64,000 nt of DNA from NCBI RefSeq assembly GCF_009189165.1, contig NZ_CP045118.1:5952001-6016000 (forward strand), given 5' to 3'. The notes beneath the pieces were generated by a model. It had not been told where the DNA came from and did not search any database. It saw only the letters and a program-made list of their open reading frames with translations. The stretch comes from Pseudomonas sp. SCB32 (lineage in GTDB: Bacteria > Pseudomonadota > Gammaproteobacteria > Pseudomonadales > Pseudomonadaceae). Shown here in pieces: positions 1-64,000 of the stretch (positions are counted from its first letter, which is position 1; each line of letters opens with the position of its first letter). A program made the position numbers and the translations under genes.

Positions 1-5
1 AGCAT

Positions 6-407
6 TCACAGGGCCAGAACAGCCGACCGGCGCAGCCCGAAGAACTCCAGCTCGGCCAGCAGCAGGACCACCACCGCCTGCCCGATGACGAAGGCGTAGC
101 CCAAAGTGGTCGGCTGCACGTATCCGGTCACCAGCAGGGCGGCGCTCTCGACCACCCATAGCGCATTCAGGGCGATCACCACCCAGACGCCAGTCCGCGA
201 GAGCATCGCCTGGTTGCTCATCCAGTAGAGCACCAGCGCCAGTGGCAGGAGCACGATGCCGGCCACCATCAGCAGGATGAAGGGCAGACCGAACAGCTCG
301 CCCAGCGGTTGCGCTGCCAGGGCCATCAGCAGGCCCATGGCGCCACCGGCGATGGCATCGACTTTCAGGGTGAGACGAAGCAGCGGGGACGGTTGCAGCA
401 GAGCCAT
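6..407 (-). CDS. Small integral membrane protein, function unknown
   Basis: A 133-residue protein that is almost entirely hydrophobic, with about four predicted membrane-spanning segments (roughly residues 15-35, 42-62, 72-92 and 100-122) and short polar ends. I do not recognise a family. The ATG at 407 is chosen because GGAG lies nine bases upstream; an in-frame upstream start at 434 would have no clear ribosome site. It is transcribed divergently from the MmyB-type regulator at 537, across a 129-bp region that carries a palindromic operator, so it is a plausible target of that regulator. Confidence 0.7.
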   Translation of the reverse strand: MALLQPSPLLRLTLKVDAIAGGAMGLLMALAAQPLGELFGLPFILLMVAGIVLLPLALVLYWMSNQAMLSRTGVWVVIALNALWVVESAALLVTGYVQPTTLGYAFVIGQAVVVLLLAELEFFGLRRSAVLAL

Positions 408-483
408 GGCGAAGTCTCCTTCAACGATCGCCACCGGTTGGCGGCGTGTGGCTGCAGAATCCGCCCCCGCCGGACGCCAGTCG

Positions 484-518
484 ATTACCTGCCAGGTAAT
501 GGCCGGGCCGCTTACCTG
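484..518. promoter_or_regulatory. Candidate operator of the MmyB-type regulator
   Basis: A perfect palindrome, ATTACCTG-C-CAGGTAAT, occupies 484-500, and a further half-site TTACCTG follows at 512-518, 27 bp after the matching half of the palindrome. It sits in the divergent region between the membrane protein (start 407) and the HTH regulator (start 537), ending 18 bp before the regulator's start codon, a position typical of autoregulation. That this regulator binds it is inferred from position only. Confidence 0.5.
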
Positions 519-536
519 GGTCTATCGTTCGATCCC

Positions 537-1340
537 ATGAACAGCCCAGCCCACAACAATCCGACACAGCCTGTCGGCGCCCTGCTCCGCCAATGGCGCC
601 AGCGCCGCCGACTCAGCCAGCTCGACCTCGCTTGCGACGCAGAGATTTCCACGCGCCACCTGAGCTTCGTCGAAACCGGACGCGCCCTGCCCAGCCGCGA
701 GATGCTCCTGCATCTGGCCGAACAGCTGGACATCCCCCTGCGCGAACGCAACCGCCTGCTCAGCGCCGCCGGCTACGCCCCGGTGTATTCGGAGAAGGGC
801 CTGGACGACCCGGCGCTGACCGTGGCGAGGCAGGCCATCGACCAGCTGCTCAAGGCCCACGAGCCGAACCCGGCAATGGTGGTGGACCGGCACTGGAACC
901 TGCTGGCGTCCAATCGCACGGTGGATATCTTCCTGATCGGCGTCGACCCGGAGCTGCTGCAGCCGCCGATCAACGTGCTGCGCATGAGCCTGCACCCCAA
1001 GGGGCTGGCACCGCGCATCCTCAACCTGGGGCCGTGGAAGGCCCATGTGGTGGAGCGCCTTCAGCGCGACTACGAAGCCAGCGGCGACCCAGCGCTGGCA
1101 GCATTGCGCGACGAGGTGGCGGCCTATCCGGCACCGCCCTACGACGAGGCGGCCAATGGCGACATGGTGCTGATCCCGGTACAGCTGCAGACGGAGCTGG
1201 GCGTATGCAGCCTGATCGGCACCATCACGGTGTTCGGCACGCCGGTGGACGTGACACTGTCGGAGCTGGCCCTGGAAACCTTCTTCCCGGCCGACCCCGA
1301 CAGCGCCCGAATCCTGCGCCAGCTCAGCGGCGCGGAGTGA
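537..1340 (+). CDS. XRE-family transcriptional regulator with MmyB-like ligand domain
   Basis: A 267-residue regulator. Residues about 12-66 form an XRE helix-turn-helix (LRQWRQRRRLSQLDLA... STRHLSFVETGR), and about 95-260 match the MmyB-like ligand-binding domain (MVVDRHWNLLASN near residue 115 is a hallmark of that domain). Such proteins often repress or activate an adjacent divergent gene and are thought to bind a small hydrophobic ligand. The ATG at 537 is preferred because it begins just before the HTH; longer in-frame extensions have no family support and would cover the operator-like palindrome. The divergent neighbour is a small membrane protein. Confidence 0.85.
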   Translation: MNSPAHNNPTQPVGALLRQWRQRRRLSQLDLACDAEISTRHLSFVETGRALPSREMLLHLAEQLDIPLRERNRLLSAAGYAPVYSEKGLDDPALTVARQAIDQLLKAHEPNPAMVVDRHWNLLASNRTVDIFLIGVDPELLQPPINVLRMSLHPKGLAPRILNLGPWKAHVVERLQRDYEASGDPALAALRDEVAAYPAPPYDEAANGDMVLIPVQLQTELGVCSLIGTITVFGTPVDVTLSELALETFFPADPDSARILRQLSGAE

Positions 1341-1343
1341 GCG

Positions 1344-1868
1344 TCAGGCGGTCGCCTTCTTCTCGCGGATGCAGGTGGGGCCAGCGCGCTCTTCCACGGC
1401 GTGGCGCACTTCGTCGCGCAGGCCGAGCAGGAAGGCCGCTTCGGCGGCGACGAACAGCGGACCGACGATCAGCCCGGTGAGGTCATCGACGAACGCCGGC
1501 TTGCGGCCTTCGTACCAGTGGCCGACGAACTGGATGACCCAGCCCACCACGAACAGGCCGATGCCCCAGGTGAGCCAGGACGCGGTGGTGCCGGCGGCCA
1601 GCGCCGCGCCGATCCACAGCGACAGCGCCAGCAGCACGGTCATCAGCAGGCCGAAACGCAGGTCCAGACGCAGGTAGAACACCACAGAGGCCAGCGCCAG
1701 CAACGTGGCGGGCGCCAGGGTCAGGCCGAGCAACTCGACGCCGGGGCGCGACAGCAGGGTGGCAATGGACAGCACGATCATCGGGATCCCGATGAAGTGG
1801 CTGACGATGTTCCGCCGGTCACGGTGGTAGGCGGCATATTGGGCAAGGTAGTCGACCAGACTTTTCAT
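1344..1868 (-). CDS. DUF962 / Mpo1-like integral membrane protein
   Basis: A 174-residue membrane protein beginning MKSLVDYLAQYAAYHRDRRNIVSHFIGIP, with the conserved N-terminal HxxxNxxxHxxGIP-type motif of the DUF962 (yeast YGL010w/Mpo1) family and about four membrane segments. A second conserved patch, QFVGHWYEGRKPA near residues 120-135, is also typical. The yeast member is a dioxygenase acting on 2-hydroxy fatty acids; whether the bacterial protein shares that activity is inference. Start 1868 is preceded by GGGAGAA. It is divergent from the Crp/Fnr regulator at 1943 and its stop nearly abuts the regulator ending at 1340. Confidence 0.8.
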   Translation of the reverse strand: MKSLVDYLAQYAAYHRDRRNIVSHFIGIPMIVLSIATLLSRPGVELLGLTLAPATLLALASVVFYLRLDLRFGLLMTVLLALSLWIGAALAAGTTASWLTWGIGLFVVGWVIQFVGHWYEGRKPAFVDDLTGLIVGPLFVAAEAAFLLGLRDEVRHAVEERAGPTCIREKKATA

Positions 1869-1942
1869 TGTTGTTCTCCCGCAAGGTACTGGCATGATGG
1901 CGTTGCGCGCTTTCCCACTCTGTCAGTTAGCCGACAAAGCCC

Positions 1943-2632
1943 ATGACCGACGCCAAACCCTACCTGCCCCGCCTCGAACAAGGCCGCTGGTTCCAGGCCC
2001 TGCCCGAAGGCCTGCGCCACGCCTTGTGTGACGCCGCCGTAGTGCGCCGCCTACCCGCCGGGCAGCGCCTGTTCGCTCGTGGCGACGCGCCCTGCGGCCT
2101 GTATTGCGTAGTGGAAGGCGCGATGCGCGTCAGCGTCGTCGGCGAGACCGGCAAGGAAGCGCTGCTGGCGCTGGTGGAAGCGCCCAACTGGTTCGGCGAG
2201 ATCTGCCTGTTCGACGGCCAGCCGCGCACCCACGACGCCTACGCCGAGGGCGCCACCGTGCTCCTGCAGGTGCCCCTGGCGCCGCTGCAGGCGCTGCTGG
2301 CGCAACACCCGGAATACTGGCGCGACTTCGCCCTGCTGATGAGCCACAAGCTGCGCATCACCTTCGCCGTGCTGGAGGAGCTGTCGCTGCTGCCGGCCGC
2401 ACCGCGCCTGGCCCGGCGCCTGCTGATGATCGCCGAGGGCTACGGCGAGTCGGCCACCGCCAAGCGCGCACTGCATCTGCCGCAGGAGCAGCTCGCGGCG
2501 ATGCTCTCGCTGTCGCGGCAGACCACCAACCAGATCCTCAAGGACCTCGAGGCCCAGGGCATCCTGCGCCTGAGCTACGGCGGCATCGAGATCCTCGACC
2601 GCGAGCGCCTGCGCCACGCGGCACATGCCTAA
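1943..2632 (+). CDS. Crp/Fnr-family transcriptional regulator
   Basis: A 229-residue protein with an N-terminal cyclic-nucleotide-binding-type beta-barrel (about residues 18-135, including FGEICLFDGQPRTHDA, a phosphate-binding-cassette-like segment) and a C-terminal winged helix (about 150-222) whose recognition helix region reads LAAMLSLSRQTTNQILKDLE. There is no N-terminal cysteine cluster of the Fnr iron-sulfur type, so the ligand is unknown. It is divergent from the Mpo1-like gene with 74 bp between starts, suggesting it may regulate that gene. It is not Vfr: the domain sequence differs and the context is not that of vfr. Confidence 0.85.
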   Translation: MTDAKPYLPRLEQGRWFQALPEGLRHALCDAAVVRRLPAGQRLFARGDAPCGLYCVVEGAMRVSVVGETGKEALLALVEAPNWFGEICLFDGQPRTHDAYAEGATVLLQVPLAPLQALLAQHPEYWRDFALLMSHKLRITFAVLEELSLLPAAPRLARRLLMIAEGYGESATAKRALHLPQEQLAAMLSLSRQTTNQILKDLEAQGILRLSYGGIEILDRERLRHAAHA

Positions 2633-2774
2633 GCGCGCAAGCTGACGAATCCTCCTTTTGGATGGTTGCAGCGGCGCCGTTCGGCGCTAGCCTTGGAGTT
2701 GCTGCGACCCAGTCGCCCAAAGCCAGCCCCCGGCGCCTGGCGCGGCACACAATAACAACAAGGAAACGCCCGCC

Positions 2775-3542
2775 ATGCTCCGAAAGCTCGATGTGCTTCG
2801 CGGTATTTTGCTGTGCTGTTTCGGACTCCTCGCCCTCTCCGCCCAGGCCAACCTGCCCAGTGAAGAACTGCAGCTGCAGACCTTGCAGGTCTACACCTGC
2901 CGCTCGATCAACAGCCTGCTGTTGCTGCGCGGCGAAGGCTTCCAGGAGGGCCACGCCGCCCAACTGGAGAAAGACCTGGCCACGCTGGATCAGGCGATCA
3001 GGACCTACCCCAAGGCCGATGAGGCGCTGAAAAAGGCCCATACGGACTTCGTTACGCAAATACGCAATGGCGTTTCCTACGGCCCCAAGGAAGAGGACCT
3101 GCCCTGGCGCTACAACCAGGACCTCAGCCGCGCCCTGCGCGACCTGCTGGGCCAGATCGAACGCTTCGTCCCGGCCAGCGCCGACATCAATCAGCTGCCG
3201 CTGTGGGAGCTGCCCGTGCGGGTCGAATTCCTCGCCACCCAGTACCTGGGCCGTGCCTACCTGAGCGGACTGGAACTGGCGCGCGAGCAGCCCCAGGTCT
3301 ATCTGGGGCAGGACGAGAGCGTGCTGGTGCCGATGCTCTCGCAGCGCATCGCACAACTGCCGGACACCGACGCGACCAAGAAGCTGCGCACCCGCTGGGA
3401 GTACCTGAGCAAGGCGCTGCAGGACATGAACAGCAAGAGCAGCACCGTGGTCAGCGCCTCGGGCCGGCCCTGGGCGCCGATCATCGTCGAACGCAACGCG
3501 CGGGCGGTATCCGGCCAACTGATACAGCTCAGCCAGCAGTAG
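2775..3542 (+). CDS. Conserved periplasmic protein, function unknown
   Basis: A 255-residue protein with a clear signal peptide (positively charged MLRKLD start, hydrophobic core LLCCFGLLALSA, cleavage near AQA-N at residue 25). The mature part is hydrophilic and mostly helical, with no catalytic motif I recognise. A ribosome site AAGGAA lies upstream of the ATG. Its stop is followed five bases later by the converging stop of the PPK2 gene, so the two overlap transcriptionally at their 3' ends. The 142 bp upstream hold its promoter region but no consensus I can defend. Confidence 0.75.
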   Translation: MLRKLDVLRGILLCCFGLLALSAQANLPSEELQLQTLQVYTCRSINSLLLLRGEGFQEGHAAQLEKDLATLDQAIRTYPKADEALKKAHTDFVTQIRNGVSYGPKEEDLPWRYNQDLSRALRDLLGQIERFVPASADINQLPLWELPVRVEFLATQYLGRAYLSGLELAREQPQVYLGQDESVLVPMLSQRIAQLPDTDATKKLRTRWEYLSKALQDMNSKSSTVVSASGRPWAPIIVERNARAVSGQLIQLSQQ

Positions 3543-3546
3543 CGCT

Positions 3547-4545
3547 TCAGGCGGGTATCGGCTCAGCCTCGCTCACCGGCTGTACCACAGGCACCACCGC
3601 CTGCACCGGGCGCTCCAGTTCGTCCCGATCGAGCAATGCTGCGCGCCCCACCAGCCGTTCATCCGGGGCGCGGGCGATCTTCGGGTTCTTGTCCGGGTAA
3701 TCCAGGCTGTGCAGGAAGTGGCGCAGGCAGTTGAGCCTCGCGCGCTTCTTGTCGTCGGACTTGATCACCACCCAGGGCGCATCGGCGGTATCGGTGTGGA
3801 AGAACATCGCTTCCTTGGCCTGGGTGTAGTCGTCCCACCTGTCCAGCGACTGGATATCGATGGACGACAGCTTCCAGTGCTTGAGCGGATCATCGCGGCG
3901 CGAGACGAAGCGCCGCAGCTGCTCCTCGCGGCTGACCGAGAACCAGTACTTGAAGATGTGGATGCCGTTGCGCACCAGCATGCGCTCCAGCTCCGGCGTC
4001 TGCTGCATGAACTCCAGGTACTGGCGTGGCGAGCAGAAGCCCATCACCCGCTCGACGCCGGCGCGGTTGTACCAGGAGCGGTCGAAGAAGACGATCTCGC
4101 CGGCCGTGGGCAGGTGCTGGATGTAGCGCTGGAAGTACCACTGGCCACGCTCGGCGTCGCTGGGTTTCTCCAGCGCGATGACCCGCGCGCCGCGCGGGTT
4201 GAGGTGCTCCATGAAGCGTTTGATGGTGCCGCCCTTGCCGGCAGCGTCGCGACCCTCGAAGAGCACGACGATGCGCTGGCCGGTTTCCTTCACCCAGCTC
4301 TGCACCTTCAGCAGCTCGATCTGCAGTTCGGCCTTCTGCGCCTCGTATTCCTTGCGTTGCAGGCGCTTGCGGTAGGGATAGGCCTGCGGCAGGTCGGCGG
4401 ACGAGGAGTCCTCGTTGCTGCCGCGCGGCGCCATGGCCACGCTCAGCGCGACCGGGCCATGGCTCTGGGCGATGATCTGCTCGCCGCCCTCGGTGGGTGC
4501 TGTGTCGGCAATGACGGAAAGAAGCTTGGGATCGGGCTGGGGCAT
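3547..4545 (-). CDS. ppk2: Polyphosphate kinase 2 family protein
   Basis: A 332-residue PPK2. These enzymes move phosphate between polyphosphate and nucleoside di- or monophosphates, usually forming GTP or ATP from polyP. Walker A GRDAAGKGGT lies at residues 98-107 and the Walker B-like FFDRSWYNRAG at about 153-163; the lid region RRFVSRRDDPLKHWKLS is also present. The first 50 residues are a variable, probably disordered extension. The ATG at 4545 follows a strong AGGAGG. A single PPK2 domain with this length fits class I (NDP-phosphorylating), but the class is inference. Confidence 0.9.
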   Translation of the reverse strand: MPQPDPKLLSVIADTAPTEGGEQIIAQSHGPVALSVAMAPRGSNEDSSSADLPQAYPYRKRLQRKEYEAQKAELQIELLKVQSWVKETGQRIVVLFEGRDAAGKGGTIKRFMEHLNPRGARVIALEKPSDAERGQWYFQRYIQHLPTAGEIVFFDRSWYNRAGVERVMGFCSPRQYLEFMQQTPELERMLVRNGIHIFKYWFSVSREEQLRRFVSRRDDPLKHWKLSSIDIQSLDRWDDYTQAKEAMFFHTDTADAPWVVIKSDDKKRARLNCLRHFLHSLDYPDKNPKIARAPDERLVGRAALLDRDELERPVQAVVPVVQPVSEAEPIPA

Positions 4546-4681
4546 GGTCTCCTCCTGTGAGACGTAACGGCTGCAAGGGATAACCTCCACTTTGCGGACC
4601 GCGACAACTGCCCCTCTTGACCGGCATCAATTCCCCTGTCGAGGTACGGCCAGGGAAATTTCCGGATATTCCCGAGCCGTC

Positions 4682-5650
4682 CTACAGCCAGCCTTTGAAC
4701 TTGAACCAGTAGTAGGGAATGATCGCCGAGACCACCATCGCCACCAGCGCCATCGGGTAGCCGGCCATCCAGGCCAGCTCCGGCATGTGCTGGAAGTTCA
4801 TGCCGTAGACCGTGCCGACCAGGGTCGGCGGCAGGAACAATACGGCGGCGATGGAAAACACCTTGATGATGCTGTTCTGCTCGATGTTGATCAGGCCCAG
4901 GGTGGCGTCCAGCAGGAAGGTGATCTCCCCGGCCATCTTCGACTGGTACTCGCTCAGCGAGCGCACGTCGCGCTCCACCGACTTCATGCCCAGCTTCACC
5001 TCTTCGCTGATCCAGCCGTTGCTGCCCTGGCGGAAGTACGACAGCGGCCGACTGATGCTCAGGAGACTCTCATTGAGCTTGGACAGCAGCGAGTTGCCCC
5101 GCCCCAGTTGCTTGACGATCCCCTGCAGGTCGGCCTTGCCGCCCTTGGCCTGACCTTCCTGAAAGATGCCGTTGGACAGCGAATCGAGCTGCTGCTGGAC
5201 CGTTTCCAGCACGTCGGCGATGCGGTCCACCACGCTGTCCATCAGGGTCACGAACAGCTGATCGCTCCTGCCCTCGCAGCCGCCGCGCTGGGTGCGCGTC
5301 TCGAAGGTGCGGAAGGCCAACAGGTCGGTGTAGCGCACCGTCACCAACCAGTTCGGGGTCAGCACGCAGGTGACCTCCGAGGTGCTCGGCTTGTGCTCGC
5401 GAATGCCGCCGACGACGGTGGTGGTCATGTACAGCGCGCCGTTGCTCTCGTAGAAGCGCGAGGAATCCTCGATCTCGGCCATTTCCTCGCGGGTCGGCAC
5501 GTCCACCGCAATGATCGACTCCAGCAACTGTTCCTCCTCGGCGGTGGGCCGGAACAGGTCGATCCACAGGGTGTCCTTGGGCATGCCATGGCATTCGCTG
5601 CCGTTGTGGCGCACCAGGCGGTCGCCGACGAGGGTGTAATAGGTGATCAT
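4682..5650 (-). CDS. corA: CorA-type magnesium/cobalt transporter
   Basis: A 322-residue CorA-family channel. The N-terminal two thirds is the cytosolic metal-sensing funnel domain, followed by a long stalk helix and two C-terminal membrane segments; the signature YGMNF sits at the end of the first one (about residues 275-279). The protein ends in the basic, aromatic tail YYWFKFKGWL. It would import Mg2+ (or Co2+/Ni2+) down the membrane potential as a pentamer. The ATG at 5650 begins MITYYTLVG. It lies divergent to the small gene at 5739, with 88 bp between. Confidence 0.93.
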   Translation of the reverse strand: MITYYTLVGDRLVRHNGSECHGMPKDTLWIDLFRPTAEEEQLLESIIAVDVPTREEMAEIEDSSRFYESNGALYMTTTVVGGIREHKPSTSEVTCVLTPNWLVTVRYTDLLAFRTFETRTQRGGCEGRSDQLFVTLMDSVVDRIADVLETVQQQLDSLSNGIFQEGQAKGGKADLQGIVKQLGRGNSLLSKLNESLLSISRPLSYFRQGSNGWISEEVKLGMKSVERDVRSLSEYQSKMAGEITFLLDATLGLINIEQNSIIKVFSIAAVLFLPPTLVGTVYGMNFQHMPELAWMAGYPMALVAMVVSAIIPYYWFKFKGWL

Positions 5651-5738
5651 GTCGCCCGACAATCCATCCACAGCCTGAAGTTGCCCCGCAGGTTGGCCAA
5701 CTTCGGGCCTCTTCACAAGCCCACCGGAGTGCAATGTG

Positions 5739-6014
5739 ATGACCGACCAAGACGATGGCGAAGAGTCCTTCGCCGAAGACACCCTGATCCAGGCCATCGA
5801 GAACCAGATCGAGAGCGAGAGCCCACCCGCCGCCCGCGCGGTGTTCAACAAGCTCACCCTGGTCGGCTACGAGCGCGAGGATGCGCTGCACCTGATGGCC
5901 CTGGTACTCGCCCACGAAATCGAGGCCATGCTGGCCGAAGACCGCGCATTCAACGGCGAGTGGTACGAGCAGGCCTTGCGCGCACTGCCGACCCTGCCCG
6001 GCGAGGATGAGTGA
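5739..6014 (+). CDS. Conserved small hypothetical protein
   Basis: A 91-residue acidic soluble protein. The segment AARAVFNKLTLVGYEREDALHLMALVLAHEIEAML (about residues 32-66) is a predicted helical repeat reminiscent of the DUF1841-type fold, where an alternating small helix is followed by a glycine turn and a histidine-containing helix. No function is known to me. A GTG directly before the ATG is an alternative start; CGGAG lies about 10 bases upstream. It is followed by the other small gene at 6083. Confidence 0.7.
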   Translation: MTDQDDGEESFAEDTLIQAIENQIESESPPAARAVFNKLTLVGYEREDALHLMALVLAHEIEAMLAEDRAFNGEWYEQALRALPTLPGEDE

Positions 6015-6082
6015 CGGCGCTTGCGGAACAGCCCGGACTTGAGACTACACTGGGGTCTCACTGACCATTGGGAGTTGGGTGT

Positions 6083-6316
6083 ATGGCCTTCACGAAAGAT
6101 ATGGTTGCGGAACTGGACCTGCTGGCGCTCTTCGATCTGGAGAACAGCCAGGCGGGATTGAAAGTCCACCATGACGCCTCGCGGGACACCGTCGCTGCCG
6201 CCGAGCGCCTGCACGCCAAAGGGCTGATCGACAAACCCGACGGCGGTTATCTGACCAGCCTCGGGATCGACGCCGCCGAACACGCCCAGGTCCTGCTCGG
6301 CATCCTGCGCAGCTGA
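6083..6316 (+). CDS. TIGR02647-type small conserved protein
   Basis: A 77-residue protein matching, from memory, a small gamma-proteobacterial family of the same length (TIGR02647) with the pattern MxFTKxMVxELxLLxLFDLxNxQxGLKVHHDA. The middle reads like a short winged-helix (AAAERLHAKGLIDKPDGGYLTSLG), so a DNA-binding role is possible but unproven. GGGAG lies nine bases upstream of the ATG. It precedes cyaA by 92 bp on the same strand, as in P. aeruginosa, where a similar small gene precedes cyaA. Confidence 0.7.
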   Translation: MAFTKDMVAELDLLALFDLENSQAGLKVHHDASRDTVAAAERLHAKGLIDKPDGGYLTSLGIDAAEHAQVLLGILRS

Positions 6317-6408
6317 CCTCAAGACTCGCCTCGAACGGGCGATAACCTGGCAAATTTTCGGGCGCCGCACCACCTGATGCGGCGCCACTGGCCAGGCAGC
6401 AGTACGCC

Positions 6409-9258
6409 ATGACGCTCACCCCCGAGATTCGCCCGGACATCGACGACGGTATCGACCGCAAGGTATTGGCGCAGCTGCGCCAGCGCTTCCTGACGGTCAA
6501 TGCCGGCCGCCTGCGGCGCGCCACCGAGGCGCTGTCCACGCGCCAGCAACTGGTGCTGAAGCTGCTGCCGCTACTGCTGGACGTGAACCATCCGCTGCTG
6601 CCCGGCTATGTGTCGGCGGCCACGCCAGCGGGCCTGTCCGGCTTCGTCCCGGACGACGAGCTCCTCGCCGAGGCCCAGCGCCTGACCCGCTCCTTCAGCT
6701 ACAAGACGCGTCGCGGCAACCCGCCCTTGCCGATCCACGGCCTGTTCCTGATGGGCAGCCTGGGCACCGTCGCCCAGGCCGAACAGAGCGACCTGGACCT
6801 GTGGGTCTGCCACGCTTCCGATCTTTCCCCGCAGGAGCTCTCCGAACTGCGCCGCAAGTGCGACCTGCTGGAGCAATGGGCCGCGACCCAGGGCGCCGAG
6901 GTGCACTGCTTCTTCATCGAACCGCAGCGCTTCACCCAGGGCGCGCGCGAGGCCCGCCTGACCTCCGACGACTGCGGCACCAGCCAGCACTACCTGCTGC
7001 TCGACGAGTTCTATCGCACCGCCATCTGGCTCGGCGGGCGCACGCCGCTGTGGTGGCTGGTGCCGGTCTACGAAGAAGGCCGCTACGCCGAATATTGCGA
7101 GACGCTGCTGAGCAAGCGTTTCATCCGCGCCGACGATGTCCTCGACCTCGGCCACCTGGCGCGCATTCCACCCGGCGAATTCATCGGCGCGGGCATGTGG
7201 CAACTGTTCAAGGGTATCGAGTCACCCTACAAGTCGGTGCTCAAGCTCCTGCTCACCGAGGTCTACGCCAGCGAGCACCCCAGCGTTGCCTGTCTGAGCC
7301 TGCGCTACAAACAGGCGATCTACGCCGGGCGGCTCGACGAGGAAGAGCTCGACCCCTACGTGATGCTCTACCGCCGCCTGGAGGAATACCTGGCGGCACG
7401 CGGCGAGCGGGAGCGCCTGGAACTGGTCCGCCGCTGCCTGTACCTCAAGGTCGGCAAGAAGCTCAGCCGCCCGCCGCGCCAGGGCCGCAAGAGCTGGCAG
7501 CGCAAGCTGATGGAGCGTCTTTCCGCTGAGTGGAACTGGGACAGCCGCACCTTCGGGCTGCTCGACAGCCGCAGCCAGTGGAAGGTCCGCCAGGTGCTGC
7601 TGGAACGCCGCGCGCTGGTCAACGAACTGACCCATAGCTACCGCTTCCTCTCGCAGTTCGCCCGCCTGCAGCAGGCCGCCAGCGGCATCAATCCGCGCGA
7701 CCTGAACGTGCTCGGCCGGCGCCTGTATGCCGCCTTCGAGCGCAAGGCCGGCAAGGTCGAGTTCATCAATCCGGGTATTGCCCCGGATGTCGCCGAAGAC
7801 ACCCTCACCCTCGCCCAGCTGCCCGCCGAAGCCGGCAAGCCGCCGTTCTGGGCGTTGTTCGGCGGTAGCCTGTCGCGGCAGGAAATGGCCGACTTCGCCC
7901 CGCTGCGCCGGTCCCGCGACCTGATGGAACTGCTGGCCTGGAGTCACCGCAACGGCGTGATCGACGCCACCACGCGGCTCTCCCTGCAACCGGGCGCCAG
8001 CGACCTCAACGAATTCGAATTGCAGAACCTGCTGGGCTGCCTGCAACAAGCCTTCCCGCTGCCCCTTGCCGACGTGCCGGAAAGCGCCCTGCTGCGCAGC
8101 AGCGTGCCGGCGCAGACACTGATCCTGGTGAACGTCGGCCTCGACCCATTGCGCCAGCACAGCCAGATGAACGTGCATATGACCACCGAGCGCACCGACT
8201 CGCTCGGTTACTCCGGCGTGCGCGACAACCTGGTGCTGACCCTCGACCAGATCACCCTGAACAGCTGGAACGAGCTGGTGGTCAACCGCTTCGCCGGGCC
8301 CCACGCGTTGCTCGACTGCCTGCGCGACTTCCTCAACAGCCTGCCCACCGATGCCCCGCCACCGCGTCTGTTGGTCCGCTGCTTCTGTCGCAACCGCGCA
8401 GTGGCCATCGCCCAGCGCGTGGAGGACCTGATCCGCGACGCCCACGGACAGCTCGCCAGTGGACGCGGCGGACGCTACCTGCTGCAGGTGCAGCAGCACT
8501 TCCACCTGCTGCAACTGACCCCCGGCGATGTCAGCCATCGGGCGGTGGAGGGTTTGCCGGCACTGATCGAACACCTGGGCGACACCCAGCAGGACAACGG
8601 TTTCCTGCAACTGGACCGGCATGCCCTGGAGGGCGAAGACCTGGCGCTGATCCTGCCGCTGGGCCGCGCCAACTGCGTGCAGGTGTTCTATCGCCTGGAC
8701 GAGGGCAATGCCGAAATCAGCGTCCTCGACGAACGCAACGCGCTCTGGCGCCGCCGCCAGGCCTACGACAGCGAGGAAAGCCTGCTGCTGCCGCTGCAAC
8801 GCTTCCTGCAATCGGTGCAGTACCGGCGCAATGCGCTGCTGCCGCTGCTGGAGGAAGGCCAGGGCGCGGTGGGCGCGGAGATTCTGTTCTATGAGGTACT
8901 GCCCAACGGCCACCAGCGCGCCCAGCGGATCGAACGGCGCAGCGCGCCGCAGGCGCTGGAAGCACTGCCCTACTACAACGTGCAGGCGATCATCGAGCCC
9001 GGCGACGGGCAACGCGCCCGCACCACGCTGTACTGCAACCACCGCGAATTCTCCGAACTGGAGTACGGCGACGGGCTGTTCCAGGCAGTGGCCAGGCACA
9101 TCCTCGGCCAGCGCAGCGGCCAGGAGCGGTATCCCTGCTACATCACCGACCTCGACCTGTCGGCGATGCAGGAAGGCGGCGAACTACAGACGGTGCATTT
9201 CCTGCGTTACAAGCAGAGCCTGGAGCAGGCTCTGAACCGGGCGCTGGCCGAGGCCTGA
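6409..9258 (+). CDS. cyaA: Class I adenylate cyclase
   Basis: A 949-residue class I (enterobacterial-type) adenylate cyclase converting ATP to cAMP and pyrophosphate. The catalytic N-terminal domain carries the nucleotidyltransferase signature MGSLGTVAQAEQSDLDLWV near residues 114-133, where the Ser and the two Asp are expected to position Mg-ATP. The C-terminal half (about 540-949) is the regulatory region of this family. Length and start agree with Pseudomonas CyaA. In pseudomonads cAMP acts through Vfr, and a second cyclase, CyaB, is usually the main source. The gene stands alone between the small TIGR02647-type gene and the converging rnk. Confidence 0.95.
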   Translation: MTLTPEIRPDIDDGIDRKVLAQLRQRFLTVNAGRLRRATEALSTRQQLVLKLLPLLLDVNHPLLPGYVSAATPAGLSGFVPDDELLAEAQRLTRSFSYKTRRGNPPLPIHGLFLMGSLGTVAQAEQSDLDLWVCHASDLSPQELSELRRKCDLLEQWAATQGAEVHCFFIEPQRFTQGAREARLTSDDCGTSQHYLLLDEFYRTAIWLGGRTPLWWLVPVYEEGRYAEYCETLLSKRFIRADDVLDLGHLARIPPGEFIGAGMWQLFKGIESPYKSVLKLLLTEVYASEHPSVACLSLRYKQAIYAGRLDEEELDPYVMLYRRLEEYLAARGERERLELVRRCLYLKVGKKLSRPPRQGRKSWQRKLMERLSAEWNWDSRTFGLLDSRSQWKVRQVLLERRALVNELTHSYRFLSQFARLQQAASGINPRDLNVLGRRLYAAFERKAGKVEFINPGIAPDVAEDTLTLAQLPAEAGKPPFWALFGGSLSRQEMADFAPLRRSRDLMELLAWSHRNGVIDATTRLSLQPGASDLNEFELQNLLGCLQQAFPLPLADVPESALLRSSVPAQTLILVNVGLDPLRQHSQMNVHMTTERTDSLGYSGVRDNLVLTLDQITLNSWNELVVNRFAGPHALLDCLRDFLNSLPTDAPPPRLLVRCFCRNRAVAIAQRVEDLIRDAHGQLASGRGGRYLLQVQQHFHLLQLTPGDVSHRAVEGLPALIEHLGDTQQDNGFLQLDRHALEGEDLALILPLGRANCVQVFYRLDEGNAEISVLDERNALWRRRQAYDSEESLLLPLQRFLQSVQYRRNALLPLLEEGQGAVGAEILFYEVLPNGHQRAQRIERRSAPQALEALPYYNVQAIIEPGDGQRARTTLYCNHREFSELEYGDGLFQAVARHILGQRSGQERYPCYITDLDLSAMQEGGELQTVHFLRYKQSLEQALNRALAEA

Positions 9259-9308
9259 AGGGCCGCGGCGCGAAGCGCCCAGTGGTGGGTCTGCGGAGAA
9301 CCGAAGGA

Positions 9309-9713
9309 TCAGCGATCGAAGTCGCCGGCAGCCTCGGGCTGGTATTCCACTTCCAGCAGGGTCAGCTTCAGGGTCTTGCCACTGGGTGCCGGCCAATCGA
9401 TGCTCTGGCCGGTGGTCAGGCCCAGTAGCGCAGTGCCCACCGGAGCCAGGATCGACACCTTGCCATCACCGCCGACGTCGGCCGGGTAGACCAGCGTCAG
9501 GTGATATTCCTTGCCACTGCCTTCCTCGCGGCAGCGCACGGTGGAATTCATCGTGACCACGCCCGGCGGTACCTCGTCGTGGCCAACGACCGTGGCACGG
9601 GCCAGCTCGGCCTCCAGCGCCTCGGCAGCGGGGCCGTACTCATCCAGGCTGTCGAGCAGGCGCTCCAGACGTTGCAGGTCGAGTCGAGTAACGGTGATGG
9701 GTGTCGTGGTCAT
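9309..9713 (-). CDS. rnk: Rnk, nucleoside diphosphate kinase regulator (GreA-like)
   Basis: A 134-residue member of the GreA/GreB family of RNA polymerase secondary-channel proteins. The N-terminal coiled region is short (about residues 5-50, LDLQRLERLLDSLDEYGPAAEALEAEL), followed by an FKBP-like C-terminal domain with VYPADVGGDGKVSILAPVGTALLGL, which is typical of Rnk. Rnk binds RNA polymerase without transcript-cleavage activity and was first described as affecting Ndk and alginate in P. aeruginosa. The ATG at 9713 opens MTTTPITVTRLD, with AAGGAG upstream at a somewhat long spacing. It follows cyaA convergently. Confidence 0.9.
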   Translation of the reverse strand: MTTTPITVTRLDLQRLERLLDSLDEYGPAAEALEAELARATVVGHDEVPPGVVTMNSTVRCREEGSGKEYHLTLVYPADVGGDGKVSILAPVGTALLGLTTGQSIDWPAPSGKTLKLTLLEVEYQPEAAGDFDR

Positions 9714-9828
9714 GATGGTTGGCAGTCTCCTTACAGGAGAGCCCCGGACGCTCGCGCGTTCGGGGCCCTGGTTCATTCTGGCGGCGAACGCCATCGGGTA
9801 TCGAAAGCGTTCCGGAATTCGAAAAATG

Positions 9829-9856
9829 AAAAACCCCGCCCTAAGGCGGGGTTTTT
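9829..9856 (-). terminator. Rho-independent terminator of the AraC-cyaY-DUF1289 operon
   Basis: A perfect 12-bp stem, AAAAACCCCGCC / GGCGGGGTTTTT, with a CTAA loop. It lies 43 bp beyond the stop of the DUF1289 gene and upstream of rnk, so on the minus strand it ends the operon that starts at 11476. The symmetric A/T tails would let it act in both directions. Confidence 0.9.
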
Positions 9857-9898
9857 CTGGACACTAACACAGCGCAGAAAATAAGCAATACCAACCAG

Positions 9899-10105
9899 TC
9901 ACCACTCGGGTGAGCGGTTGTTTCGGCGCTTTTCGCAGTCCGCCAGGATCGCCCGGCGCCGCTCGCCGTCCGCTCCGTTCCACTCCAGGATTTCGCCCAG
10001 GGTGCGGCCACAGCCGAGGCAGACGTCCGCGTCGTCCAGGCAACAGCGCCGGCAGCAGGGCGAGGCAACGCTCGCCTGCGGCTCAGATGCCGGGGAAGTC
10101 GACAT
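9899..10105 (-). CDS. DUF1289 small cysteine-rich protein
   Basis: A 68-residue protein with the DUF1289 pattern: SPCCRRCCLDDADVCLGCGRTLGEILEW (six cysteines around residues 16-33), followed by a basic C-terminal helix. The cysteines probably bind a metal, likely zinc or an iron-sulfur cluster; this is inference. Its ATG at 10105 lies inside the 3' end of cyaY (23-bp overlap), so the two are translationally coupled. Pairing with frataxin hints at a role linked to iron or Fe-S handling, but no function has been assigned to my knowledge. Confidence 0.85.
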   Translation of the reverse strand: MSTSPASEPQASVASPCCRRCCLDDADVCLGCGRTLGEILEWNGADGERRRAILADCEKRRNNRSPEW

Positions 10106-10418
10106 CCTCGCCCGCCTGCTCCAGGGTCGCGCGGTTGAGCAGCGCCCCCAGCGGCTCGCGGGTGCTGGCGCTGATCCACAGCGAGCCGGATTCGTCGTAG
10201 TCGAAGTGGAAGCCGCCGGAGCGCGCCGCCACCCACAGCTGGCGCAGGGCCGGCTGGCGGCTGAGGATCAGCTGGGTGCCGTTCTCGAAGCGCACGGTCA
10301 GTACGCCGCTGGAGTTTTCCAGGTCCACGTCCAGGTCGCTGTCGTCGAAGGCGTCCTCCACCGTTGCCTGTACGGCATCCACCAGGTCATGGAAGCGGGC
10401 TTCGCTCAAAGTGCTCAT
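10083..10418 (-). CDS. cyaY: Frataxin homologue CyaY
   Basis: A 111-residue frataxin. It begins MSTLSEARFHDLVDAVQATVEDAFDD, the acidic helix that binds iron, and continues through the beta-sheet motif QLILSRQPALRQLWVAARSGGFHFDYD, which is diagnostic for CyaY. Frataxin regulates iron-sulfur cluster assembly on IscS/IscU. Its ATG overlaps the stop of the upstream AraC regulator in an ATGA junction, and its 3' end overlaps the DUF1289 gene, so all three form one minus-strand operon. Confidence 0.95.
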   Translation of the reverse strand: MSTLSEARFHDLVDAVQATVEDAFDDSDLDVDLENSSGVLTVRFENGTQLILSRQPALRQLWVAARSGGFHFDYDESGSLWISASTREPLGALLNRATLEQAGEDVDFPGI

Positions 10419-11476
10419 GCATCGTCCTCGGGATCGGTCAAAGGCGTCAGTTTACGCCGGTATTCGCCCAGACTCTGCCCCGTCCAGCGCCGGAATGCGC
10501 GGGCGAGCGAACCGGCCTCGCTGAAACCCAGCAGATAGGCGATGTCGGCGCTGTCCAGCGCCGGGTCGCGCAGGTAGTGCAGCACCAGTTGCTGGCGGGT
10601 TTCATCCAGCAGTTGGCTGAAGGAGAGGCCGATGTCGCGCAGCCGGCGCTGCAAGGTGCGCGGGCTCAGGGCAAGGGCCTGAGACAGACGCTCCAGGTCC
10701 GCGCCCTGTTCCGGCAACTGGCGCGCCAGCTCCAGGCGGGCGCGATCAAGCACGTTGTCTCCCTTGTTGATTTCCGCGAGCAGGCGCTCGGCGTAGGCGT
10801 CCAGGGTGCGCCGTACCTCGGCGTCGGCCTGGCCCAGCGGCAGGTTCAGCAGGCGCCTGGGGAAGACCAGGGCATTGTCCGGCTGGTCGAACAGCACCGG
10901 GCAGCGGAAGATGCGCTCATGCTCGCGGGTATCCGCCGGCGCAGGGTGGCTGAAACGCACCTCGAACGGCGCCTCGTCCACGCCACTGACCCAGTGACCG
11001 AAGCTGACCCAGCCGGCCAGCGTCTCTTCGCTCATCTGGCGCTGCTGTTGCGGCAGCAGCGGCTCCCAGCTGTGCTTCACCAACGCCTCGCAACCCGCGC
11101 GCGGCGGCTCGTCGGCCAGCTCCACGCGGCCCAGGTTACCCACCAGCGCGGCATAGCGCGCCTGGCGATGCAGGGCGTCGGCAAGGGTCGCGCAACTCAT
11201 GATCAGGTAACCCAGCACGCCGTAGTAACCGGGGCGTACCGCCTCGCCCAGGTGCAGGCCGAGATTGCCGTCACCGCTCAGCCGCACGCCGGCGCCCACC
11301 AGCTCCAGGTAGGCACTGGCGGCGATGCGCTGGTCGCGCTGGCTGAGGATCGACGGTTCCAGGCGCACCGTCGCCAGCAGTTGCGCCGGATCGACGCCCT
11401 GGCGCTGCAGATGCTCCACGAGGCCCTTCAGGTAGGCCACCGACACCGAACTGGGCAGGGGATCGCGATAGTCCAT
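10415..11476 (-). CDS. AraC-family transcriptional regulator (arabinose-binding-type N-terminal domain)
   Basis: A 353-residue regulator with an N-terminal ligand domain of the type found in OruR/ArgR-like Pseudomonas AraC proteins (about residues 15-225) and a C-terminal double HTH (about 250-345: LALSPRTLQRRLRDIGLSFSQLLDETR then IAYLLGFSEAGSLARAFRRWTG). The ligand is not deducible. The stop overlaps the start of cyaY by four bases. In P. aeruginosa, as I recall, cyaY directly faces lppL, so this regulator looks like an addition. It is divergent from lppL, with 129 bp between. Confidence 0.88.
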   Translation of the reverse strand: MDYRDPLPSSVSVAYLKGLVEHLQRQGVDPAQLLATVRLEPSILSQRDQRIAASAYLELVGAGVRLSGDGNLGLHLGEAVRPGYYGVLGYLIMSCATLADALHRQARYAALVGNLGRVELADEPPRAGCEALVKHSWEPLLPQQQRQMSEETLAGWVSFGHWVSGVDEAPFEVRFSHPAPADTREHERIFRCPVLFDQPDNALVFPRRLLNLPLGQADAEVRRTLDAYAERLLAEINKGDNVLDRARLELARQLPEQGADLERLSQALALSPRTLQRRLRDIGLSFSQLLDETRQQLVLHYLRDPALDSADIAYLLGFSEAGSLARAFRRWTGQSLGEYRRKLTPLTDPEDDA

Positions 11477-11605
11477 CGAGCATTCCGTTTTTTTGTCGGC
11501 ATCCTACCGGGAAGGCCCGCCGGGCGGGAGCCCGCTTGAATAGGCAAGCCGGCGGGGGGTCGGTATACTCCGGTCCAATTGACGCTTTATTACAAGGATT
11601 CCGCC

Positions 11606-11746
11606 ATGAAGCGACTGATGCTTCCCTTCGTCGCGCTGGCCGTACTGACCGCCGCGCTGGCCGGCTGTGGCCAGAAAGGCCCGCTGTACCTGCCGGACGA
11701 CCAGAAGGCCAAGAGCGAACACAGCAAGGACCGCTACGGTCTCTGA
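11606..11746 (+). CDS. lppL: Small lipoprotein LppL
   Basis: A 46-residue lipoprotein. The signal peptide [21 protein letters not shown] ends in an LAGC lipobox, so the mature protein begins at Cys21 and continues [15 protein letters not shown], the conserved core of LppL/YifL-type lipoproteins. AAGGA lies nine bases upstream of the ATG. It is the first gene of the lppL-lysA(remnant)-dapF cluster; the next start codon is 11 bases beyond its stop. A TATACT at about 11564-11570 is a plausible -10 element. The function of this lipoprotein is unknown. Confidence 0.9.
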
Positions 11747-11757
11747 GGGCGCTTCCC

Positions 11758-12069
11758 ATGGACGCCTTCAACGTCCGCGACGGGCAGCCGATCGCGGAGG
11801 CCGTGTCGTATTCGGCGATCGCCGCGCGTATCGGCACGCCGACCTGTGCAATGGGCGACTTCTTCGCCCGGCTGCACAGCCCCGCCCCGGAAGAAGGTGA
11901 CCTGCTGGCCGTTCGTTCGGCCGGCGCCTATGGTTTCGTGATGAGTTCCAACTACAACACCCGGGGCCGCGCCGCCGAGGTGCTGGTGGATGGCTCGGCC
12001 GCGCACGAAGTGCGTCGCCGCGAGACGATACAAGAGCTATTCGCCGGCGAAAGCCTGCTGCCGGACTGA
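11758..12069 (+). pseudogene. lysA: Diaminopimelate decarboxylase, internally deleted remnant
   Basis: An open 103-codon frame that joins the N-terminus of LysA to its C-terminus. Residues 1-29 (MDAFNVRDGQPIAEAVSYSA... up to GTPT) match the LysA start, and residues 30-103 match the end, from the active-site Cys/GDF motif through [21 protein letters not shown] to [16 protein letters not shown] full LysA has about 415 residues, so about 310 codons are missing in frame. The lost part contains the whole PLP barrel including the PLP lysine, so the product cannot decarboxylate diaminopimelate. The gene keeps its place between lppL and dapF (13 bp to dapF). Residues 31-44 (AMGDFFARLHSPAP) depart from the family more than the rest. 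Confidence 0.85.
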
Positions 12070-12082
12070 GGCCGAGACGACG

Positions 12083-12913
12083 ATGCTTCTGCGCTTTACC
12101 AAGATGCATGGGCTGGGTAATGACTTCATGGTCCTGGACCTGGTCAGCCAGCACGCCCATGTGCAACCACGCCACGTGAAACAGTGGGGCGACCGCAATT
12201 TCGGGGTCGGTTTCGATCAACTGCTGATCGTCGAGCCGCCGAGCACACCGGAGGCGGATTTCCGCTACCGCATCTTCAACTGCGACGGTACCGAGGTTGA
12301 ACAGTGCGGCAACGGCGCGCGCTGCTTCGCCCGCTTCGTGGTCGACAAACGCCTGACGGTGAAGAAGACCATTCGCGTGGAAACCAAGGGCGGGATGATC
12401 GAACTGACCCTGACCAACGATGGCCAGGTCACGGTCAACATGGGCGCACCGCGCCTGACGCCCGAACAGGTGCCGTTCCAGGCCGACGCCGAGGCGCTGA
12501 GCTACCCCGTCGAAGTGGACGGCCAGCGCTTCGAGCTCGCCGCGATCTCCATGGGCAACCCGCACGGCGTGCTGCGCGTGGATGACGTGGACAGCGCCCC
12601 GGTACGCACCCTGGGACCGAAACTGGAAGTCCACGAAAGCTTCCCGCAGAAGGCCAACATCGGCTTCCTGCAGGTGGTGAACCCGAACCAGGCGCGCCTG
12701 CGCGTCTGGGAGCGCGGCGTCGGCGAGACGCTGGCCTGCGGCACCGGCGCCTGCGCGGCGGCGGTCGCCGGCATCCGTCAGGGCTGGCTGCAATCGCCGG
12801 TACAGATCGAGCTTCCCGGCGGACGGTTGTCCATCGAGTGGGCAGGACCGGGTCAGCCCGTTATGATGACCGGGCCCGCGGTGCGGGTCTTCGAAGGCCA
12901 GGTACGTCTATAA
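12083..12913 (+). CDS. dapF: Diaminopimelate epimerase
   Basis: A 276-residue DapF that interconverts LL- and meso-diaminopimelate in lysine and peptidoglycan synthesis. The two catalytic cysteines are visible: CGNGARC near residues 75-81 and ACGTGACAAA near 217-226. The N-terminus [17 protein letters not shown] is canonical. It lies 13 bp after the lysA remnant and 11 bp before the DUF484 gene, so it remains in the conserved cluster. DapF is needed for cell wall synthesis whatever the state of lysA. Confidence 0.97.
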
Positions 12914-12924
12914 CCGGGACGCTT

Positions 12925-13626
12925 ATGACCACCGATACCCAGGAACCGACCGTTACGCTCGAAGCCGACCAGGTTGCCGACTATCTCCGTCGGCACCCGG
13001 AGTTCTTCGTCGACCATGACGAGCTGATCCCGGAGATGCGCATCCCGCACCAGCCGGGCGATGCCGTGTCGCTGGTGGAGCGCCAGGTGCGTCTGCTGCG
13101 CGAGCGCAACATCGAGATGCGCCATCGACTGTCGCAGCTGATGGACGTGGCCCGCGAAAACGACCGGCTGTTCGACAAGACCCGCCGGCTGGTGCTCGAC
13201 CTGCTCGACGCCACCAGCCTGGAAGACATCGTCAGCACCGTGGAAGACAGCCTGCGTCACGAATTCCAGGTGCCCTTCGTCAGCCTGATCCTGTTCAGCG
13301 ACAACAACCTGCCGGTGGGCCGCTCGGTGAGCAGTGCCGAGGCGCACCAGGCGATTGGCGGCCTGCTGTCGGGCGGCAAGACCGTTTGCGGCGTACTGCG
13401 TCCCCACGAGCTGGCCTTCCTGTTCTGCGAAGACGAACGCGAGCAGGTCGGCTCCGCCGCCGTGGTGCCGCTGACCTTCCAGGGCCTGCACGGCGTACTG
13501 GCGATCGGCAGCCCCGATCCGCAGCACTACAAGAGCTCCCTGGGCACCCTGTTCCTCGGCTATGTCGCCGAAGTCCTCGCGCGGACCCTGCCGCGTTTCT
13601 CCACGCCGCTGCGGTCGGTCAGATAA
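12925..13626 (+). CDS. DUF484 family protein (YigA-like)
   Basis: A 233-residue DUF484 protein. It starts with a helical section including VADYLRRHPEFFVDHDELIPEMRIPH (about residues 16-41), which is diagnostic, followed by a coiled coil (about 50-85) and a GAF-like domain (about 90-225). The order dapF-DUF484-xerC-HAD hydrolase is the same as dapF-yigA-xerC-yigB in Escherichia coli. The biochemical role is unknown; the GAF-like fold suggests ligand sensing. It starts 11 bp after dapF. Confidence 0.9.
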   Translation: MTTDTQEPTVTLEADQVADYLRRHPEFFVDHDELIPEMRIPHQPGDAVSLVERQVRLLRERNIEMRHRLSQLMDVARENDRLFDKTRRLVLDLLDATSLEDIVSTVEDSLRHEFQVPFVSLILFSDNNLPVGRSVSSAEAHQAIGGLLSGGKTVCGVLRPHELAFLFCEDEREQVGSAAVVPLTFQGLHGVLAIGSPDPQHYKSSLGTLFLGYVAEVLARTLPRFSTPLRSVR

Positions 13627-13689
13627 GAGCGGCGGCACACCTCACGCTGTAAGCTGCAAGAGCATGCATGCTGTACTTGGAGCTGACGC

Positions 13690-14607
13690 TTGAAGCTTGA
13701 AGCCGACATCGACGCCTACATGGAACACCTGCGCAGCGAACGCCAGGTGTCCGTCCACACGCTCGATGGCTACCGCCGCGACCTCGCACGCCTGGCCACA
13801 CTCTGCGAGAAAGCCTCGATCACCGACTGGCCGGCGCTGCAGGTGCGCGAGCTGCGCCTGTTCGTCGCCCGCCTGCACCAGCAGGGCCTGGCCAGCCGCA
13901 GCCTGGCACGCTTGCTCTCGGCTACCCGCGGGCTGTTCCAGTACCTGATCCGCGAGGGCCGCTGCCGGCACAACCCGGCCGACGGTCTCTCCGCACCCAA
14001 GGGCGCGCGCAAGCTGCCGCGCACCCTCGACACCGACCGCACCGCGCAGCTGCTCGACGGCGGCGTAGAGGACGACTTCATCGCCCGCCGCGACCAGGCC
14101 GTGCTGGAGCTGTTCTATTCCTCCGGCCTGCGCCTGTCCGAACTGGTCGGCCTCGACCTGGAATGGCTCGACCTCAAGGAAGGTCTCGTGCGCGTGCACG
14201 GCAAGGGCAACAAGGTCCGCGAGCTGCCGGTGGGTCGCGCGGCGCGGCAGGCCATCGCGGCCTGGCTGCCCCTGCGCGCGCTGGCCTCGCCGCAGGACAA
14301 CGCGGTATTCATCGGCCGCAGCGGCAAGCGCCTGACGCCGCGCGCCATTCAACTGCGGGTGCGCGAGGCCGGCGTGCGCGAGCTCGGCCAGCACCTGCAC
14401 CCGCACATGCTGCGACACTCCTTCGCCAGCCACATGCTGGAGTCGTCGCAGGACCTGCGTGCCGTACAGGAACTGCTCGGCCACGCCGACATCGCCACCA
14501 CGCAGATCTACACCCACCTGGATTTCCAACACCTCGCCTCGGTCTATGACCAGGCGCACCCGCGGGCGCGCCGCAAGCACGACGGCGAGCCGGGAGCTGA
14601 AGAATGA
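13690..14607 (+). CDS. xerC: Site-specific tyrosine recombinase XerC
   Basis: A 305-residue XerC, which with XerD resolves chromosome dimers at dif during division. The SAM-like N-terminal domain covers about residues 3-90 and the catalytic domain 110-295. The catalytic residues are visible: Arg in [15 protein letters not shown], Lys in [12 protein letters not shown], His-x-x-Arg in [14 protein letters not shown], His in [14 protein letters not shown] and Tyr in that same segment. The start is TTG at 13690; an ATG nine codons in is possible. The 63 bp before it contain imperfect repeats of AAGCTTGAAG/AAGCTGCAAG. Confidence 0.95.
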
Positions 14608-15296
14608 GTATCCGTCTGGTCACCTTCGACCTCGATGACACGCTGTGGGACGTCACCCCGGTGATGAACAGCGCGGAAGCCACCCTGCGCGAATGGCTGG
14701 CGGTGAACGCCGCACGGCTCGGCCCGGTGCCCATCGAGCACCTGTGGGCGATCCGCTCGCGGCTGATGGAACAGGACCCGATGCTCAAGCACCGCCTGAG
14801 CGAACTGCGTCGGCGCATCCTGCTCCACGCGCTGCTCGACGCCGGATATCCACAGGTCGAGGCGCGCGAGCTGGCCGAAGCCGGTTTCCAGGCCTTTCTC
14901 CACGCGCGGCACCAGGTGGCGCTGTTCCCCGAGGTACACCCGACGCTGGAACGGCTGGCCAATCGGTTCATCCTGGGCGTGCTCACCAATGGCAATGCCG
15001 ATGTTCGCCGGCTGGGGCTGGCCGATTACTTCCAGTTTGCGCTGTGCGCGGAAGAGCTGGGCGTCGGCAAGCCCGATCCGCATCCGTTCCAGGAAGCGCT
15101 CAAGCGCGGCGGCGTAACGGCGGAGCACGCGGTTCACATTGGCGACCATCCCAGCGACGACATTGCCGGGGCTCGGCGCGCGGGGATGAAGGCGATCTGG
15201 TTCAATCCGGCGCGCAAGGTGTGGGACGGCGAGGAAGCGCCCAGCGCGATCATTCACAACCTGGCGGAGCTGCCGGCGGTGTTGGCAAAACTCTGA
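14604..15296 (+). CDS. yigB: HAD-family hydrolase, YigB-like
   Basis: A 230-residue HAD phosphatase. Motif I is [10 protein letters not shown] (residues 8-17), motif II LTNGN, motif III the Lys in VGKPDPHPF and motif [17 protein letters not shown]. coli YigB dephosphorylates FMN and the 5-amino-6-ribitylamino-uracil phosphate intermediate; the same role here is inferred from family and context. The ATG overlaps the xerC stop (ATGA), so it is coupled to xerC. It is the last gene of the lppL-dapF-xerC cluster. Confidence 0.9.
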
Positions 15297-15308
15297 GGCT
15301 TCAGCTTT

Positions 15309-15357
15309 TGTAGGAGCGCGCCATGCGCGCGAATCGCGGGCATGGCCCGCTCCTACA
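15309..15357. repeat. Cloverleaf-shaped intergenic repeat, copy A
   Basis: An imperfect 49-bp palindromic element: outer stem TGTAGGA / TCCTACA, then inner hairpin GCGCG-CCATG-CGCGC (15316-15330), a GAATC linker, and inner hairpin GCGGGC-ATG-GCCCGC (15336-15350). It is the REP-like TGTAGGAGCG element common between Pseudomonas genes. A second copy at 32697-32744 differs by a compensating pair in the first inner stem. It lies 12 bp beyond the YigB-like gene. Confidence 0.85.
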
Positions 15358-15439
15358 GGGGACACCCGCACGAGCCGGCACATCCCGTAGGGTGTGACGC
15401 GCGAACACCAATAGACGCTGAAATCGCGCAAACAGACAT

Positions 15440-15483
15440 GAAAAAGCCCCGCCATTCCCTCTCGGGAGTGGCGGGGCTTTTTC
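15440..15483. terminator. Bidirectional terminator between yigB and sutA
   Basis: A long stem, GAAAAAGCCCCGCCA paired with TGGCGGGGCTTTTTC, extended inward by TCCC/GGGA around a TCTC loop, with A and T tracts on both sides. It lies between the converging yigB-like gene and sutA (which ends at 15499) and can stop transcription from either side. Confidence 0.93.
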
Positions 15484-15498
15484 ATGTCACGTCAGATA

Positions 15499-15831
15499 TC
15501 AGATAGGGCGGCTGCCGTATTTGCTATCCGGCTTCTTGGGCGGATCGGCGACCACGTTGGGTTCGATCTCCTGCACCTTGCCACCGCGAGTGAGGAAGTC
15601 CTCCATCGCCTTGGCCAGGGCATCGCGCTCCTTCTGCTTGGCTTCGACCGAGGGCAGTTCCTCTTCCTCTACCGAGGCCTTGGCTTTCTTGCCACCGCCC
15701 TTGGAAGAAGGGGCTTCATCCCCATCGCCGCTGTCTGCTTCGGTATCGCCATCGTCAGCCGCGGCGAGTTCCTCGCCATCGTCCTCGTCGGCGCCGTCCA
15801 GCTCGTCCTGTTCCAGTTCTTCGTCGCTCAT
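15499..15831 (-). CDS. sutA: SutA, RNA polymerase-binding regulator of slow growth
   Basis: A 110-residue, highly acidic, low-complexity protein: MSDEELEQDELDGADEDDGEE at the start, a Gly/Lys patch in the middle, and the conserved C-terminal part LPSVEAKQKERDALAKAMEDFL to KKPDSKYGSRPI. This matches SutA of P. aeruginosa, an intrinsically disordered protein that binds RNA polymerase and promotes expression of ribosomal and housekeeping genes during slow growth. It has both disordered tails flanking one predicted helix. It is a single gene, ending at a bidirectional terminator; AGAGG lies upstream of the ATG. Confidence 0.88.
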   Translation of the reverse strand: MSDEELEQDELDGADEDDGEELAAADDGDTEADSGDGDEAPSSKGGGKKAKASVEEEELPSVEAKQKERDALAKAMEDFLTRGGKVQEIEPNVVADPPKKPDSKYGSRPI

Positions 15832-15909
15832 TATTCAACCTCTGTGGTGCTGCAAAGCACGTTAGTTATAGCCCAGCTGCGCGCTTTGACGAACGCAGCT
15901 GGAAAAAAT

Positions 15910-16335
15910 TCACACAAGCTCGCCCTGCCAGGTCGCCACTATCCTGCGCGGGCCCCCGTGGTCACGGTGCTCGCCGAGATAGATACCCTGCCAGGTGCCC
16001 ATTGCCAAGTGGCCATCCTGTATCGGCAGGGTCAGCTGGCAGCCCAGCAGGCTGGCCTTGAAGTGCGCCGGCAAATCGTCAGGGCCTTCGTAATCATGTT
16101 CGTAACCGCCCTCGCCCTGCGGCACCAGGCGATTGAAGAATCGCTCGAAGTCGCGGCGCACCGAGGGATCGGCATTTTCGTTCACCGTCAGCGATGCCGA
16201 GGTGTGCTGCAAAAGCAGGTGCAGCAGACCGACGCGGCACTGCGCGAGTTCCGGCAACGCGGCCAGAACTTCCTCGGTGACCAGGTGGAAACCTCGCGAA
16301 CGAGGGCGCAGGGTGATGGATTTCTGCTGCCACAT
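15910..16335 (-). CDS. yjbQ: YjbQ/UPF0047 family protein
   Basis: A 141-residue UPF0047 protein, trimeric in known structures. The signatures [28 protein letters not shown] (about residues 48-75) and [25 protein letters not shown] (the C-terminal metal-binding patch) are complete. Related proteins show weak thiamine-phosphate synthase activity, hence the common name secondary thiamine-phosphate synthase; the true role is uncertain. The ATG at 16335 follows GGAGGAGG. It may be co-transcribed with sutA, with 78 bp between. Confidence 0.9.
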
Positions 16336-16390
16336 GGCGGGCCCTCCTCCGTCGGGAACGGTGATGCGCGCGCATTCTAGCGTGATGCTC

Positions 16391-16422
16391 AAAAAAACAA
16401 AGGGCGCCCGTAGGCGCCCTTC
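16391..16422 (-). terminator. Terminator of glnK-amtB
   Basis: On the minus strand AGGGCGCC-TACG-GGCGCCCT is followed by a T-rich run (TTGTTTTTTT). It begins about 20 bp after the amtB stop. Confidence 0.9.
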
Positions 16423-16441
16423 GTCGAACTTGCGCGAACCC

Positions 16442-17776
16442 TTACAGGTTGTAGCCGCGCTCGTTGTGCAGGGAGAGGTCCAGACCCATGGTTTCCTCTT
16501 CCTCGGTGACGCGCAGGCCCATCACCAGGTCCAGCACCTTGAGGATCACGAAGCTGACGATCGCGGTGTAGCCAATGGTGAAGGCCACGCCCTTGAACTG
16601 GATGAACAGTTGGGCGCCGATGTTGGTGACGGTGCCGAAGCCGCCCAGGGCCGGCGCTGCGAACACACCGGTGAGCAGGGCGCCGACGATACCGCCGACC
16701 GCGTGTACACCAAAGGCGTCCAGCGAGTCGTCGTAGCCGACCGCGCGCTTGAGGCTGGTGGCGGCGAAGAAACAGATCACGCCGGCGGCCAGGCCGATCA
16801 CGATGGCGCCCATCGGGCCGCAGGTGCCGGCGGCCGGGGTGACGGCGACCAGGCCGGCAACCACGCCGGAAGCGATGCCCAGGGCACTCGGCTTACCGTG
16901 GGTGATCCACTCGGCGAACATCCAGCCCAGGGCGGCGGCAGCGGTGGCGATCTGGGTGACCAGCATGGCCATGCCGGCGGTGCCGTTGGCGGCGGCGGCG
17001 GAGCCGGCGTTGAAGCCGAACCAGCCGACCCACAGCAGGGCGGCGCCGATCAGGGTGTAGCCCAGGTTGTGCGGCGCCATGGCGGCATTCGGGTAGCCCT
17101 TGCGCTTGCCCATCACCAGCGCGGCAACCAAGCCCGCCACACCGGCGTTGATGTGCACCACGGTGCCACCGGCAAAGTCCAGTACGCCCCAGTCCCACAG
17201 CAGGCCGCCGTCACCACTCCAGACCATGTGGGCGATCGGCGCGTAGACCAGGGTGAACCACAGCGCGGTGAAGATCAGCAGGGCGGAGAATTTCATGCGC
17301 TCGGCGAAGGCGCCGACGATCAGCGCCGGGGTGATGATCGCGAAGGTCATCTGGAACATCACGAACACGCTTTCGGGGAACAGCGCGGTGGCGGAGGTCA
17401 GGCCGTTGCTGGTCAGGCCGGCGAGGAACGCCTTGTCCAGGCCGCCGACGAAAGAAGCGAAGTTGGTCACGCCCTTTGCCATGCCCACGGTGTCGAAGGC
17501 CAGGCTGTAGCCATAGACGACCCAGAGGATGCTGACCAGCGCGGTGATCGCGAAGCACTGCATCATGATCGACAGCACGTTCTTGGCGCGCACCATGCCG
17601 CCGTAGAACAGCGCCAGGCCAGGGATGGTCATCAGCAGCACGAGCGCGCTGGAAATCAGCATCCAGGCGGTGTCACCGCTGTTCAGGACGGGGGCCGCGG
17701 CCTCATCGGCCAGGGCCAGTCCGGGCATTGCGAGAGGCAATAGGGCGCCTAGCCCTGCGTATCTGCGCAGAGTCAT
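16442..17776 (-). CDS. amtB: Ammonium transporter AmtB
   Basis: A 444-residue Amt channel. A signal peptide ending near ALADEA is followed by eleven membrane segments. The signature motifs are present, including [11 protein letters not shown] and [17 protein letters not shown] with the first pore histidine, and the second pore histidine in [18 protein letters not shown]. It conducts ammonia/ammonium across the inner membrane and is blocked by deuridylylated GlnK. It lies 40 bp after glnK on the same strand, the universal glnK-amtB arrangement, and is followed by a terminator. AGGAG precedes the ATG. Confidence 0.97.
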
Positions 17777-17816
17777 TGTGTTTCTCCTGGGGCGTGGGGT
17801 TCGGTGTGGGCTTGGC

Positions 17817-18548
<732 letters not shown>

Positions 18549-18569
18549 TCAATCCGGAACCCATGAACC

Positions 18570-18845
18570 ATGCTGCCGCCCAAAGCCTTCCTCGATGCCA
18601 TCAGCCAACAAGCCGGACGCCTGTTCGGCGGCGAATCGCCCTTGCCGAAGGCCGAGCTGGAAGCCCAGTTCAAGGTTCTGATGCAGAGCGCCTTCAGCAA
18701 GCTCGACCTGGTCAGCCGTGACGAGTTCGACAGCCAGATGGTGGTGCTCGCCCGCACCCGCGCACGCCTCGAGGCCCTGGAAGCCAAGGTCGCGGAAATG
18801 GAAGCCAGGCTCTCGCCGCCCGCCGACGCCGCCCCAGCCGAGTAA
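18570..18845 (+). CDS. ubiK: UbiK (YqiC/BMFP) ubiquinone biosynthesis accessory factor
   Basis: A 91-residue BMFP-family protein. After an N-terminal amphipathic region, residues about 30-82 form the trimeric coiled coil with the conserved LDLVSRDEFDSQMVVLARTRARLEALEAKVAEME. E. coli UbiK supports aerobic ubiquinone synthesis by assisting UbiJ and the Ubi complex at the membrane. The ATG at 18570 is preferred; the nearer upstream ATG at 18563 is in another frame. It is followed by comM after 52 bp, as in other pseudomonads. Confidence 0.88.
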   Translation: MLPPKAFLDAISQQAGRLFGGESPLPKAELEAQFKVLMQSAFSKLDLVSRDEFDSQMVVLARTRARLEALEAKVAEMEARLSPPADAAPAE

Positions 18846-18897
18846 AACAGGCAGGGAAGCTCCACCGGCGGGGCGGCATGCGATCAAGGAGTGATCC

Positions 18898-20388
18898 ATG
18901 TCCCTCGCCGTCGTCCACAGCCGTGCCCAGGTCGGTGTAGAAGCACCCGGTGTCACCGTCGAGGCGCATCTGGCCAACGGCCTGCCGTCGCTGACCCTGG
19001 TCGGCCTGCCCGAAGGCGCCGTGAAGGAGAGCAAGGACCGCGTCCGCAGCGCCCTGCTCAATGCCGGCTTCGACTTCCCCGCCCGTCGCATCACCCTGAA
19101 TCTCGCCCCGGCCGACCTGCCGAAGGACGGCGGGCGCTTCGACCTGGCCATTGCCCTGGGCATCCTCGCCGCCAGCGGGCAACTCGCCGATGCCAGCGGC
19201 CTGGATGATCTGGAATGCCTGGGTGAACTGGCGCTGTCCGGCACCCTGCGCCCGGTGCCTGGCGTATTGCCCGCCGCACTGGCCGCCCGCGCCGCCGGGC
19301 GGGCGCTGGTGGTGCCGAAGGAGAATGCCGAGGAAGCCAGCCTCGCCAGCGGGCTGACCGTCTATGCGGTCGGCCATCTGCTGGAACTGGCCGCGCACTT
19401 CAGCGGCCAGGAGCGCCTGCGTCCCTACGAGGCGAACGGCCTGCTGCGCAGCACGCCGCCCTACCCCGATCTTGCCGAAGTGCAGGGCCAGACGGCTGCC
19501 AAGCGCGCCCTATTGGTGGCCGCCGCCGGGGCGCACAACCTCCTGCTCAGCGGCCCGCCCGGCACCGGCAAGACACTCCTGGCCAGCCGCCTGCCCGGCC
19601 TGATGCCGCCACTGGATGAAGACGAAGCCTTGCAGGTGGCGGCAATCCATTCCGTCGCCGGACGCGGCCCCTTGACCCACTGGCCGCAACGCCCCTTCCG
19701 CCAGCCGCACCATACGGCGTCGGCACCCGCGCTGGTCGGCGGCGGCAGTCGCCCACAGCCGGGTGAGATCACGCTGGCCCATGAAGGGGTGCTTTTCCTG
19801 GATGAGCTTCCGGAGTTCGATCGCAAGGTGCTTGAGGTGCTGAGAGAACCCTTGGAAGGTGGCGAAATTGTCATCTCCCGCGCCAACGGCCGCGTGCGCT
19901 TCCCGGCTCGCTTCCAGCTGGTGGCGGCGATGAACCCCTGCCCGTGCGGCTATCTCGGCGACCCCAGCGGCCGCTGCCGCTGCACGCCGGAACAGATCCA
20001 GCGCTATCGCGCCAAGCTCTCCGGGCCGCTACTGGACCGCATCGACCTGCACCTGACTGTCAGCCGCGAGAGCACCAGCCTCGCCCCCAGCGGCCCCAGC
20101 ACCAGCAGTGCCGAGCTGGCCGTGCAGGTCGCCGCCGCGCGCCAGCGCCAGCTGGACCGACAGGGCTGCGCAAATGCTTTCCTCGACCTGAAGAAGATGC
20201 ACCAACATTGTGCATTGAGCCCGGAAGACCAGGCATGGCTGGAAAAAGCCGGCGAGCGCCTGAACCTTTCGTTGCGCGCCCTGCACCGGATTCTCAAGGT
20301 GGCGCGCACCCTGGCCGACCTGCAGCAGGCGGAGAGCATCGCCCGCCCCCACCTGGCCGAAGCGCTGCAGTACCGGGCGGGGCACTAG
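18898..20388 (+). CDS. comM: ComM/YifB-type AAA+ ATPase (Mg chelatase-like)
   Basis: A 496-residue ComM, a hexameric helicase that promotes branch migration during natural transformation. The N-terminal Lon-protease-like domain (about residues 1-170, with GLPEGAVKESKDRVRSAL) precedes the AAA+ module with Walker A SGPPGTGKTLLASRLPG (about 217-233) and Walker B GVLFLDELPEFDRKVLEVLREPLE (about 296-319). A cysteine cluster NPCPCGYLGDPSGRCRC (about 345-362) is typical. ATCAAGGAG precedes the ATG. It converges on the RidA-like gene, with a four-base overlap of stops. Confidence 0.95.
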   Translation: MSLAVVHSRAQVGVEAPGVTVEAHLANGLPSLTLVGLPEGAVKESKDRVRSALLNAGFDFPARRITLNLAPADLPKDGGRFDLAIALGILAASGQLADASGLDDLECLGELALSGTLRPVPGVLPAALAARAAGRALVVPKENAEEASLASGLTVYAVGHLLELAAHFSGQERLRPYEANGLLRSTPPYPDLAEVQGQTAAKRALLVAAAGAHNLLLSGPPGTGKTLLASRLPGLMPPLDEDEALQVAAIHSVAGRGPLTHWPQRPFRQPHHTASAPALVGGGSRPQPGEITLAHEGVLFLDELPEFDRKVLEVLREPLEGGEIVISRANGRVRFPARFQLVAAMNPCPCGYLGDPSGRCRCTPEQIQRYRAKLSGPLLDRIDLHLTVSRESTSLAPSGPSTSSAELAVQVAAARQRQLDRQGCANAFLDLKKMHQHCALSPEDQAWLEKAGERLNLSLRALHRILKVARTLADLQQAESIARPHLAEALQYRAGH

Positions 20389-20873
20389 CCGGGCAGGTCC
20401 TGCGCGACGGCGAGGAGGTTCAACTCGACCGTCGCATTCTTCGGCAACTGATAGACACCGACCGAAGTGCGCGTGTGCACGCCGGCCGCGCCCAGCACCT
20501 CATACAGCACGGCCGACGCGCCGTCGGCCACCTCGCTCTGTTGCGTGAAGTGCTCCGCCGACTGTACGAACACATTGAGCTGCAGGACCTTGCGCACGCG
20601 GTCCAGATCGCCCAGCGCCTGCCGCAACAGCGCCAGCGCCCGCATCACGCAGACCTTGGCGGCCAACTGGGCGTCGGCCAACGACACCTCGCTGCCCGCC
20701 CGACCGGTAACGACGATCTCATTGCCCACCCGTGGAATCTGCCCACTGAGGTGCACCTGATTTCCCTCGATGAGGAAAGGCACGTAGTTCCCACCGATCT
20801 TCATTTCACCGCTGAAGTCGTAGCCGAGTTCGCCGGCGATCCGTTCGAACACAGCAGCACGCGTCTCGCTCAT
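20385..20873 (-). CDS. RidA/YjgF-like family protein
   Basis: A 162-residue member of the broader RidA superfamily, in the longer branch with an extra N-terminal segment (MSETRAAVFERIAGELGYDF). VHLSGQIPRVGNEIVVTGRAGSEVSLADAQLAAKVCVMRALA matches that branch. The canonical catalytic Arg of RidA (in the RxxVx motif) is replaced here by the THTRTSVGVYQLP... region, with Arg at TRTSVGV. Classical RidA hydrolyses reactive enamine/imine intermediates; these longer paralogues have less certain roles. Start 20873 opens MSET. Confidence 0.85.
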   Translation of the reverse strand: MSETRAAVFERIAGELGYDFSGEMKIGGNYVPFLIEGNQVHLSGQIPRVGNEIVVTGRAGSEVSLADAQLAAKVCVMRALALLRQALGDLDRVRKVLQLNVFVQSAEHFTQQSEVADGASAVLYEVLGAAGVHTRTSVGVYQLPKNATVELNLLAVAQDLPG

Positions 20874-20901
20874 AAGTACTCCCTGAATGGTCAGCTTCTG
20901 G

Positions 20902-21132
20902 TCAGCAGCGCCAGAACGGCCGCATCGCCTCCAGCCGCGCCTGCTCTCGGCTGACGCCGATATCGCGCAGTTGTTCGTCGGAGAGCTCCAGCAATTGCTT
21001 GCGGGTGCGCAGTCGGCGCCAGAACTGCTGCCAGCGGCTTTCCTGCGGGCCACTCGGAATCACACGGGGTTCGGGAAGGCCCAGCAGCTCCTGTTGATAC
21101 AGGGTCAGGCGTACATCGCTCATGCCGGTCAT
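20902..21132 (-). CDS. DUF1127 small arginine-rich protein
   Basis: A 76-residue DUF1127 (YjiS-like) protein. The C-terminal half, WRRLRTRKQLLELSDEQLRDIGVSREQARLEAMRPFW, has the family pattern LxxLsDxxLrDIGlsRxxa. Members bind RNA or affect small-molecule and phosphate or carbon metabolism in some bacteria, but the role here is unknown. The ATG at 21132 follows GGAGG by eight bases; a second ATG at 21123 is possible. It is in the same direction as the RidA-like gene 28 bp downstream and divergent from the MocR gene. Confidence 0.8.
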   Translation of the reverse strand: MTGMSDVRLTLYQQELLGLPEPRVIPSGPQESRWQQFWRRLRTRKQLLELSDEQLRDIGVSREQARLEAMRPFWRC

Positions 21133-21203
21133 GTCGTCGCTCCTCCTCTCTCGGGATCACCGGATGTGGGGATAGCCTGACGAATCGGCAAAAAGCATTA
21201 CAG

Positions 21204-21220
21204 ATTCAACACCCTTGAAT
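21204..21220. promoter_or_regulatory. Inverted repeat between DUF1127 and MocR genes
   Basis: ATTCAA-CACCC-TTGAAT, a perfect six-base inverted repeat, lies 99 bp before the MocR start and 72 bp before the DUF1127 start. A second, AGAGGC...GCCTCT, follows at 21234-21252. Either could be the operator of the MocR regulator or part of the promoter of either gene. Confidence 0.35.
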
Positions 21221-21318
21221 TTTCTCCATACAGAGAGGCGCGAAAAGCCTCTGAATGGCGTATTTTTGTTCGATCTGTACTGCTTATTACCAGCCACGTG
21301 CAGCTCGGGAGATCTGTC

Positions 21319-22767
21319 ATGAAGCGCTATGCGCAGCTCGCCACCACCCTTGGCGAACGCATCGAGCAGGGGCTGTACCGCCCCGGCGACCGTCTGCCCT
21401 CGGTGCGCGCGCTGAGCGAGGAGCACGGCGTCAGCATCAGCACGGTGCAGCAGGCCTACCGCGTGCTGGAAGACTCGGGACTGGTGGAACCCCGGCCGAA
21501 GTCCGGCTATTTCGTGCCCGAACGCCGTCATCTGCCGGCGCTGCCGGCGATGACCCGTCCGGCGCAACGGCCAGTGGATGTTTCGCAGTGGGACCAGGTG
21601 CTGGAGCAGGTGCGACGCGCGCCGGGCAACGATTTCGTCCAGCTCGGGCGCGGCACGCCGGACGTCACCAGCCCCTCGCTCAAGCCACTGCAACGCGCGA
21701 TGGTCCACGCCGCCCGGCGCACCGATATGCACAGCCTCGGCTACGAAGGCATCCAGGGCTCGCTGGATCTGCGCGAACAGATCGCCCGGCTGATGCTCGA
21801 CTCCGGCTGCCAGGTACCGCCCAGCGAGATCGTCGTCACCACCGGTTGCCAGGAAGCGCTGGCGATCACCCTGCGCGCCATCTGCCAGCCGGGGGACATC
21901 GTGGCCATCGACTCGCCGAGCTTCCACGGCGCCATGCAGGCGCTCAAGGCCTATGGGCTCAAGGCGCTGGAAATCCCCACCGACCCGATCAACGGCGTCA
22001 GCCTGGAAGCACTGGAGCTGGCCATGGAGCAGTGGCCGGTGAAGCTGATCCTGCTCACCCCCAACTGCAACAACCCGCTGGGCTACATCATGCCCGACGC
22101 CCGCAAGCGCGCCCTGTTGTGCCTGGCGGCGCGCTATGACGTGCCGATCCTCGAAGATGACGTCTACGGCGAGCTGGCCTATGCCTTCCCACGACCGCGC
22201 AGCATCAAGTCCTTCGATGCCGATGACCGCGTGCTGCTGGCCAGTTCCTTCTCCAAGACCGTGGCGCCCGGCCTGCGCACCGGCTGGGTGGTACCGGGGC
22301 GTTACCTGGACCGCATCCTGCACTTCAAGTACATCGCCAGCGGCACGTGCGCGCCGCAGCCGCAGATGGCCCTGGCCGAGTTCGTCGGCGGCGGCCACTA
22401 CGAGCCGCACATTCGCCGCATGCGCGCGCAGTACCAACGCCACCGCGACCTGATGACCGAATGGATCGGCCGCTACTTCCCCGAAGGCACCCTGGCCAGC
22501 CGGCCGCGCGGCGGCTTCATGCTCTGGGTGGAGATGGACGAGCAGTTCGACAGCGTGCGGCTCAACCAGGAGCTGCGCCGCGACAGCGTACAGGTGGCGG
22601 CGGGCAACATCTTTTCCGCCTCGGGCAAGTACCGCAATTGCATCCGGATGAACTATTCCAGCCGCGACCTGGCGCGCATCGAGGACGCCGTGCGCAAGGT
22701 CGGCGCCTGCGCCACGCGCCTGACCGCAGAGCGCCGCGCGCAGGACGAGGAGCTGCTGCCAGCCTGA
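21319..22767 (+). CDS. MocR/PdxR-type GntR regulator with aminotransferase domain
   Basis: A 482-residue protein that fuses a GntR winged HTH (residues about 1-70: LGERIEQGLYRPGDRLPSVRALSEEHGVSISTVQQAYRVLE) to a fold-type I aminotransferase domain (about 100-460). The PLP-binding lysine is in SSFSKTVAPGLRTGW (about residue 313), and the PLP contact residues TPNCNNPLGY and DDVYGEL are present. MocR proteins sense PLP or amino compounds and regulate a neighbour or distant genes; no adjacent metabolic gene makes the target obvious. It is divergent from the DUF1127 gene. Confidence 0.9.
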   Translation: MKRYAQLATTLGERIEQGLYRPGDRLPSVRALSEEHGVSISTVQQAYRVLEDSGLVEPRPKSGYFVPERRHLPALPAMTRPAQRPVDVSQWDQVLEQVRRAPGNDFVQLGRGTPDVTSPSLKPLQRAMVHAARRTDMHSLGYEGIQGSLDLREQIARLMLDSGCQVPPSEIVVTTGCQEALAITLRAICQPGDIVAIDSPSFHGAMQALKAYGLKALEIPTDPINGVSLEALELAMEQWPVKLILLTPNCNNPLGYIMPDARKRALLCLAARYDVPILEDDVYGELAYAFPRPRSIKSFDADDRVLLASSFSKTVAPGLRTGWVVPGRYLDRILHFKYIASGTCAPQPQMALAEFVGGGHYEPHIRRMRAQYQRHRDLMTEWIGRYFPEGTLASRPRGGFMLWVEMDEQFDSVRLNQELRRDSVQVAAGNIFSASGKYRNCIRMNYSSRDLARIEDAVRKVGACATRLTAERRAQDEELLPA

Positions 22768-22863
22768 CGGGAAACATTTATCCACAGCCTGGCGCTGCCG
22801 AGCGGCGTCGGGCTGCTGTACCTTCCATGGCTTCCGCAAGGCACTCTCGATTCAAGGCGACTC

Positions 22864-23670
22864 GTGTTGACCAGTCTCACCCTCGGCTCCCTGGCCATTC
22901 CCCTGCCTCATGTGCTGCTCTACCTCGGCTTCTTCGCCGCGCTCTTCGCCGGCTGGCTGGCCGGTCGCAAGCGCGGCGCCAATCCCGAAGGCGCGCTGTT
23001 CGGCATGTTCCTCGGCGGCCTGCTGGTGGCGCGGCTGGCCTTCGTCGCCCGCTATGCCGAGCAGTACGGGGCGACGCCGCTGAGCATCGTGGATATCCGC
23101 GATGGTGGCTTCCTCGCCCTGCCGGGCATCCTCGCGGCGCTGCTGATCGGCGGCCTGCTGGCCTGGCGCAAGGTGGCGCTGCGGCGGCCGCTGGCAGTGG
23201 CCGCGGTGGTCGGTGCCTGTGTCTGGGGAGGCAGCAGCGCGGTGGTCTCGGCGCTGGACCGCAGCCAGCAGATTCCCGCCCTGACCGTGATGGACCTGCA
23301 CGGCCAGCCGATCGACCTGCGCGCGCTGGATGGCCGGCCACTGGTGGTCAATCTCTGGGCCAGCTGGTGCCCGCCGTGCCGGCGCGAGATGTCGGTGCTG
23401 GAGGCCGCCCAGCAGCAACGCAGCGATGTGCGCTTCCTGCTGGTCAACCAGGGTGAGTCCGCCGAGGCGGTGCAGCGTTTCCTCCGCGACCAGGGCCTGA
23501 GCGAAGCGGCGGTGCTGCTCGACAGTGGCAATCGCCTGGGCCAGGCCACCGGCTCCTATGGCATGCCCACCACACTGTTCTACGACGCCCAGGGCCGCCT
23601 GAAGCACAGCCAGATGGGCGAGCTTTCCGCCGCCAGCCTGGAATACGGCTTGGGGCGGATCAAGGACTGA
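22864..23670 (+). CDS. Membrane thioredoxin with Lgt-like N-terminal domain
   Basis: A 268-residue protein. The N-terminal half (about residues 1-125) has about four membrane segments, with a pattern GGLLVARLAFVARYAEQYGATPLSIVDIRDGGF resembling prolipoprotein diacylglyceryl transferase (Lgt), but the essential Lgt catalytic His and Arg positions are not evident. The C-terminal half (about 130-268) is a TlpA-type thioredoxin with WASWCPPCRREM, the CxxC redox site, and the cis-Pro loop MPTTLF. It is probably a membrane-anchored periplasmic disulfide reductase. The start is GTG at 22864. Confidence 0.8.
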   Translation: MLTSLTLGSLAIPLPHVLLYLGFFAALFAGWLAGRKRGANPEGALFGMFLGGLLVARLAFVARYAEQYGATPLSIVDIRDGGFLALPGILAALLIGGLLAWRKVALRRPLAVAAVVGACVWGGSSAVVSALDRSQQIPALTVMDLHGQPIDLRALDGRPLVVNLWASWCPPCRREMSVLEAAQQQRSDVRFLLVNQGESAEAVQRFLRDQGLSEAAVLLDSGNRLGQATGSYGMPTTLFYDAQGRLKHSQMGELSAASLEYGLGRIKD

Positions 23671-23687
23671 TCCAACCATTCCCGCAG

Positions 23688-23714
23688 GGCGGATAACGTT
23701 CGACGTTATCCGCC
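23688..23714. repeat. Perfect hairpin repeat, 12-bp stem
   Basis: GGCGGATAACGT-TCG-ACGTTATCCGCC, a perfect 12-bp stem with a three-base loop, 18 bp after the membrane thioredoxin gene. It is of the GCGGATAAC type found between many Pseudomonas genes and has no T-run, so it is more likely a repeat than a terminator. Confidence 0.75.
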
Positions 23715-23778
23715 GTTCATCCGCGGTTTCAGGGCACTCCGAGGTCAGCCTCGGAACGGCCAATGGTTCAGGTGTATC

Positions 23779-23806
23779 GGCGTACAACCGCGAACGGTTG
23801 TACGCC
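23779..23806. repeat. Perfect hairpin repeat, 12-bp stem, CGAA loop
   Basis: GGCGTACAACCG-CGAA-CGGTTGTACGCC, a perfect 12-bp stem with a stable CGAA tetraloop, 65 bp after the previous hairpin. The stem ends share GGCG...CGCC and the trailing CCTAC with the previous element but the sequence differs. It lies just beyond the stop of the BRO-N gene. Confidence 0.75.
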
Positions 23807-23835
23807 CTACGTCCAGGTGAAGCCCCTGCCCGGGA

Positions 23836-24312
23836 TCAGGTGTGGAGGCTGTCCTCCATCAGGCGCACGGCATCTCCCCAGCGCACCCACAGCTTGCCTT
23901 GCCAGTCCAGCACCGACAGCGACTGCCCCAGCAACTGCTCCATGCGCCGGCGCGGCAGGCGCAGGTCGTGGTTGGGTGAATCGCGCAGCACCGGCAGCAC
24001 GTCGTGGGTCAGCCACTGGCGCAGGCTGCGGTTTTCCGGGTGATAGCAATAGATCAGCAGTAGTGCATAAAGGCCGCTTTCGCTGATCAGCAGCTCCGGG
24101 TCCTGCATACCGGCCAGACGTTCGTGGCGGCGCTGGTCGCTGTCGAGTTGGGCGATGATCTGGGGAGGGACCGGGCGACTGAGCAGCTTGCCCAGGTCGC
24201 GGGCGATGAACCACGCCTGCTGTTCGATCAGCAGCGCGCGCAGCCGGTGGTTGTGGCGGGTGAAGCCGGTGGGGATCAGGCCGTCGTCGGTCGGGGAAAG
24301 CGAGTTGTCCAT
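23836..24312 (-). CDS. BRO-N (BRO family, N-terminal domain) protein
   Basis: A 158-residue protein whose core matches the BRO-N domain: QQAWFIARDLGKLL (about residues 31-45) and SESGLYALLLIYCYHPENRSLRQWLTHDVLPVLRDS (about 77-112), the EsGLY...FrrWlt.eVLPalR pattern that defines the domain. In phages BRO-N domains occur in antirepressors and DNA-binding proteins. Here it stands alone, with no other phage gene in the window. The C-terminal 40 residues resemble no known domain. AAGGAG lies nine bases upstream of the ATG at 24312. The function is unknown. Confidence 0.8.
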   Translation of the reverse strand: MDNSLSPTDDGLIPTGFTRHNHRLRALLIEQQAWFIARDLGKLLSRPVPPQIIAQLDSDQRRHERLAGMQDPELLISESGLYALLLIYCYHPENRSLRQWLTHDVLPVLRDSPNHDLRLPRRRMEQLLGQSLSVLDWQGKLWVRWGDAVRLMEDSLHT

Positions 24313-24803
24313 GCTGTAGCTCCTTGTACGTTCAAGAAGCCGCCGCCCGAAACATCCGAAAGAGGGAGGCGGACCGTGCAAGGGTGGAAACCAGCGCAAT
24401 GTTGTCACAAAGCCGGCCGGACCGAAGCCCGCCTCACACGGCCCGCCATAGACAGCAAAGCGAACCCGGCACCGAAGAGGTGCCGGACCGCCACTGCTTA
24501 CAGCGACAACAACACTGCACGGGTTTCCACGCCCGGCCACGATGACGCTGTGGCAGGCGAAACGCTAAGCAGTGGCCTTGTAGGACCGCAATGCCGCGGG
24601 AGTGTAGGGGCGTTCCCAAGCTCTCCGCCGCCAAAACCTCGGACCTGTCGGACGACTTTCGGGAACTGAGAGGCTGTCGGGAAATTCGGGGGAAAGTCCT
24701 TTCGACGGTGCCGTTCTGAGGAATTGGGACCTGGGAATGTTCGCGAGCAAGGACTGGGCCAGTCCTACAGGATTCTGCCCGTCGCCTGTGGTGTGCTGGG
24801 GTC
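24313..24803. other. Intergenic stretch without a supported gene
   Basis: About 490 bp upstream of the BRO-N gene. No frame has convincing coding signal or a matching ribosome site. It holds a perfect hairpin CCGGCACC-GAAGA-GGTGCCGG at 24466-24486 and remnants of interspersed repeats near 24581-24610 and 24745-24775. It must contain the BRO-N promoter, but no consensus is clear. Confidence 0.6.
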
Positions 24804-25073
24804 GTTCGTAGGATGGGTGGAGCGAAGCGATACCCATGCTGTCGGTGCACGGTATCGATGGGTTTCGCTCCGCTCTACGCCATCCTACGTACGCGGCCTA
24901 GTGTTACTGGATCTCTTCAGGCTTCACGATCACCCAGTTCGTAGGATGGGTGGAGCGAAGCGATACCCATGCTGTCGATGCACGGCATCGACGGGTTTCG
25001 CTCCGCTCTACGCCATCCTACGTACGCGGCCTAGTGTTACTGGATCTCTTCAGGCTTCACGATCACCCAGTTC
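24804..25073. repeat. 133-bp tandem duplication of pchP 3' end plus palindromic element
   Basis: Two copies with a 133-bp period, 24804-24940 and 24937-25073, sharing GTTC at each junction. Each contains a REP-like palindrome (GTAGGATGG...CCATCCTAC) followed by the last 11 codons and stop of pchP, read on the minus strand. They differ at only three positions (24845/24978, 24853/24986, 24859/24992). The proximal copy belongs to the intact gene; the distal copy is a detached gene fragment (24904-24939). Confidence 0.92.
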
Positions 25074-26095
25074 TTGTCGGCGGTGACCGTCTGGCCCAGC
25101 TTGGCCTGGGTCTCGGCGTTCTTCTTGATCATGCCGTTGAGCTGGTCCATGTACTTGGGCTTGCGGTTGACCCACAGGTGGATGCCGTTCTCGGCAGTGC
25201 CGTTGAACAGCATGTAGCCGTCGCTGCTGGGGGTGTCACCGGCAACCAGGATCGGGCGCTTGAACTGGTCGATGTAGGTGAGGATGCCCGCCTGCTTGCC
25301 GGCCATCCAGATCGCCGGGGTCCACAGGTAGGGGGTGACTTCCATGTCCATGTTGGCCTTGGGATCGTACTTGCCGGCGGTGATCTGCTTGCGTGCGGTG
25401 GTCAGCTCGCCGCTCTTGCGATCCTTCAGCAGGGTGCTGACGCCGATGACGTTCTGCGGCTTCACGTTGTAGCCATACTTCGGATCGCTGGCGACCATGC
25501 GCACCAGTTCCTCGTGGGCGGCGGTCATCACGTAGACCTCGATGCCGTTCTCCATCAGCTTGTTGTACAGCTCGGCCTGGCCGGTGTAGACCTTCGGCGG
25601 GTTGATCTCGATGGTCTTGACCTCATCGCCTTCGTAGTAGGTGCTGGGCACCGGCTTGCCGTAGGCCATCAGCTCGTCGACGTAGCCCTTGAGTTCGTTG
25701 AGTGTGAAGCCGGAGAACACCTGGGCGACCCAGGGGTAGCAGACCATGTCGTCCACTTCGCAGAGCCGGTAGTAGTAGCTGTTGAGGCTCTCCTTGTGGC
25801 CGTTCACGTCCTTGAACGGAATCAGCTTGAGCGAGGGGTCGAGCTTCTCGCGGGTCAGCACGCCCTTCATTTCCAGGAAGGGCAGCAGCGACTCTTCCAG
25901 GTCGTAGCGGTAGCTGGTGTTGTCCATGTCGAAGACCGCGAAGGCGCCCTTGTTGGCGTTGGCGGCGATCAGGGCGTCGAGCTGTTTCGCGGCCGGTTCC
26001 GGCCAGTGCTTGAGCTCAGTGGCGGCATTAGCGGTGGCGGCAACGGCGGTGCTGGCGAGAAGCAGGCTGGCGAGCAGAGTACGCATGGGCTTCAT
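25037..26095 (-). CDS. pchP: Phosphorylcholine phosphatase
   Basis: A 352-residue secreted HAD-family phosphatase. The signal peptide MKPMRTLLASLLLASTAVAATANA is followed by motif I VFDMDNTSYRYD (about residues 53-64), motif II VMTAAHEE, and motif III/IV AGDTPSSDGYML. This matches P. aeruginosa PchP, a periplasmic enzyme that releases phosphate from phosphorylcholine produced from host phospholipids, giving choline. It ends inside a 133-bp tandem duplication. In P. aeruginosa it also lies near the LysR and MATE genes that follow here. Regulation by choline/betaine control is known elsewhere; no site is evident here. Confidence 0.9.
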   Translation of the reverse strand: MKPMRTLLASLLLASTAVAATANAATELKHWPEPAAKQLDALIAANANKGAFAVFDMDNTSYRYDLEESLLPFLEMKGVLTREKLDPSLKLIPFKDVNGHKESLNSYYYRLCEVDDMVCYPWVAQVFSGFTLNELKGYVDELMAYGKPVPSTYYEGDEVKTIEINPPKVYTGQAELYNKLMENGIEVYVMTAAHEELVRMVASDPKYGYNVKPQNVIGVSTLLKDRKSGELTTARKQITAGKYDPKANMDMEVTPYLWTPAIWMAGKQAGILTYIDQFKRPILVAGDTPSSDGYMLFNGTAENGIHLWVNRKPKYMDQLNGMIKKNAETQAKLGQTVTADKNWVIVKPEEIQ

Positions 26096-26127
26096 GGGGT
26101 TCCCCCGAGGTGGTCTTTTTGGGTTGG

Positions 26128-26145
26128 AAAAAGCCCGCTGCGGGC
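26128..26145 (-). terminator. Terminator of the LysR gene
   Basis: On the minus strand GCCCGC-A-GCGGGC is followed by TTTTT. It lies about 110 bp after the LysR stop and upstream of pchP. Confidence 0.75.
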
Positions 26146-26257
26146 CTCTCCCTGGACTAGTCCACCAAAGACCCTAGCAAAGCTCTATTTCAACTCGACT
26201 ACTGAAGCCGACGTGGAACATCGTGTCCGCGCCAGGACTTGTCTGCCTGCGGCAGCG

Positions 26258-27178
26258 CTAATCGAGCAGCTCGACCGGCGGCAGCTGCATGGCCTGCACC
26301 TCGGCCAGCAGGAAGTCGCGCAGCCGGCGCAGGCGCTCCTGCTGCCGGCGCGCCCGCGGCCAGACCAGGTAGTAGCTCTCGCCGCTGGCCACCGCGCTCG
26401 GCCAGGGCAACGCCAGCCGGCCCTGGTTGGCGTCTTCGGCGACCATCACCAGGTCGCCGATGGACACGCCATAGCCCCGCGTCGCAGCGACGATGCCTAG
26501 TTCCAGGGTGTCGAAGACCTGGCCGCCCTTGAGCGAAACCTGCTCACTCAGGCCCATGCGTTGCAGCCAGCGGCGCCAGTCGCGGCGATCGAGCGTGGGG
26601 TGCAGCAACTCGGCGCCGGCCAGGCGCTCGGCGTCCCAGGGGCCGTCATCGAGCAGCGCCGGCGAGCCCACCGGAATCAGCCATTCGGGGAACAGCAGGG
26701 TGCCCTCCCAATCCGGCGGGAAGTGCCCGGTACTGAGCAATACCGCGCAGTCGAAGGGTTCATTGAGGAAATCCACCTGGTCCACGTCCATCCAGGCACT
26801 GGTCAGTTGCACCTCGATGTCGGTGTTGCACATGCGGAAGTTGCTCAACCGCGACAGCAGCCAGCGCATGGTCATGGTCGAGGGCGCCTTCAGGCGCAGC
26901 ACGCCCTCCTCCGCCCGCAGGCTGGAACAGGCGCGCTCAAGCGAATCGAAACCGTCGCGCAGGCCGGGCAGCAGCAGGCGCGCCGGCTCTGTCAGCTCCA
27001 GTTGCCGGCCGCGACGCTGGAACAGGCGGCAGGCAAAGTGTTCCTCCAGGGTCTTGATGTGCCGGCTAACCGCGCTCTGGGTGATCGCCAGCTCTTCCGC
27101 CGCGCGGGTGAAGGACGCATGCCGGGCGGCGGCCTCGAAGGCGCGCAGGGCATAGAGGGGCGGCAACTGGCGGTTCAT
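26258..27178 (-). CDS. LysR-family transcriptional regulator (GcvA-like)
   Basis: A 306-residue LysR regulator. The N-terminal HTH is MNRQLPPLYALRAFEAAARHASFTRAAEELAITQSAVSRHIKTLEEHF, with the LPPLxALRAFEAAARHxSFTxAAEEL pattern typical of the GcvA-type subgroup. The rest (about 90-300) is the periplasmic-binding-like effector domain. Start 27178 follows CGGAG. It is divergent from the MATE transporter, with 148 bp between starts, so it may control that pump, as suggested by the same pairing in P. aeruginosa. The effector is unknown. Confidence 0.88.
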   Translation of the reverse strand: MNRQLPPLYALRAFEAAARHASFTRAAEELAITQSAVSRHIKTLEEHFACRLFQRRGRQLELTEPARLLLPGLRDGFDSLERACSSLRAEEGVLRLKAPSTMTMRWLLSRLSNFRMCNTDIEVQLTSAWMDVDQVDFLNEPFDCAVLLSTGHFPPDWEGTLLFPEWLIPVGSPALLDDGPWDAERLAGAELLHPTLDRRDWRRWLQRMGLSEQVSLKGGQVFDTLELGIVAATRGYGVSIGDLVMVAEDANQGRLALPWPSAVASGESYYLVWPRARRQQERLRRLRDFLLAEVQAMQLPPVELLD

Positions 27179-27326
27179 GGCGGGCTCCGAGGGCACTAAT
27201 GCATGAGTATGACTCATGAATGCCATCGTTTTTTTCCTTTTGTGCCCGCCCGCACGGACGCCAGAGAATGAGGCACTTTCCATTCGGAAGGCCCCACTGC
27301 GGGCCGCCGCTGACTGAGCCTGACTC

Positions 27327-28718
27327 ATGAAACGCCTGTACCGCGACGAACTCTCCGCCATCTTGCGCCTTGCCGGCCCGCTGATCGCCGCCCAGTTGGC
27401 CTACGTGGCCATGGTGTTCACCGACACCGTGATGATGGGCAAGCTCGGCCGCGAGGCGCTGGCCAGCGGCGGCCTTGGCGCATCCAGTTACGCGCTGATC
27501 TCGACCTTCTGCGTGGGCGTGGTGGCCGCGACCGGCAACCTGGTCGCGATCCGTCACGGGGCACGGGACACCGCTGGAGTAGTCCAGGCGACCCAAGCCG
27601 GCCTGTGGATCGGCCTGGCGCTCTCCCTGCTGGCCGGGCTGCTGCTGTGGAACCTCGGGCCGATCCTGCTGACCTTCGGCCAGGCGCCGGAAACCGTCGC
27701 GGGCACCATGAGCTTCCTGCGCAGCATCGTCTTCGCCCTGCCCGGCTACATGGTGTTCATGGTGCTGCGCGGCTTCACCAGCGCCATCGAGCGCACCGGC
27801 CCGGTGATGGCGATCAGCGTGCTCGGCGCGCTGGCCAACTTCGCCCTGAACTACGCCTTTATCGAGGGCCTGTTCGGCCTGCCGCGCCTGGGGCTGGCGG
27901 GGATCGGCATCGTCACCGCCGTGGTGATGAACGCCCTGCCGCTGATCCTTGCGCTCTATCTGCGCTGGCACCCGGCCTACAGCGCCTATCCGTTGCTGCG
28001 CGGGCTGATCCGCCCGGATGTGCGGGTAATCGGCGAATCCTTACGCCTGGGGCTGTCCATCGGCGGCACCTACGCGGTCGAGTCGGGGATGTTCACCGTG
28101 GCCACGCTGTGCATGGGCACCATCGGCAGCACCGCGCTGGCCGCGCACCAGATCGCCATCCAGTCGGTGTACGTGGCCTTCATGGTGCCGGTGGGAATCT
28201 CCTATGCGGTGACCTTCCGCATCGGCCAGCACTACGGCGCCGGGCGGCTGGTCGAGGCGCGCCGTGCCGGACGGCTGGGGATCGGCTTCGGTGCCGCCTG
28301 CATGTTCGCCTTCGCCGCGCTGTTCTGGCTGGCGCCGGACATCGTCATCGGTCTATTCCTCGACCATGACGACCCGGCCAACCAGGAGGTGGTGCAGCTG
28401 GCCGTCAGTCTGCTGGCGATTGCCGCCTGGTTCGAGCTGTTCGACGGCACCCAGAGCATCGCCATGGGCGCGATCCGCGGCTTGAAGGATGCGCGGACCA
28501 CCTTCCTGGTCGGGCTGGCCGGCTACTGGGTGGTCGGGGTGCCGATGGCGTTGCTGCTGGCCTTCCCGGTCGGTTGGGGGCCCAGCGGTGTGTGGTGGGG
28601 GCTGGCATCGGGGCTGGCCTGCGCGGCGATCGGCCTGTGCCTGGCGTTCGAAGCCAAGACTGCCCGGCTGCTACGTCCGCAGGCCGCGGGCGCGGCCCTC
28701 GCACCGGTCAGCTGTTGA
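27327..28718 (+). CDS. MATE-family multidrug/metabolite efflux pump
   Basis: A 463-residue MATE transporter with twelve predicted membrane segments. Both half-domains show the family motif, including VFTDTVMMGKLGREALASGGLG near residues 29-50 and GMFTVATLCMGTIGSTALAAHQIAIQ at the start of the second half. It exports cationic compounds in exchange for Na+ or H+. It resembles NorM/PmpM-type pumps, but the substrate is not deducible. Its stop overlaps that of the converging GGDEF/EAL gene by 11 bp. Confidence 0.93.
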   Translation: MKRLYRDELSAILRLAGPLIAAQLAYVAMVFTDTVMMGKLGREALASGGLGASSYALISTFCVGVVAATGNLVAIRHGARDTAGVVQATQAGLWIGLALSLLAGLLLWNLGPILLTFGQAPETVAGTMSFLRSIVFALPGYMVFMVLRGFTSAIERTGPVMAISVLGALANFALNYAFIEGLFGLPRLGLAGIGIVTAVVMNALPLILALYLRWHPAYSAYPLLRGLIRPDVRVIGESLRLGLSIGGTYAVESGMFTVATLCMGTIGSTALAAHQIAIQSVYVAFMVPVGISYAVTFRIGQHYGAGRLVEARRAGRLGIGFGAACMFAFAALFWLAPDIVIGLFLDHDDPANQEVVQLAVSLLAIAAWFELFDGTQSIAMGAIRGLKDARTTFLVGLAGYWVVGVPMALLLAFPVGWGPSGVWWGLASGLACAAIGLCLAFEAKTARLLRPQAAGAALAPVSC

Positions 28719-30387
28719 TCGGATCCTGCAGGCGCAGCGCGCGGGTGCCGCCGAACACCAGGAAGCGCGCCAGCTCCGCCAGCGGCAGTGGCCGGCTGAT
28801 CCCGTAGCCCTGGACCTGGTCGCAGCCGAACTGGGTCAGCTGATTCTGCTGCTCAAGGGTCTCGACGCCCTCGGCCACCACCTCGAGGTTGAGGTTGTGC
28901 GCCAGGTTGATCATCGCCCGCACCAGTTGCAGGCTTTCCGGGCTCTCGTGCATGTCGCCGACAAAGCTCTTGTCGATCTTCAGCAGAGTAATTGGCAGGC
29001 TGCTGAGGTGCACGAAGGACGAGAAGCCGGTGCCGAAGTCATCCAGCGAGAAGCGCACGCCCAGCCGGCCGAGGACCTGCATGGTCTGCAGCACCTTGTC
29101 GCTGCGACGCATCACGGCGGTTTCGGTGAGCTCGAATTCCAGCCAGCGGGCATCCACGCCGCGCAGGCGGATCAGCCGCTCCAGGGTTGGCAGCAGCTGG
29201 CCGTCCTGAAACTGGCGGAACGACAGGTTGATCGCCATGTGCAGCGGCGGCAGGCCGCGCCCACGCAGCCACTGCATGTCGCGCAGGGCCCGGGAAATCA
29301 CCCAGTAGCCGAGCGGCACGATCAGCCCGCTTTCCTCCGCCAGCGGGACGAAGTCCCCCGGGGTCAGCAGGCCGCGTTCGGGATGGCGCCAGCGCACCAG
29401 CGCTTCCAGGCCGACGATGCGGCCATCCTTGAGGTCCAGGCGCGGCTGGTAGTGCAGTTCCAGCTCGTCGCGACGCAAGGCGCGGCGCAGTTCGCTCTCC
29501 AGATCGGCGAGGCTGCGCGCGCCACGGTTGATACGCTCGTCGAACACATGGAAGGTGCAGCCCTGACGGGCCTTGGCCTGCTGCATGGCGATGTGCGCAT
29601 GCCACATCAGCGGGTCGGCGCCGTCACCGGCGTGGGCATGGGCCATGCCCAGGCTGCAACCCAGCAGCAGGCTTTCCCCCTCCACCCGGTAGGGCTCGCC
29701 AAGGGCCTCGATGATGCGTTCGGCGACCCATTCCACCCGCGCCGGATCGTGACGGGTATCCAGCAGCAGGGCGAATTCGTCACTGCCCAGGCGGGCGATG
29801 AGGTCGCCGTTGTCCAATTGGGCCTTGAGGCGGTCGACCACCTGCAGGATCAGCCGGTCGCCGGACTGGTGGCCAAGGGCGTCGTTGACGTGGCGGAAGT
29901 TGTCCAGGTCCAGATGCCCCAGCGCCAGGCCATGGCCGGCGCATTCGCTCAGGCGGGCGGCGAGCAGGGTCTGGAAACCCTGGCGGTTGGCGATGCCGGT
30001 GAGCGGGTCCTGCTCGGCCAGGCTCTGCAGGGTGTGCTGCAGCGAGGAGCGTTCGCGCACGTAGCGCAGGCAACGGCGCAGTACTTCGGCATTGAGGCTG
30101 TCCGCGACCAGCCAGTCGGCGACGCCCACCGGCTCCTGCCTGGGCTCGCGCTCGAGCAGCAGGACCATCGGCAGGTGGCACTGATGGGAAGATGGCAGCT
30201 TGTCGGGCGTGGCCAGGACCAGGCCGACCTGGCCTTCGTCGAACAGGCTGCTGGCGGCCTGCCAGGACGGCGCAGTAATCAGGGAATAGCCCTGTCCCAA
30301 CGCGGCCAGATGTCCGCGAAGTAACTGGGCCCACTGCGGCGCTTCCGCCAGCAGGAGCAGGCGCGCTGGTTCAACCGACGCTGCCAC
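28708..30387 (-). CDS. GGDEF/EAL cyclic-di-GMP phosphodiesterase
   Basis: A 559-residue protein. A receiver-like N-terminal domain (about residues 5-115) without clear phosphoacceptor residues is followed by a GGDEF domain (about 125-285) whose active-site motif reads RLGSDEFALLL instead of GGDEF, and an intact EAL domain (about 300-555) with EALVRW, ELTETAV, DDFGTGFSS, KIDKSFV and AEGVET. The EAL domain is therefore expected to hydrolyse c-di-GMP and the GGDEF domain to be regulatory. The neighbours (MATE, rep) match PA5295 of P. aeruginosa, reported as the phosphodiesterase ProE. The start is taken as GTG at 30387 with GGGGG upstream; this is uncertain. Confidence 0.85.
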   Translation of the reverse strand: MAASVEPARLLLLAEAPQWAQLLRGHLAALGQGYSLITAPSWQAASSLFDEGQVGLVLATPDKLPSSHQCHLPMVLLLEREPRQEPVGVADWLVADSLNAEVLRRCLRYVRERSSLQHTLQSLAEQDPLTGIANRQGFQTLLAARLSECAGHGLALGHLDLDNFRHVNDALGHQSGDRLILQVVDRLKAQLDNGDLIARLGSDEFALLLDTRHDPARVEWVAERIIEALGEPYRVEGESLLLGCSLGMAHAHAGDGADPLMWHAHIAMQQAKARQGCTFHVFDERINRGARSLADLESELRRALRRDELELHYQPRLDLKDGRIVGLEALVRWRHPERGLLTPGDFVPLAEESGLIVPLGYWVISRALRDMQWLRGRGLPPLHMAINLSFRQFQDGQLLPTLERLIRLRGVDARWLEFELTETAVMRRSDKVLQTMQVLGRLGVRFSLDDFGTGFSSFVHLSSLPITLLKIDKSFVGDMHESPESLQLVRAMINLAHNLNLEVVAEGVETLEQQNQLTQFGCDQVQGYGISRPLPLAELARFLVFGGTRALRLQDPINS

Positions 30388-30500
30388 GCGACCCCCGTGT
30401 CCATGCGATGGAAGAAACCTGGCGCCGTCCCTGTGCCCGTCCTTCCGGTTTTGAAGCCTTCGTCGCATCCGGCTCCCCGGACACCAACGACACTTCAGAG

Positions 30501-30516
30501 AAACTCTTAAGAGTTT
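30501..30516. promoter_or_regulatory. 16-bp perfect palindrome between EAL gene and rep
   Basis: AAACTCTTAAGAGTTT is a perfect palindrome in the 287-bp divergent gap between the GGDEF/EAL gene and rep, 114 bp before the EAL gene's start. It has the form of an operator for a dimeric regulator. There is no T-run after it, so a terminator is less likely. Confidence 0.4.
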
Positions 30517-30674
30517 TCTTCAAGTATTGCTCACACAAGCCTAATACATGTACGGATTTATCCAAAACCAGGAAGTACGATCTCGTCACAGATCGTCGCT
30601 TTTCCGAGCGGCACCCCGACGCCCGGCACGGCCTGCTAGAATACGCGCCCGCATCGCTTCAGACCCCGCCCTTC

Positions 30675-33456
<2,782 letters not shown>

Positions 33457-33470
33457 TCGCTCCACGTTCG

Positions 33471-33504
33471 AAAAAGGCGGGCACCGCAAGGGCCCGCCTT
33501 TTTT
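33471..33504 (+). terminator. Terminator of xpt
   Basis: AAAAAGGCGGGC...GCCCGCCTTTTTT, with an eight-base loop, 14 bp after the xpt stop. Confidence 0.93.
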
Positions 33505-33544
33505 CATGCCCGCTCATCAGGCCACCGGGTAAATCGCGGGCATG

Positions 33545-33570
33545 AAAAAGCCGCCCGGAGGCGGCTTTTT
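33545..33570 (-). terminator. Terminator of cycB
   Basis: AAAAAGCCGCC-CGGA-GGCGGCTTTTT, a perfect 11-bp stem, 16 bp beyond the cycB stop on the minus strand; symmetric enough to work in both directions. Confidence 0.92.
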
Positions 33571-33586
33571 CGGCACAGGTCGGCGA

Positions 33587-34015
33587 TTACAGGCCGGACA
33601 TGTGGCGAATCGCGGCTTTCAGCTCGTCATCCGAGCAGTCGGCGCAGGTGCCCTTCGGCGGCATGGCGTTGATGCCGGAGATGGCCTTGGCCAGCAGGCC
33701 GTCAAGACCGCCCTGCTCTTTCGCACGCTTGCCCCAGTCGGCCTTGTCGCCCACTTTCGGCGAGCCCAGCAGGCCGGTGCCGTGGCAGTTGGTGCAGACC
33801 TTGCCGACGATCTCTTCGCCCGAACGCGGAGCACCGCCGCCACCGGCCGAAGCCACGGCGCCAACGCCTGCGCACTCCTGACCCTGTACGCAGACTTTCC
33901 CCACTGGTTCGAGACGCTTGGCAATGGCGTCATCGTTGGTCGCGGCCTGAGCGCTTACTGCCCACAGGGCCAGCACGGCAGCTTGAGCTACCAGCATTTT
34001 TTTAATCAGGTTCAC
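33587..34015 (-). CDS. cycB: Cytochrome c5
   Basis: A 142-residue periplasmic cytochrome c5. After a signal peptide ending VSAQA-ATNDD, the mature protein has the CVQGQECAG segment that precedes the haem domain in c5 proteins, the haem site CTNCHG (about residues 86-91, with His as axial ligand), the axial Met in INAMPPKG, and the disulfide-type CADCSDDE near the end. It carries electrons to terminal oxidases. GTG at 34015 is taken as the start; an ATG six codons in is possible. Confidence 0.9.
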   Translation of the reverse strand: MNLIKKMLVAQAAVLALWAVSAQAATNDDAIAKRLEPVGKVCVQGQECAGVGAVASAGGGGAPRSGEEIVGKVCTNCHGTGLLGSPKVGDKADWGKRAKEQGGLDGLLAKAISGINAMPPKGTCADCSDDELKAAIRHMSGL

Positions 34016-34187
34016 CCTTTCACCCTCATCGTGGCTTATCACGCCCGGTCGCGGTGCAGTCACAGTCTCGGGCCGCGCGAGCGGGCGCAAGTATAACGGC
34101 AAAGCCCGCAAGCTCGAAACAATTGCACCGCCTTGCCGGGTCTTGCGGCATTAGGTCGCAGCTGGTCTGGCCGGTCCTACCGGCTGT

Positions 34188-34736
34188 TCAAAAATTTGCC
34201 GGTGTGGTGGCGCTGATCAGCCGCGCCGGGGCATCAAACGGATTGCGGAAGCGGTGGGGCTTGGTGCTGTCGAAATAGTAGCTGTCGCCACGTTCGAGCA
34301 CGAAGGTCTCGTCACCGACGGTCAGCTCCAGACGGCCTTCGACCAGCACGCCGGTCTCTTCGCCTTCATGGGCATACATGTCGTCGCCGGTGTCGGAGCC
34401 TGGCGGATAGGTCTCGTCGAGCAGGGTGATGGCACGGCTGGGATAGTCCTTGCCAATCAGCTTCATGATGATCGAGCCGCTGGACAGGTCGCTGAGTTCG
34501 TCTGCCTTGTAGACCACCGGGGTATTGCTGTTCTGCTCCAGATCCAGGGAGAAGAACTCGACCAGGGACATCGGAATACCACCCAGCACTTTCTTCAGCG
34601 AGCTGATGGAGGGGCTGACGCTGTTCTTCTCGATCATCGAGATCGTGCTGTTGGTCACACCCGCCCGTTTGGCGAGTTCGCGCTGGGACAAACCTTTGAG
34701 CTTACGGATGGCTTGCAGACGAGCACCGACGTCCAA
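34188..34736 (-). CDS. pauR: PauR-type XRE-cupin regulator of polyamine catabolism
   Basis: A 182-residue regulator with an XRE helix-turn-helix (about residues 5-60: LDVGARLQAIRKLKGLSQRELAKRAGVTNSTISMIE) and a C-terminal cupin (about 105-180, with HEGEETGVLVEGRLEL and GDSYYFDSTKPHRFRNP). It closely resembles P. aeruginosa PauR (PA5301), which represses spermidine, putrescine and cadaverine catabolism genes, and it sits in the same position between cycB and dadX. A TTG start at 34736 is chosen because AGGAGG lies nine bases upstream and the encoded N-terminus fits the family. It probably senses polyamines through the cupin. pauB4 and kauB further on are likely targets. Confidence 0.88.
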   Translation of the reverse strand: MDVGARLQAIRKLKGLSQRELAKRAGVTNSTISMIEKNSVSPSISSLKKVLGGIPMSLVEFFSLDLEQNSNTPVVYKADELSDLSSGSIIMKLIGKDYPSRAITLLDETYPPGSDTGDDMYAHEGEETGVLVEGRLELTVGDETFVLERGDSYYFDSTKPHRFRNPFDAPARLISATTPANF

Positions 34737-34900
34737 GGGCTGGGTCCTCCTTATTCTTGTGTTCAGGCAGGCTCTGAAAGGCAGAACCCGCCAACGGCTT
34801 GAGCCGAGCGGGTTCCAAGTGCCACGTATCATGGCAACACCGTTCAGTATTTACAACAGATCGACTGTCGATCCTGCGCAAACTTTACGGGCGGTATCCG

Positions 34901-35980
34901 TCACTCGCCGCTATAGACCCGCGGCACGCGCTTGAGGTTGCAGAACAGCTGATAAGGAATGCTGCCGCAGAGCGCGGCGAGCTGGCTGGCGGGAACGTTC
35001 GGGCCCCAGAGCTCGACGCGGCTGCCCAGGCCCGCGGTAGGCAGGTCGGTCAGATCGACGGTGAGCATGTCCATGGACACGCGGCCGATGATGCGGCTCG
35101 GCTTGCCGTCGATGAATACCGGAGTGCCGTCTGGTGCATGACGCGGATAGCCATCGGCGTAACCCATGGCGACCACGCCGACGCGCACCGGGCGGTCGGC
35201 GATGAAGCGCGCGCCGTAGCCCAGCGGCTCGCCGGCCGGCAGTTCGCGGATGCTGATGACCTTGGATTCCAGGGTCATCACCGGGCGAAGCTGGTCGGCC
35301 AGCGGGTGCGCCTGTTCGAACGGGGTGGCGCCATAGAGCATGATGCCCGGACGCACCCAGTCGCTGGGCACGCTCGGCCAGCCGAGGATGCCGGGGGAGT
35401 TGCGCAGGCTGACTTCATGGCCCTGGCCTGCGGCTTCGCGCACCGCCTGGAAGGCGGTGACTTGTTCGTCGGTACGTGCGCAATCCAGCTCGTCGGCACG
35501 GGCGAAGTGGCTTATCAGCACGACCTTGGCCACGTGCGGCAGCGCCTTCAGGCGCGTCAGGGCGGCGGCATAGTCCTGCGGGAAGAAGCCGACACGGTGC
35601 ATGCCCGAGTCCATCTTCAGCCAGAGAGTCAGCGGCTTGGCCGGACGGGCGCGCTCGATGGCTTCCAGCTGCCACGCCGAATGCACCACGCACCACAGGT
35701 CATGCGCCTCGATCAGCTCCAGCTCGCTGGCTTCGAAGAAGCCTTCCAGCAGCAGGATCGGTGCGCGAATACCGGCTTCGCGCAGCTCCAGCGCTTCCTC
35801 GATGCAGGCCACGGCGAAACCGTCGGCCTCGCCTTCCAGTGCGCGGGCGCAGACCACGGCGCCATGGCCGTAGGCATCGGCCTTGACCACCGCCAGCGCT
35901 CGGGCGCCGCTGACTTCACGGGCCAGACGGTAGTTGTGGCGCAGGGCGGCAAGATCGATCAGGGCACGGGCGGGACGCAT
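34901..35980 (-). CDS. dadX: Catabolic alanine racemase DadX
   Basis: A 359-residue fold-type III alanine racemase. The PLP lysine is in [11 protein letters not shown] (about residues 30-40), the catalytic tyrosine is within the [11 protein letters not shown] segment, and [11 protein letters not shown] is the typical C-terminal domain motif. It converts L-Ala to D-Ala, which DadA then oxidises. It is the last gene of dadA-ridA-dadX, 87 bp after ridA. Because of this context it is assigned as the catabolic DadX rather than biosynthetic Alr. Confidence 0.94.
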
Positions 35981-36067
35981 GGCGAGACTCTCTTTTTAAG
36001 TTGCAACGAGGCGCAATAAAACGGGCAAAAAAAACCCGGCGCCATGGCCGGGCCACGCAAAGAACAA

Positions 36068-36421
36068 TCAGGGCAGTGCGGCGACGATCGAGATCTCGAC
36101 GAGGATCTCCGGGTAGCACAGCGCCGCCTGGACGGTGGCGCGCGCCGGGGCGCAGGCCTGCGGGACCCACTGGTCCCAGACGCCATTCATGCCGACGAAG
36201 TCGGCGGCGACGTCCTTCAGGTAGATGGTTGCCGAGAGGATCCGCGACTTGTCGGTGCCGGCCTCATCGAGCAAGCGCTCGATGCTGGCCAGGACATCGC
36301 GTGTCTGCTGTTCGACGCCAGCGGAGAGATCGTCTGCCACCTGGCCGGCGAGGTACACCGTGCCGTTGTGGGTGACGATCTGGCTCATCCGCTGATTAGT
36401 GTGCTGGCGCAGGATGGCCAT
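36068..36421 (-). CDS. RidA-family imine/enamine deaminase
   Basis: A 117-residue RidA-family protein. [34 protein letters not shown] and the C-terminal catalytic-type [27 protein letters not shown], with Arg in PARATVQA, match the family. It would hydrolyse imines such as 2-iminopropionate, the product of DadA on D-alanine. Start 36421 overlaps the dadA stop by 26 bp, so translation is coupled; GGAGG lies seven bases upstream. It lies between dadA and dadX, as in P. aeruginosa. Confidence 0.9.
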
Positions 36422-37691
36422 TTTGAGCCTCCGAGGCATTGCCGTAGCGGGAAATGTCCAGACCTTCGGTGCTGATCTGCGGGCTCTTCTTCGCCATCAG
36501 GTCGGCGAGGTAGCGGCCCGAGCCGCACGCCATGGTCCAGCCGAGGGTGCCGTGACCGGTGTTGAGGAACAGGTTGCGGTAGCGGGTGGCGCCGACGATC
36601 GGGGTGCCATCCGGGGTCGCCGGGCGCAGACCGGTCCAGAACTCGGCCTTGCTGACGTCACCGCCTTCCGGATACAGGTCGGTGGTGATCATTTCCAGGG
36701 TGGCGCGGCGACGCGGGTTCAGCGAGAGGTCGAAGCCGGCGATTTCCGCCATGCCGCCAACGCGGATGCGCTGGTCGAAACGCGTAATCGCGACCTTGTA
36801 GGTTTCGTCGAGGATGGTCGAGGTCGGCGCCATGTCCGGGTTGGTGATCGGCACGGTCAGCGAGTAACCCTTGAGCGGGTAGACCGGGGCGTTGATGCCC
36901 AGCGGCTTGAGCATCTGCGGCGAGTAGCTGCCCAGCGCCAGCACGTAGCGGTCGGCGGTGACCAGTTGGCCATCGACCCAGACACCATTGATGCGGTCGC
37001 CGGCGAAGTCCAGGCGCTGGATGTCCTGGCCGAAGCGGAATTCCACGCCCAGGGCCTTGGCCATCTCGGCCAGCTTGGTGGTGAACATCTGGCAGTCGCC
37101 GGTCTGGTCGTTCGGCAGGCGCAGGGCGCCAACCAGCTTGTCGGCCACCTTGGCCAGGGCCGGCTCGACGCGGGCGATGCCGGCGCGGTCGAGCACTTCA
37201 TAGGGAACGCCAGTGCTTTCCAGGACCGAGATATCCTTGGCGGCGGCGTCAAGCTGTTCCTGGGTGCGGAACAGCTGGGTGGTGCCCAGGGAGCGGCCTT
37301 CGTAGGCGATACCGGTTTCGGCGCGCAGTTCGTCGAGGCAGTCGCGGCTGTACTCGGACAGACGCACCATGCGCTCCTTGTTCACCGCGTAGCTCTTGGC
37401 GTTGCAGTTGCGCAGCATCTGCCACATCCAGGCGTACTGGCTCGGGTCGCCGGTCAGCTTGATGGCCAGCGGCGCGTGGGTCTGCATCAGCCACTTCATG
37501 GCCTTGAGCGGGATGCCCGGCGCAGCCCAGGGCGAGGCATAGCCAGGGGATACCTGGCCGGCGTTGGCGAAACTGGTTTCCAGGGCCGGACCAGGCTGGC
37601 GGTCGACGACGACCACTTCGAAGCCGGCACGGGCGAGATAGTAAGCACTGGCGGTACCGATCACACCGCTGCCAAGCACCAGAACACGCAT
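36396..37691 (-). CDS. dadA: D-amino acid dehydrogenase DadA
   Basis: A 431-residue FAD-dependent D-amino acid dehydrogenase. The N-terminal dinucleotide fold [32 protein letters not shown] is followed by the family's substrate domain and the C-terminal FAD-contact [20 protein letters not shown]. It oxidises D-alanine to pyruvate and ammonia and passes electrons to the respiratory chain. It is the first gene of dadA-ridA-dadX. GGGAGG precedes the ATG, and TATACT at 37753-37758 (minus strand) is a likely -10 element. The upstream palindrome cluster is probably the DadR control region. Confidence 0.95.
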
Positions 37692-38052
37692 TCTTGCCTC
37701 CCACGCCGCGTCAGGAACGCGGACGTTTTTTATTCTGAACGTAGATGCGCGCAGTATAGGAAGACAGCGTCAGAGATATTCACTATTTAACTGTGTCTAT
37801 TTGACGAAAAATCCTGGGCAAATGCCCTTTAACGGAGGGACATCCACCAGAATAAGGGCATTTTAGCCCTAGACCAAATGGTCGATGATCTGGCGAAAAT
37901 TTCACCAGATCCAGAGGAAATAGCGAACAACGAGGAATCAACCAGAACTTCTCTCGCCAAGCCGGGCACCGACGAGATTTACCTGCTTCTGGCGAGTATC
38001 CCCCCGCTCCCCGTCGCGAGCGACGCAGAGCAGGGGAATTCCCTTGGGATGC
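37692..38052 (-). promoter_or_regulatory. dadA control region with a cluster of palindromes
   Basis: A 361-bp gene-free gap. It carries, from 37816, GGGCA-AA-TGCCC (37816-37827), AGGGC-ATTTTA-GCCCT (37855-37870), GACCA-AA-TGGTC (37872-37883) and a 21-bp near-palindrome at 37889-37909 with arms TCTGGCGAAA and TTTCACCAGA. They lie 125-220 bp upstream of dadA. The -10-like TATACT is at 37753-37758. DadR (Lrp-type) is the expected activator; assignment of these sites to it is inference. A short ATG frame at 37878-38078 has no ribosome site and is not called. Confidence 0.5.
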
Positions 38053-38397
38053 CTACTTGCGCATCCACTGGCCATTGACCTGCACGTACTGCCCCGACGG
38101 CGTACGCTCGATGGCCTTCTTGCCGGCCAGGGTCTCTACATCTTTCAGCGTGGCGCCGCTCTGGCTGGCGACCTTCTGGTACTCGGCCCGGCGCGCGGCG
38201 TTGATCTGCGCGGCGATGTCGGCGGCCTGGCCACCGTTGCTGACGACGCCCAGATAGCCATCGGCCTGCTCGCCGACCAGGCCCTGGGACTTGGCGCCGC
38301 CCAAGGCGGACATGGCCTGTTCCAGGCTCATCGCCATGACCGGCAGGCTGAGGCAGAGGGCGACCAGCGCGGTGCCCAGTTTGCGGTGCAATCTCAT
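38053..38397 (-). CDS. ydbL: YdbL family periplasmic protein
   Basis: A 114-residue YdbL (DUF1318) protein. A signal peptide, MRLHRKLGTALVALCLSLPVMA, is followed by MSLEQAMSALGGAKSQGLVGEQADGYLGVV, the family signature, and a C-terminal part ending TPSGQYVQVNGQWMRK. It is encoded last in the ydbH-ynbE-ydbL operon. In E. coli these proteins assist the AsmA-like phospholipid transporter YdbH; YdbL is thought to act as its periplasmic chaperone or regulator. AAGGAG lies just upstream of the ATG. Confidence 0.9.
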   Translation of the reverse strand: MRLHRKLGTALVALCLSLPVMAMSLEQAMSALGGAKSQGLVGEQADGYLGVVSNGGQAADIAAQINAARRAEYQKVASQSGATLKDVETLAGKKAIERTPSGQYVQVNGQWMRK

Positions 38398-38411
38398 GAA
38401 AAGGCTCCTTC

Positions 38412-38603
38412 TCAGAACAGTCCGCTGTTCTCGTTGATGATGCCGTCGAGCGCCTTGTCGACCTTGATATAGATCTCGTGCTCGATCTTCACGTTGAGGT
38501 TGATGTTGATCGGCTCCTTGGGCGCGGCCAGTTGCACGGTGGGCGTGCAGCCCTGGACGAGGCCTGCCAGGAGCAGGAAGGGAATTAAGGCGCGAGGGCG
38601 CAT
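38412..38603 (-). CDS. ynbE: YnbE family lipoprotein
   Basis: A 63-residue lipoprotein. The signal peptide ends LLLAGLVQGC, a lipobox variant with Cys at about residue 19, and the mature part has APKEPININLNVKIEHEIYIKVDKALD, the conserved YnbE sequence. In E. coli YnbE forms the outer-membrane end of the YdbH bridge by beta-strand pairing. The ATG at 38603 follows AAGGAG; an upstream ATG at 38624 is possible but has no better ribosome site. It lies 17 bp after ydbH and 14 bp before ydbL. Confidence 0.9.
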   Translation of the reverse strand: MRPRALIPFLLLAGLVQGCTPTVQLAAPKEPININLNVKIEHEIYIKVDKALDGIINENSGLF

Positions 38604-38620
38604 CGGGGTTCTCCTTGCGG

Positions 38621-41185
38621 TCATGGCGCGGCGGCCGGGTCATTGCGCAGGCGGTCCTGCACGCGCTTGCGGATGGTGTCGCTGACCCGGTCACTCAGTT
38701 GCAGGCTGGTGAGCAGCTTGGGCACGTTCTCCTCCAGGTTGACGTTGAGGTTGATCGGCCGGCCCTGCTCCAGTTCGGGGTTGCGCCCGCTCAGGCTCAG
38801 GGCGAGCAGCAGCTTGCCGGTGTCATCATAATCCACCGTGCTGGACAGCTTGTCGTAGCGAAAATCGTCGATAGCGGTCGCCAGCAACTGCATGGCCGGA
38901 TTGCTCTGACCCAGCGAGCGGATCTTTTCCGAGCGGAACTGCAGCACGCCCGGCTCGCGTGCCGCGACCTGCCCGCCGTGAATATTCAATTTTCCCTTCT
39001 CCAGACGCAGTGGCAGCGTACCGTCGATGGTGCCGGTGCCGGTCAGACCTTCCGCCGGGTAGGCCTTGAGGATCGCCTCCAGCGAAAGGCCTTCGAGCCT
39101 GAGCATCTGACCCTGGCCCAGCGCGGAAAGATCCACCGCGCCCGCCGGCAACCAGGCGCGGCCATTGAACAGCGCCAGCTCCGCCTGCTGCCAATCGACA
39201 CGGCCGGCCAGCGGGGCCGCCAGCGCAGCCTTGTAGTTGCCCTGCAGGCTCAGCGGGCCCAGTGTCAGGCCGGGGTTGAGCGAAGCCACCTTCAACTGCG
39301 GCAGTTGCAGCTCCAACTGTGAGCCGTTCAGGGCGAACTTCGCCTGCAGGTCGAGGCCGTGGACTTCGCTGCGGTCATAGACGCCTTCCAGCCCCTGTCC
39401 GCGAAGTTGCAAGTCGAGGCTCTGCGGCGCACTGCCCGGCGGAAGGCGCCAGCTCAGCTCCAGGCTCGCCCTGCCGTTGTTCAGGCTGAGCAGCGGCGGC
39501 CAGTCGGCCAGGGATGCCTCCAGCGGGTTGCCGGTGCGCAGGAAGAACTCCGGCAGGCGGGCGCCAAGACTCAGGCCTTTGCCGGTCGCGTTGCTCAGGT
39601 CGACGGTAGCGTTCAACCCACCACCATTCTGCAGCTGGCCCTTGAGTTGCTGCGCATCGAGACTGACGGACAGGTCACCCTTGGCGTTCCAGGCCAGCGG
39701 CTTGAGGTGCGCCTGGCGCAGCTCACCCACGGCCAGTTGCAGCGGCGCGACCAGCTGCAGGCTCAGCGGCGCGTCAGCCGGGTAAGCCAGGTTGAAAGCG
39801 CCCTTGCCGAGGATCGCGCTGAGCTTGCTGACCTTGAGCCCTTGCGGACCGTTCAGGGTGCCGACTTGCAGCTGCGGGCCGGCGGCGAAGGCCAGGGTCG
39901 TCAACTGATCTCCCACGCGCCCCTCGAAACCCAGGTCGACTCTGCCGCTGTCCACGCGCAGGCCGGCGAGCTCCAGATGAGGAATCCTGCCCTCCAGTCG
40001 CGCTTCGTCCAGCTGCAGCGTCAGCGGAGTCGCCTCCAGCAGCGCCACGCGCGAGCGCAGGCGCAGGTCGGCGGCGCCGACGGCGTGCAGGTCGGCCCGC
40101 ACGCTGCCGGCTTCATCGTCCACGCCGGGCTCCAGGTGCAGCGTCAGGCGCGCCGGACGCAGCCCCACCGGCAGCGCCTGCAGCCAGTCGCCGTAGAGAT
40201 CGGACAGGCGCAGGTCACCGCTGAGCACCGAGGGGCGCCAGCCTACGGCACTGCCATTGGCGACCAGCCGCAGGTCGCCCTGCAGGTTGCCCAGGCCAGG
40301 GAACGGCCATGGCTGGGTGAGTTGCAGGGCGAGATCGACGCTGCCCCGGCCATCGCGCAGCCCCGGCCAGTCCGGCCAGGCGGTATCGCCGGCCAGCGTG
40401 GTGTCCCAGCTCAGGCGCAGGCGTCCGGCCTCGGGAATCGGCAGCGGCAGGTTCGGCGTGGGCAGCCACACGCCGAACCAGTTGCGCACTGCCTCGATCG
40501 GCGGCACCGCAGGGCTGGCCAGGGTTCCGGCCAACTGGCGGCTGGCCGGTGCCCAGCTCGATTCGAGGGACAACAGCGGCTGGTTGTCCAAATAGCTGTC
40601 CAGTTGCAGGCGCCATTGTCCCTCGCCGGGCTGCAACAACCCGTTGAACGCCAGCTGCTGACCGCCCTGGCGCAGTTCGCCGCCCAATGCAGCGGCACCG
40701 CCCTGCAGTTGTTCCCAGTGCGCGCTGCCGTTCAGCGTGCAGCGTTGTTCGCGAGCACAGGGGAGTTCGAGGCTCAGCCGTTCAAGGGCCAGGCGGCCAG
40801 GCAGCAGCGCCAGCCAGCGCGCCAATTGTTCCGGCGTCGGCAATGCACCGTTGCTCCCGACCACGCCCGTATCCGGCCACTGCCGCACATCGATGGCATC
40901 GGCGGCAACCTCCGCCAACCGCCAGCGACCGCCCGCATGTTGCGGCCAGCCTACCCGCACGCGCTCAAGGCGAATCGCAAGCCGCCCGCCCTCCGGGGTC
41001 TGCCGCTGCAACGCAAGGTGTTCCAGCAGCAGCCCTGTGCGCGAAACACCCAGGCCCTGCCACTGCTCGATACTCACTCCGGCCCCCGCCAGCAACCGAG
41101 GCACACCCAGCCACACAGCACCCGCCGCCGACACCAGGGTCAGCAACAGCAGCAGAAGGACAGTGCGCAGGCGCGGTAGCGGCAT
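38621..41185 (-). CDS. ydbH: YdbH, AsmA-like intermembrane phospholipid transport protein
   Basis: An 854-residue AsmA-superfamily protein. A single N-terminal membrane anchor (LRTVLLLLLLTLVSAAGAVWLG, about residues 5-27) is followed by a long, beta-strand-rich periplasmic groove with many repeated LxLxLDxxQ-type strands. In E. coli YdbH, TamB and YhdP are redundant and together move phospholipids to the outer membrane. The next genes, ynbE and ydbL, form its operon. Start 41185 is chosen because it begins with the anchor; TGGAG lies eight bases upstream. It is divergent from dadR. Confidence 0.9.
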   Translation of the reverse strand: MPLPRLRTVLLLLLLTLVSAAGAVWLGVPRLLAGAGVSIEQWQGLGVSRTGLLLEHLALQRQTPEGGRLAIRLERVRVGWPQHAGGRWRLAEVAADAIDVRQWPDTGVVGSNGALPTPEQLARWLALLPGRLALERLSLELPCAREQRCTLNGSAHWEQLQGGAAALGGELRQGGQQLAFNGLLQPGEGQWRLQLDSYLDNQPLLSLESSWAPASRQLAGTLASPAVPPIEAVRNWFGVWLPTPNLPLPIPEAGRLRLSWDTTLAGDTAWPDWPGLRDGRGSVDLALQLTQPWPFPGLGNLQGDLRLVANGSAVGWRPSVLSGDLRLSDLYGDWLQALPVGLRPARLTLHLEPGVDDEAGSVRADLHAVGAADLRLRSRVALLEATPLTLQLDEARLEGRIPHLELAGLRVDSGRVDLGFEGRVGDQLTTLAFAAGPQLQVGTLNGPQGLKVSKLSAILGKGAFNLAYPADAPLSLQLVAPLQLAVGELRQAHLKPLAWNAKGDLSVSLDAQQLKGQLQNGGGLNATVDLSNATGKGLSLGARLPEFFLRTGNPLEASLADWPPLLSLNNGRASLELSWRLPPGSAPQSLDLQLRGQGLEGVYDRSEVHGLDLQAKFALNGSQLELQLPQLKVASLNPGLTLGPLSLQGNYKAALAAPLAGRVDWQQAELALFNGRAWLPAGAVDLSALGQGQMLRLEGLSLEAILKAYPAEGLTGTGTIDGTLPLRLEKGKLNIHGGQVAAREPGVLQFRSEKIRSLGQSNPAMQLLATAIDDFRYDKLSSTVDYDDTGKLLLALSLSGRNPELEQGRPINLNVNLEENVPKLLTSLQLSDRVSDTIRKRVQDRLRNDPAAAP

Positions 41186-41356
41186 GCCGGGCTCCAGGGA
41201 AAAACGTTTGCCTCCGCACCTTGCAGCGGCAGCATGGGTGTACAGGCTGGCCAACGCTCGGCGGAAGTTCAAGCGCTGCCAGTGATATTCCCTGCACAAC
41301 CGACTATATTGCCGACATTCCCCCAAAGCCGACGCTTGCCGTCAGAGTCCGCCCCA

Positions 41357-41845
41357 ATGAGAACCCAGCATCAAAGCCGCCGCGAACTGGACAAGATCGA
41401 CCGCAATATCCTGCGCATCCTGCAGGAAGAAGGGCGCATCTCCTTCACCGAACTGGGCGAGCGGGTCGGCCTTTCCACTACGCCCTGCACCGAGCGGGTT
41501 CGGCGACTGGAGCGCGAAGGGATCATCATGGGCTACAACGCCCGCCTCAACCCGCAGTACCTCAAGGCCAGTCTGCTGGTGTTCGTCGAGATCAGTCTGG
41601 ACTACAAGTCCGGCGACACCTTCGAGGACTTTCGCCGCTCAGTGCTCAAGCTGCCCCACGTGCTGGAGTGCCATCTCGTCTCGGGTCACTTCGACTACCT
41701 GGTGAAGGCACGTATCTCGGAAATGGCGTCCTACCGCAAGCTGCTGGGCGACATCCTGCTCAAGCTGCCGCACGTGCGCGAATCCAAGAGCTACATCGTC
41801 ATGGAAGAAGTAAAAGAAAGCCTGACTCTGCCGATTCCGGATTGA
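41357..41845 (+). CDS. dadR: DadR, Lrp/AsnC-family regulator
   Basis: A 162-residue Lrp-type regulator. HTH at about residues 12-50 (LDKIDRNILRILQEEGRISFTELGERVGLSTTPCTERVRRLE) and the C-terminal RAM/AsnC domain (about 70-150). Sequence and position near dadA match P. aeruginosa DadR, which activates dadA-dadX with L-alanine as effector. The gene is about 3.7 kb from dadA here, separated by the ydbH-ynbE-ydbL operon, rather than directly adjacent. It is divergent from ydbH with 171 bp between. AGAGTCC is a weak ribosome site. Confidence 0.85.
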   Translation: MRTQHQSRRELDKIDRNILRILQEEGRISFTELGERVGLSTTPCTERVRRLEREGIIMGYNARLNPQYLKASLLVFVEISLDYKSGDTFEDFRRSVLKLPHVLECHLVSGHFDYLVKARISEMASYRKLLGDILLKLPHVRESKSYIVMEEVKESLTLPIPD

Positions 41846-41981
41846 ATTCTGACTGATCGCCGCAATCTGCCGGTTTATTACACCTTTCGGGCGCTTTTTA
41901 CCGCCGCGCCTATTGGCGGGGCGGGAAGTCGACGTTTATCCTGCGTAAAATTTTAACAACATAAAAATCAGGATATCGCAC

Positions 41982-43301
41982 ATGAACGCCCGCGTTCACC
42001 AGCCGGTGCACACCGACCATCACGCCCCTTCCTATTACGCCGCGAGCGTCAACCGACGCATCGAAGTGCCTCCCCTGGCTGGCGAGGAAAAGGCCGACGT
42101 GTGCATCATCGGCGGTGGCTTCTCCGGGCTGAACACCGCCATCGAACTGGCCGAGCGCGGCCTCTCGGTGGTGCTGCTGGAGGCTCACCGGATCGGCTGG
42201 GGCGCCAGTGGACGCAACGGCGGGCAACTGATCCGCGGCGTTGGCCATGGCGTCGAGCAGTTCGAGCCGGTGATCGGCACCGACGGTGTGCGCCAGCTCA
42301 AGCTGATGGGCCTGGAGGCGGTGGAGATCGTTCGTCGCCGCGTCGCGCAGTACGACATCGATTGCGACCTGACCTGGGGTTACTGCGACCTGGCCAACAA
42401 GCCTGCCGACGTCGAAGGCTTCCAGGAAGATTTCGACGAGCTGAAAAGCCTCGGCTACCGCCACGAGCTGCGCATGGTCCCAAAAGAGGAAATGCGCTCC
42501 ATCGTCGGCTCCGACCAGTACGTCGGCGGCATGGTCGACATGGGCTCGGGCCACCTGCACCCGCTCAACCTCGCCCTGGGCGAAGCGGCCGCGGCGCAGA
42601 GCCTGGGCGTGCGCCTGTTCGAGAACTCCAAAGTAACCGCGATCGACTACGGCAGCGAAGTGCGCGTGCGCACCGCCGGTGGCAACGTCCGCGCCAAGAC
42701 CCTGGTGATCGCCTGCAATGCCTACCAGAACGGCCTGAACCACTACCTCGACGGCAAGGTACTGCCAGCCGGCAGCTACGTGATCGCCACCGAGCCGCTC
42801 TCCGCCGAGCAGGCCCGCGCCCTGCTGCCGCAGAATATGGCCGTGTGCGACCAGCGCGTGGCCCTGGACTACTACCGCCTCTCGGCCGACAACCGCCTGC
42901 TGTTCGGCGGCGCCTGCCACTACTCCGGCCGTGACCCGGCGGACATCGCCGCCTACATGCGACCGAAGATGCTCAAGGTGTTCCCGCATCTGGCCAACAT
43001 CCGCATCGACTACCAATGGGGCGGCATGATCGGCATCGGCGCCAACCGCCTGCCGCAGATCGGCCGCCTGCCCGACCAGCCCAACGTGTATTTCGCCCAG
43101 GCCTACGCCGGCCACGGGGTGAACGCCACGCACCTGGCCGGCAAGCTGCTCGCCGAAGCCATCGCCGGCCAGCACAGCAAGGGTTTCGAGCTGTTCGCCA
43201 AGGTGCCGCACATCACCTTCCCCGGCGGCAGGCTGCTGCGTTCGCCGCTTCTGGCCATGGGCATGGCCTGGTATCGATTCAAAGAGGCGCTTTCCAGCTG
43301 A
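41982..43301 (+). CDS. pauB4: FAD-dependent gamma-glutamylpolyamine oxidoreductase, PauB4-like
   Basis: A 439-residue FAD oxidoreductase of the DAO family (PuuB/OrdL type). The nucleotide fold is ADVCIIGGGFSGLNTAIELAERGLSVVLLEAHR (about residues 38-70) followed by WGASGRNGGQL, and the C-terminal FAD contact is AQAYAGHGVNATHLAGKLLAE. Homologues oxidise gamma-glutamyl-putrescine or related compounds in the PuuA-PuuD pathway. The location after dadR matches PA5309/PauB4 of P. aeruginosa. The aldehyde product would be handled by KauB, 3 kb further on. Which polyamine is used is inference. Confidence 0.88.
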   Translation: MNARVHQPVHTDHHAPSYYAASVNRRIEVPPLAGEEKADVCIIGGGFSGLNTAIELAERGLSVVLLEAHRIGWGASGRNGGQLIRGVGHGVEQFEPVIGTDGVRQLKLMGLEAVEIVRRRVAQYDIDCDLTWGYCDLANKPADVEGFQEDFDELKSLGYRHELRMVPKEEMRSIVGSDQYVGGMVDMGSGHLHPLNLALGEAAAAQSLGVRLFENSKVTAIDYGSEVRVRTAGGNVRAKTLVIACNAYQNGLNHYLDGKVLPAGSYVIATEPLSAEQARALLPQNMAVCDQRVALDYYRLSADNRLLFGGACHYSGRDPADIAAYMRPKMLKVFPHLANIRIDYQWGGMIGIGANRLPQIGRLPDQPNVYFAQAYAGHGVNATHLAGKLLAEAIAGQHSKGFELFAKVPHITFPGGRLLRSPLLAMGMAWYRFKEALSS

Positions 43302-43369
43302 CCGCCTGCGCCGAGCAACAGCTAGAATCTCCGGCAGCCCGCCCCCGGCGGCCTGTCGGAGACCCGTTC

Positions 43370-44923
43370 TTGCTTTCACGCCTGTTGCTGCTGGCACTGC
43401 TGCTCCTTGGCGGTTGCGCCAGTGCGCCACCGCCCACACCGTCGCACACCCTCCCCGCGCAAGGGACTGCGCTGGACAGTCTCGTCCGCGAGCGCGCCGT
43501 CGCGCACCCGGGGCAATCCGGCTTCTACCTGCTGGCCTCCAGCATCGATGCCTTCCTCGCCCGTGCCGAGCTGATCCGCAAGGCCCAGCGCAGCCTCGAC
43601 ATCCAGTACTACATCGTCCACGACGGCCTCACCACCCGCGCGCTGATCCGCGAACTGCTGCACGCCGCCGACCGTGGCGTACGCGTGCGGGTGCTGATCG
43701 ATGACACCAGCAGCGATGGCTGGGACTACGAACTGGGCACCCTCGCCGCCCACCCGAACATCCAGATCCGCCTGTTCAATCCGCTGCACCTGGGCCGCAG
43801 CACCGGCTTCACCCGCAACATGGGGCGCCTGCTCAACCTCTCCGAGCAGCACCGGCGCATGCACAACAAGCTGTGGCTGGCGGACGACAGCGTGGCCATC
43901 GTCGGCGGCCGCAACCTCGGTGATGAGTATTTCGACGCCAAGGCCGAGATGAACTTCAGCGACCTCGACCTGCTGGGCGTCGGGCCGGTCGCGCAGTCCC
44001 TCGGGTTGAGCTTCGACCAGTACTGGAACAGTGCCCTGAGCCGACCCATCGACGACTACCTGTGGGACAAGCCGAACACGGTCGAACTGGACCGTATGCG
44101 GCGCCGGCTCGACCGCTACCTGGAGCGCGCAAAGGTCAAACGCTCGGGCTATGTCGCGCGGCTCAACCGCAACAGTAACCGGCCGCACCTGGACAACTGG
44201 CTGGACGACCTGGTGTGGGCGCCGGCCCATGCCATCTGGGACGACCCGCTGAAAGTGCTGAACCAGGACGAGCCCAGGCCCGGACAGATGCTGAGCACCC
44301 AGCTCGCGCCGCTGTTTGACGGGGTCTCCCACGAGCTGATCCTGGTCTCGGCGTACTTCGTGCCCACCAGCGCCGGGCTGGACTACCTGACCCAACGGGC
44401 CGACCAGGGTGTCAGTGTGCGTCTGCTGACCAATTCGCTGGAAGCCACCGACGTGCCCGCCGTACACGCCGGCTACGCGCCGTACCGCATGGCCCTGCTG
44501 GAGCACGGGGTGAAGCTCTACGAGCTGCGCGCCGAACCGGACCAGCACATCGACGGTGCCCCCTGGATGGTACGCGGCTCCAGCAGCGCCAGCCTGCACA
44601 GCAAGGCGGCGGTGTTCGACCGCCAGCGGGTGTTCGTCGGCTCGCTGAATTTCGACCCGCGCTCGGTGCTGTGGAACACCGAGGTCGGGGTCATCGTCGA
44701 CAGCCCCGAGCTGGCCGAGCAGGTGCGCAGCCTGGCGCTGGCCGGCATGTCACCGAACGTCAGCTACCAGGTGAAGATCGACCACAGCGGTCCCAATCCC
44801 CGGCTCGCCTGGGTCAACGAGCGCGACGGTCAGCGTCATATGCGGCACCACGAGCCGGGTAGCCTGTGGCGCCGCTTCAACGCCTGGCTCGCTGGCGCCA
44901 TCGGGTTGGAGAAGATGCTCTAG
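43370..44923 (+). CDS. Phospholipase D-family lipoprotein, cardiolipin-synthase-like (ClsC type)
   Basis: A 517-residue protein with a lipoprotein signal ending LLLLGGC-ASAP. Two HxKxxxxD phospholipase D motifs are intact: HNKLWLADDSVAIVGGRNLGDEYFD (about residues 163-187) and HSKAAVFDRQRVFVGSLNFDPRS (about 410-432). This arrangement with a lipobox resembles ClsC/YmdC, which makes cardiolipin from phosphatidylglycerol and phosphatidylethanolamine, but the lipid substrate is not certain. The start is TTG at 43370 with CGGAG eight bases upstream. It follows pauB4 and overlaps the stop of the MFS gene by four bases. Confidence 0.85.
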   Translation: MLSRLLLLALLLLGGCASAPPPTPSHTLPAQGTALDSLVRERAVAHPGQSGFYLLASSIDAFLARAELIRKAQRSLDIQYYIVHDGLTTRALIRELLHAADRGVRVRVLIDDTSSDGWDYELGTLAAHPNIQIRLFNPLHLGRSTGFTRNMGRLLNLSEQHRRMHNKLWLADDSVAIVGGRNLGDEYFDAKAEMNFSDLDLLGVGPVAQSLGLSFDQYWNSALSRPIDDYLWDKPNTVELDRMRRRLDRYLERAKVKRSGYVARLNRNSNRPHLDNWLDDLVWAPAHAIWDDPLKVLNQDEPRPGQMLSTQLAPLFDGVSHELILVSAYFVPTSAGLDYLTQRADQGVSVRLLTNSLEATDVPAVHAGYAPYRMALLEHGVKLYELRAEPDQHIDGAPWMVRGSSSASLHSKAAVFDRQRVFVGSLNFDPRSVLWNTEVGVIVDSPELAEQVRSLALAGMSPNVSYQVKIDHSGPNPRLAWVNERDGQRHMRHHEPGSLWRRFNAWLAGAIGLEKML

Positions 44924-46089
44924 GAGCGCTCCTGCGGCAGCTCGGCGTCGGTGTCCTGCATCGCCGGCGGCAGGCCCCGGTAGGAGACCAGCACGACGAA
45001 GCCCGCCGCGCCCAGCGCCATTACCATCGGCAGCGCGTGGCCGCTGATCCACTGGCTCGCGGCGCCCGTGGCCAGTGGGCCGATCAGGCAGCCGATCCCC
45101 CAGAGCTGGGCGATGTGGGCATTGGCACGAACCAGGGCATCGTCCCGGTAGCGCTCGCCGATGAGGATCAGCGACAGGGTGAACAGTCCACCCGCGCTGG
45201 CGCCGAACAGCACCAGCACCGGCCAGATCGCCGGACCGTCGAGCAGCAGCGGAATGCCCAGGCTGCTTGCCAGCAGCACCGAGCCGCAACCCTTGAACAG
45301 CGTCTGCCGGGAGATGCGGTCGGCCAGCCAGCCGATCGGCAACTGCAGCAGCGCATCGCCGATGACTACCGTGCTGACCATTGCCAGCGCCACCGCCTGG
45401 GTGAAGCCCTGCTGCACGCCGTAGACCGGCAGCAGGGTGAGGATCATCGCCTCGAAGCCGGCGAACAGCACCACTGCCCAGGCGATCGCCGGCAGCTGGG
45501 CGCAGAAGTCGAACAGCCCGCGCCCGGACGCGCTGTCCGGATCGACCTTGGGCGCGCCACCACGGCCAAGCAGGAGCAGCGAGCCGATGACCAGCAGGCC
45601 CACGCTGAACCAGAAACCACGGTCGTCGGCGGTGCCGATGAAGGTCAGCAGCACCGGGCCGGACAACTGGCTCAGCGCATAGCCGGTGCCATACAGGGCG
45701 ACCAGGCGGCCGCGCCATTTCTCGATGGCCAGTTGGTTGATCCAACTTTCACCGAGGATGAACACCACGGTCAGCTGCACGCCGATCAGCAGGCGCAACA
45801 GCAACCACACCGGGTAACTCTGCAGCAGCGCCAGCAGGCCGACCGAGAAGGCCCCCGAGATCAGGCACAACCGCATCAGACGTGGCGTTCCTACGCGCGC
45901 CGCGAGCCGGCCGGCCAGCATCGCGCCCAGCAGCACGCCCGCCGCGGGCGTCGCCGCCATCACGCCGATGGCGAAGCTGCCGTACCCCCAGGACTCGAGG
46001 CGTAGCGACACCAGCGGCATGGTCAGGCCGAGGGCCAGGCCGATGCTGATGACCGACAGGCAGACGGCAGAATAAGCACCCCAACGCAT
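44920..46089 (-). CDS. MFS transporter, YcaD-like
   Basis: A 389-residue major facilitator with twelve predicted membrane helices. The A-motif between helices 2 and 3 reads GRLAARVGTPRLMRLC, and LIGVQLTVVFILGESWINQLAIEKWRGR (about residues 98-125) is typical of the YcaD/small MFS group in which a Trp and an Ile-Asn pair recur. The substrate is unknown. CTGTTCC... upstream of 46089 gives a GGAG-like site on the minus strand. It converges on the PLD-like lipoprotein. Confidence 0.88.
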   Translation of the reverse strand: MRWGAYSAVCLSVISIGLALGLTMPLVSLRLESWGYGSFAIGVMAATPAAGVLLGAMLAGRLAARVGTPRLMRLCLISGAFSVGLLALLQSYPVWLLLRLLIGVQLTVVFILGESWINQLAIEKWRGRLVALYGTGYALSQLSGPVLLTFIGTADDRGFWFSVGLLVIGSLLLLGRGGAPKVDPDSASGRGLFDFCAQLPAIAWAVVLFAGFEAMILTLLPVYGVQQGFTQAVALAMVSTVVIGDALLQLPIGWLADRISRQTLFKGCGSVLLASSLGIPLLLDGPAIWPVLVLFGASAGGLFTLSLILIGERYRDDALVRANAHIAQLWGIGCLIGPLATGAASQWISGHALPMVMALGAAGFVVLVSYRGLPPAMQDTDAELPQERS

Positions 46090-46156
46090 TGTCTTTCTCC
46101 TGTTCCATCCGGAGCGCACGCCGGGCCTGCGAAGTTGCCCGATGCGCAATGCACAA

Positions 46157-46187
46157 CGGCCGGGTTTCCCAAAGGGAAACCCGGCCG
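46157..46187. repeat. Perfect 14-bp-stem hairpin between kauB and MFS genes
   Basis: CGGCCGGGTTTCCC-AAA-GGGAAACCCGGCCG, a 14-bp perfect stem with a three-base loop. It lies about 100 bp after the kauB stop and 68 bp before the MFS start. It has no strong T-run, so it may stabilise the kauB transcript end rather than terminate it by itself. Confidence 0.7.
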
Positions 46188-46287
46188 CAGGTTTGGCTCT
46201 TGTCAGAGCGACCCCCGAAGGGGCCGACCTGGCCAGGCCTGGATCGATAAGGTCGTTACGCAGGGGGCAAGCCCCTGCGAACCGTCC

Positions 46288-47781
46288 TTACAGCTTGATC
46301 CAGGTGGCCTTAAGCTCAGTGTACTTGTCGAACGCGTGCAGCGACTTGTCGCGGCCGTTACCGGACTGCTTGAAGCCACCGAACGGAGCGGTCATGTCGC
46401 CACCGTCGTACTGGTTCACCCACACGCTGCCGGCGCGCAGCGCCTTGGCGGTCAGGTGGGCCTTGGACAGGTCGCTGGTCCACACCGCAGCGGCCAGGCC
46501 GTACGGGGTGTCGTTGGCGATGCGTACGGCTTCCTCGGCATCGGTGAACTCGATGACCGACAGCACTGGGCCGAAGATCTCTTCACGGGCGATGCGCATG
46601 GCGTTGGTCACGCCGTCGAAGATGGTCGGCTCGACGTAGGTGCCACCGGTCTCTTCCAGGGTGCGCTTGCCGCCGGCCACCAGCTTGGCGCCGTCGTCGT
46701 GGCCAGCCTGGATGTAGCTCAGCACGTTGTTCATCTGGGTGGTGTCGACCAGCGCACCGACGTTGGTTTCCGGGTCCAGCGGGTTGCCCGGCTTCCAGGC
46801 CTTGATGGCTTCGACCACCAGCGGCACGAACTCGGCCTTGATCGACTTCTCCACCAGCAGGCGCGAACCGGCGGTGCAGACTTCGCCCTGGTTGAAGGCG
46901 ATGGCGCCTGCAGCGGCTTCGGCAGCGGCTTTCAGGTCCGGCGCGTCAGCGAAGACGATGTTCGGGCTCTTGCCGCCGGCTTCCAGCCAGACGCGCTTCA
47001 TGTTGGATTCGCCGGCGTAGATCATCAGTTGCTTGGCAATCTTGGTCGAACCGGTGAATACCAGGGTGTCGACGTCCATGTGCAGGGCCAGGGCCTTGCC
47101 CACGGTGTGACCGAAGCCCGGCAGGACGTTGAACACGCCTTTCGGGATACCGGCCTCGATGGCCAGTTGGGCGATGCGGATGCCGGTCAGCGGGGACTTC
47201 TCGGAGGGCTTGAGGATCACCGAGTTACCGGTGGTCAGCGCCGGGCCGAGCTTCCAGCAGGTCATCAGCAGGGGGAAGTTCCACGGCACGATGGCGGCAA
47301 CGACGCCGACCGGCTCGCGGGTGACCAGGCCCAGTTCGTTGTGGGGAGTGGCGGCGACTTCGTCGTAGATCTTGTCGATCGCTTCACCGCTCCAGCGCAG
47401 GCTGTTGGCGGCGCTGGTCACGTCGATGCTCAGCGAGTCGCTGATCGGCTTACCCATGTCCAGGGTTTCCAGCAGGGCCAGCTCGTGGGCGTTCTCCAGC
47501 AGCAGTTCGGAGAAGCGGATCATCACTTTCTTGCGCTGGGCCGGGGCCAGGCGCGACCACACGCCGGACTCGAAGGTGGCACGGGCGACCTGCACGGCAC
47601 GCTCGGCATCGGCGAGGTCGCAGCTGGCGACCTTGGCCAGGAAGCGGCCATCCACGGGGCTGATGCAATCGAAGGTGGCGCCGGATACGGCGTCGACGTA
47701 TTCACCGTTGACGAAGGCGCGGCCTTCGACCTTCAGATCCTTGGCGCGAGCTTCCCAATCGGCGCGAGTGAGGGTACCCAT
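46288..47781 (-). CDS. kauB: Aldehyde dehydrogenase, KauB-like (gamma-glutamyl-aminobutyraldehyde/guanidinobutyraldehyde dehydrogenase)
   Basis: A 497-residue NAD(P)-dependent aldehyde dehydrogenase. The catalytic Cys is in NQGEVCTAGSRLL (about residue 301), the general-base Glu in WLEAGGKSPNIVF (about 267), and FTGSTKIAKQLM is the cofactor-binding loop. KauB/PauC in P. aeruginosa oxidises aldehydes from agmatine, putrescine and lysine or spermidine breakdown. Its nearness to pauB4 and pauR supports this. A sigma-54-like element lies about 90 bp upstream. The exact substrate is inferred. Confidence 0.9.
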   Translation of the reverse strand: MGTLTRADWEARAKDLKVEGRAFVNGEYVDAVSGATFDCISPVDGRFLAKVASCDLADAERAVQVARATFESGVWSRLAPAQRKKVMIRFSELLLENAHELALLETLDMGKPISDSLSIDVTSAANSLRWSGEAIDKIYDEVAATPHNELGLVTREPVGVVAAIVPWNFPLLMTCWKLGPALTTGNSVILKPSEKSPLTGIRIAQLAIEAGIPKGVFNVLPGFGHTVGKALALHMDVDTLVFTGSTKIAKQLMIYAGESNMKRVWLEAGGKSPNIVFADAPDLKAAAEAAAGAIAFNQGEVCTAGSRLLVEKSIKAEFVPLVVEAIKAWKPGNPLDPETNVGALVDTTQMNNVLSYIQAGHDDGAKLVAGGKRTLEETGGTYVEPTIFDGVTNAMRIAREEIFGPVLSVIEFTDAEEAVRIANDTPYGLAAAVWTSDLSKAHLTAKALRAGSVWVNQYDGGDMTAPFGGFKQSGNGRDKSLHAFDKYTELKATWIKL

Positions 47782-47869
47782 GACAACGTGTCCTCTTATT
47801 AATGTACTTATCTAAGGTCCAGGCGCCCGGTGCGGGCGCGCTGTCAAATATTCCGCAAGGTGGAGCAAA

Positions 47870-47885
47870 TGCATGCTGTCCGCCA
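47870..47885 (-). promoter_or_regulatory. Candidate sigma-54 promoter of kauB
   Basis: The minus strand reads TGGCGGACAGCATGCA, with GG and GC ten bases apart and good agreement with the -24/-12 consensus. A start near 47859 would give a leader of about 78 bases. It lies in the 305-bp gap between kauB and the cupin gene (47782-48086), which otherwise contains AT-rich DNA without a gene. CbrB, a sigma-54 activator of amino acid and polyamine use, would be a plausible partner; no binding site was identified. Confidence 0.3.
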
Positions 47886-48086
47886 CCCTAAACTGGAGGC
47901 CGGCAATTTTCAATATTTTTTACACTAGACGGCAAAACAGCCTTGTCACGTTCGTTTTATTAAACATAGACTCCCCTCTGATCGGTGCCTGAAGCTCCCG
48001 CAGAGCCGGCGCCGGACGAAATATCCAACGGCGCCCAGCGTGCAGGCGCCCTCTCTCGCCAACAACAGACAAGAATCGAGACCGTC

Positions 48087-48449
48087 ATGAAAGTCGATCA
48101 GATCGTCGATTTCGCCCAGGCCACCACCGCTCCGGAACACTACCGCCCCGCCCCGGAACGCATCATCAAGGGTGACCCGGCGCAGAATGTGCGCAACCAC
48201 TACGCCAGCCCCTGCGGCCAGTTCAACGTCGGTATCTGGGAAGGCGAGCCGGGCCACTGGAATGTCAGCTACACCGAGCACGAATACTGCGAGATCCTCC
48301 AGGGCGTGTCGGTGATCCGCGACGCCGACGGCGGCGCCAAGACCGTGCGCGTGGGCGATCGATTCGTGATCCCGGCCGGCTTCAGTGGCACCTGGGAGGT
48401 GCTGGAGCCCTGCCGCAAGGTCTATGTGATCTTCGAGCAGAAGGCCTGA
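48087..48449 (+). CDS. Cupin-fold protein (DUF861 type)
   Basis: A 120-residue cupin. WNVSYTEHEYCEILQGVSVIRDADGGAKTVRVGDRFVIPAGFSGTWEVLEPCRKVYVIFE (about residues 56-117) contains the two cupin motifs of the DUF861 group, with Glu/His-type metal ligands at E-x-E in the first. The role is unknown; similar proteins often sit beside polyamine catabolism genes in pseudomonads. It is divergent from kauB and ends at a strong terminator. Confidence 0.85.
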   Translation: MKVDQIVDFAQATTAPEHYRPAPERIIKGDPAQNVRNHYASPCGQFNVGIWEGEPGHWNVSYTEHEYCEILQGVSVIRDADGGAKTVRVGDRFVIPAGFSGTWEVLEPCRKVYVIFEQKA

Positions 48450-48462
48450 TCGGCCCGATGTG

Positions 48463-48490
48463 AAAAAGCCCGCCAATCGGCGGGCTTTTT
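48463..48490 (+). terminator. Terminator of the cupin gene
   Basis: AAAAAGCCCGCC-AATC-GGCGGGCTTTTT, a perfect 12-bp stem 14 bp after the stop. Confidence 0.93.
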
Positions 48491-48524
48491 GTTTCCGCAG
48501 CTGCGCGGGGCAAACGGCGGGCAA

Positions 48525-48556
48525 GAAAAAACCCGCCACGAGGGGCGGGTTTCTTC
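48525..48556 (-). terminator. Terminator of rpmB-rpmG
   Basis: On the minus strand GAAGAAACCCGCC...GGCGGGTTTTTTC forms the stem, with a six-base loop. It lies 18 bp beyond the rpmG stop. Confidence 0.9.
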
Positions 48557-48573
48557 ACAAGGGCGAAGATCAA

Positions 48574-48729
48574 TTACTTGATCTTGGCTTCCTTGTAGAT
48601 CACGTGCTTGCGAACAACCGGATCGTATTTCTTGATCTCGATTTTCTCAGGCTTGGTACGCTTGTTCTTGTCGGTGGTGTAGAAGTGGCCGGTACCGGCG
48701 CTGGACACCAAACGGATCAGTTCGCGCAT
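48574..48729 (-). CDS. rpmG: 50S ribosomal protein L33 (bL33)
   Basis: A 51-residue bL33: [20 protein letters not shown], then [22 protein letters not shown] and VIYKEAKIK. It has no cysteines, so it is the zinc-free form. It lies 12 bp after rpmB on the same strand, the usual rpmB-rpmG operon; GGAGC precedes the ATG. Confidence 0.96.
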
Positions 48730-48741
48730 GACTGCAGCTCC

Positions 48742-48978
48742 TTAGAATTTTTCGCCGCGGGTGCGCAGGTCGTTCAGAACGGCCTCGATACCACGCTTGT
48801 CGATGATACGCATGCCTTTGGCGGAAACGCGCAGACGCACGAAGCGCTTCTCGGATTCAACCCAGAAACGGTGGTGCTGCAGGTTCGGCAGGAAACGGCG
48901 ACGGGTTTTGTTGTGTGCGTGGGAAATGTTGTTCCCGGTAACCGGACCCTTACCGGTCACTTGGCAAACTCTCGACAT
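48742..48978 (-). CDS. rpmB: 50S ribosomal protein L28 (bL28)
   Basis: A 78-residue bL28 starting [32 protein letters not shown] and containing [20 protein letters not shown]. It has the conserved CQVTGK motif. It is the first gene of rpmB-rpmG. AGAGGG lies upstream of the ATG. Confidence 0.97.
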
Positions 48979-49343
48979 GGCTCAGCCCTCTGTAAACCAC
49001 ATGCCAAACCCGGCATGGGTTGGCTGCTTAACTCAATTGGATTCTCAGTTTCACCGGGGTCTTAACTGCCGCTTCGCCGCGATCGGGTCGCAGGATCAGA
49101 GCAGGGCCCCAGAAAAGAGCGCAGCTTTATATCAGAAAGTCACTTCCAGCTGCAAGGGAAAGCATGACTCGAAAAACCCGACGCCAGCCCCCGCGGGCCG
49201 CGGCACCAATGCCGTTCGTCGCCTGTCATCGTTGTGACAGCCGGCGGCTTGGTCTAGGGTAGCTCCTTCGAGGCTGCCAACAGCCTTGCATGACCCGCCC
49301 AGCCTCGCGGATGGGCATCTTGCCAGCTCACACGGAGTTCGTC
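48979..49343. other. Intergenic region between rpmB and the peptide-binding protein gene
   Basis: About 365 bp. It must hold the divergent rpmB promoter and the promoter of the substrate-binding protein gene. I see no reliable hairpin, repeat or conserved motif; an ATG at 49290 in the reading frame of the latter lacks a ribosome site, so the start at 49344 is preferred. Confidence 0.6.
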
Positions 49344-50915
49344 ATGCGTCTCGCCCTTCTCGCCCTCCTTCTTTCCCCTGCCCTCGCCAGCGCCGCCTCG
49401 CTGAGCGTGTGCACCGAAGCCAGCCCCGAAGGCTTCGACGTGGTCCAGTACAACTCGCTGACCACCACCAACGCCTCGGCCGATGTGCTGATGAACCGCC
49501 TGGTGGACTTCGACGCCAGCCGTGGCGAACTGGTCCCGAGCCTCGCCGAGCGCTGGACGGTCTCTGCCGACGGCCTGACCTACGACTTCCAGCTGCGCGA
49601 TACGGTGAAGTTCCACCACACCGACTACTTCAAGCCCAGCCGCGCACTCGACGCCGACGACGTGGTGTTCAGCTTCCAGCGCATGCTCGACCCCGCGCAG
49701 CCCTGGCACAAGGTGGCGCAGAGCGGCTTCCCCCACGCCCAGTCGATGCAGCTGCCAAGCCTGGTCAAAGCCGTGGAGAAGGTCGACGCCCACCATGTGC
49801 GCTTCACCCTGAACCACCCGGACGCCACCTTCCTGCCGATGCTGAGCATGGGCTTCGCCTCTATTTACTCCGCCGAGTACGCCGACCAGCTGATGAAGGC
49901 CGGCACCCCGGAGAAGCTCAACGCCCAGCCGATCGGCACCGGCCCCTTCGTCTTCAAGCGCTTCCAGAAGGACGCCGTGGTGCGCTACGCCGCCAACGCC
50001 GAGTACTTCGGCGGCAAGCCGGCTGTGGAGAACCTGGTGTTCGCCATCACCCCGGACGCCGCCGTGCGCATCCAGAAGCTCAAGCAGGGCGAATGCCAGA
50101 TCGCCCTGTCGCCCAAGCCGGTGGACGTGGAAGCCGCCGCGAAGAATGCCGACCTTAGGATCGAGCAGACCCCGGCCTTCATGACCGCTTTCGTCGGCAT
50201 CAACAGCCAGCACGCACCGCTGGACAACCCCAAGGTGCGCCAGGCGATCAACCTCGCCTTCGACAAGCGCAGCTACCTGCAGGCGGTCTTCGCCGGCAGC
50301 GCGACCGAAGCCGACGGCGTCTACCCGCCGAACACCTGGAGCTATGCCAAAGACATCCCCGGCTATCCGCACGACCTGGACAAGGCCCGCGCGCTGCTGG
50401 CCGAGGCCGGGCTGAAGGACGGCTTCAAGACCACCATCTGGACCCGCCCGTCCGGCAGCCTGCTCAACCCCAACCCCAGCACCGGTGCGCAGCTGCTGCA
50501 GTCGGACCTGGCCAAGGTCGGCATCCAGGCGGAAATCCGCGTGATCGAATGGGGCGAGCTGATCCGCCGCGCCAAGGCCGGCGAGCATGACCTGCTGTTC
50601 ATGGGCTGGGCCGGCGACAACGGCGACCCGGACAACTTCCTCACCCCGCAATTCTCCTGCGCCAGCGTCAAGTCCGGGCTCAACTTCGCCCGCTACTGCG
50701 ACGAGAAGCTCGACGGCCTGATCAGCCAGGGCAAGGCGGTAGCCGACCAGGCCAAACGCAGCGAGCTGTACCACCAGGCGCAGCAGATCATTCACGACCA
50801 GGCGCTGTGGCTGCCGCTGGCCCACCCGACGGCTTCGGCGATCACCCGCAAGGACGTGAAGGGCTATGTGGTGAGCCCGTTCGGCCGCCAGGACTATTCC
50901 AAAATCACCTTCTGA
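49344..50915 (+). CDS. Dipeptide/oligopeptide ABC transporter substrate-binding protein (DppA-like)
   Basis: A 523-residue SBP_bac_5-family binding protein with a signal peptide MRLALLALLLSPALASA and mature start ASLSVCTEASPEGFDVVQYN. Conserved features include TNASADVLMNRLVDFD, the family motif LADGLTYDFQLRDTVKFHHTDYFKPSR and NTGPFVFKRFQKD-like (here IGTGPFVFKRFQKD). It would deliver dipeptides to a Dpp-type permease located elsewhere; no permease or ATPase gene is adjacent. CGGAG precedes the ATG. In P. aeruginosa several such DppA paralogues (DppA1-A5) exist. Confidence 0.9.
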   Translation: MRLALLALLLSPALASAASLSVCTEASPEGFDVVQYNSLTTTNASADVLMNRLVDFDASRGELVPSLAERWTVSADGLTYDFQLRDTVKFHHTDYFKPSRALDADDVVFSFQRMLDPAQPWHKVAQSGFPHAQSMQLPSLVKAVEKVDAHHVRFTLNHPDATFLPMLSMGFASIYSAEYADQLMKAGTPEKLNAQPIGTGPFVFKRFQKDAVVRYAANAEYFGGKPAVENLVFAITPDAAVRIQKLKQGECQIALSPKPVDVEAAAKNADLRIEQTPAFMTAFVGINSQHAPLDNPKVRQAINLAFDKRSYLQAVFAGSATEADGVYPPNTWSYAKDIPGYPHDLDKARALLAEAGLKDGFKTTIWTRPSGSLLNPNPSTGAQLLQSDLAKVGIQAEIRVIEWGELIRRAKAGEHDLLFMGWAGDNGDPDNFLTPQFSCASVKSGLNFARYCDEKLDGLISQGKAVADQAKRSELYHQAQQIIHDQALWLPLAHPTASAITRKDVKGYVVSPFGRQDYSKITF

Positions 50916-50935
50916 CCCCAGACCGGGTACGACGG

Positions 50936-51610
50936 CTACAGCCAGCCGTACTCGGCCATCGACAGCGGCTCGCCATCGCCGACGATGAAGTGGTCGAGCA
51001 CGCGCACGTCGATCAGCGCCAGCGCATCGATGATGCGCCGGGTCAGCAGGCGGTCGGACTGGCTCGGCTCGGCGATCCCCGAGGGATGGTTGTGGGTGAG
51101 GATCAGCGCCGCGGCATTGTGCGCCAGCGCGCGCTTCACGATCTGCCGAGGATAGACGCTGGCGCTGTCGATGGAGCCGTGGAACAGCACCTCGAAGCTC
51201 AGCACCCGGTGTCGGTTGTCCATGAACAGGCAGGCGAACACCTCGTGGGGCTCGTGGCGCAGCCGCGCCTTGAGGAAATCGCGCACCGCCTGCGGGCTTT
51301 CCAGCGCTGAGTCGCGGCTCAGCTGCTCGGCGAGGTGGCGCCGGGCGATCTCCAGTACCGCCTGCAGTTGCACGTACTTGGCGACGCCCAGCCCCAGGTG
51401 GCTGCAGAAGGAATCCAGATCGGCTTCCAGTAACGCACGCAGGCTGCCGAACTCGCCCAGCAGCCGTCGCGCCAGATCGACGGCACTGCAACCGACCACG
51501 CCGGTACGCAGGAAGATGGCCAACAGTTCGGCGTCGCTCAGGCTCGCCGCCCCTCGTTCGAGGAGTTTCTCCCGCGGGCGCTCCGCCGCGGGCCAATCAC
51601 GAATACTCAC
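50936..51610 (-). CDS. radC: RadC family JAMM/MPN protein
   Basis: A 224-residue RadC. An N-terminal helix-hairpin-helix region (about residues 15-85) precedes the JAMM domain with the metal motif [14 protein letters not shown] (about residues 173-186) and the upstream catalytic Glu in FEVLFHGS. Despite the name it has no established repair role. It converges on the SBP gene and is divergent from coaBC; start 51610 with GGGAGG upstream. Confidence 0.95.
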
Positions 51611-51752
51611 AGGACCTCCCAGTCACGCCAGCCCGCTGTTCCCCTGCGGGCGCTGTGATATCTTACCCTCCTCGCTTCGCGCAGCCGGGGGCCTGGGGAG
51701 GCGTTGCCGGCTTCAGCGCGCGTCATCCATTTCCGTAAATCAAGGCTGACCT

Positions 51753-52961
51753 ATGCAGCGGCTCTATCGTAAACGCATCGTCCTGGGCGTCGGCGGCGGT
51801 ATCGCAGCCTACAAGAGCGCCGAACTGGTTCGCCGCCTGCGCGACCAGGGTGCCGAGGTGCGTGTCGTGATGACCCAGGGCGGCCGCGAGTTCATCACCC
51901 CGCTCACTCTTCAGGCGCTGTCCGGCCATCCGGTGCACCTGGACCTGCTCGACCCCGCCGCCGAAGCGGCCATGGGCCACATCGAGCTGGCCCGCTGGGC
52001 CGACCTGGTGCTAATCGCCCCGGCCACCGCCGACCTGATGGCACGCCTGGCCCAAGGCATCGCCAACGACCTGCTGACCACCCTGGTGCTCGCCACCGAT
52101 GCGCAGATCGCCCTCGCCCCGGCCATGAACCAGGCCATGTGGCGCGACCCGGCCACCCAGGTCAACGCCGAACTGCTGCGCTCGCGCGGCCTGCACCTGT
52201 TCGGCCCCGCCGCCGGCAGCCAGGCCTGCGGCGATGTCGGCCCCGGCCGCATGCTGGAAGCCGAGGAGCTGGCGCAACTGGCCGCAGACTGCTTCGAATT
52301 CAAGGACCTGACCGGCCAGCACGTGCTGATCACCGCCGGGCCCACCCAGGAAAATATCGACCCGGTGCGCTACATCACCAACCACAGCTCCGGCAAGATG
52401 GGCTTCGCCCTGGCCGAAGCCGCGGCCGAGGCCGGCGCGCGCGTCACCCTGGTGACCGGCCCGGTGCACCTGCCGACCCCGGACCGGGTCAACCGCGTCG
52501 ACGTGGTCAGCGCCCGCGACATGCTCGCCGCCTGCGAAGCCGCGATGCCAGCGGATATCCTGATCGCCGCCGCTGCCGTGGCCGACTACCGCCCGGAAGT
52601 GGTCGCCTCGCAGAAGCTCAAGAAAGACCCCACCAAGGGCGACGGACTGCTGTTGCAGCTGGTGCGCAACCCGGACATCCTCGCCACCCTCGCGCAGCGC
52701 AGCGACCGCCCCTTCAGCGTCGGCTTCGCCGCCGAGACCGAGAACCTGCTCGAGTACGCCTCGCGCAAGCTCAAGGACAAGAATCTCGACCTGATCGTGG
52801 CCAATGACGTGGCGAACCCGTCGATCGGCTTCAACAGTGAAGAGAACGCCATCACGGTCATCGACCGCGAGCTGCACGAAACTGCGTTCGCCCAGACCAG
52901 CAAGGGCAAGATCGCCCGCCAGCTGATCGCCTTCATCGCTGACCGCACCAGACAACACTGA
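51753..52961 (+). CDS. coaBC: Bifunctional CoaBC: phosphopantothenoylcysteine decarboxylase / synthetase
   Basis: A 402-residue Dfp protein that carries out two steps of coenzyme A synthesis. The N-terminal CoaC flavoprotein domain (about residues 1-185) has [18 protein letters not shown], the active-site His region [20 protein letters not shown] and the substrate-clamp Cys in [13 protein letters not shown]. The CoaB domain (about 190-400) starts [25 protein letters not shown] and has the Lys-loop [11 protein letters not shown]. It is followed by dut seven bases on, so they are coupled. The start opens [15 protein letters not shown]. Confidence 0.97.
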
Positions 52962-52968
52962 GAACTTA

Positions 52969-53424
52969 ATGCACTCTCTGCAAGCCAAGATCCTCGACTC
53001 CCGCCTGGGCAGTGAATTCCCGCTGCCGCAGTACGCCACCCCGGGTTCCGCCGGCCTCGACCTGCGCGCCATGCTCAAGGAGGACCTGCTCCTCGAACCG
53101 GGCCAGACCGTGCTGATCCCCACTGGCCTGTCGATCTATGTCGCCGACCCGGGTCTTGCCGCGCTGATCCTGCCGCGCTCGGGCCTGGGCCATAAGCACG
53201 GCATCGTGCTGGGCAACCTGGTCGGCCTGATCGACTCGGATTACCAGGGCGAGCTGATGGTGTCCTGCTGGAACCGTGGCCAGACCGCATTCAACATCGC
53301 AGTCGGCGAACGCATCGCCCAGCTGGTGCTGGTGCCGGTGGTCCAGGCGCATTTCGAGCTGGTCGAGACCTTCGACGAAACCCAGCGCGGCGCCGGTGGT
53401 TTCGGACATTCGGGCAGCCACTGA
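52969..53424 (+). CDS. dut: dUTPase
   Basis: A 151-residue trimeric dUTP pyrophosphatase that removes dUTP and supplies dUMP. All five motifs are visible: [35 protein letters not shown], and the C-terminal GAGGFGHSG. It lies between coaBC and algC; the dfp-dut-algC order is the standard pseudomonad arrangement. No ribosome site stronger than GAGAAC precedes it, suggesting coupling to coaBC. Confidence 0.97.
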
Positions 53425-53461
53425 TCGCTCACTTCAGGATGAATCGCCGAGGAGACGTTGC

Positions 53462-56080
53462 ATGAAACTTTTCCAACGCACCGCCAAGGACGCAGGTGAC
53501 CTGTCGGAGCTCGTTCCGGCAGGCAAGGCCAGCAAGCGCGTGCCTTCCGCCACGAAGATCGACCTGAAGCCCCTGGTGCCCGCGATTGCCGTGGCCGCTG
53601 CCGGTGTCGCCGCCGCAGGCGCCCTGCTCTGGCTGAGCCTGTTCGGCAGCGCCGAGCAGGTCCACCGCGAGCAATTGGCCAGCGCCTGGTCGGAAAACCA
53701 GGCCGGCGCCCTGCGCCAGTCACTCAATCAGCTGTCCGCCGACAATCGCACCATCGCTGGCGATCCGGAACTGCTGCCGACCCTGCAGAGCAACGACCCC
53801 GGCCGTATCGCCGCCCTGGAGAAAGCCCTCGCACAGTGGCACCTGGACGGCCTGGTGGATGTGCACCTGAACGCCAATGGCCAGGCCATGCAGGATGCGC
53901 AGCGTCCCGGCCCGCTCAACTACGCGGCGCTGGATATGCTGCACCGTGTCGAAAGTGGCCAGGTCGTCGCACCGGAGGCGTACAAGGTCGGCCAGCGCTG
54001 GCTGGTGTACAGCGCCACCGCACTGCGCGCCGCGGACAACTCGATCCAGGGCAGCCTGCTGCTGGTGGTCGATCTCAAGCGTCTGCTCAATGGCCTGCCG
54101 ACGATGCCCGCCGATGTCGGGCAACTGCAGCTCGCCCAGCAGTTCGGCACCTCACCCGCCCAGGTGCTGCTGCAATCTGGCCAGGCGACCAACGCCACGG
54201 CGCAGCCGCTCAATAGCGGTAACCCGAACTGGAAGCTCAGCTTTACTGCAGGCCCGGCCCTGGTTGCCCCGCTGTATTCCCCCACTCTGCTGGGCCTGGC
54301 CGCCCTGCTGGCCCTGGCCGGCTCGCTGCTCGGCGCCTACCTCGCGCAGAGCGGCCTGCAGCGCCGCGTCAACAAGGACGCCCAGACGCTCGGCCAGTTC
54401 GCTCAGGAACTCGCCGGCGGGCGCATTGCCAAAGCTCCTGAGCTGAGCCTGCCGAGCTTGCAGGCAGTGGCTCAGGCGCTGGCCCGCCAACCACGCCGCA
54501 AGGCCGAAACCCCCGGTGCCAGCAGCCCCGACGCTCCCGCCCAATCGGCCCCCGTGGCCGCCGAGGGACGCGCCCGGGCTGCCACCGAGACGCCATTGGT
54601 CGATCCGTTGTTCCAGAACAGCGACACTCTGGATATCGACATTCTTGATGAAGACCAGGACCTCCTGGGATTGGAGCAAACCCCCGCTATGAGCACGCCT
54701 AAAGCCCCGCAACTGCCCGCCAGCATCTTCCGCGCCTACGATATTCGCGGCGTGGTCGGCGACACCCTGACCGTCGAGACCGCCTACTGGGTGGGTCGCG
54801 CCATCGGTTCCGAGAGCCTGGCGCGCGGCGAACCGAACGTCAGCGTCGGCCGTGATGGCCGCCTGTCCGGCCCAGAGCTGGTGCAGCACCTGATCCAGGG
54901 CCTGCTCGATTGCGGTTGCAACGTCACCGACATCGGCATGGTACCGACCCCGGTGCTGTACTACGCGGCCAACGTCCTGGAAGGCAAGTCGGGCGTGATG
55001 CTCACCGGCAGCCACAACCCGCCGGACTACAACGGCTTCAAGATCGTCGTCGCCGGCGAGACCCTGGCCAACGAACAGATCCAGGCCCTGCGCGAGCGCA
55101 TCGAGAAGAACGACCTGGCCTCCGGCGTGGGCAGCGTGCAACAGATCGACATCCTGCCGCGCTACTTCCAGCAGATCCGCGACGACATCGCCGTGGCCAA
55201 ACCGCTGAAAGTGGTGGTGGATTGCGGTAACGGCGTGGCCGGCGTGATCGCCCCGCAGCTGATCGAAGCCCTGGGTTGCACCGTCATCCCGCTGTACTGC
55301 GACGTCGACGGCACCTTCCCCAACCACCACCCGGACCCGGGCAAGCCGGAGAACCTGGAAGACCTGATCGCCAAGGTCAAGGAAACCGGCGCCGACATCG
55401 GCCTGGCCTTCGACGGCGACGGCGACCGCGTGGGCGTGGTGACCAACGAAGGCACCATCATCTACCCCGACCGCCTGCTGATGCTGTTCGCCAAGGACGT
55501 GGTTTCGCGTAACCCTGGCGCCGACATCATCTTCGACGTGAAATGCACCCGTCGCCTGATCTCCCTGATCAGCGGCTACGGCGGTCGTCCGGTGATGTGG
55601 AAGACCGGTCACTCGCTGATCAAGAAGAAGATGAAGGAAACCGGCGCCCTGCTCGCTGGCGAGATGAGCGGCCACATCTTCTTCAAGGAGCGCTGGTTCG
55701 GCTTCGACGACGGCATCTACAGCGCCGCGCGCCTGCTGGAAATCATCAGCCAGGACAAGCGCAATGCCGAGCTGGTGTTCGCCGCGTTCCCGATGGACAT
55801 TTCCACCCCGGAAATCAACATCACCGTCACCGACGAGGGCAAGTTCGCCCTGATCGAGGCGCTGCAGGCCCGCGGACAGTGGGGTGAAGCCAACCTCACC
55901 ACCCTCGACGGCGTGCGTGTGGATTACCCCAAAGGCTGGGGCCTGGTTCGCGCCTCCAACACCACTCCGGTGCTGGTGCTGCGATTCGAGGCGGACACCC
56001 AGGAAGAACTGGAACGCATCAAGGACGTGTTCCGCACCCAGCTGAAAGCGGTCGACCCCGCCCTCAGCCTGCCCTTCTGA
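53462..56080 (+). CDS. algC: AlgC, phosphomannomutase/phosphoglucomutase with N-terminal membrane domain
   Basis: An 872-residue reading frame. The N-terminal 405 residues have two membrane segments (about 38-61 and 275-300) around a periplasmic domain, then a long Pro/Ala-rich linker. The C-terminal 463 residues, from an internal ATG at 54689 (MSTPKAPQLPASIFRAYDIRG), are the classical AlgC: catalytic phosphoserine loop LTGSHNPPDYNGFK (Ser about 108 of the short form), metal loop DGDGDR and sugar-binding EMSGHIFFKERW. It interconverts mannose/glucose 1- and 6-phosphates for alginate, LPS and rhamnolipid. Both the long and short proteins may be made; GGAG before the internal ATG is 13 bases away. 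The start at 53462 follows GGAGA. Confidence 0.93.
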   Translation: MKLFQRTAKDAGDLSELVPAGKASKRVPSATKIDLKPLVPAIAVAAAGVAAAGALLWLSLFGSAEQVHREQLASAWSENQAGALRQSLNQLSADNRTIAGDPELLPTLQSNDPGRIAALEKALAQWHLDGLVDVHLNANGQAMQDAQRPGPLNYAALDMLHRVESGQVVAPEAYKVGQRWLVYSATALRAADNSIQGSLLLVVDLKRLLNGLPTMPADVGQLQLAQQFGTSPAQVLLQSGQATNATAQPLNSGNPNWKLSFTAGPALVAPLYSPTLLGLAALLALAGSLLGAYLAQSGLQRRVNKDAQTLGQFAQELAGGRIAKAPELSLPSLQAVAQALARQPRRKAETPGASSPDAPAQSAPVAAEGRARAATETPLVDPLFQNSDTLDIDILDEDQDLLGLEQTPAMSTPKAPQLPASIFRAYDIRGVVGDTLTVETAYWVGRAIGSESLARGEPNVSVGRDGRLSGPELVQHLIQGLLDCGCNVTDIGMVPTPVLYYAANVLEGKSGVMLTGSHNPPDYNGFKIVVAGETLANEQIQALRERIEKNDLASGVGSVQQIDILPRYFQQIRDDIAVAKPLKVVVDCGNGVAGVIAPQLIEALGCTVIPLYCDVDGTFPNHHPDPGKPENLEDLIAKVKETGADIGLAFDGDGDRVGVVTNEGTIIYPDRLLMLFAKDVVSRNPGADIIFDVKCTRRLISLISGYGGRPVMWKTGHSLIKKKMKETGALLAGEMSGHIFFKERWFGFDDGIYSAARLLEIISQDKRNAELVFAAFPMDISTPEINITVTDEGKFALIEALQARGQWGEANLTTLDGVRVDYPKGWGLVRASNTTPVLVLRFEADTQEELERIKDVFRTQLKAVDPALSLPF

Positions 56081-57016
<936 letters not shown>

Positions 57017-57115
57017 TCAAGACACCCGCCAGGAGCAATCCTCGCGGGTGTATTTCCAAGGCCTGTTCAAGATCTCGCAGAAGACCAATCCGAACAGGCT
57101 CTCAAGGAGTTCCGC

Positions 57116-57562
57116 ATGGCCGCGTCTCCCGTCGCCCGCAACGATTTCAGTTTCTTCCACGGCCTGCGCGTGCGCTGGTCGGAGGTCGATCCGCAAGGGA
57201 TCGTCTTCAACGGCAATTACCTCACCTACACCGATGTCGCCACGACCGAGTATTACCGCCATCTGGGCGTGAGCTACCCGGCCGACCTGCTGCGCGGTGG
57301 CGGCGATCTGTTCGCGGTGAAAACCACCCTGGAGTACCTGGCGCCAGCGCACTTCGACGACTGGCTGGAGATGGGCGTGCGGGTGAGTCGCCTGGGTCGC
57401 AGCAGCCTGACGTTCCAGGTGGGTATCTGGTGCGACGAGCAATTGCTCACGCTGGGGGAGCTGATCTACGCCTATGCCGGCGAGGACCGCACCAGCCAGC
57501 CCCTTCCGGACTGGCTGCGCGGGAAGATCAACGAATTCGAACGGCGTACGCCGGAGCAGTGA
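57116..57562 (+). CDS. 4-hydroxybenzoyl-CoA thioesterase-like acyl-CoA thioesterase
   Basis: A 148-residue hot-dog-fold thioesterase. VRWSEVDPQGIVFNGNYLTYTDVATTEYYRHLG (about residues 19-52) has the conserved Asp/Tyr pattern of YbgC/FadM-type 4HBT enzymes (the usual DxxGxVxxxxY motif is here DPQGIVFNGNY). The acyl-CoA substrate cannot be told. AAGGAG lies seven bases before the ATG. It starts 99 bp after argB and converges on the DUF4124 gene. Confidence 0.85.
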   Translation: MAASPVARNDFSFFHGLRVRWSEVDPQGIVFNGNYLTYTDVATTEYYRHLGVSYPADLLRGGGDLFAVKTTLEYLAPAHFDDWLEMGVRVSRLGRSSLTFQVGIWCDEQLLTLGELIYAYAGEDRTSQPLPDWLRGKINEFERRTPEQ

Positions 57563-57572
57563 ACCACAAGGC

Positions 57573-58208
57573 TCAGTGGGAAGCGCCGAGCAATTGCGCC
57601 AGGCGCGCACGATCGGCCGCGAAGCTCGCAGCGGCCTGCTGACGCAGTTGCGCAAAGCGGTCGATGTCCTGGTCCAGGCGCTTCTCCTGATCGCGCAGGT
57701 CGGACAGCTGAGCCTCGAGATCGGCCGAGACCTGGCGACCCGCACGCTCCTGGTCGGCGGCCCGCGACTGTAAGGTGGCCTGCTGTGACTTGAGCGCCTG
57801 CAGGTTGCCCTTCGATACGCTGGCCATGGCGTCCAGTTCCGCCAGCTTGCGGTCACGCGCGAGCTCCACGTCACTCACGCTGGTGTACAGGCGCAACAAC
57901 TGCGCGTCGGAGCTGGCGCGCGCGGCATCGGCCTTGTGCTGCTCGATCTCGGCGGCCGTTGGCGCCGGCGGCACCACGCGAATCACCCGCCCTTGCTCGT
58001 TGAGCACTTCGTAGCCTTTGCCGATGTACTCCGGCGGCACGCCCTGGCGGTCGATGACGACCCCGCCCTTGCTGTCGACGTAGCGGTACATCTCGACCGA
58101 GCCGGCGGCAGGATTACCTGGTTTTCCGGCAGCCAGCGCCTGGCCCGCAAGCATGGCCCCCAGAAGCCCCATCAATACCCTGTAGCGCAAAGCGTTCTGC
58201 TCGGCCAT
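57573..58208 (-). CDS. DUF4124 domain periplasmic protein
   Basis: A 211-residue protein with a signal peptide (MAEQNALRYRVLMGLLGAMLAGQALA) and a DUF4124 domain (about residues 33-75: VEMYRYVDSKGGVVIDRQGVPPEYIGKGYEVLNEQGRVI). The remaining residues form long amphipathic helices (QLLRLYTSVSDVELARDRKLAELDAMAS... to LGASH), probably a coiled coil. DUF4124 proteins are periplasmic and of unknown role. AAGGTG lies before the ATG; an upstream GTG at 58217 is possible. Confidence 0.82.
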   Translation of the reverse strand: MAEQNALRYRVLMGLLGAMLAGQALAAGKPGNPAAGSVEMYRYVDSKGGVVIDRQGVPPEYIGKGYEVLNEQGRVIRVVPPAPTAAEIEQHKADAARASSDAQLLRLYTSVSDVELARDRKLAELDAMASVSKGNLQALKSQQATLQSRAADQERAGRQVSADLEAQLSDLRDQEKRLDQDIDRFAQLRQQAAASFAADRARLAQLLGASH

Positions 58209-58227
58209 GCCCGACACCTTGTTGCGG

Positions 58228-58869
58228 TTAGATTCCGTACTGCGCGCGATACGCCTCGACGGCGCTCAGGTGCTGTTTCAGCTGTGCATCACCGGCAAGA
58301 TATTCCAGTACTTGCTCCAGCGACACAATGCTGACGACCGGAATCGAAAAATCGCGCTCGACCTCCTGGATTGCCGACAGCTCGCCCTTGCCGCGTTCCT
58401 GGCGGTTCAGCGCGATCAGTACGCCAGCCGCCTGGGCGCCCTGTGCGTCGATGATCTGCATGACTTCGCGGATGGCGGTGCCGGCGGTGATCACGTCATC
58501 GATGATCAGCGCACGACCGGTCAGCGGAGCGCCGACCAGGGTGCCGCCCTCGCCATGATCCTTGGCTTCCTTGCGGTTGAAGCACCAAGGCAGGTCGCGG
58601 CCGTGTTGTTCGGCCAGCGCAATGGCGGTGGCGGCCGCCAGCGGAATGCCTTTGTAGGCGGGGCCAAACAGCACATCGAAGGAGATGCCGCTGTCGACCA
58701 CCGCGCTGGCGTAGAAACGCCCCAACTGGGCCAGCGCCACACCCGTGTTGAACAGGCCGGCGTTGAAGAAATAGGGACTGGTGCGCCCGGACTTGAGGGT
58801 GAATTCGCCGAAGCGCAGTACGCCGCGCTCGATAGCGAAGCGGATGAAATCGCGTTGATATGCCTGCAT
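58228..58869 (-). CDS. pyrE: Orotate phosphoribosyltransferase
   Basis: A 213-residue PyrE that makes OMP from orotate and PRPP. The PRPP loop is [20 protein letters not shown] (about residues 120-139), the catalytic Lys/Asp loop [13 protein letters not shown] (about 97-109) and the N-terminal [13 protein letters not shown], all canonical. It is divergent from crc with 81 bp between; a TATCAT near 58917 is a plausible -10 of crc. In pseudomonads pyrE is usually beside crc. Confidence 0.97.
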
Positions 58870-58950
58870 AGGAGAGAACCAGCCGGTATGAATTTAGCTA
58901 AACCGTTTGAGCTCGGGTATCATACACACACGTGATTTTGGGGGCCATTT

Positions 58951-59730
58951 ATGCGGATCATCAGTGTGAACGTGAATGGTATTCAGGCTGCAGCCGAGCG
59001 TGGATTGCTCAGTTGGCTGCAAGCCCAGAATGCCGACGTGATCTGCTTGCAGGATACCCGCGCCTCCGCTTTCGATCTGGATGACCCATCCTACCAACTG
59101 GATGGCTACTTCCTGTACGCCTGCGATGCCGAAGTGCCCAGTCAGGGTGGCGTCGCAATCTATAGCCGTCTGCAACCCAAGGCCGTCATAAGCGGGCTGG
59201 GTTTCGAGATGGCCGATCGTTACGGGCGCTACCTGCAAGCCGATTTCGATAAGGTGAGTATTGCCACTCTCCTGCTGCCTACCGGGCAGGAAGGGGACGA
59301 GAACCTGAACCACAAGTTCAAGTTCATGGACGATTTCGCCCAGTACCTGAACAAGCAGCGCCGCAAGCGCCGCGAATACATCTATTGCGGTTCGCTCTAC
59401 GTCGCGCACCAGAAGCTGGATGTGAAGAACTGGCGCGAATGCCAGCAGATGCCCGGCTTCATGGCGCCGGAGCGTGGCTGGATGGATGAAGTGTTCGGCA
59501 CCATGGGGTATGTCGACGCGCTGCGCGAGGTCAATCGCGAAGGCGACCAGTACAGCTGGTGGCCGGACAGCGAACAGGCTGATCTGCTCAATCTGGGCTG
59601 GCGTTTCGACTATCAGATCCTCACGCCGGGTCTACGCCGCTTCGTGCGCAGCGCCAAGCTGCCGCGCCAGCCGCGCTTCTCCCAGCATGCGCCGCTGATC
59701 GTGGACTACGACTGGGCACTGAGCATCTGA
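58951..59730 (+). CDS. crc: Catabolite repression control protein Crc
   Basis: A 259-residue Crc with the endonuclease/exonuclease/phosphatase fold but without the full catalytic set: the usual LQET(K) acidic residue near residue 34 is LQDTR. It partners with Hfq at A-rich translation-initiation regions to block use of less preferred carbon sources; it has no nuclease activity. It starts MRIISVNVNGIQAAAERGLL, as in P. aeruginosa. GGGG precedes the ATG. A bidirectional terminator follows. Confidence 0.95.
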   Translation: MRIISVNVNGIQAAAERGLLSWLQAQNADVICLQDTRASAFDLDDPSYQLDGYFLYACDAEVPSQGGVAIYSRLQPKAVISGLGFEMADRYGRYLQADFDKVSIATLLLPTGQEGDENLNHKFKFMDDFAQYLNKQRRKRREYIYCGSLYVAHQKLDVKNWRECQQMPGFMAPERGWMDEVFGTMGYVDALREVNREGDQYSWWPDSEQADLLNLGWRFDYQILTPGLRRFVRSAKLPRQPRFSQHAPLIVDYDWALSI

Positions 59731-59763
59731 CGCCCATCTCGTACCCTGCATTTGCTGCAGCCA

Positions 59764-59793
59764 GAAAAAAGCCGGCTTCGAGCCGGCTTTTTC
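59764..59793. terminator. Bidirectional terminator between crc and DUF4870 gene
   Basis: GAAAAAAGCCGGCT-TCG-AGCCGGCTTTTTTC-type stem (AAAAAGCCGGCT/AGCCGGCTTTTT), 34 bp after the crc stop, with A and T tracts on both sides. Confidence 0.93.
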
Positions 59794-59808
59794 ATGTCCG
59801 CAGGACGG

Positions 59809-60180
59809 TCACTTGATCGGTCGCCAGGTGAAGGGATAGCGGTATTCCACCCCTTCATTGGCCTTGATCCCGGCAATGATGGTCAGCACCAGCGCACCGA
59901 TGCTCACCAGGCCCAGCAGGAAGAAGCCGATCACCACCAGCATCAGCAGGCAGCTGATCACAATCGCCAGGCTCACGGTGATCTGGAAGTTCATCGCCTC
60001 CTTGCCCTGCCGGTCGACGAACGGGTCCGACTCGCGCTTGATCTGCCAGACGATCAGCGGCCCGATCAGGTTGCCAAAGGGGAAGACGAAGCACAGGAAT
60101 GCGGCGAAATGGCAGAACATCGCCCATTGCCGGGCTTCGCGGCCCGGTTCGCTGTGTTGCATCGGCAGTTCGTCGCTCAT
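59809..60180 (-). CDS. DUF4870 membrane protein
   Basis: A 123-residue membrane protein with about three segments. After a soluble N-terminal region with REARQWAMFCHFAAFLCFVFPFGNLIGPLIVWQIKRESDPFVDRQGKEAMNFQ (about residues 14-65), the DUF4870/TIM44-like pattern, it has two more helices and ends EGVEYRYPFTWRPIK. The function is unknown. AGGAGG lies just before the ATG at 60180. It lies 46 bp after rph on the same strand and ends at a terminator, so it may be its co-transcribed partner. Confidence 0.85.
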   Translation of the reverse strand: MSDELPMQHSEPGREARQWAMFCHFAAFLCFVFPFGNLIGPLIVWQIKRESDPFVDRQGKEAMNFQITVSLAIVISCLLMLVVIGFFLLGLVSIGALVLTIIAGIKANEGVEYRYPFTWRPIK

Positions 60181-60226
60181 CCTCTCCTCCTTGCACTTGA
60201 AGATCGGGCCGGCGCCGCTCATCTGC

Positions 60227-60946
60227 TCAGTCGGCCAGTGCGGCGCGCTGCAGTTCGAACAGTTCGCGCAGGCCCTGCTGCGCCAGCTCCAGCATGGCAT
60301 TCAGCTCGGCCGGCTGGAAGGGTACGCCCTCGGCGGTGCCCTGGACTTCGATGAAGCCGCCGGCATCGGTCATGACCACGTTCAGGTCGGTCTCGGCGGC
60401 GGAGTCTTCCAGGTAGTCCAGGTCCAGCACCGGCTCGCCCTGGTACATGCCCACGGAAACCGCGGCAACCATCTGCTTGAGCGGGTTGCCCTTGAGCGCA
60501 CCGCGCTTCTTCAGCACGGCCAGCGCGTCGATCAGCGCCACGGTGGCGCCGGTGATCGAGGCGGTGCGGGTGCCACCGTCGGCCTGGATCACATCGCAGT
60601 CGATGTACAGGGTGTTCTCGCCCAGCTTGGTCAGGTCCAGCGCGGCGCGCAGGGAACGGCCGATCAGGCGCTGGATTTCCAGGGTGCGGCCACCCTGCTT
60701 GCCGCGCGCGGCTTCACGCTGGTTTCGCTCACCGGTGGAGCGCGGCAGCATGCCGTACTCGGCGGTCAGCCAGCCCTGGCCCTGGCCCTTGAGGAAGCGC
60801 GGTACACCGGATTCGGCGCTGACGGTGCAGATCACCTTGGTATCGCCGAACTCGACCAGCACGGAGCCCTCGGCATGCTTGGTGTAATGGCGGGTGATAC
60901 GGATCGGGCGCAGTTGGTCGGCGGCGCGGCCACTGGGACGGTTCAT
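60227..60946 (-). CDS. rph: Ribonuclease PH
   Basis: A 239-residue RNase PH, a hexameric phosphorolytic enzyme that trims tRNA 3' ends. It starts [43 protein letters not shown] and has the phosphate-site region [18 protein letters not shown] and the catalytic acidic stretch [19 protein letters not shown]. It is divergent from yicC with 196 bp between. No ribosome site stronger than GTACAG... is evident. Confidence 0.97.
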
Positions 60947-61142
60947 GCAGGCATCCTGTACAGAGTTGCTGGCGGGGGAATGACCGCCATTATAGAGGCC
61001 AGCGGACGGACGCAACCACCGCCGGAGTGCGGCTGCGCGCCGCGCTGGGGTACAATTGCCGGTTTCCGACGACCTGTCGGCCCATTTTCTTCGGACTGCG
61101 AGCGCCAGATTTCCAGTCACGAACAGCCAGCGAGGTAACCCC

Positions 61143-62670
<1,528 letters not shown>

Positions 62671-62770
62671 ATGGGAAGCTCGAAGGCTCTTCCATAAAGA
62701 TTGGCGATTTTTTAGACTATTCAGTCCGCCCGGTATTTTCCGGGCATCCATTTTCGTAACGAGGAACACC

Positions 62771-63037
62771 ATGGCCCGCGTCACCGTTGAAGACTGCCTG
62801 GACAACGTCGATAACCGTTTCGAGCTGGTCATGCTCGCCACCAAGCGCGCTCGCCAGCTGGCCACAGGCGGCAAAGAGCCGAAGGTAGCCTGGGAAAACG
62901 ACAAGCCCACCGTCGTCGCTCTGCGCGAAATCGCCTCGGGCCTGGTGGACGCTGAAATCGTTCAGCAGGAGGACGTGGTTGAAGAAGAGCCGCTGTTCGC
63001 TGCATTTGAAGACGAGGCCAACAACGAGGCCCTGTAA
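62771..63037 (+). CDS. rpoZ: RNA polymerase omega subunit
   Basis: An 88-residue omega subunit: [31 protein letters not shown] is diagnostic, followed by the acidic tail. It aids assembly of the beta' subunit and is part of the ppGpp site. GAGGAA precedes the ATG. A small hairpin GCCCGG-TATTTT-CCGGGC at 62728-62745 in the leader could affect translation or processing. It lies 60 bp before spoT, the other ppGpp gene here. Confidence 0.96.
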
Positions 63038-63097
63038 GTCGATGTCGGGCCGACGAAAAGGCGCGCCGCGACACGCTGCTCGGCAGGGGGTGATCTC

Positions 63098-64000
63098 ATG
63101 CCGGGCATAGATGCATTCGCCGACCGACTGTCGAGTTACCTAGGTCCGGACCAGGTCAACCTGGTTCGCCGCGCCTACTACTACGCCGAGCAGGCCCATG
63201 ACGGGCAGCGCCGCCGCAGCGGCGAAGCCTACGTCACCCATCCGCTCGCCGTCGCCAACATCCTCGCCGACATGCACATGGACCATCAGAGCCTGATGGC
63301 GGCCATGCTGCACGACGTGATCGAGGACACCGGCATCGCCAAGGAAGCGCTCACCGCGCAGTTCGGCGAGACCGTCTCGGAACTCGTGGACGGGGTCAGC
63401 AAGCTGACCCAGATGAACTTCGAGTCCAAGGCCGAGGCGCAGGCCGAGAACTTCCAGAAGATGGCCATGGCCATGGCACGCGACATCCGCGTGATCCTGG
63501 TCAAGCTGGCCGACCGCCTGCACAACATGCGCACCCTGGAAGTGCTGTCGGGCGAGAAGCGCCGCCGCATCGCCAAGGAAACCCTGGAAATCTACGCGCC
63601 CATCGCCAACCGGCTGGGCATGCACAGCATGCGCGTGGAATTCGAGGACCTGGGCTTCAAGGCCATGCACCCGATGCGCTCCGAGCGCATCCGCCAGGCA
63701 GTGAAGAAGGCCCGTGGCAACCGCCGCGAAATCGTCGGCAAGATCCAGGAGTCGCTGGTCAACTGCCTCGCCCGCGAAGGCATGGAAGGCCAGGTCCTAG
63801 GCCGCGAGAAGCACCTGTTCAGCATCTACAAGAAGATGCGCGGCAAGCGCAAGGCGTTCAACGAGATCATGGACGTCTACGCCTTCCGCATCATCGTCGA
63901 CAAGGTCGACACCTGCTACCGCGTGCTGGGCGCCGTACACAACCTGTACAAGCCGTTCCCCGGCCGCTTCAAGGATTACATCGCGATTCCCAAGGCCAAC
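63098..64000 (+). CDS. spoT: Bifunctional (p)ppGpp synthetase/hydrolase SpoT, N-terminal part
   Basis: The first 301 codons of a SpoT/RelA homologue that runs off the window edge. The HD hydrolase domain (about residues 20-200) has HPLAVANILADMHMDHQSLMAAMLHDVIEDTG with the metal-binding HD pair, and the synthetase domain starts after about residue 235 (FSIYKKMRGKRKAFNEIMDVYAFRIIVDKVD). The hydrolase motif is intact, so this is expected to be the SpoT type rather than the hydrolase-dead RelA. It follows rpoZ. Confidence 0.95.
   Translation, partial: MPGIDAFADRLSSYLGPDQVNLVRRAYYYAEQAHDGQRRRSGEAYVTHPLAVANILADMHMDHQSLMAAMLHDVIEDTGIAKEALTAQFGETVSELVDGVSKLTQMNFESKAEAQAENFQKMAMAMARDIRVILVKLADRLHNMRTLEVLSGEKRRRIAKETLEIYAPIANRLGMHSMRVEFEDLGFKAMHPMRSERIRQAVKKARGNRREIVGKIQESLVNCLAREGMEGQVLGREKHLFSIYKKMRGKRKAFNEIMDVYAFRIIVDKVDTCYRVLGAVHNLYKPFPGRFKDYIAIPKAN

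Follow-up and report, generated by a model that had tools for sequence, protein, structure and literature searches.

The lysA position of Pseudomonas sp. SCB32, a Pseudomonas of the P. nitroreducens group, holds a gutted relic of the diaminopimelate decarboxylase gene in which one part drifts freely, a 63-nt core is constrained at the nucleotide level and a 16-bp RNA stem is constrained in its pairing. A second lysA (lysA2) is present elsewhere in the genome, and that the locus is a relic in a genome supplied with lysA2 is close to certain. We consider it an even bet, on comparison of sequences, that the decayed gene has been kept as a translated bridge and a structured RNA leader for dapF, and not as a protein. 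Relics of operon genes are usually dismissed as junk or carry the name of the enzyme that was lost. At this locus, decay amounts to a mutation experiment run by nature: the dispensable parts have drifted, and the undrifted part marks a nucleotide element hidden in an ordinary coding gene. The locus also offers a handle on how operon neighbors constrain the loss of a redundant gene. Nothing on a lysA relic was found in the titles and abstract openings of the literature matches listed.

The window analyzed is a 64,000-nt stretch of contig NZ_CP045118.1 (positions 5,952,001 to 6,016,000), and all coordinates refer to it unless otherwise stated. The locus contains the following features.

11541 to 11569, + strand: promoter-like site before lppL, TAGGCA-17-TATACT, from a consensus scan only.
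11606 to 11746, + strand: lppL, the upstream gene, encoding an LptM-type lipoprotein (Pfam PF13627; matched by tblastn in all 25 genus genomes).
11758 to 12069, + strand: lysA remnant, a 103-codon frame (open reading frame [ORF] list, loci of relatives and NCBIfam profile).
11844 to 11845, + strand: deletion junction, where 936 nt (codons 30 to 341) are lost by comparison with intact relatives.
12068 to 12071, + strand: GAGG, the likely Shine-Dalgarno sequence of dapF, read from the sequence and overlapping the lysA stop codon.
12083 to 12913, + strand: dapF, the downstream gene, 276 amino acids (Pfam diaminopimelate epimerase).

The dapF start is placed at 12083, a correction to the sequence-only reading made earlier by a model. 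A class-I adenylate cyclase gene lies upstream; 3' of dapF come a DUF484 gene, a tyrosine recombinase gene (taken as xerC) and a HAD hydrolase gene, all assigned by Pfam. The Pfam family matched by the gene called lppL is LptM_cons, which denotes the LPS-assembly lipoprotein LptM.

The sequence-only reading had proposed an in-frame internal deletion of lysA, and comparison with intact relatives confirms it. The remnant ORF runs from ATG to TGA with no internal stops. With the 415-amino-acid intact LysA of sister genome G020 as the reference, it retains codons 1 to 29 (to GTPT) and 342 to 415 (from a Cys, which we take to be an active-site residue of LysA), and 312 codons are missing. The barrel and the pyridoxal phosphate (PLP) lysine, whose places in intact LysA fall within the missing codons, are gone, as had been claimed. 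TIGR01048, the NCBIfam lysA profile, covers the remnant at profile positions 339 to 416 only, with 81.2 bits against a cutoff of 297.9. LysA is the source of both ends of the remnant, yet the remnant lacks the barrel and the PLP lysine and scores far under the family cutoff; judged from the codons that remain, it cannot act as a diaminopimelate decarboxylase. The spacing to dapF was also correctly read as preserved: the distance from the first base of the stop to the dapF start is 16 nt, equal to that in the intact sisters G020, G003, G001, and G004. In these intact relatives, the ends of the missing piece carry near-identical short repeats, CCGACCT (four of four) and CCGATCT (three of four; CCAATCT in G004), so a slippage-type deletion between them is likely.

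The same shortened locus was found in 11 of 24 other genus genomes, and on that ground the assembly collapse that the earlier reading had allowed for is rejected; 2 more genomes are gutted further. Counting the present genome, lysA beside dapF is degenerate in 14 and intact in 11 of 25 genus genomes. Among 20 database proteins examined from the 120 matches listed (2,025 matches overall), 15 are remnants of 102 to 103 amino acids, several coming from the same species as the genomes compared. Remnant ORFs in the database (P0002, P0016, and P0005) are named either diaminopimelate decarboxylase, as P0002 and P0016 are, or Enterobacterales bacterium hypothetical protein, and both names look misleading. 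A search of a phage collection gave no match.

The sequence-only reading had also stated that lysine synthesis would need another decarboxylase gene, and a genome-wide search located one. Three fold-type III decarboxylase genes (Pfam PF02784) are present: a 412-amino-acid frame, presumably an ornithine decarboxylase, which scores 189.8 bits as lysA and is under the cutoff; a 661-amino-acid frame, which we take to be probably SpeA; and lysA2. The last encodes 414 amino acids (G000:C1:3261967-3263208), lies 2.7 Mb from the remnant and passes TIGR01048 with 423.8 bits over residues 9 to 410. It is a predicted diaminopimelate decarboxylase that could supply the enzyme, and on gene content the lysine auxotrophy offered as an alternative is not expected. 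A LysR-type regulator frame lies directly upstream of lysA2 on the same strand, the two together spanning G000:C1, about 3260874-3263211. Identity of lysA2 is 82 to 97% across 17 other genus genomes and 94 to 97% in the 15 of these that belong to its own group. lysA2 is found in all 14 genomes with a degenerate lysA versus 4 of 11 with an intact one, counts that come from related genomes and so do not represent independent events. In the seven intact-lysA genomes without lysA2, the best matches to it are 36 to 39% identical and are located at their own lysA. The confinement of degenerate lysA to lysA2 genomes is what a pseudogene left after displacement by a distant paralogue would give, except that part of this remnant is under nucleotide and base-pair constraint.

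A neighbor-gene tree was built from the adenylate cyclase gene, dapF, the DUF484 gene, xerC (absent in 1 of 25 genomes) and the HAD gene and was rooted on G006. On this tree, 11 remnant genomes form a single clade, here called clade B, with G004 (intact lysA) as its sister. The present genome (G000) lies outside clade B and pairs with intact-lysA G020 (support, 0.99), then with intact G003 and G001. A separate clade, made up of G014 and G021, has a loss of its own, down to 40 and 27 codons. Over 11746 to 11920, 22 sites of the present genome carry a letter seen in none of the four intact genes, and at 20 of them at least one clade B remnant has that letter too; where both the present genome and G022 depart from all four intact relatives, the two agree at 13 of 14 sites, ruling out an independent deletion. 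A tree of this segment joins the present genome to G022 (support, 0.92). Over 11921 to 12069, there are zero sites that differ from all four intact genes, meaning that this part is of the genome's own clade type. The remnant is therefore a mosaic whose first part is of clade B type and whose last part is of its own clade's type. Given these shared letters followed by own-type sequence, the most likely source of the deletion is homologous recombination with a donor related to clade B, the crossover lying close to the core. The remnant tree and the neighbor-gene tree are discordant for other genomes, too. A database ORF of 93 amino acids (P0012) carries a different in-frame deletion and junction with the same two ends kept; since it was found as an ORF, it is biased toward open frames.

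Rates of change within the remnant differ sharply by segment. The relevant segments and the paired elements are as follows.

11792 to 11887, + strand: drifting part of the remnant, with 1.84 changes/site in 11 species (codon positions 1, 2, and 3: 1.53, 2.19, and 1.81).
11921 to 11983, + strand: frozen core of 63 nt, none of whose 11 four-fold sites changes in 11 species; contains ATGA at 11941 to 11944.
11981 to 11996, + strand: 5' arm of the 16-bp RNA stem (pairing kept; simulations).
12034 to 12049, + strand: 3' arm of the 16-bp RNA stem (pairing kept; simulations).
11961 to 12064, + strand: proposed outer stem, 11961 to 11967 with 12057 to 12064, reached by 99 of 1,000 simulations and not significant alone.

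In clade B, the parsimony rate of the drifting part exceeds the 1.07 changes/site at four-fold sites of five neighboring genes, and codon positions 1 and 2 change freely there along with position 3. The segment from 11984 to 12035 changes at 1.31 per site (codon positions, 1.29, 1.44, and 1.18). Read from the start codon, 8 of the 12 long remnants have an unbroken frame (103 codons in seven and 95 in one), and the other 4 have lost it. The remnant thus shows no sign, in its substitution pattern, of selection as a protein.

The core behaves differently. It has 0.16 changes/site in clade B against 1.06 in the preceding 33 nt, and its changes fall mostly at codon position 1 (0.33 per site) rather than 3 (0.05). 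Its absence of change at 11 four-fold sites has no parallel among 908 runs of 11 successive such sites in the five neighboring genes. The bounds of the core were picked after the alignment had been viewed, and in our judgment, selecting a stretch out of 312 nt could not produce a contrast nearly so large. A 110-nt invariant run is shared by four intact relatives (G020, G003, G001, and G004); it begins at codon 366, lies at about 11917 to 12026 and takes in the core and the 5' arm of the stem but not the 3' arm; the next-longest run in the gene is 53 nt, and the 36 invariant codons were reached by 0 of 10,000 codon shuffles. Since the run is present in intact relatives, the constraint is probably older than the deletion. 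In the five genomes of the next intact group, no run is longer than 12 invariant codons, and no dip in synonymous change at the core region was seen in 9 intact genus lysA genes or in 21 intact genes in all. The constraint therefore belongs to this clade, and an element general to intact lysA is ruled out. Nucleotide-level constraint on the core region is, on these comparisons, very probable. The claim that drift stands beside constraint in the remnant was thus right about both, except that the constraint acts at the DNA or RNA level rather than on the protein.

These results bear on two alternatives. The first is that the locus encodes a functional mini-protein from the LysA C-terminal domain, akin to the natural short protein that had been suggested. 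Retention of 103 codons in 7 of 12 remnants and the lack of substitution-born stops (see below) would fit it, but codon positions 1 and 2 are unspared in the drifting part, the frame is lost in four remnants, and the core has frozen synonymous sites yet tolerates nonsynonymous changes; we regard it as very improbable. The second is a plain decaying pseudogene whose conserved parts are only the translation start regions of lysA and dapF. Free drift, the four broken frames and the near-complete loss in two genomes agree with this reading, but the core sits between drifting stretches, about 160 nt downstream of the lysA start and 100 nt upstream of dapF, and the pairing of the stem is beyond chance, leaving it unlikely.

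The exact core pattern occurs in eight named records, including P. nitroreducens TX1 and 381H, P. nicosulfuronedens, and P. pseudonitroreducens. A 35-nt core pattern occurs once in its own genome at up to three mismatches, so that an element repeated elsewhere in that genome is ruled out. In G014 and G021, the core is lost together with the stem, and neither is therefore indispensable. The core may be part of a leader fold, a protein-binding site, a promoter or a small-RNA seed; its invariance gives no clue to a partner, and the columns of a proposed long-range pairing with dapF codons are nearly invariant. A promoter for dapF and xerC within lysA would have TATGGT as its −10 element and a weak CTGGCC 18 nt upstream, in keeping with the conserved hexamer-like blocks and the variable spacer between them. 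However, the only site picked up by the consensus scan is the one before lppL, a promoter leaves the stem unexplained and two relatives do without it, and we doubt this explanation about as much as the plain pseudogene.

Base pairs kept through substitutions beyond chance were found for the main stem only. In the 12 remnants, 15 stem pairs are kept in 97.8% of cells; seven of these pairs are invariant, five show changes on one side only, a single pair has changed on both sides and two depart only by unpaired cells. In clade B (11 species), 172 of 176 stem cells are paired despite 21 substitutions in the 16-pair arms. Simulations with the same changes per column and no pairing rule gave a mean of 90.3%, and 0 of 2,000 reached the observed value on the neighbor-gene tree; on the remnant's own tree, 0 of 1,000 from each of three starting sequences did so. 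The mutation model behind these simulations is a simple one, and counts made on a tree are disturbed by recombination at the locus, yet both trees agree for the stem. Among 24,819 ungapped 13-bp windows scanned, 9,051 had at least eight variable pairs; the stem ranked first at 97.4% paired, and the next unrelated window reached 83%. The pairing and covariation score of the stem plus the inner hairpin was reached by 0 of 500 shuffles, and the number of pairs with two-sided changes was reached by 32 of 500. The stem loop drifts, with 3 nt lost in two genomes and 12 nt in one. Neither hairpin 1 (294 of 1,000 simulations as good) nor the inner hairpin (88 to 142 of 1,000) is significant alone. The proposed outer stem has one two-sided change, in three genomes with the same surrounding letters, and this is probably one event.

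Among the minimum-energy folds of the 12 remnants, 10 contain the stem, that of G015 has part of it and that of G009 lacks it. Folding z-scores are modest in the remnants (−0.13 to −3.40), and three intact genes from the next group gave values of −0.30 to 0.33; stability alone would therefore miss the stem. When the stem was considered as an insulator of the dapF start, shuffled upstream sequences did as well in 7% (best three remnants) to 88% (worst) of cases, and an occluded look was seen in three of five genomes of the next intact group. A covariance model run on 56 genomes under stricter filters matched 38 at E ≤ 0.1, with strong matches at the lysA 3' end and eight weak matches elsewhere (E, 0.0098 to 0.098), one of them on lysA2 of G020. 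Rfam gave no match at E ≤ 1 in 11300 to 12400, which rules out a known RNA family. The conserved stem just upstream of a coding start resembles cis-acting leader RNAs, whereas the element matches no Rfam family and lies inside present or former coding sequence. A trans-acting small RNA from the lysA 3' end, with the core as seed and the stem as stabilizer, would account for a frozen stretch adjoining a conserved stem and for the constraint in intact relatives, but the Rfam result and the position of the only terminator-like site upstream of the core (11903 to 11926) make it a poorer prospect than either the promoter or the plain pseudogene.

In each of the 12 long remnants, no stop interrupts the core in the frame whose end lies 16 nt ahead of the dapF start. 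Ten of the 14 degenerate loci, including the two gutted to 40 and 27 codons, keep a single open frame from the start to the stop before dapF. No stop codons occur among aligned codons in the 12 remnants, and the 8 unshifted taxa have 0 substitution-born stops versus 4.06 expected in neutral simulations [P(0) = 0.011]. The shifted upstream frame of G023, G005, and G018 terminates at a TGA overlapping the ATG of the frozen core; the ATGA would, as read from sequence, allow the lysA frame to restart. In G009, the shifted upstream frame stops earlier than the core ATG.

From this frame, we infer a bridge role for the remnant. As we picture it, lysA2 would have taken over and made lysA dispensable, and a repeat-mediated deletion would have removed the catalytic part of lysA in frame. 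The remaining frame would be a translated bridge carrying ribosomes from the old lysA start to the stop that overlaps the likely dapF ribosome-binding site, sparing dapF and xerC from silencing. Since dapF is presumably both an essential gene and an operon partner of xerC, a deletion that kept translation into dapF would be favored over one that stopped it. The frozen core and the stem would form a structured RNA leader just before dapF. For any effect of the remnant on dapF, we put the chances for and against at par. Translated leader ORFs and translational coupling in operons are a known kind of system, which the remnant resembles in that its short frame ends in the likely ribosome-binding site of the next gene; it differs in deriving from a gutted enzyme gene, and the coupling here is putative. 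A bolder version, which we hold tentatively and would not favor, is that a regulatory RNA for dapF and xerC arose inside lysA in the ancestor of the species group and outlived the gene, lysA being hollowed around the RNA with the open frame as its carrier.

Two further stretches near dapF vary little in clade B. In the spacer and first dapF codons (12072 to 12143), 1 column in 24 is variable. At the 3' end of dapF, the ~95 nt that precede the DUF484 gene (12816 to 12911) are nearly invariant, with 0 to 3 variable columns per 24, and possibly represent another leader or start-region element.
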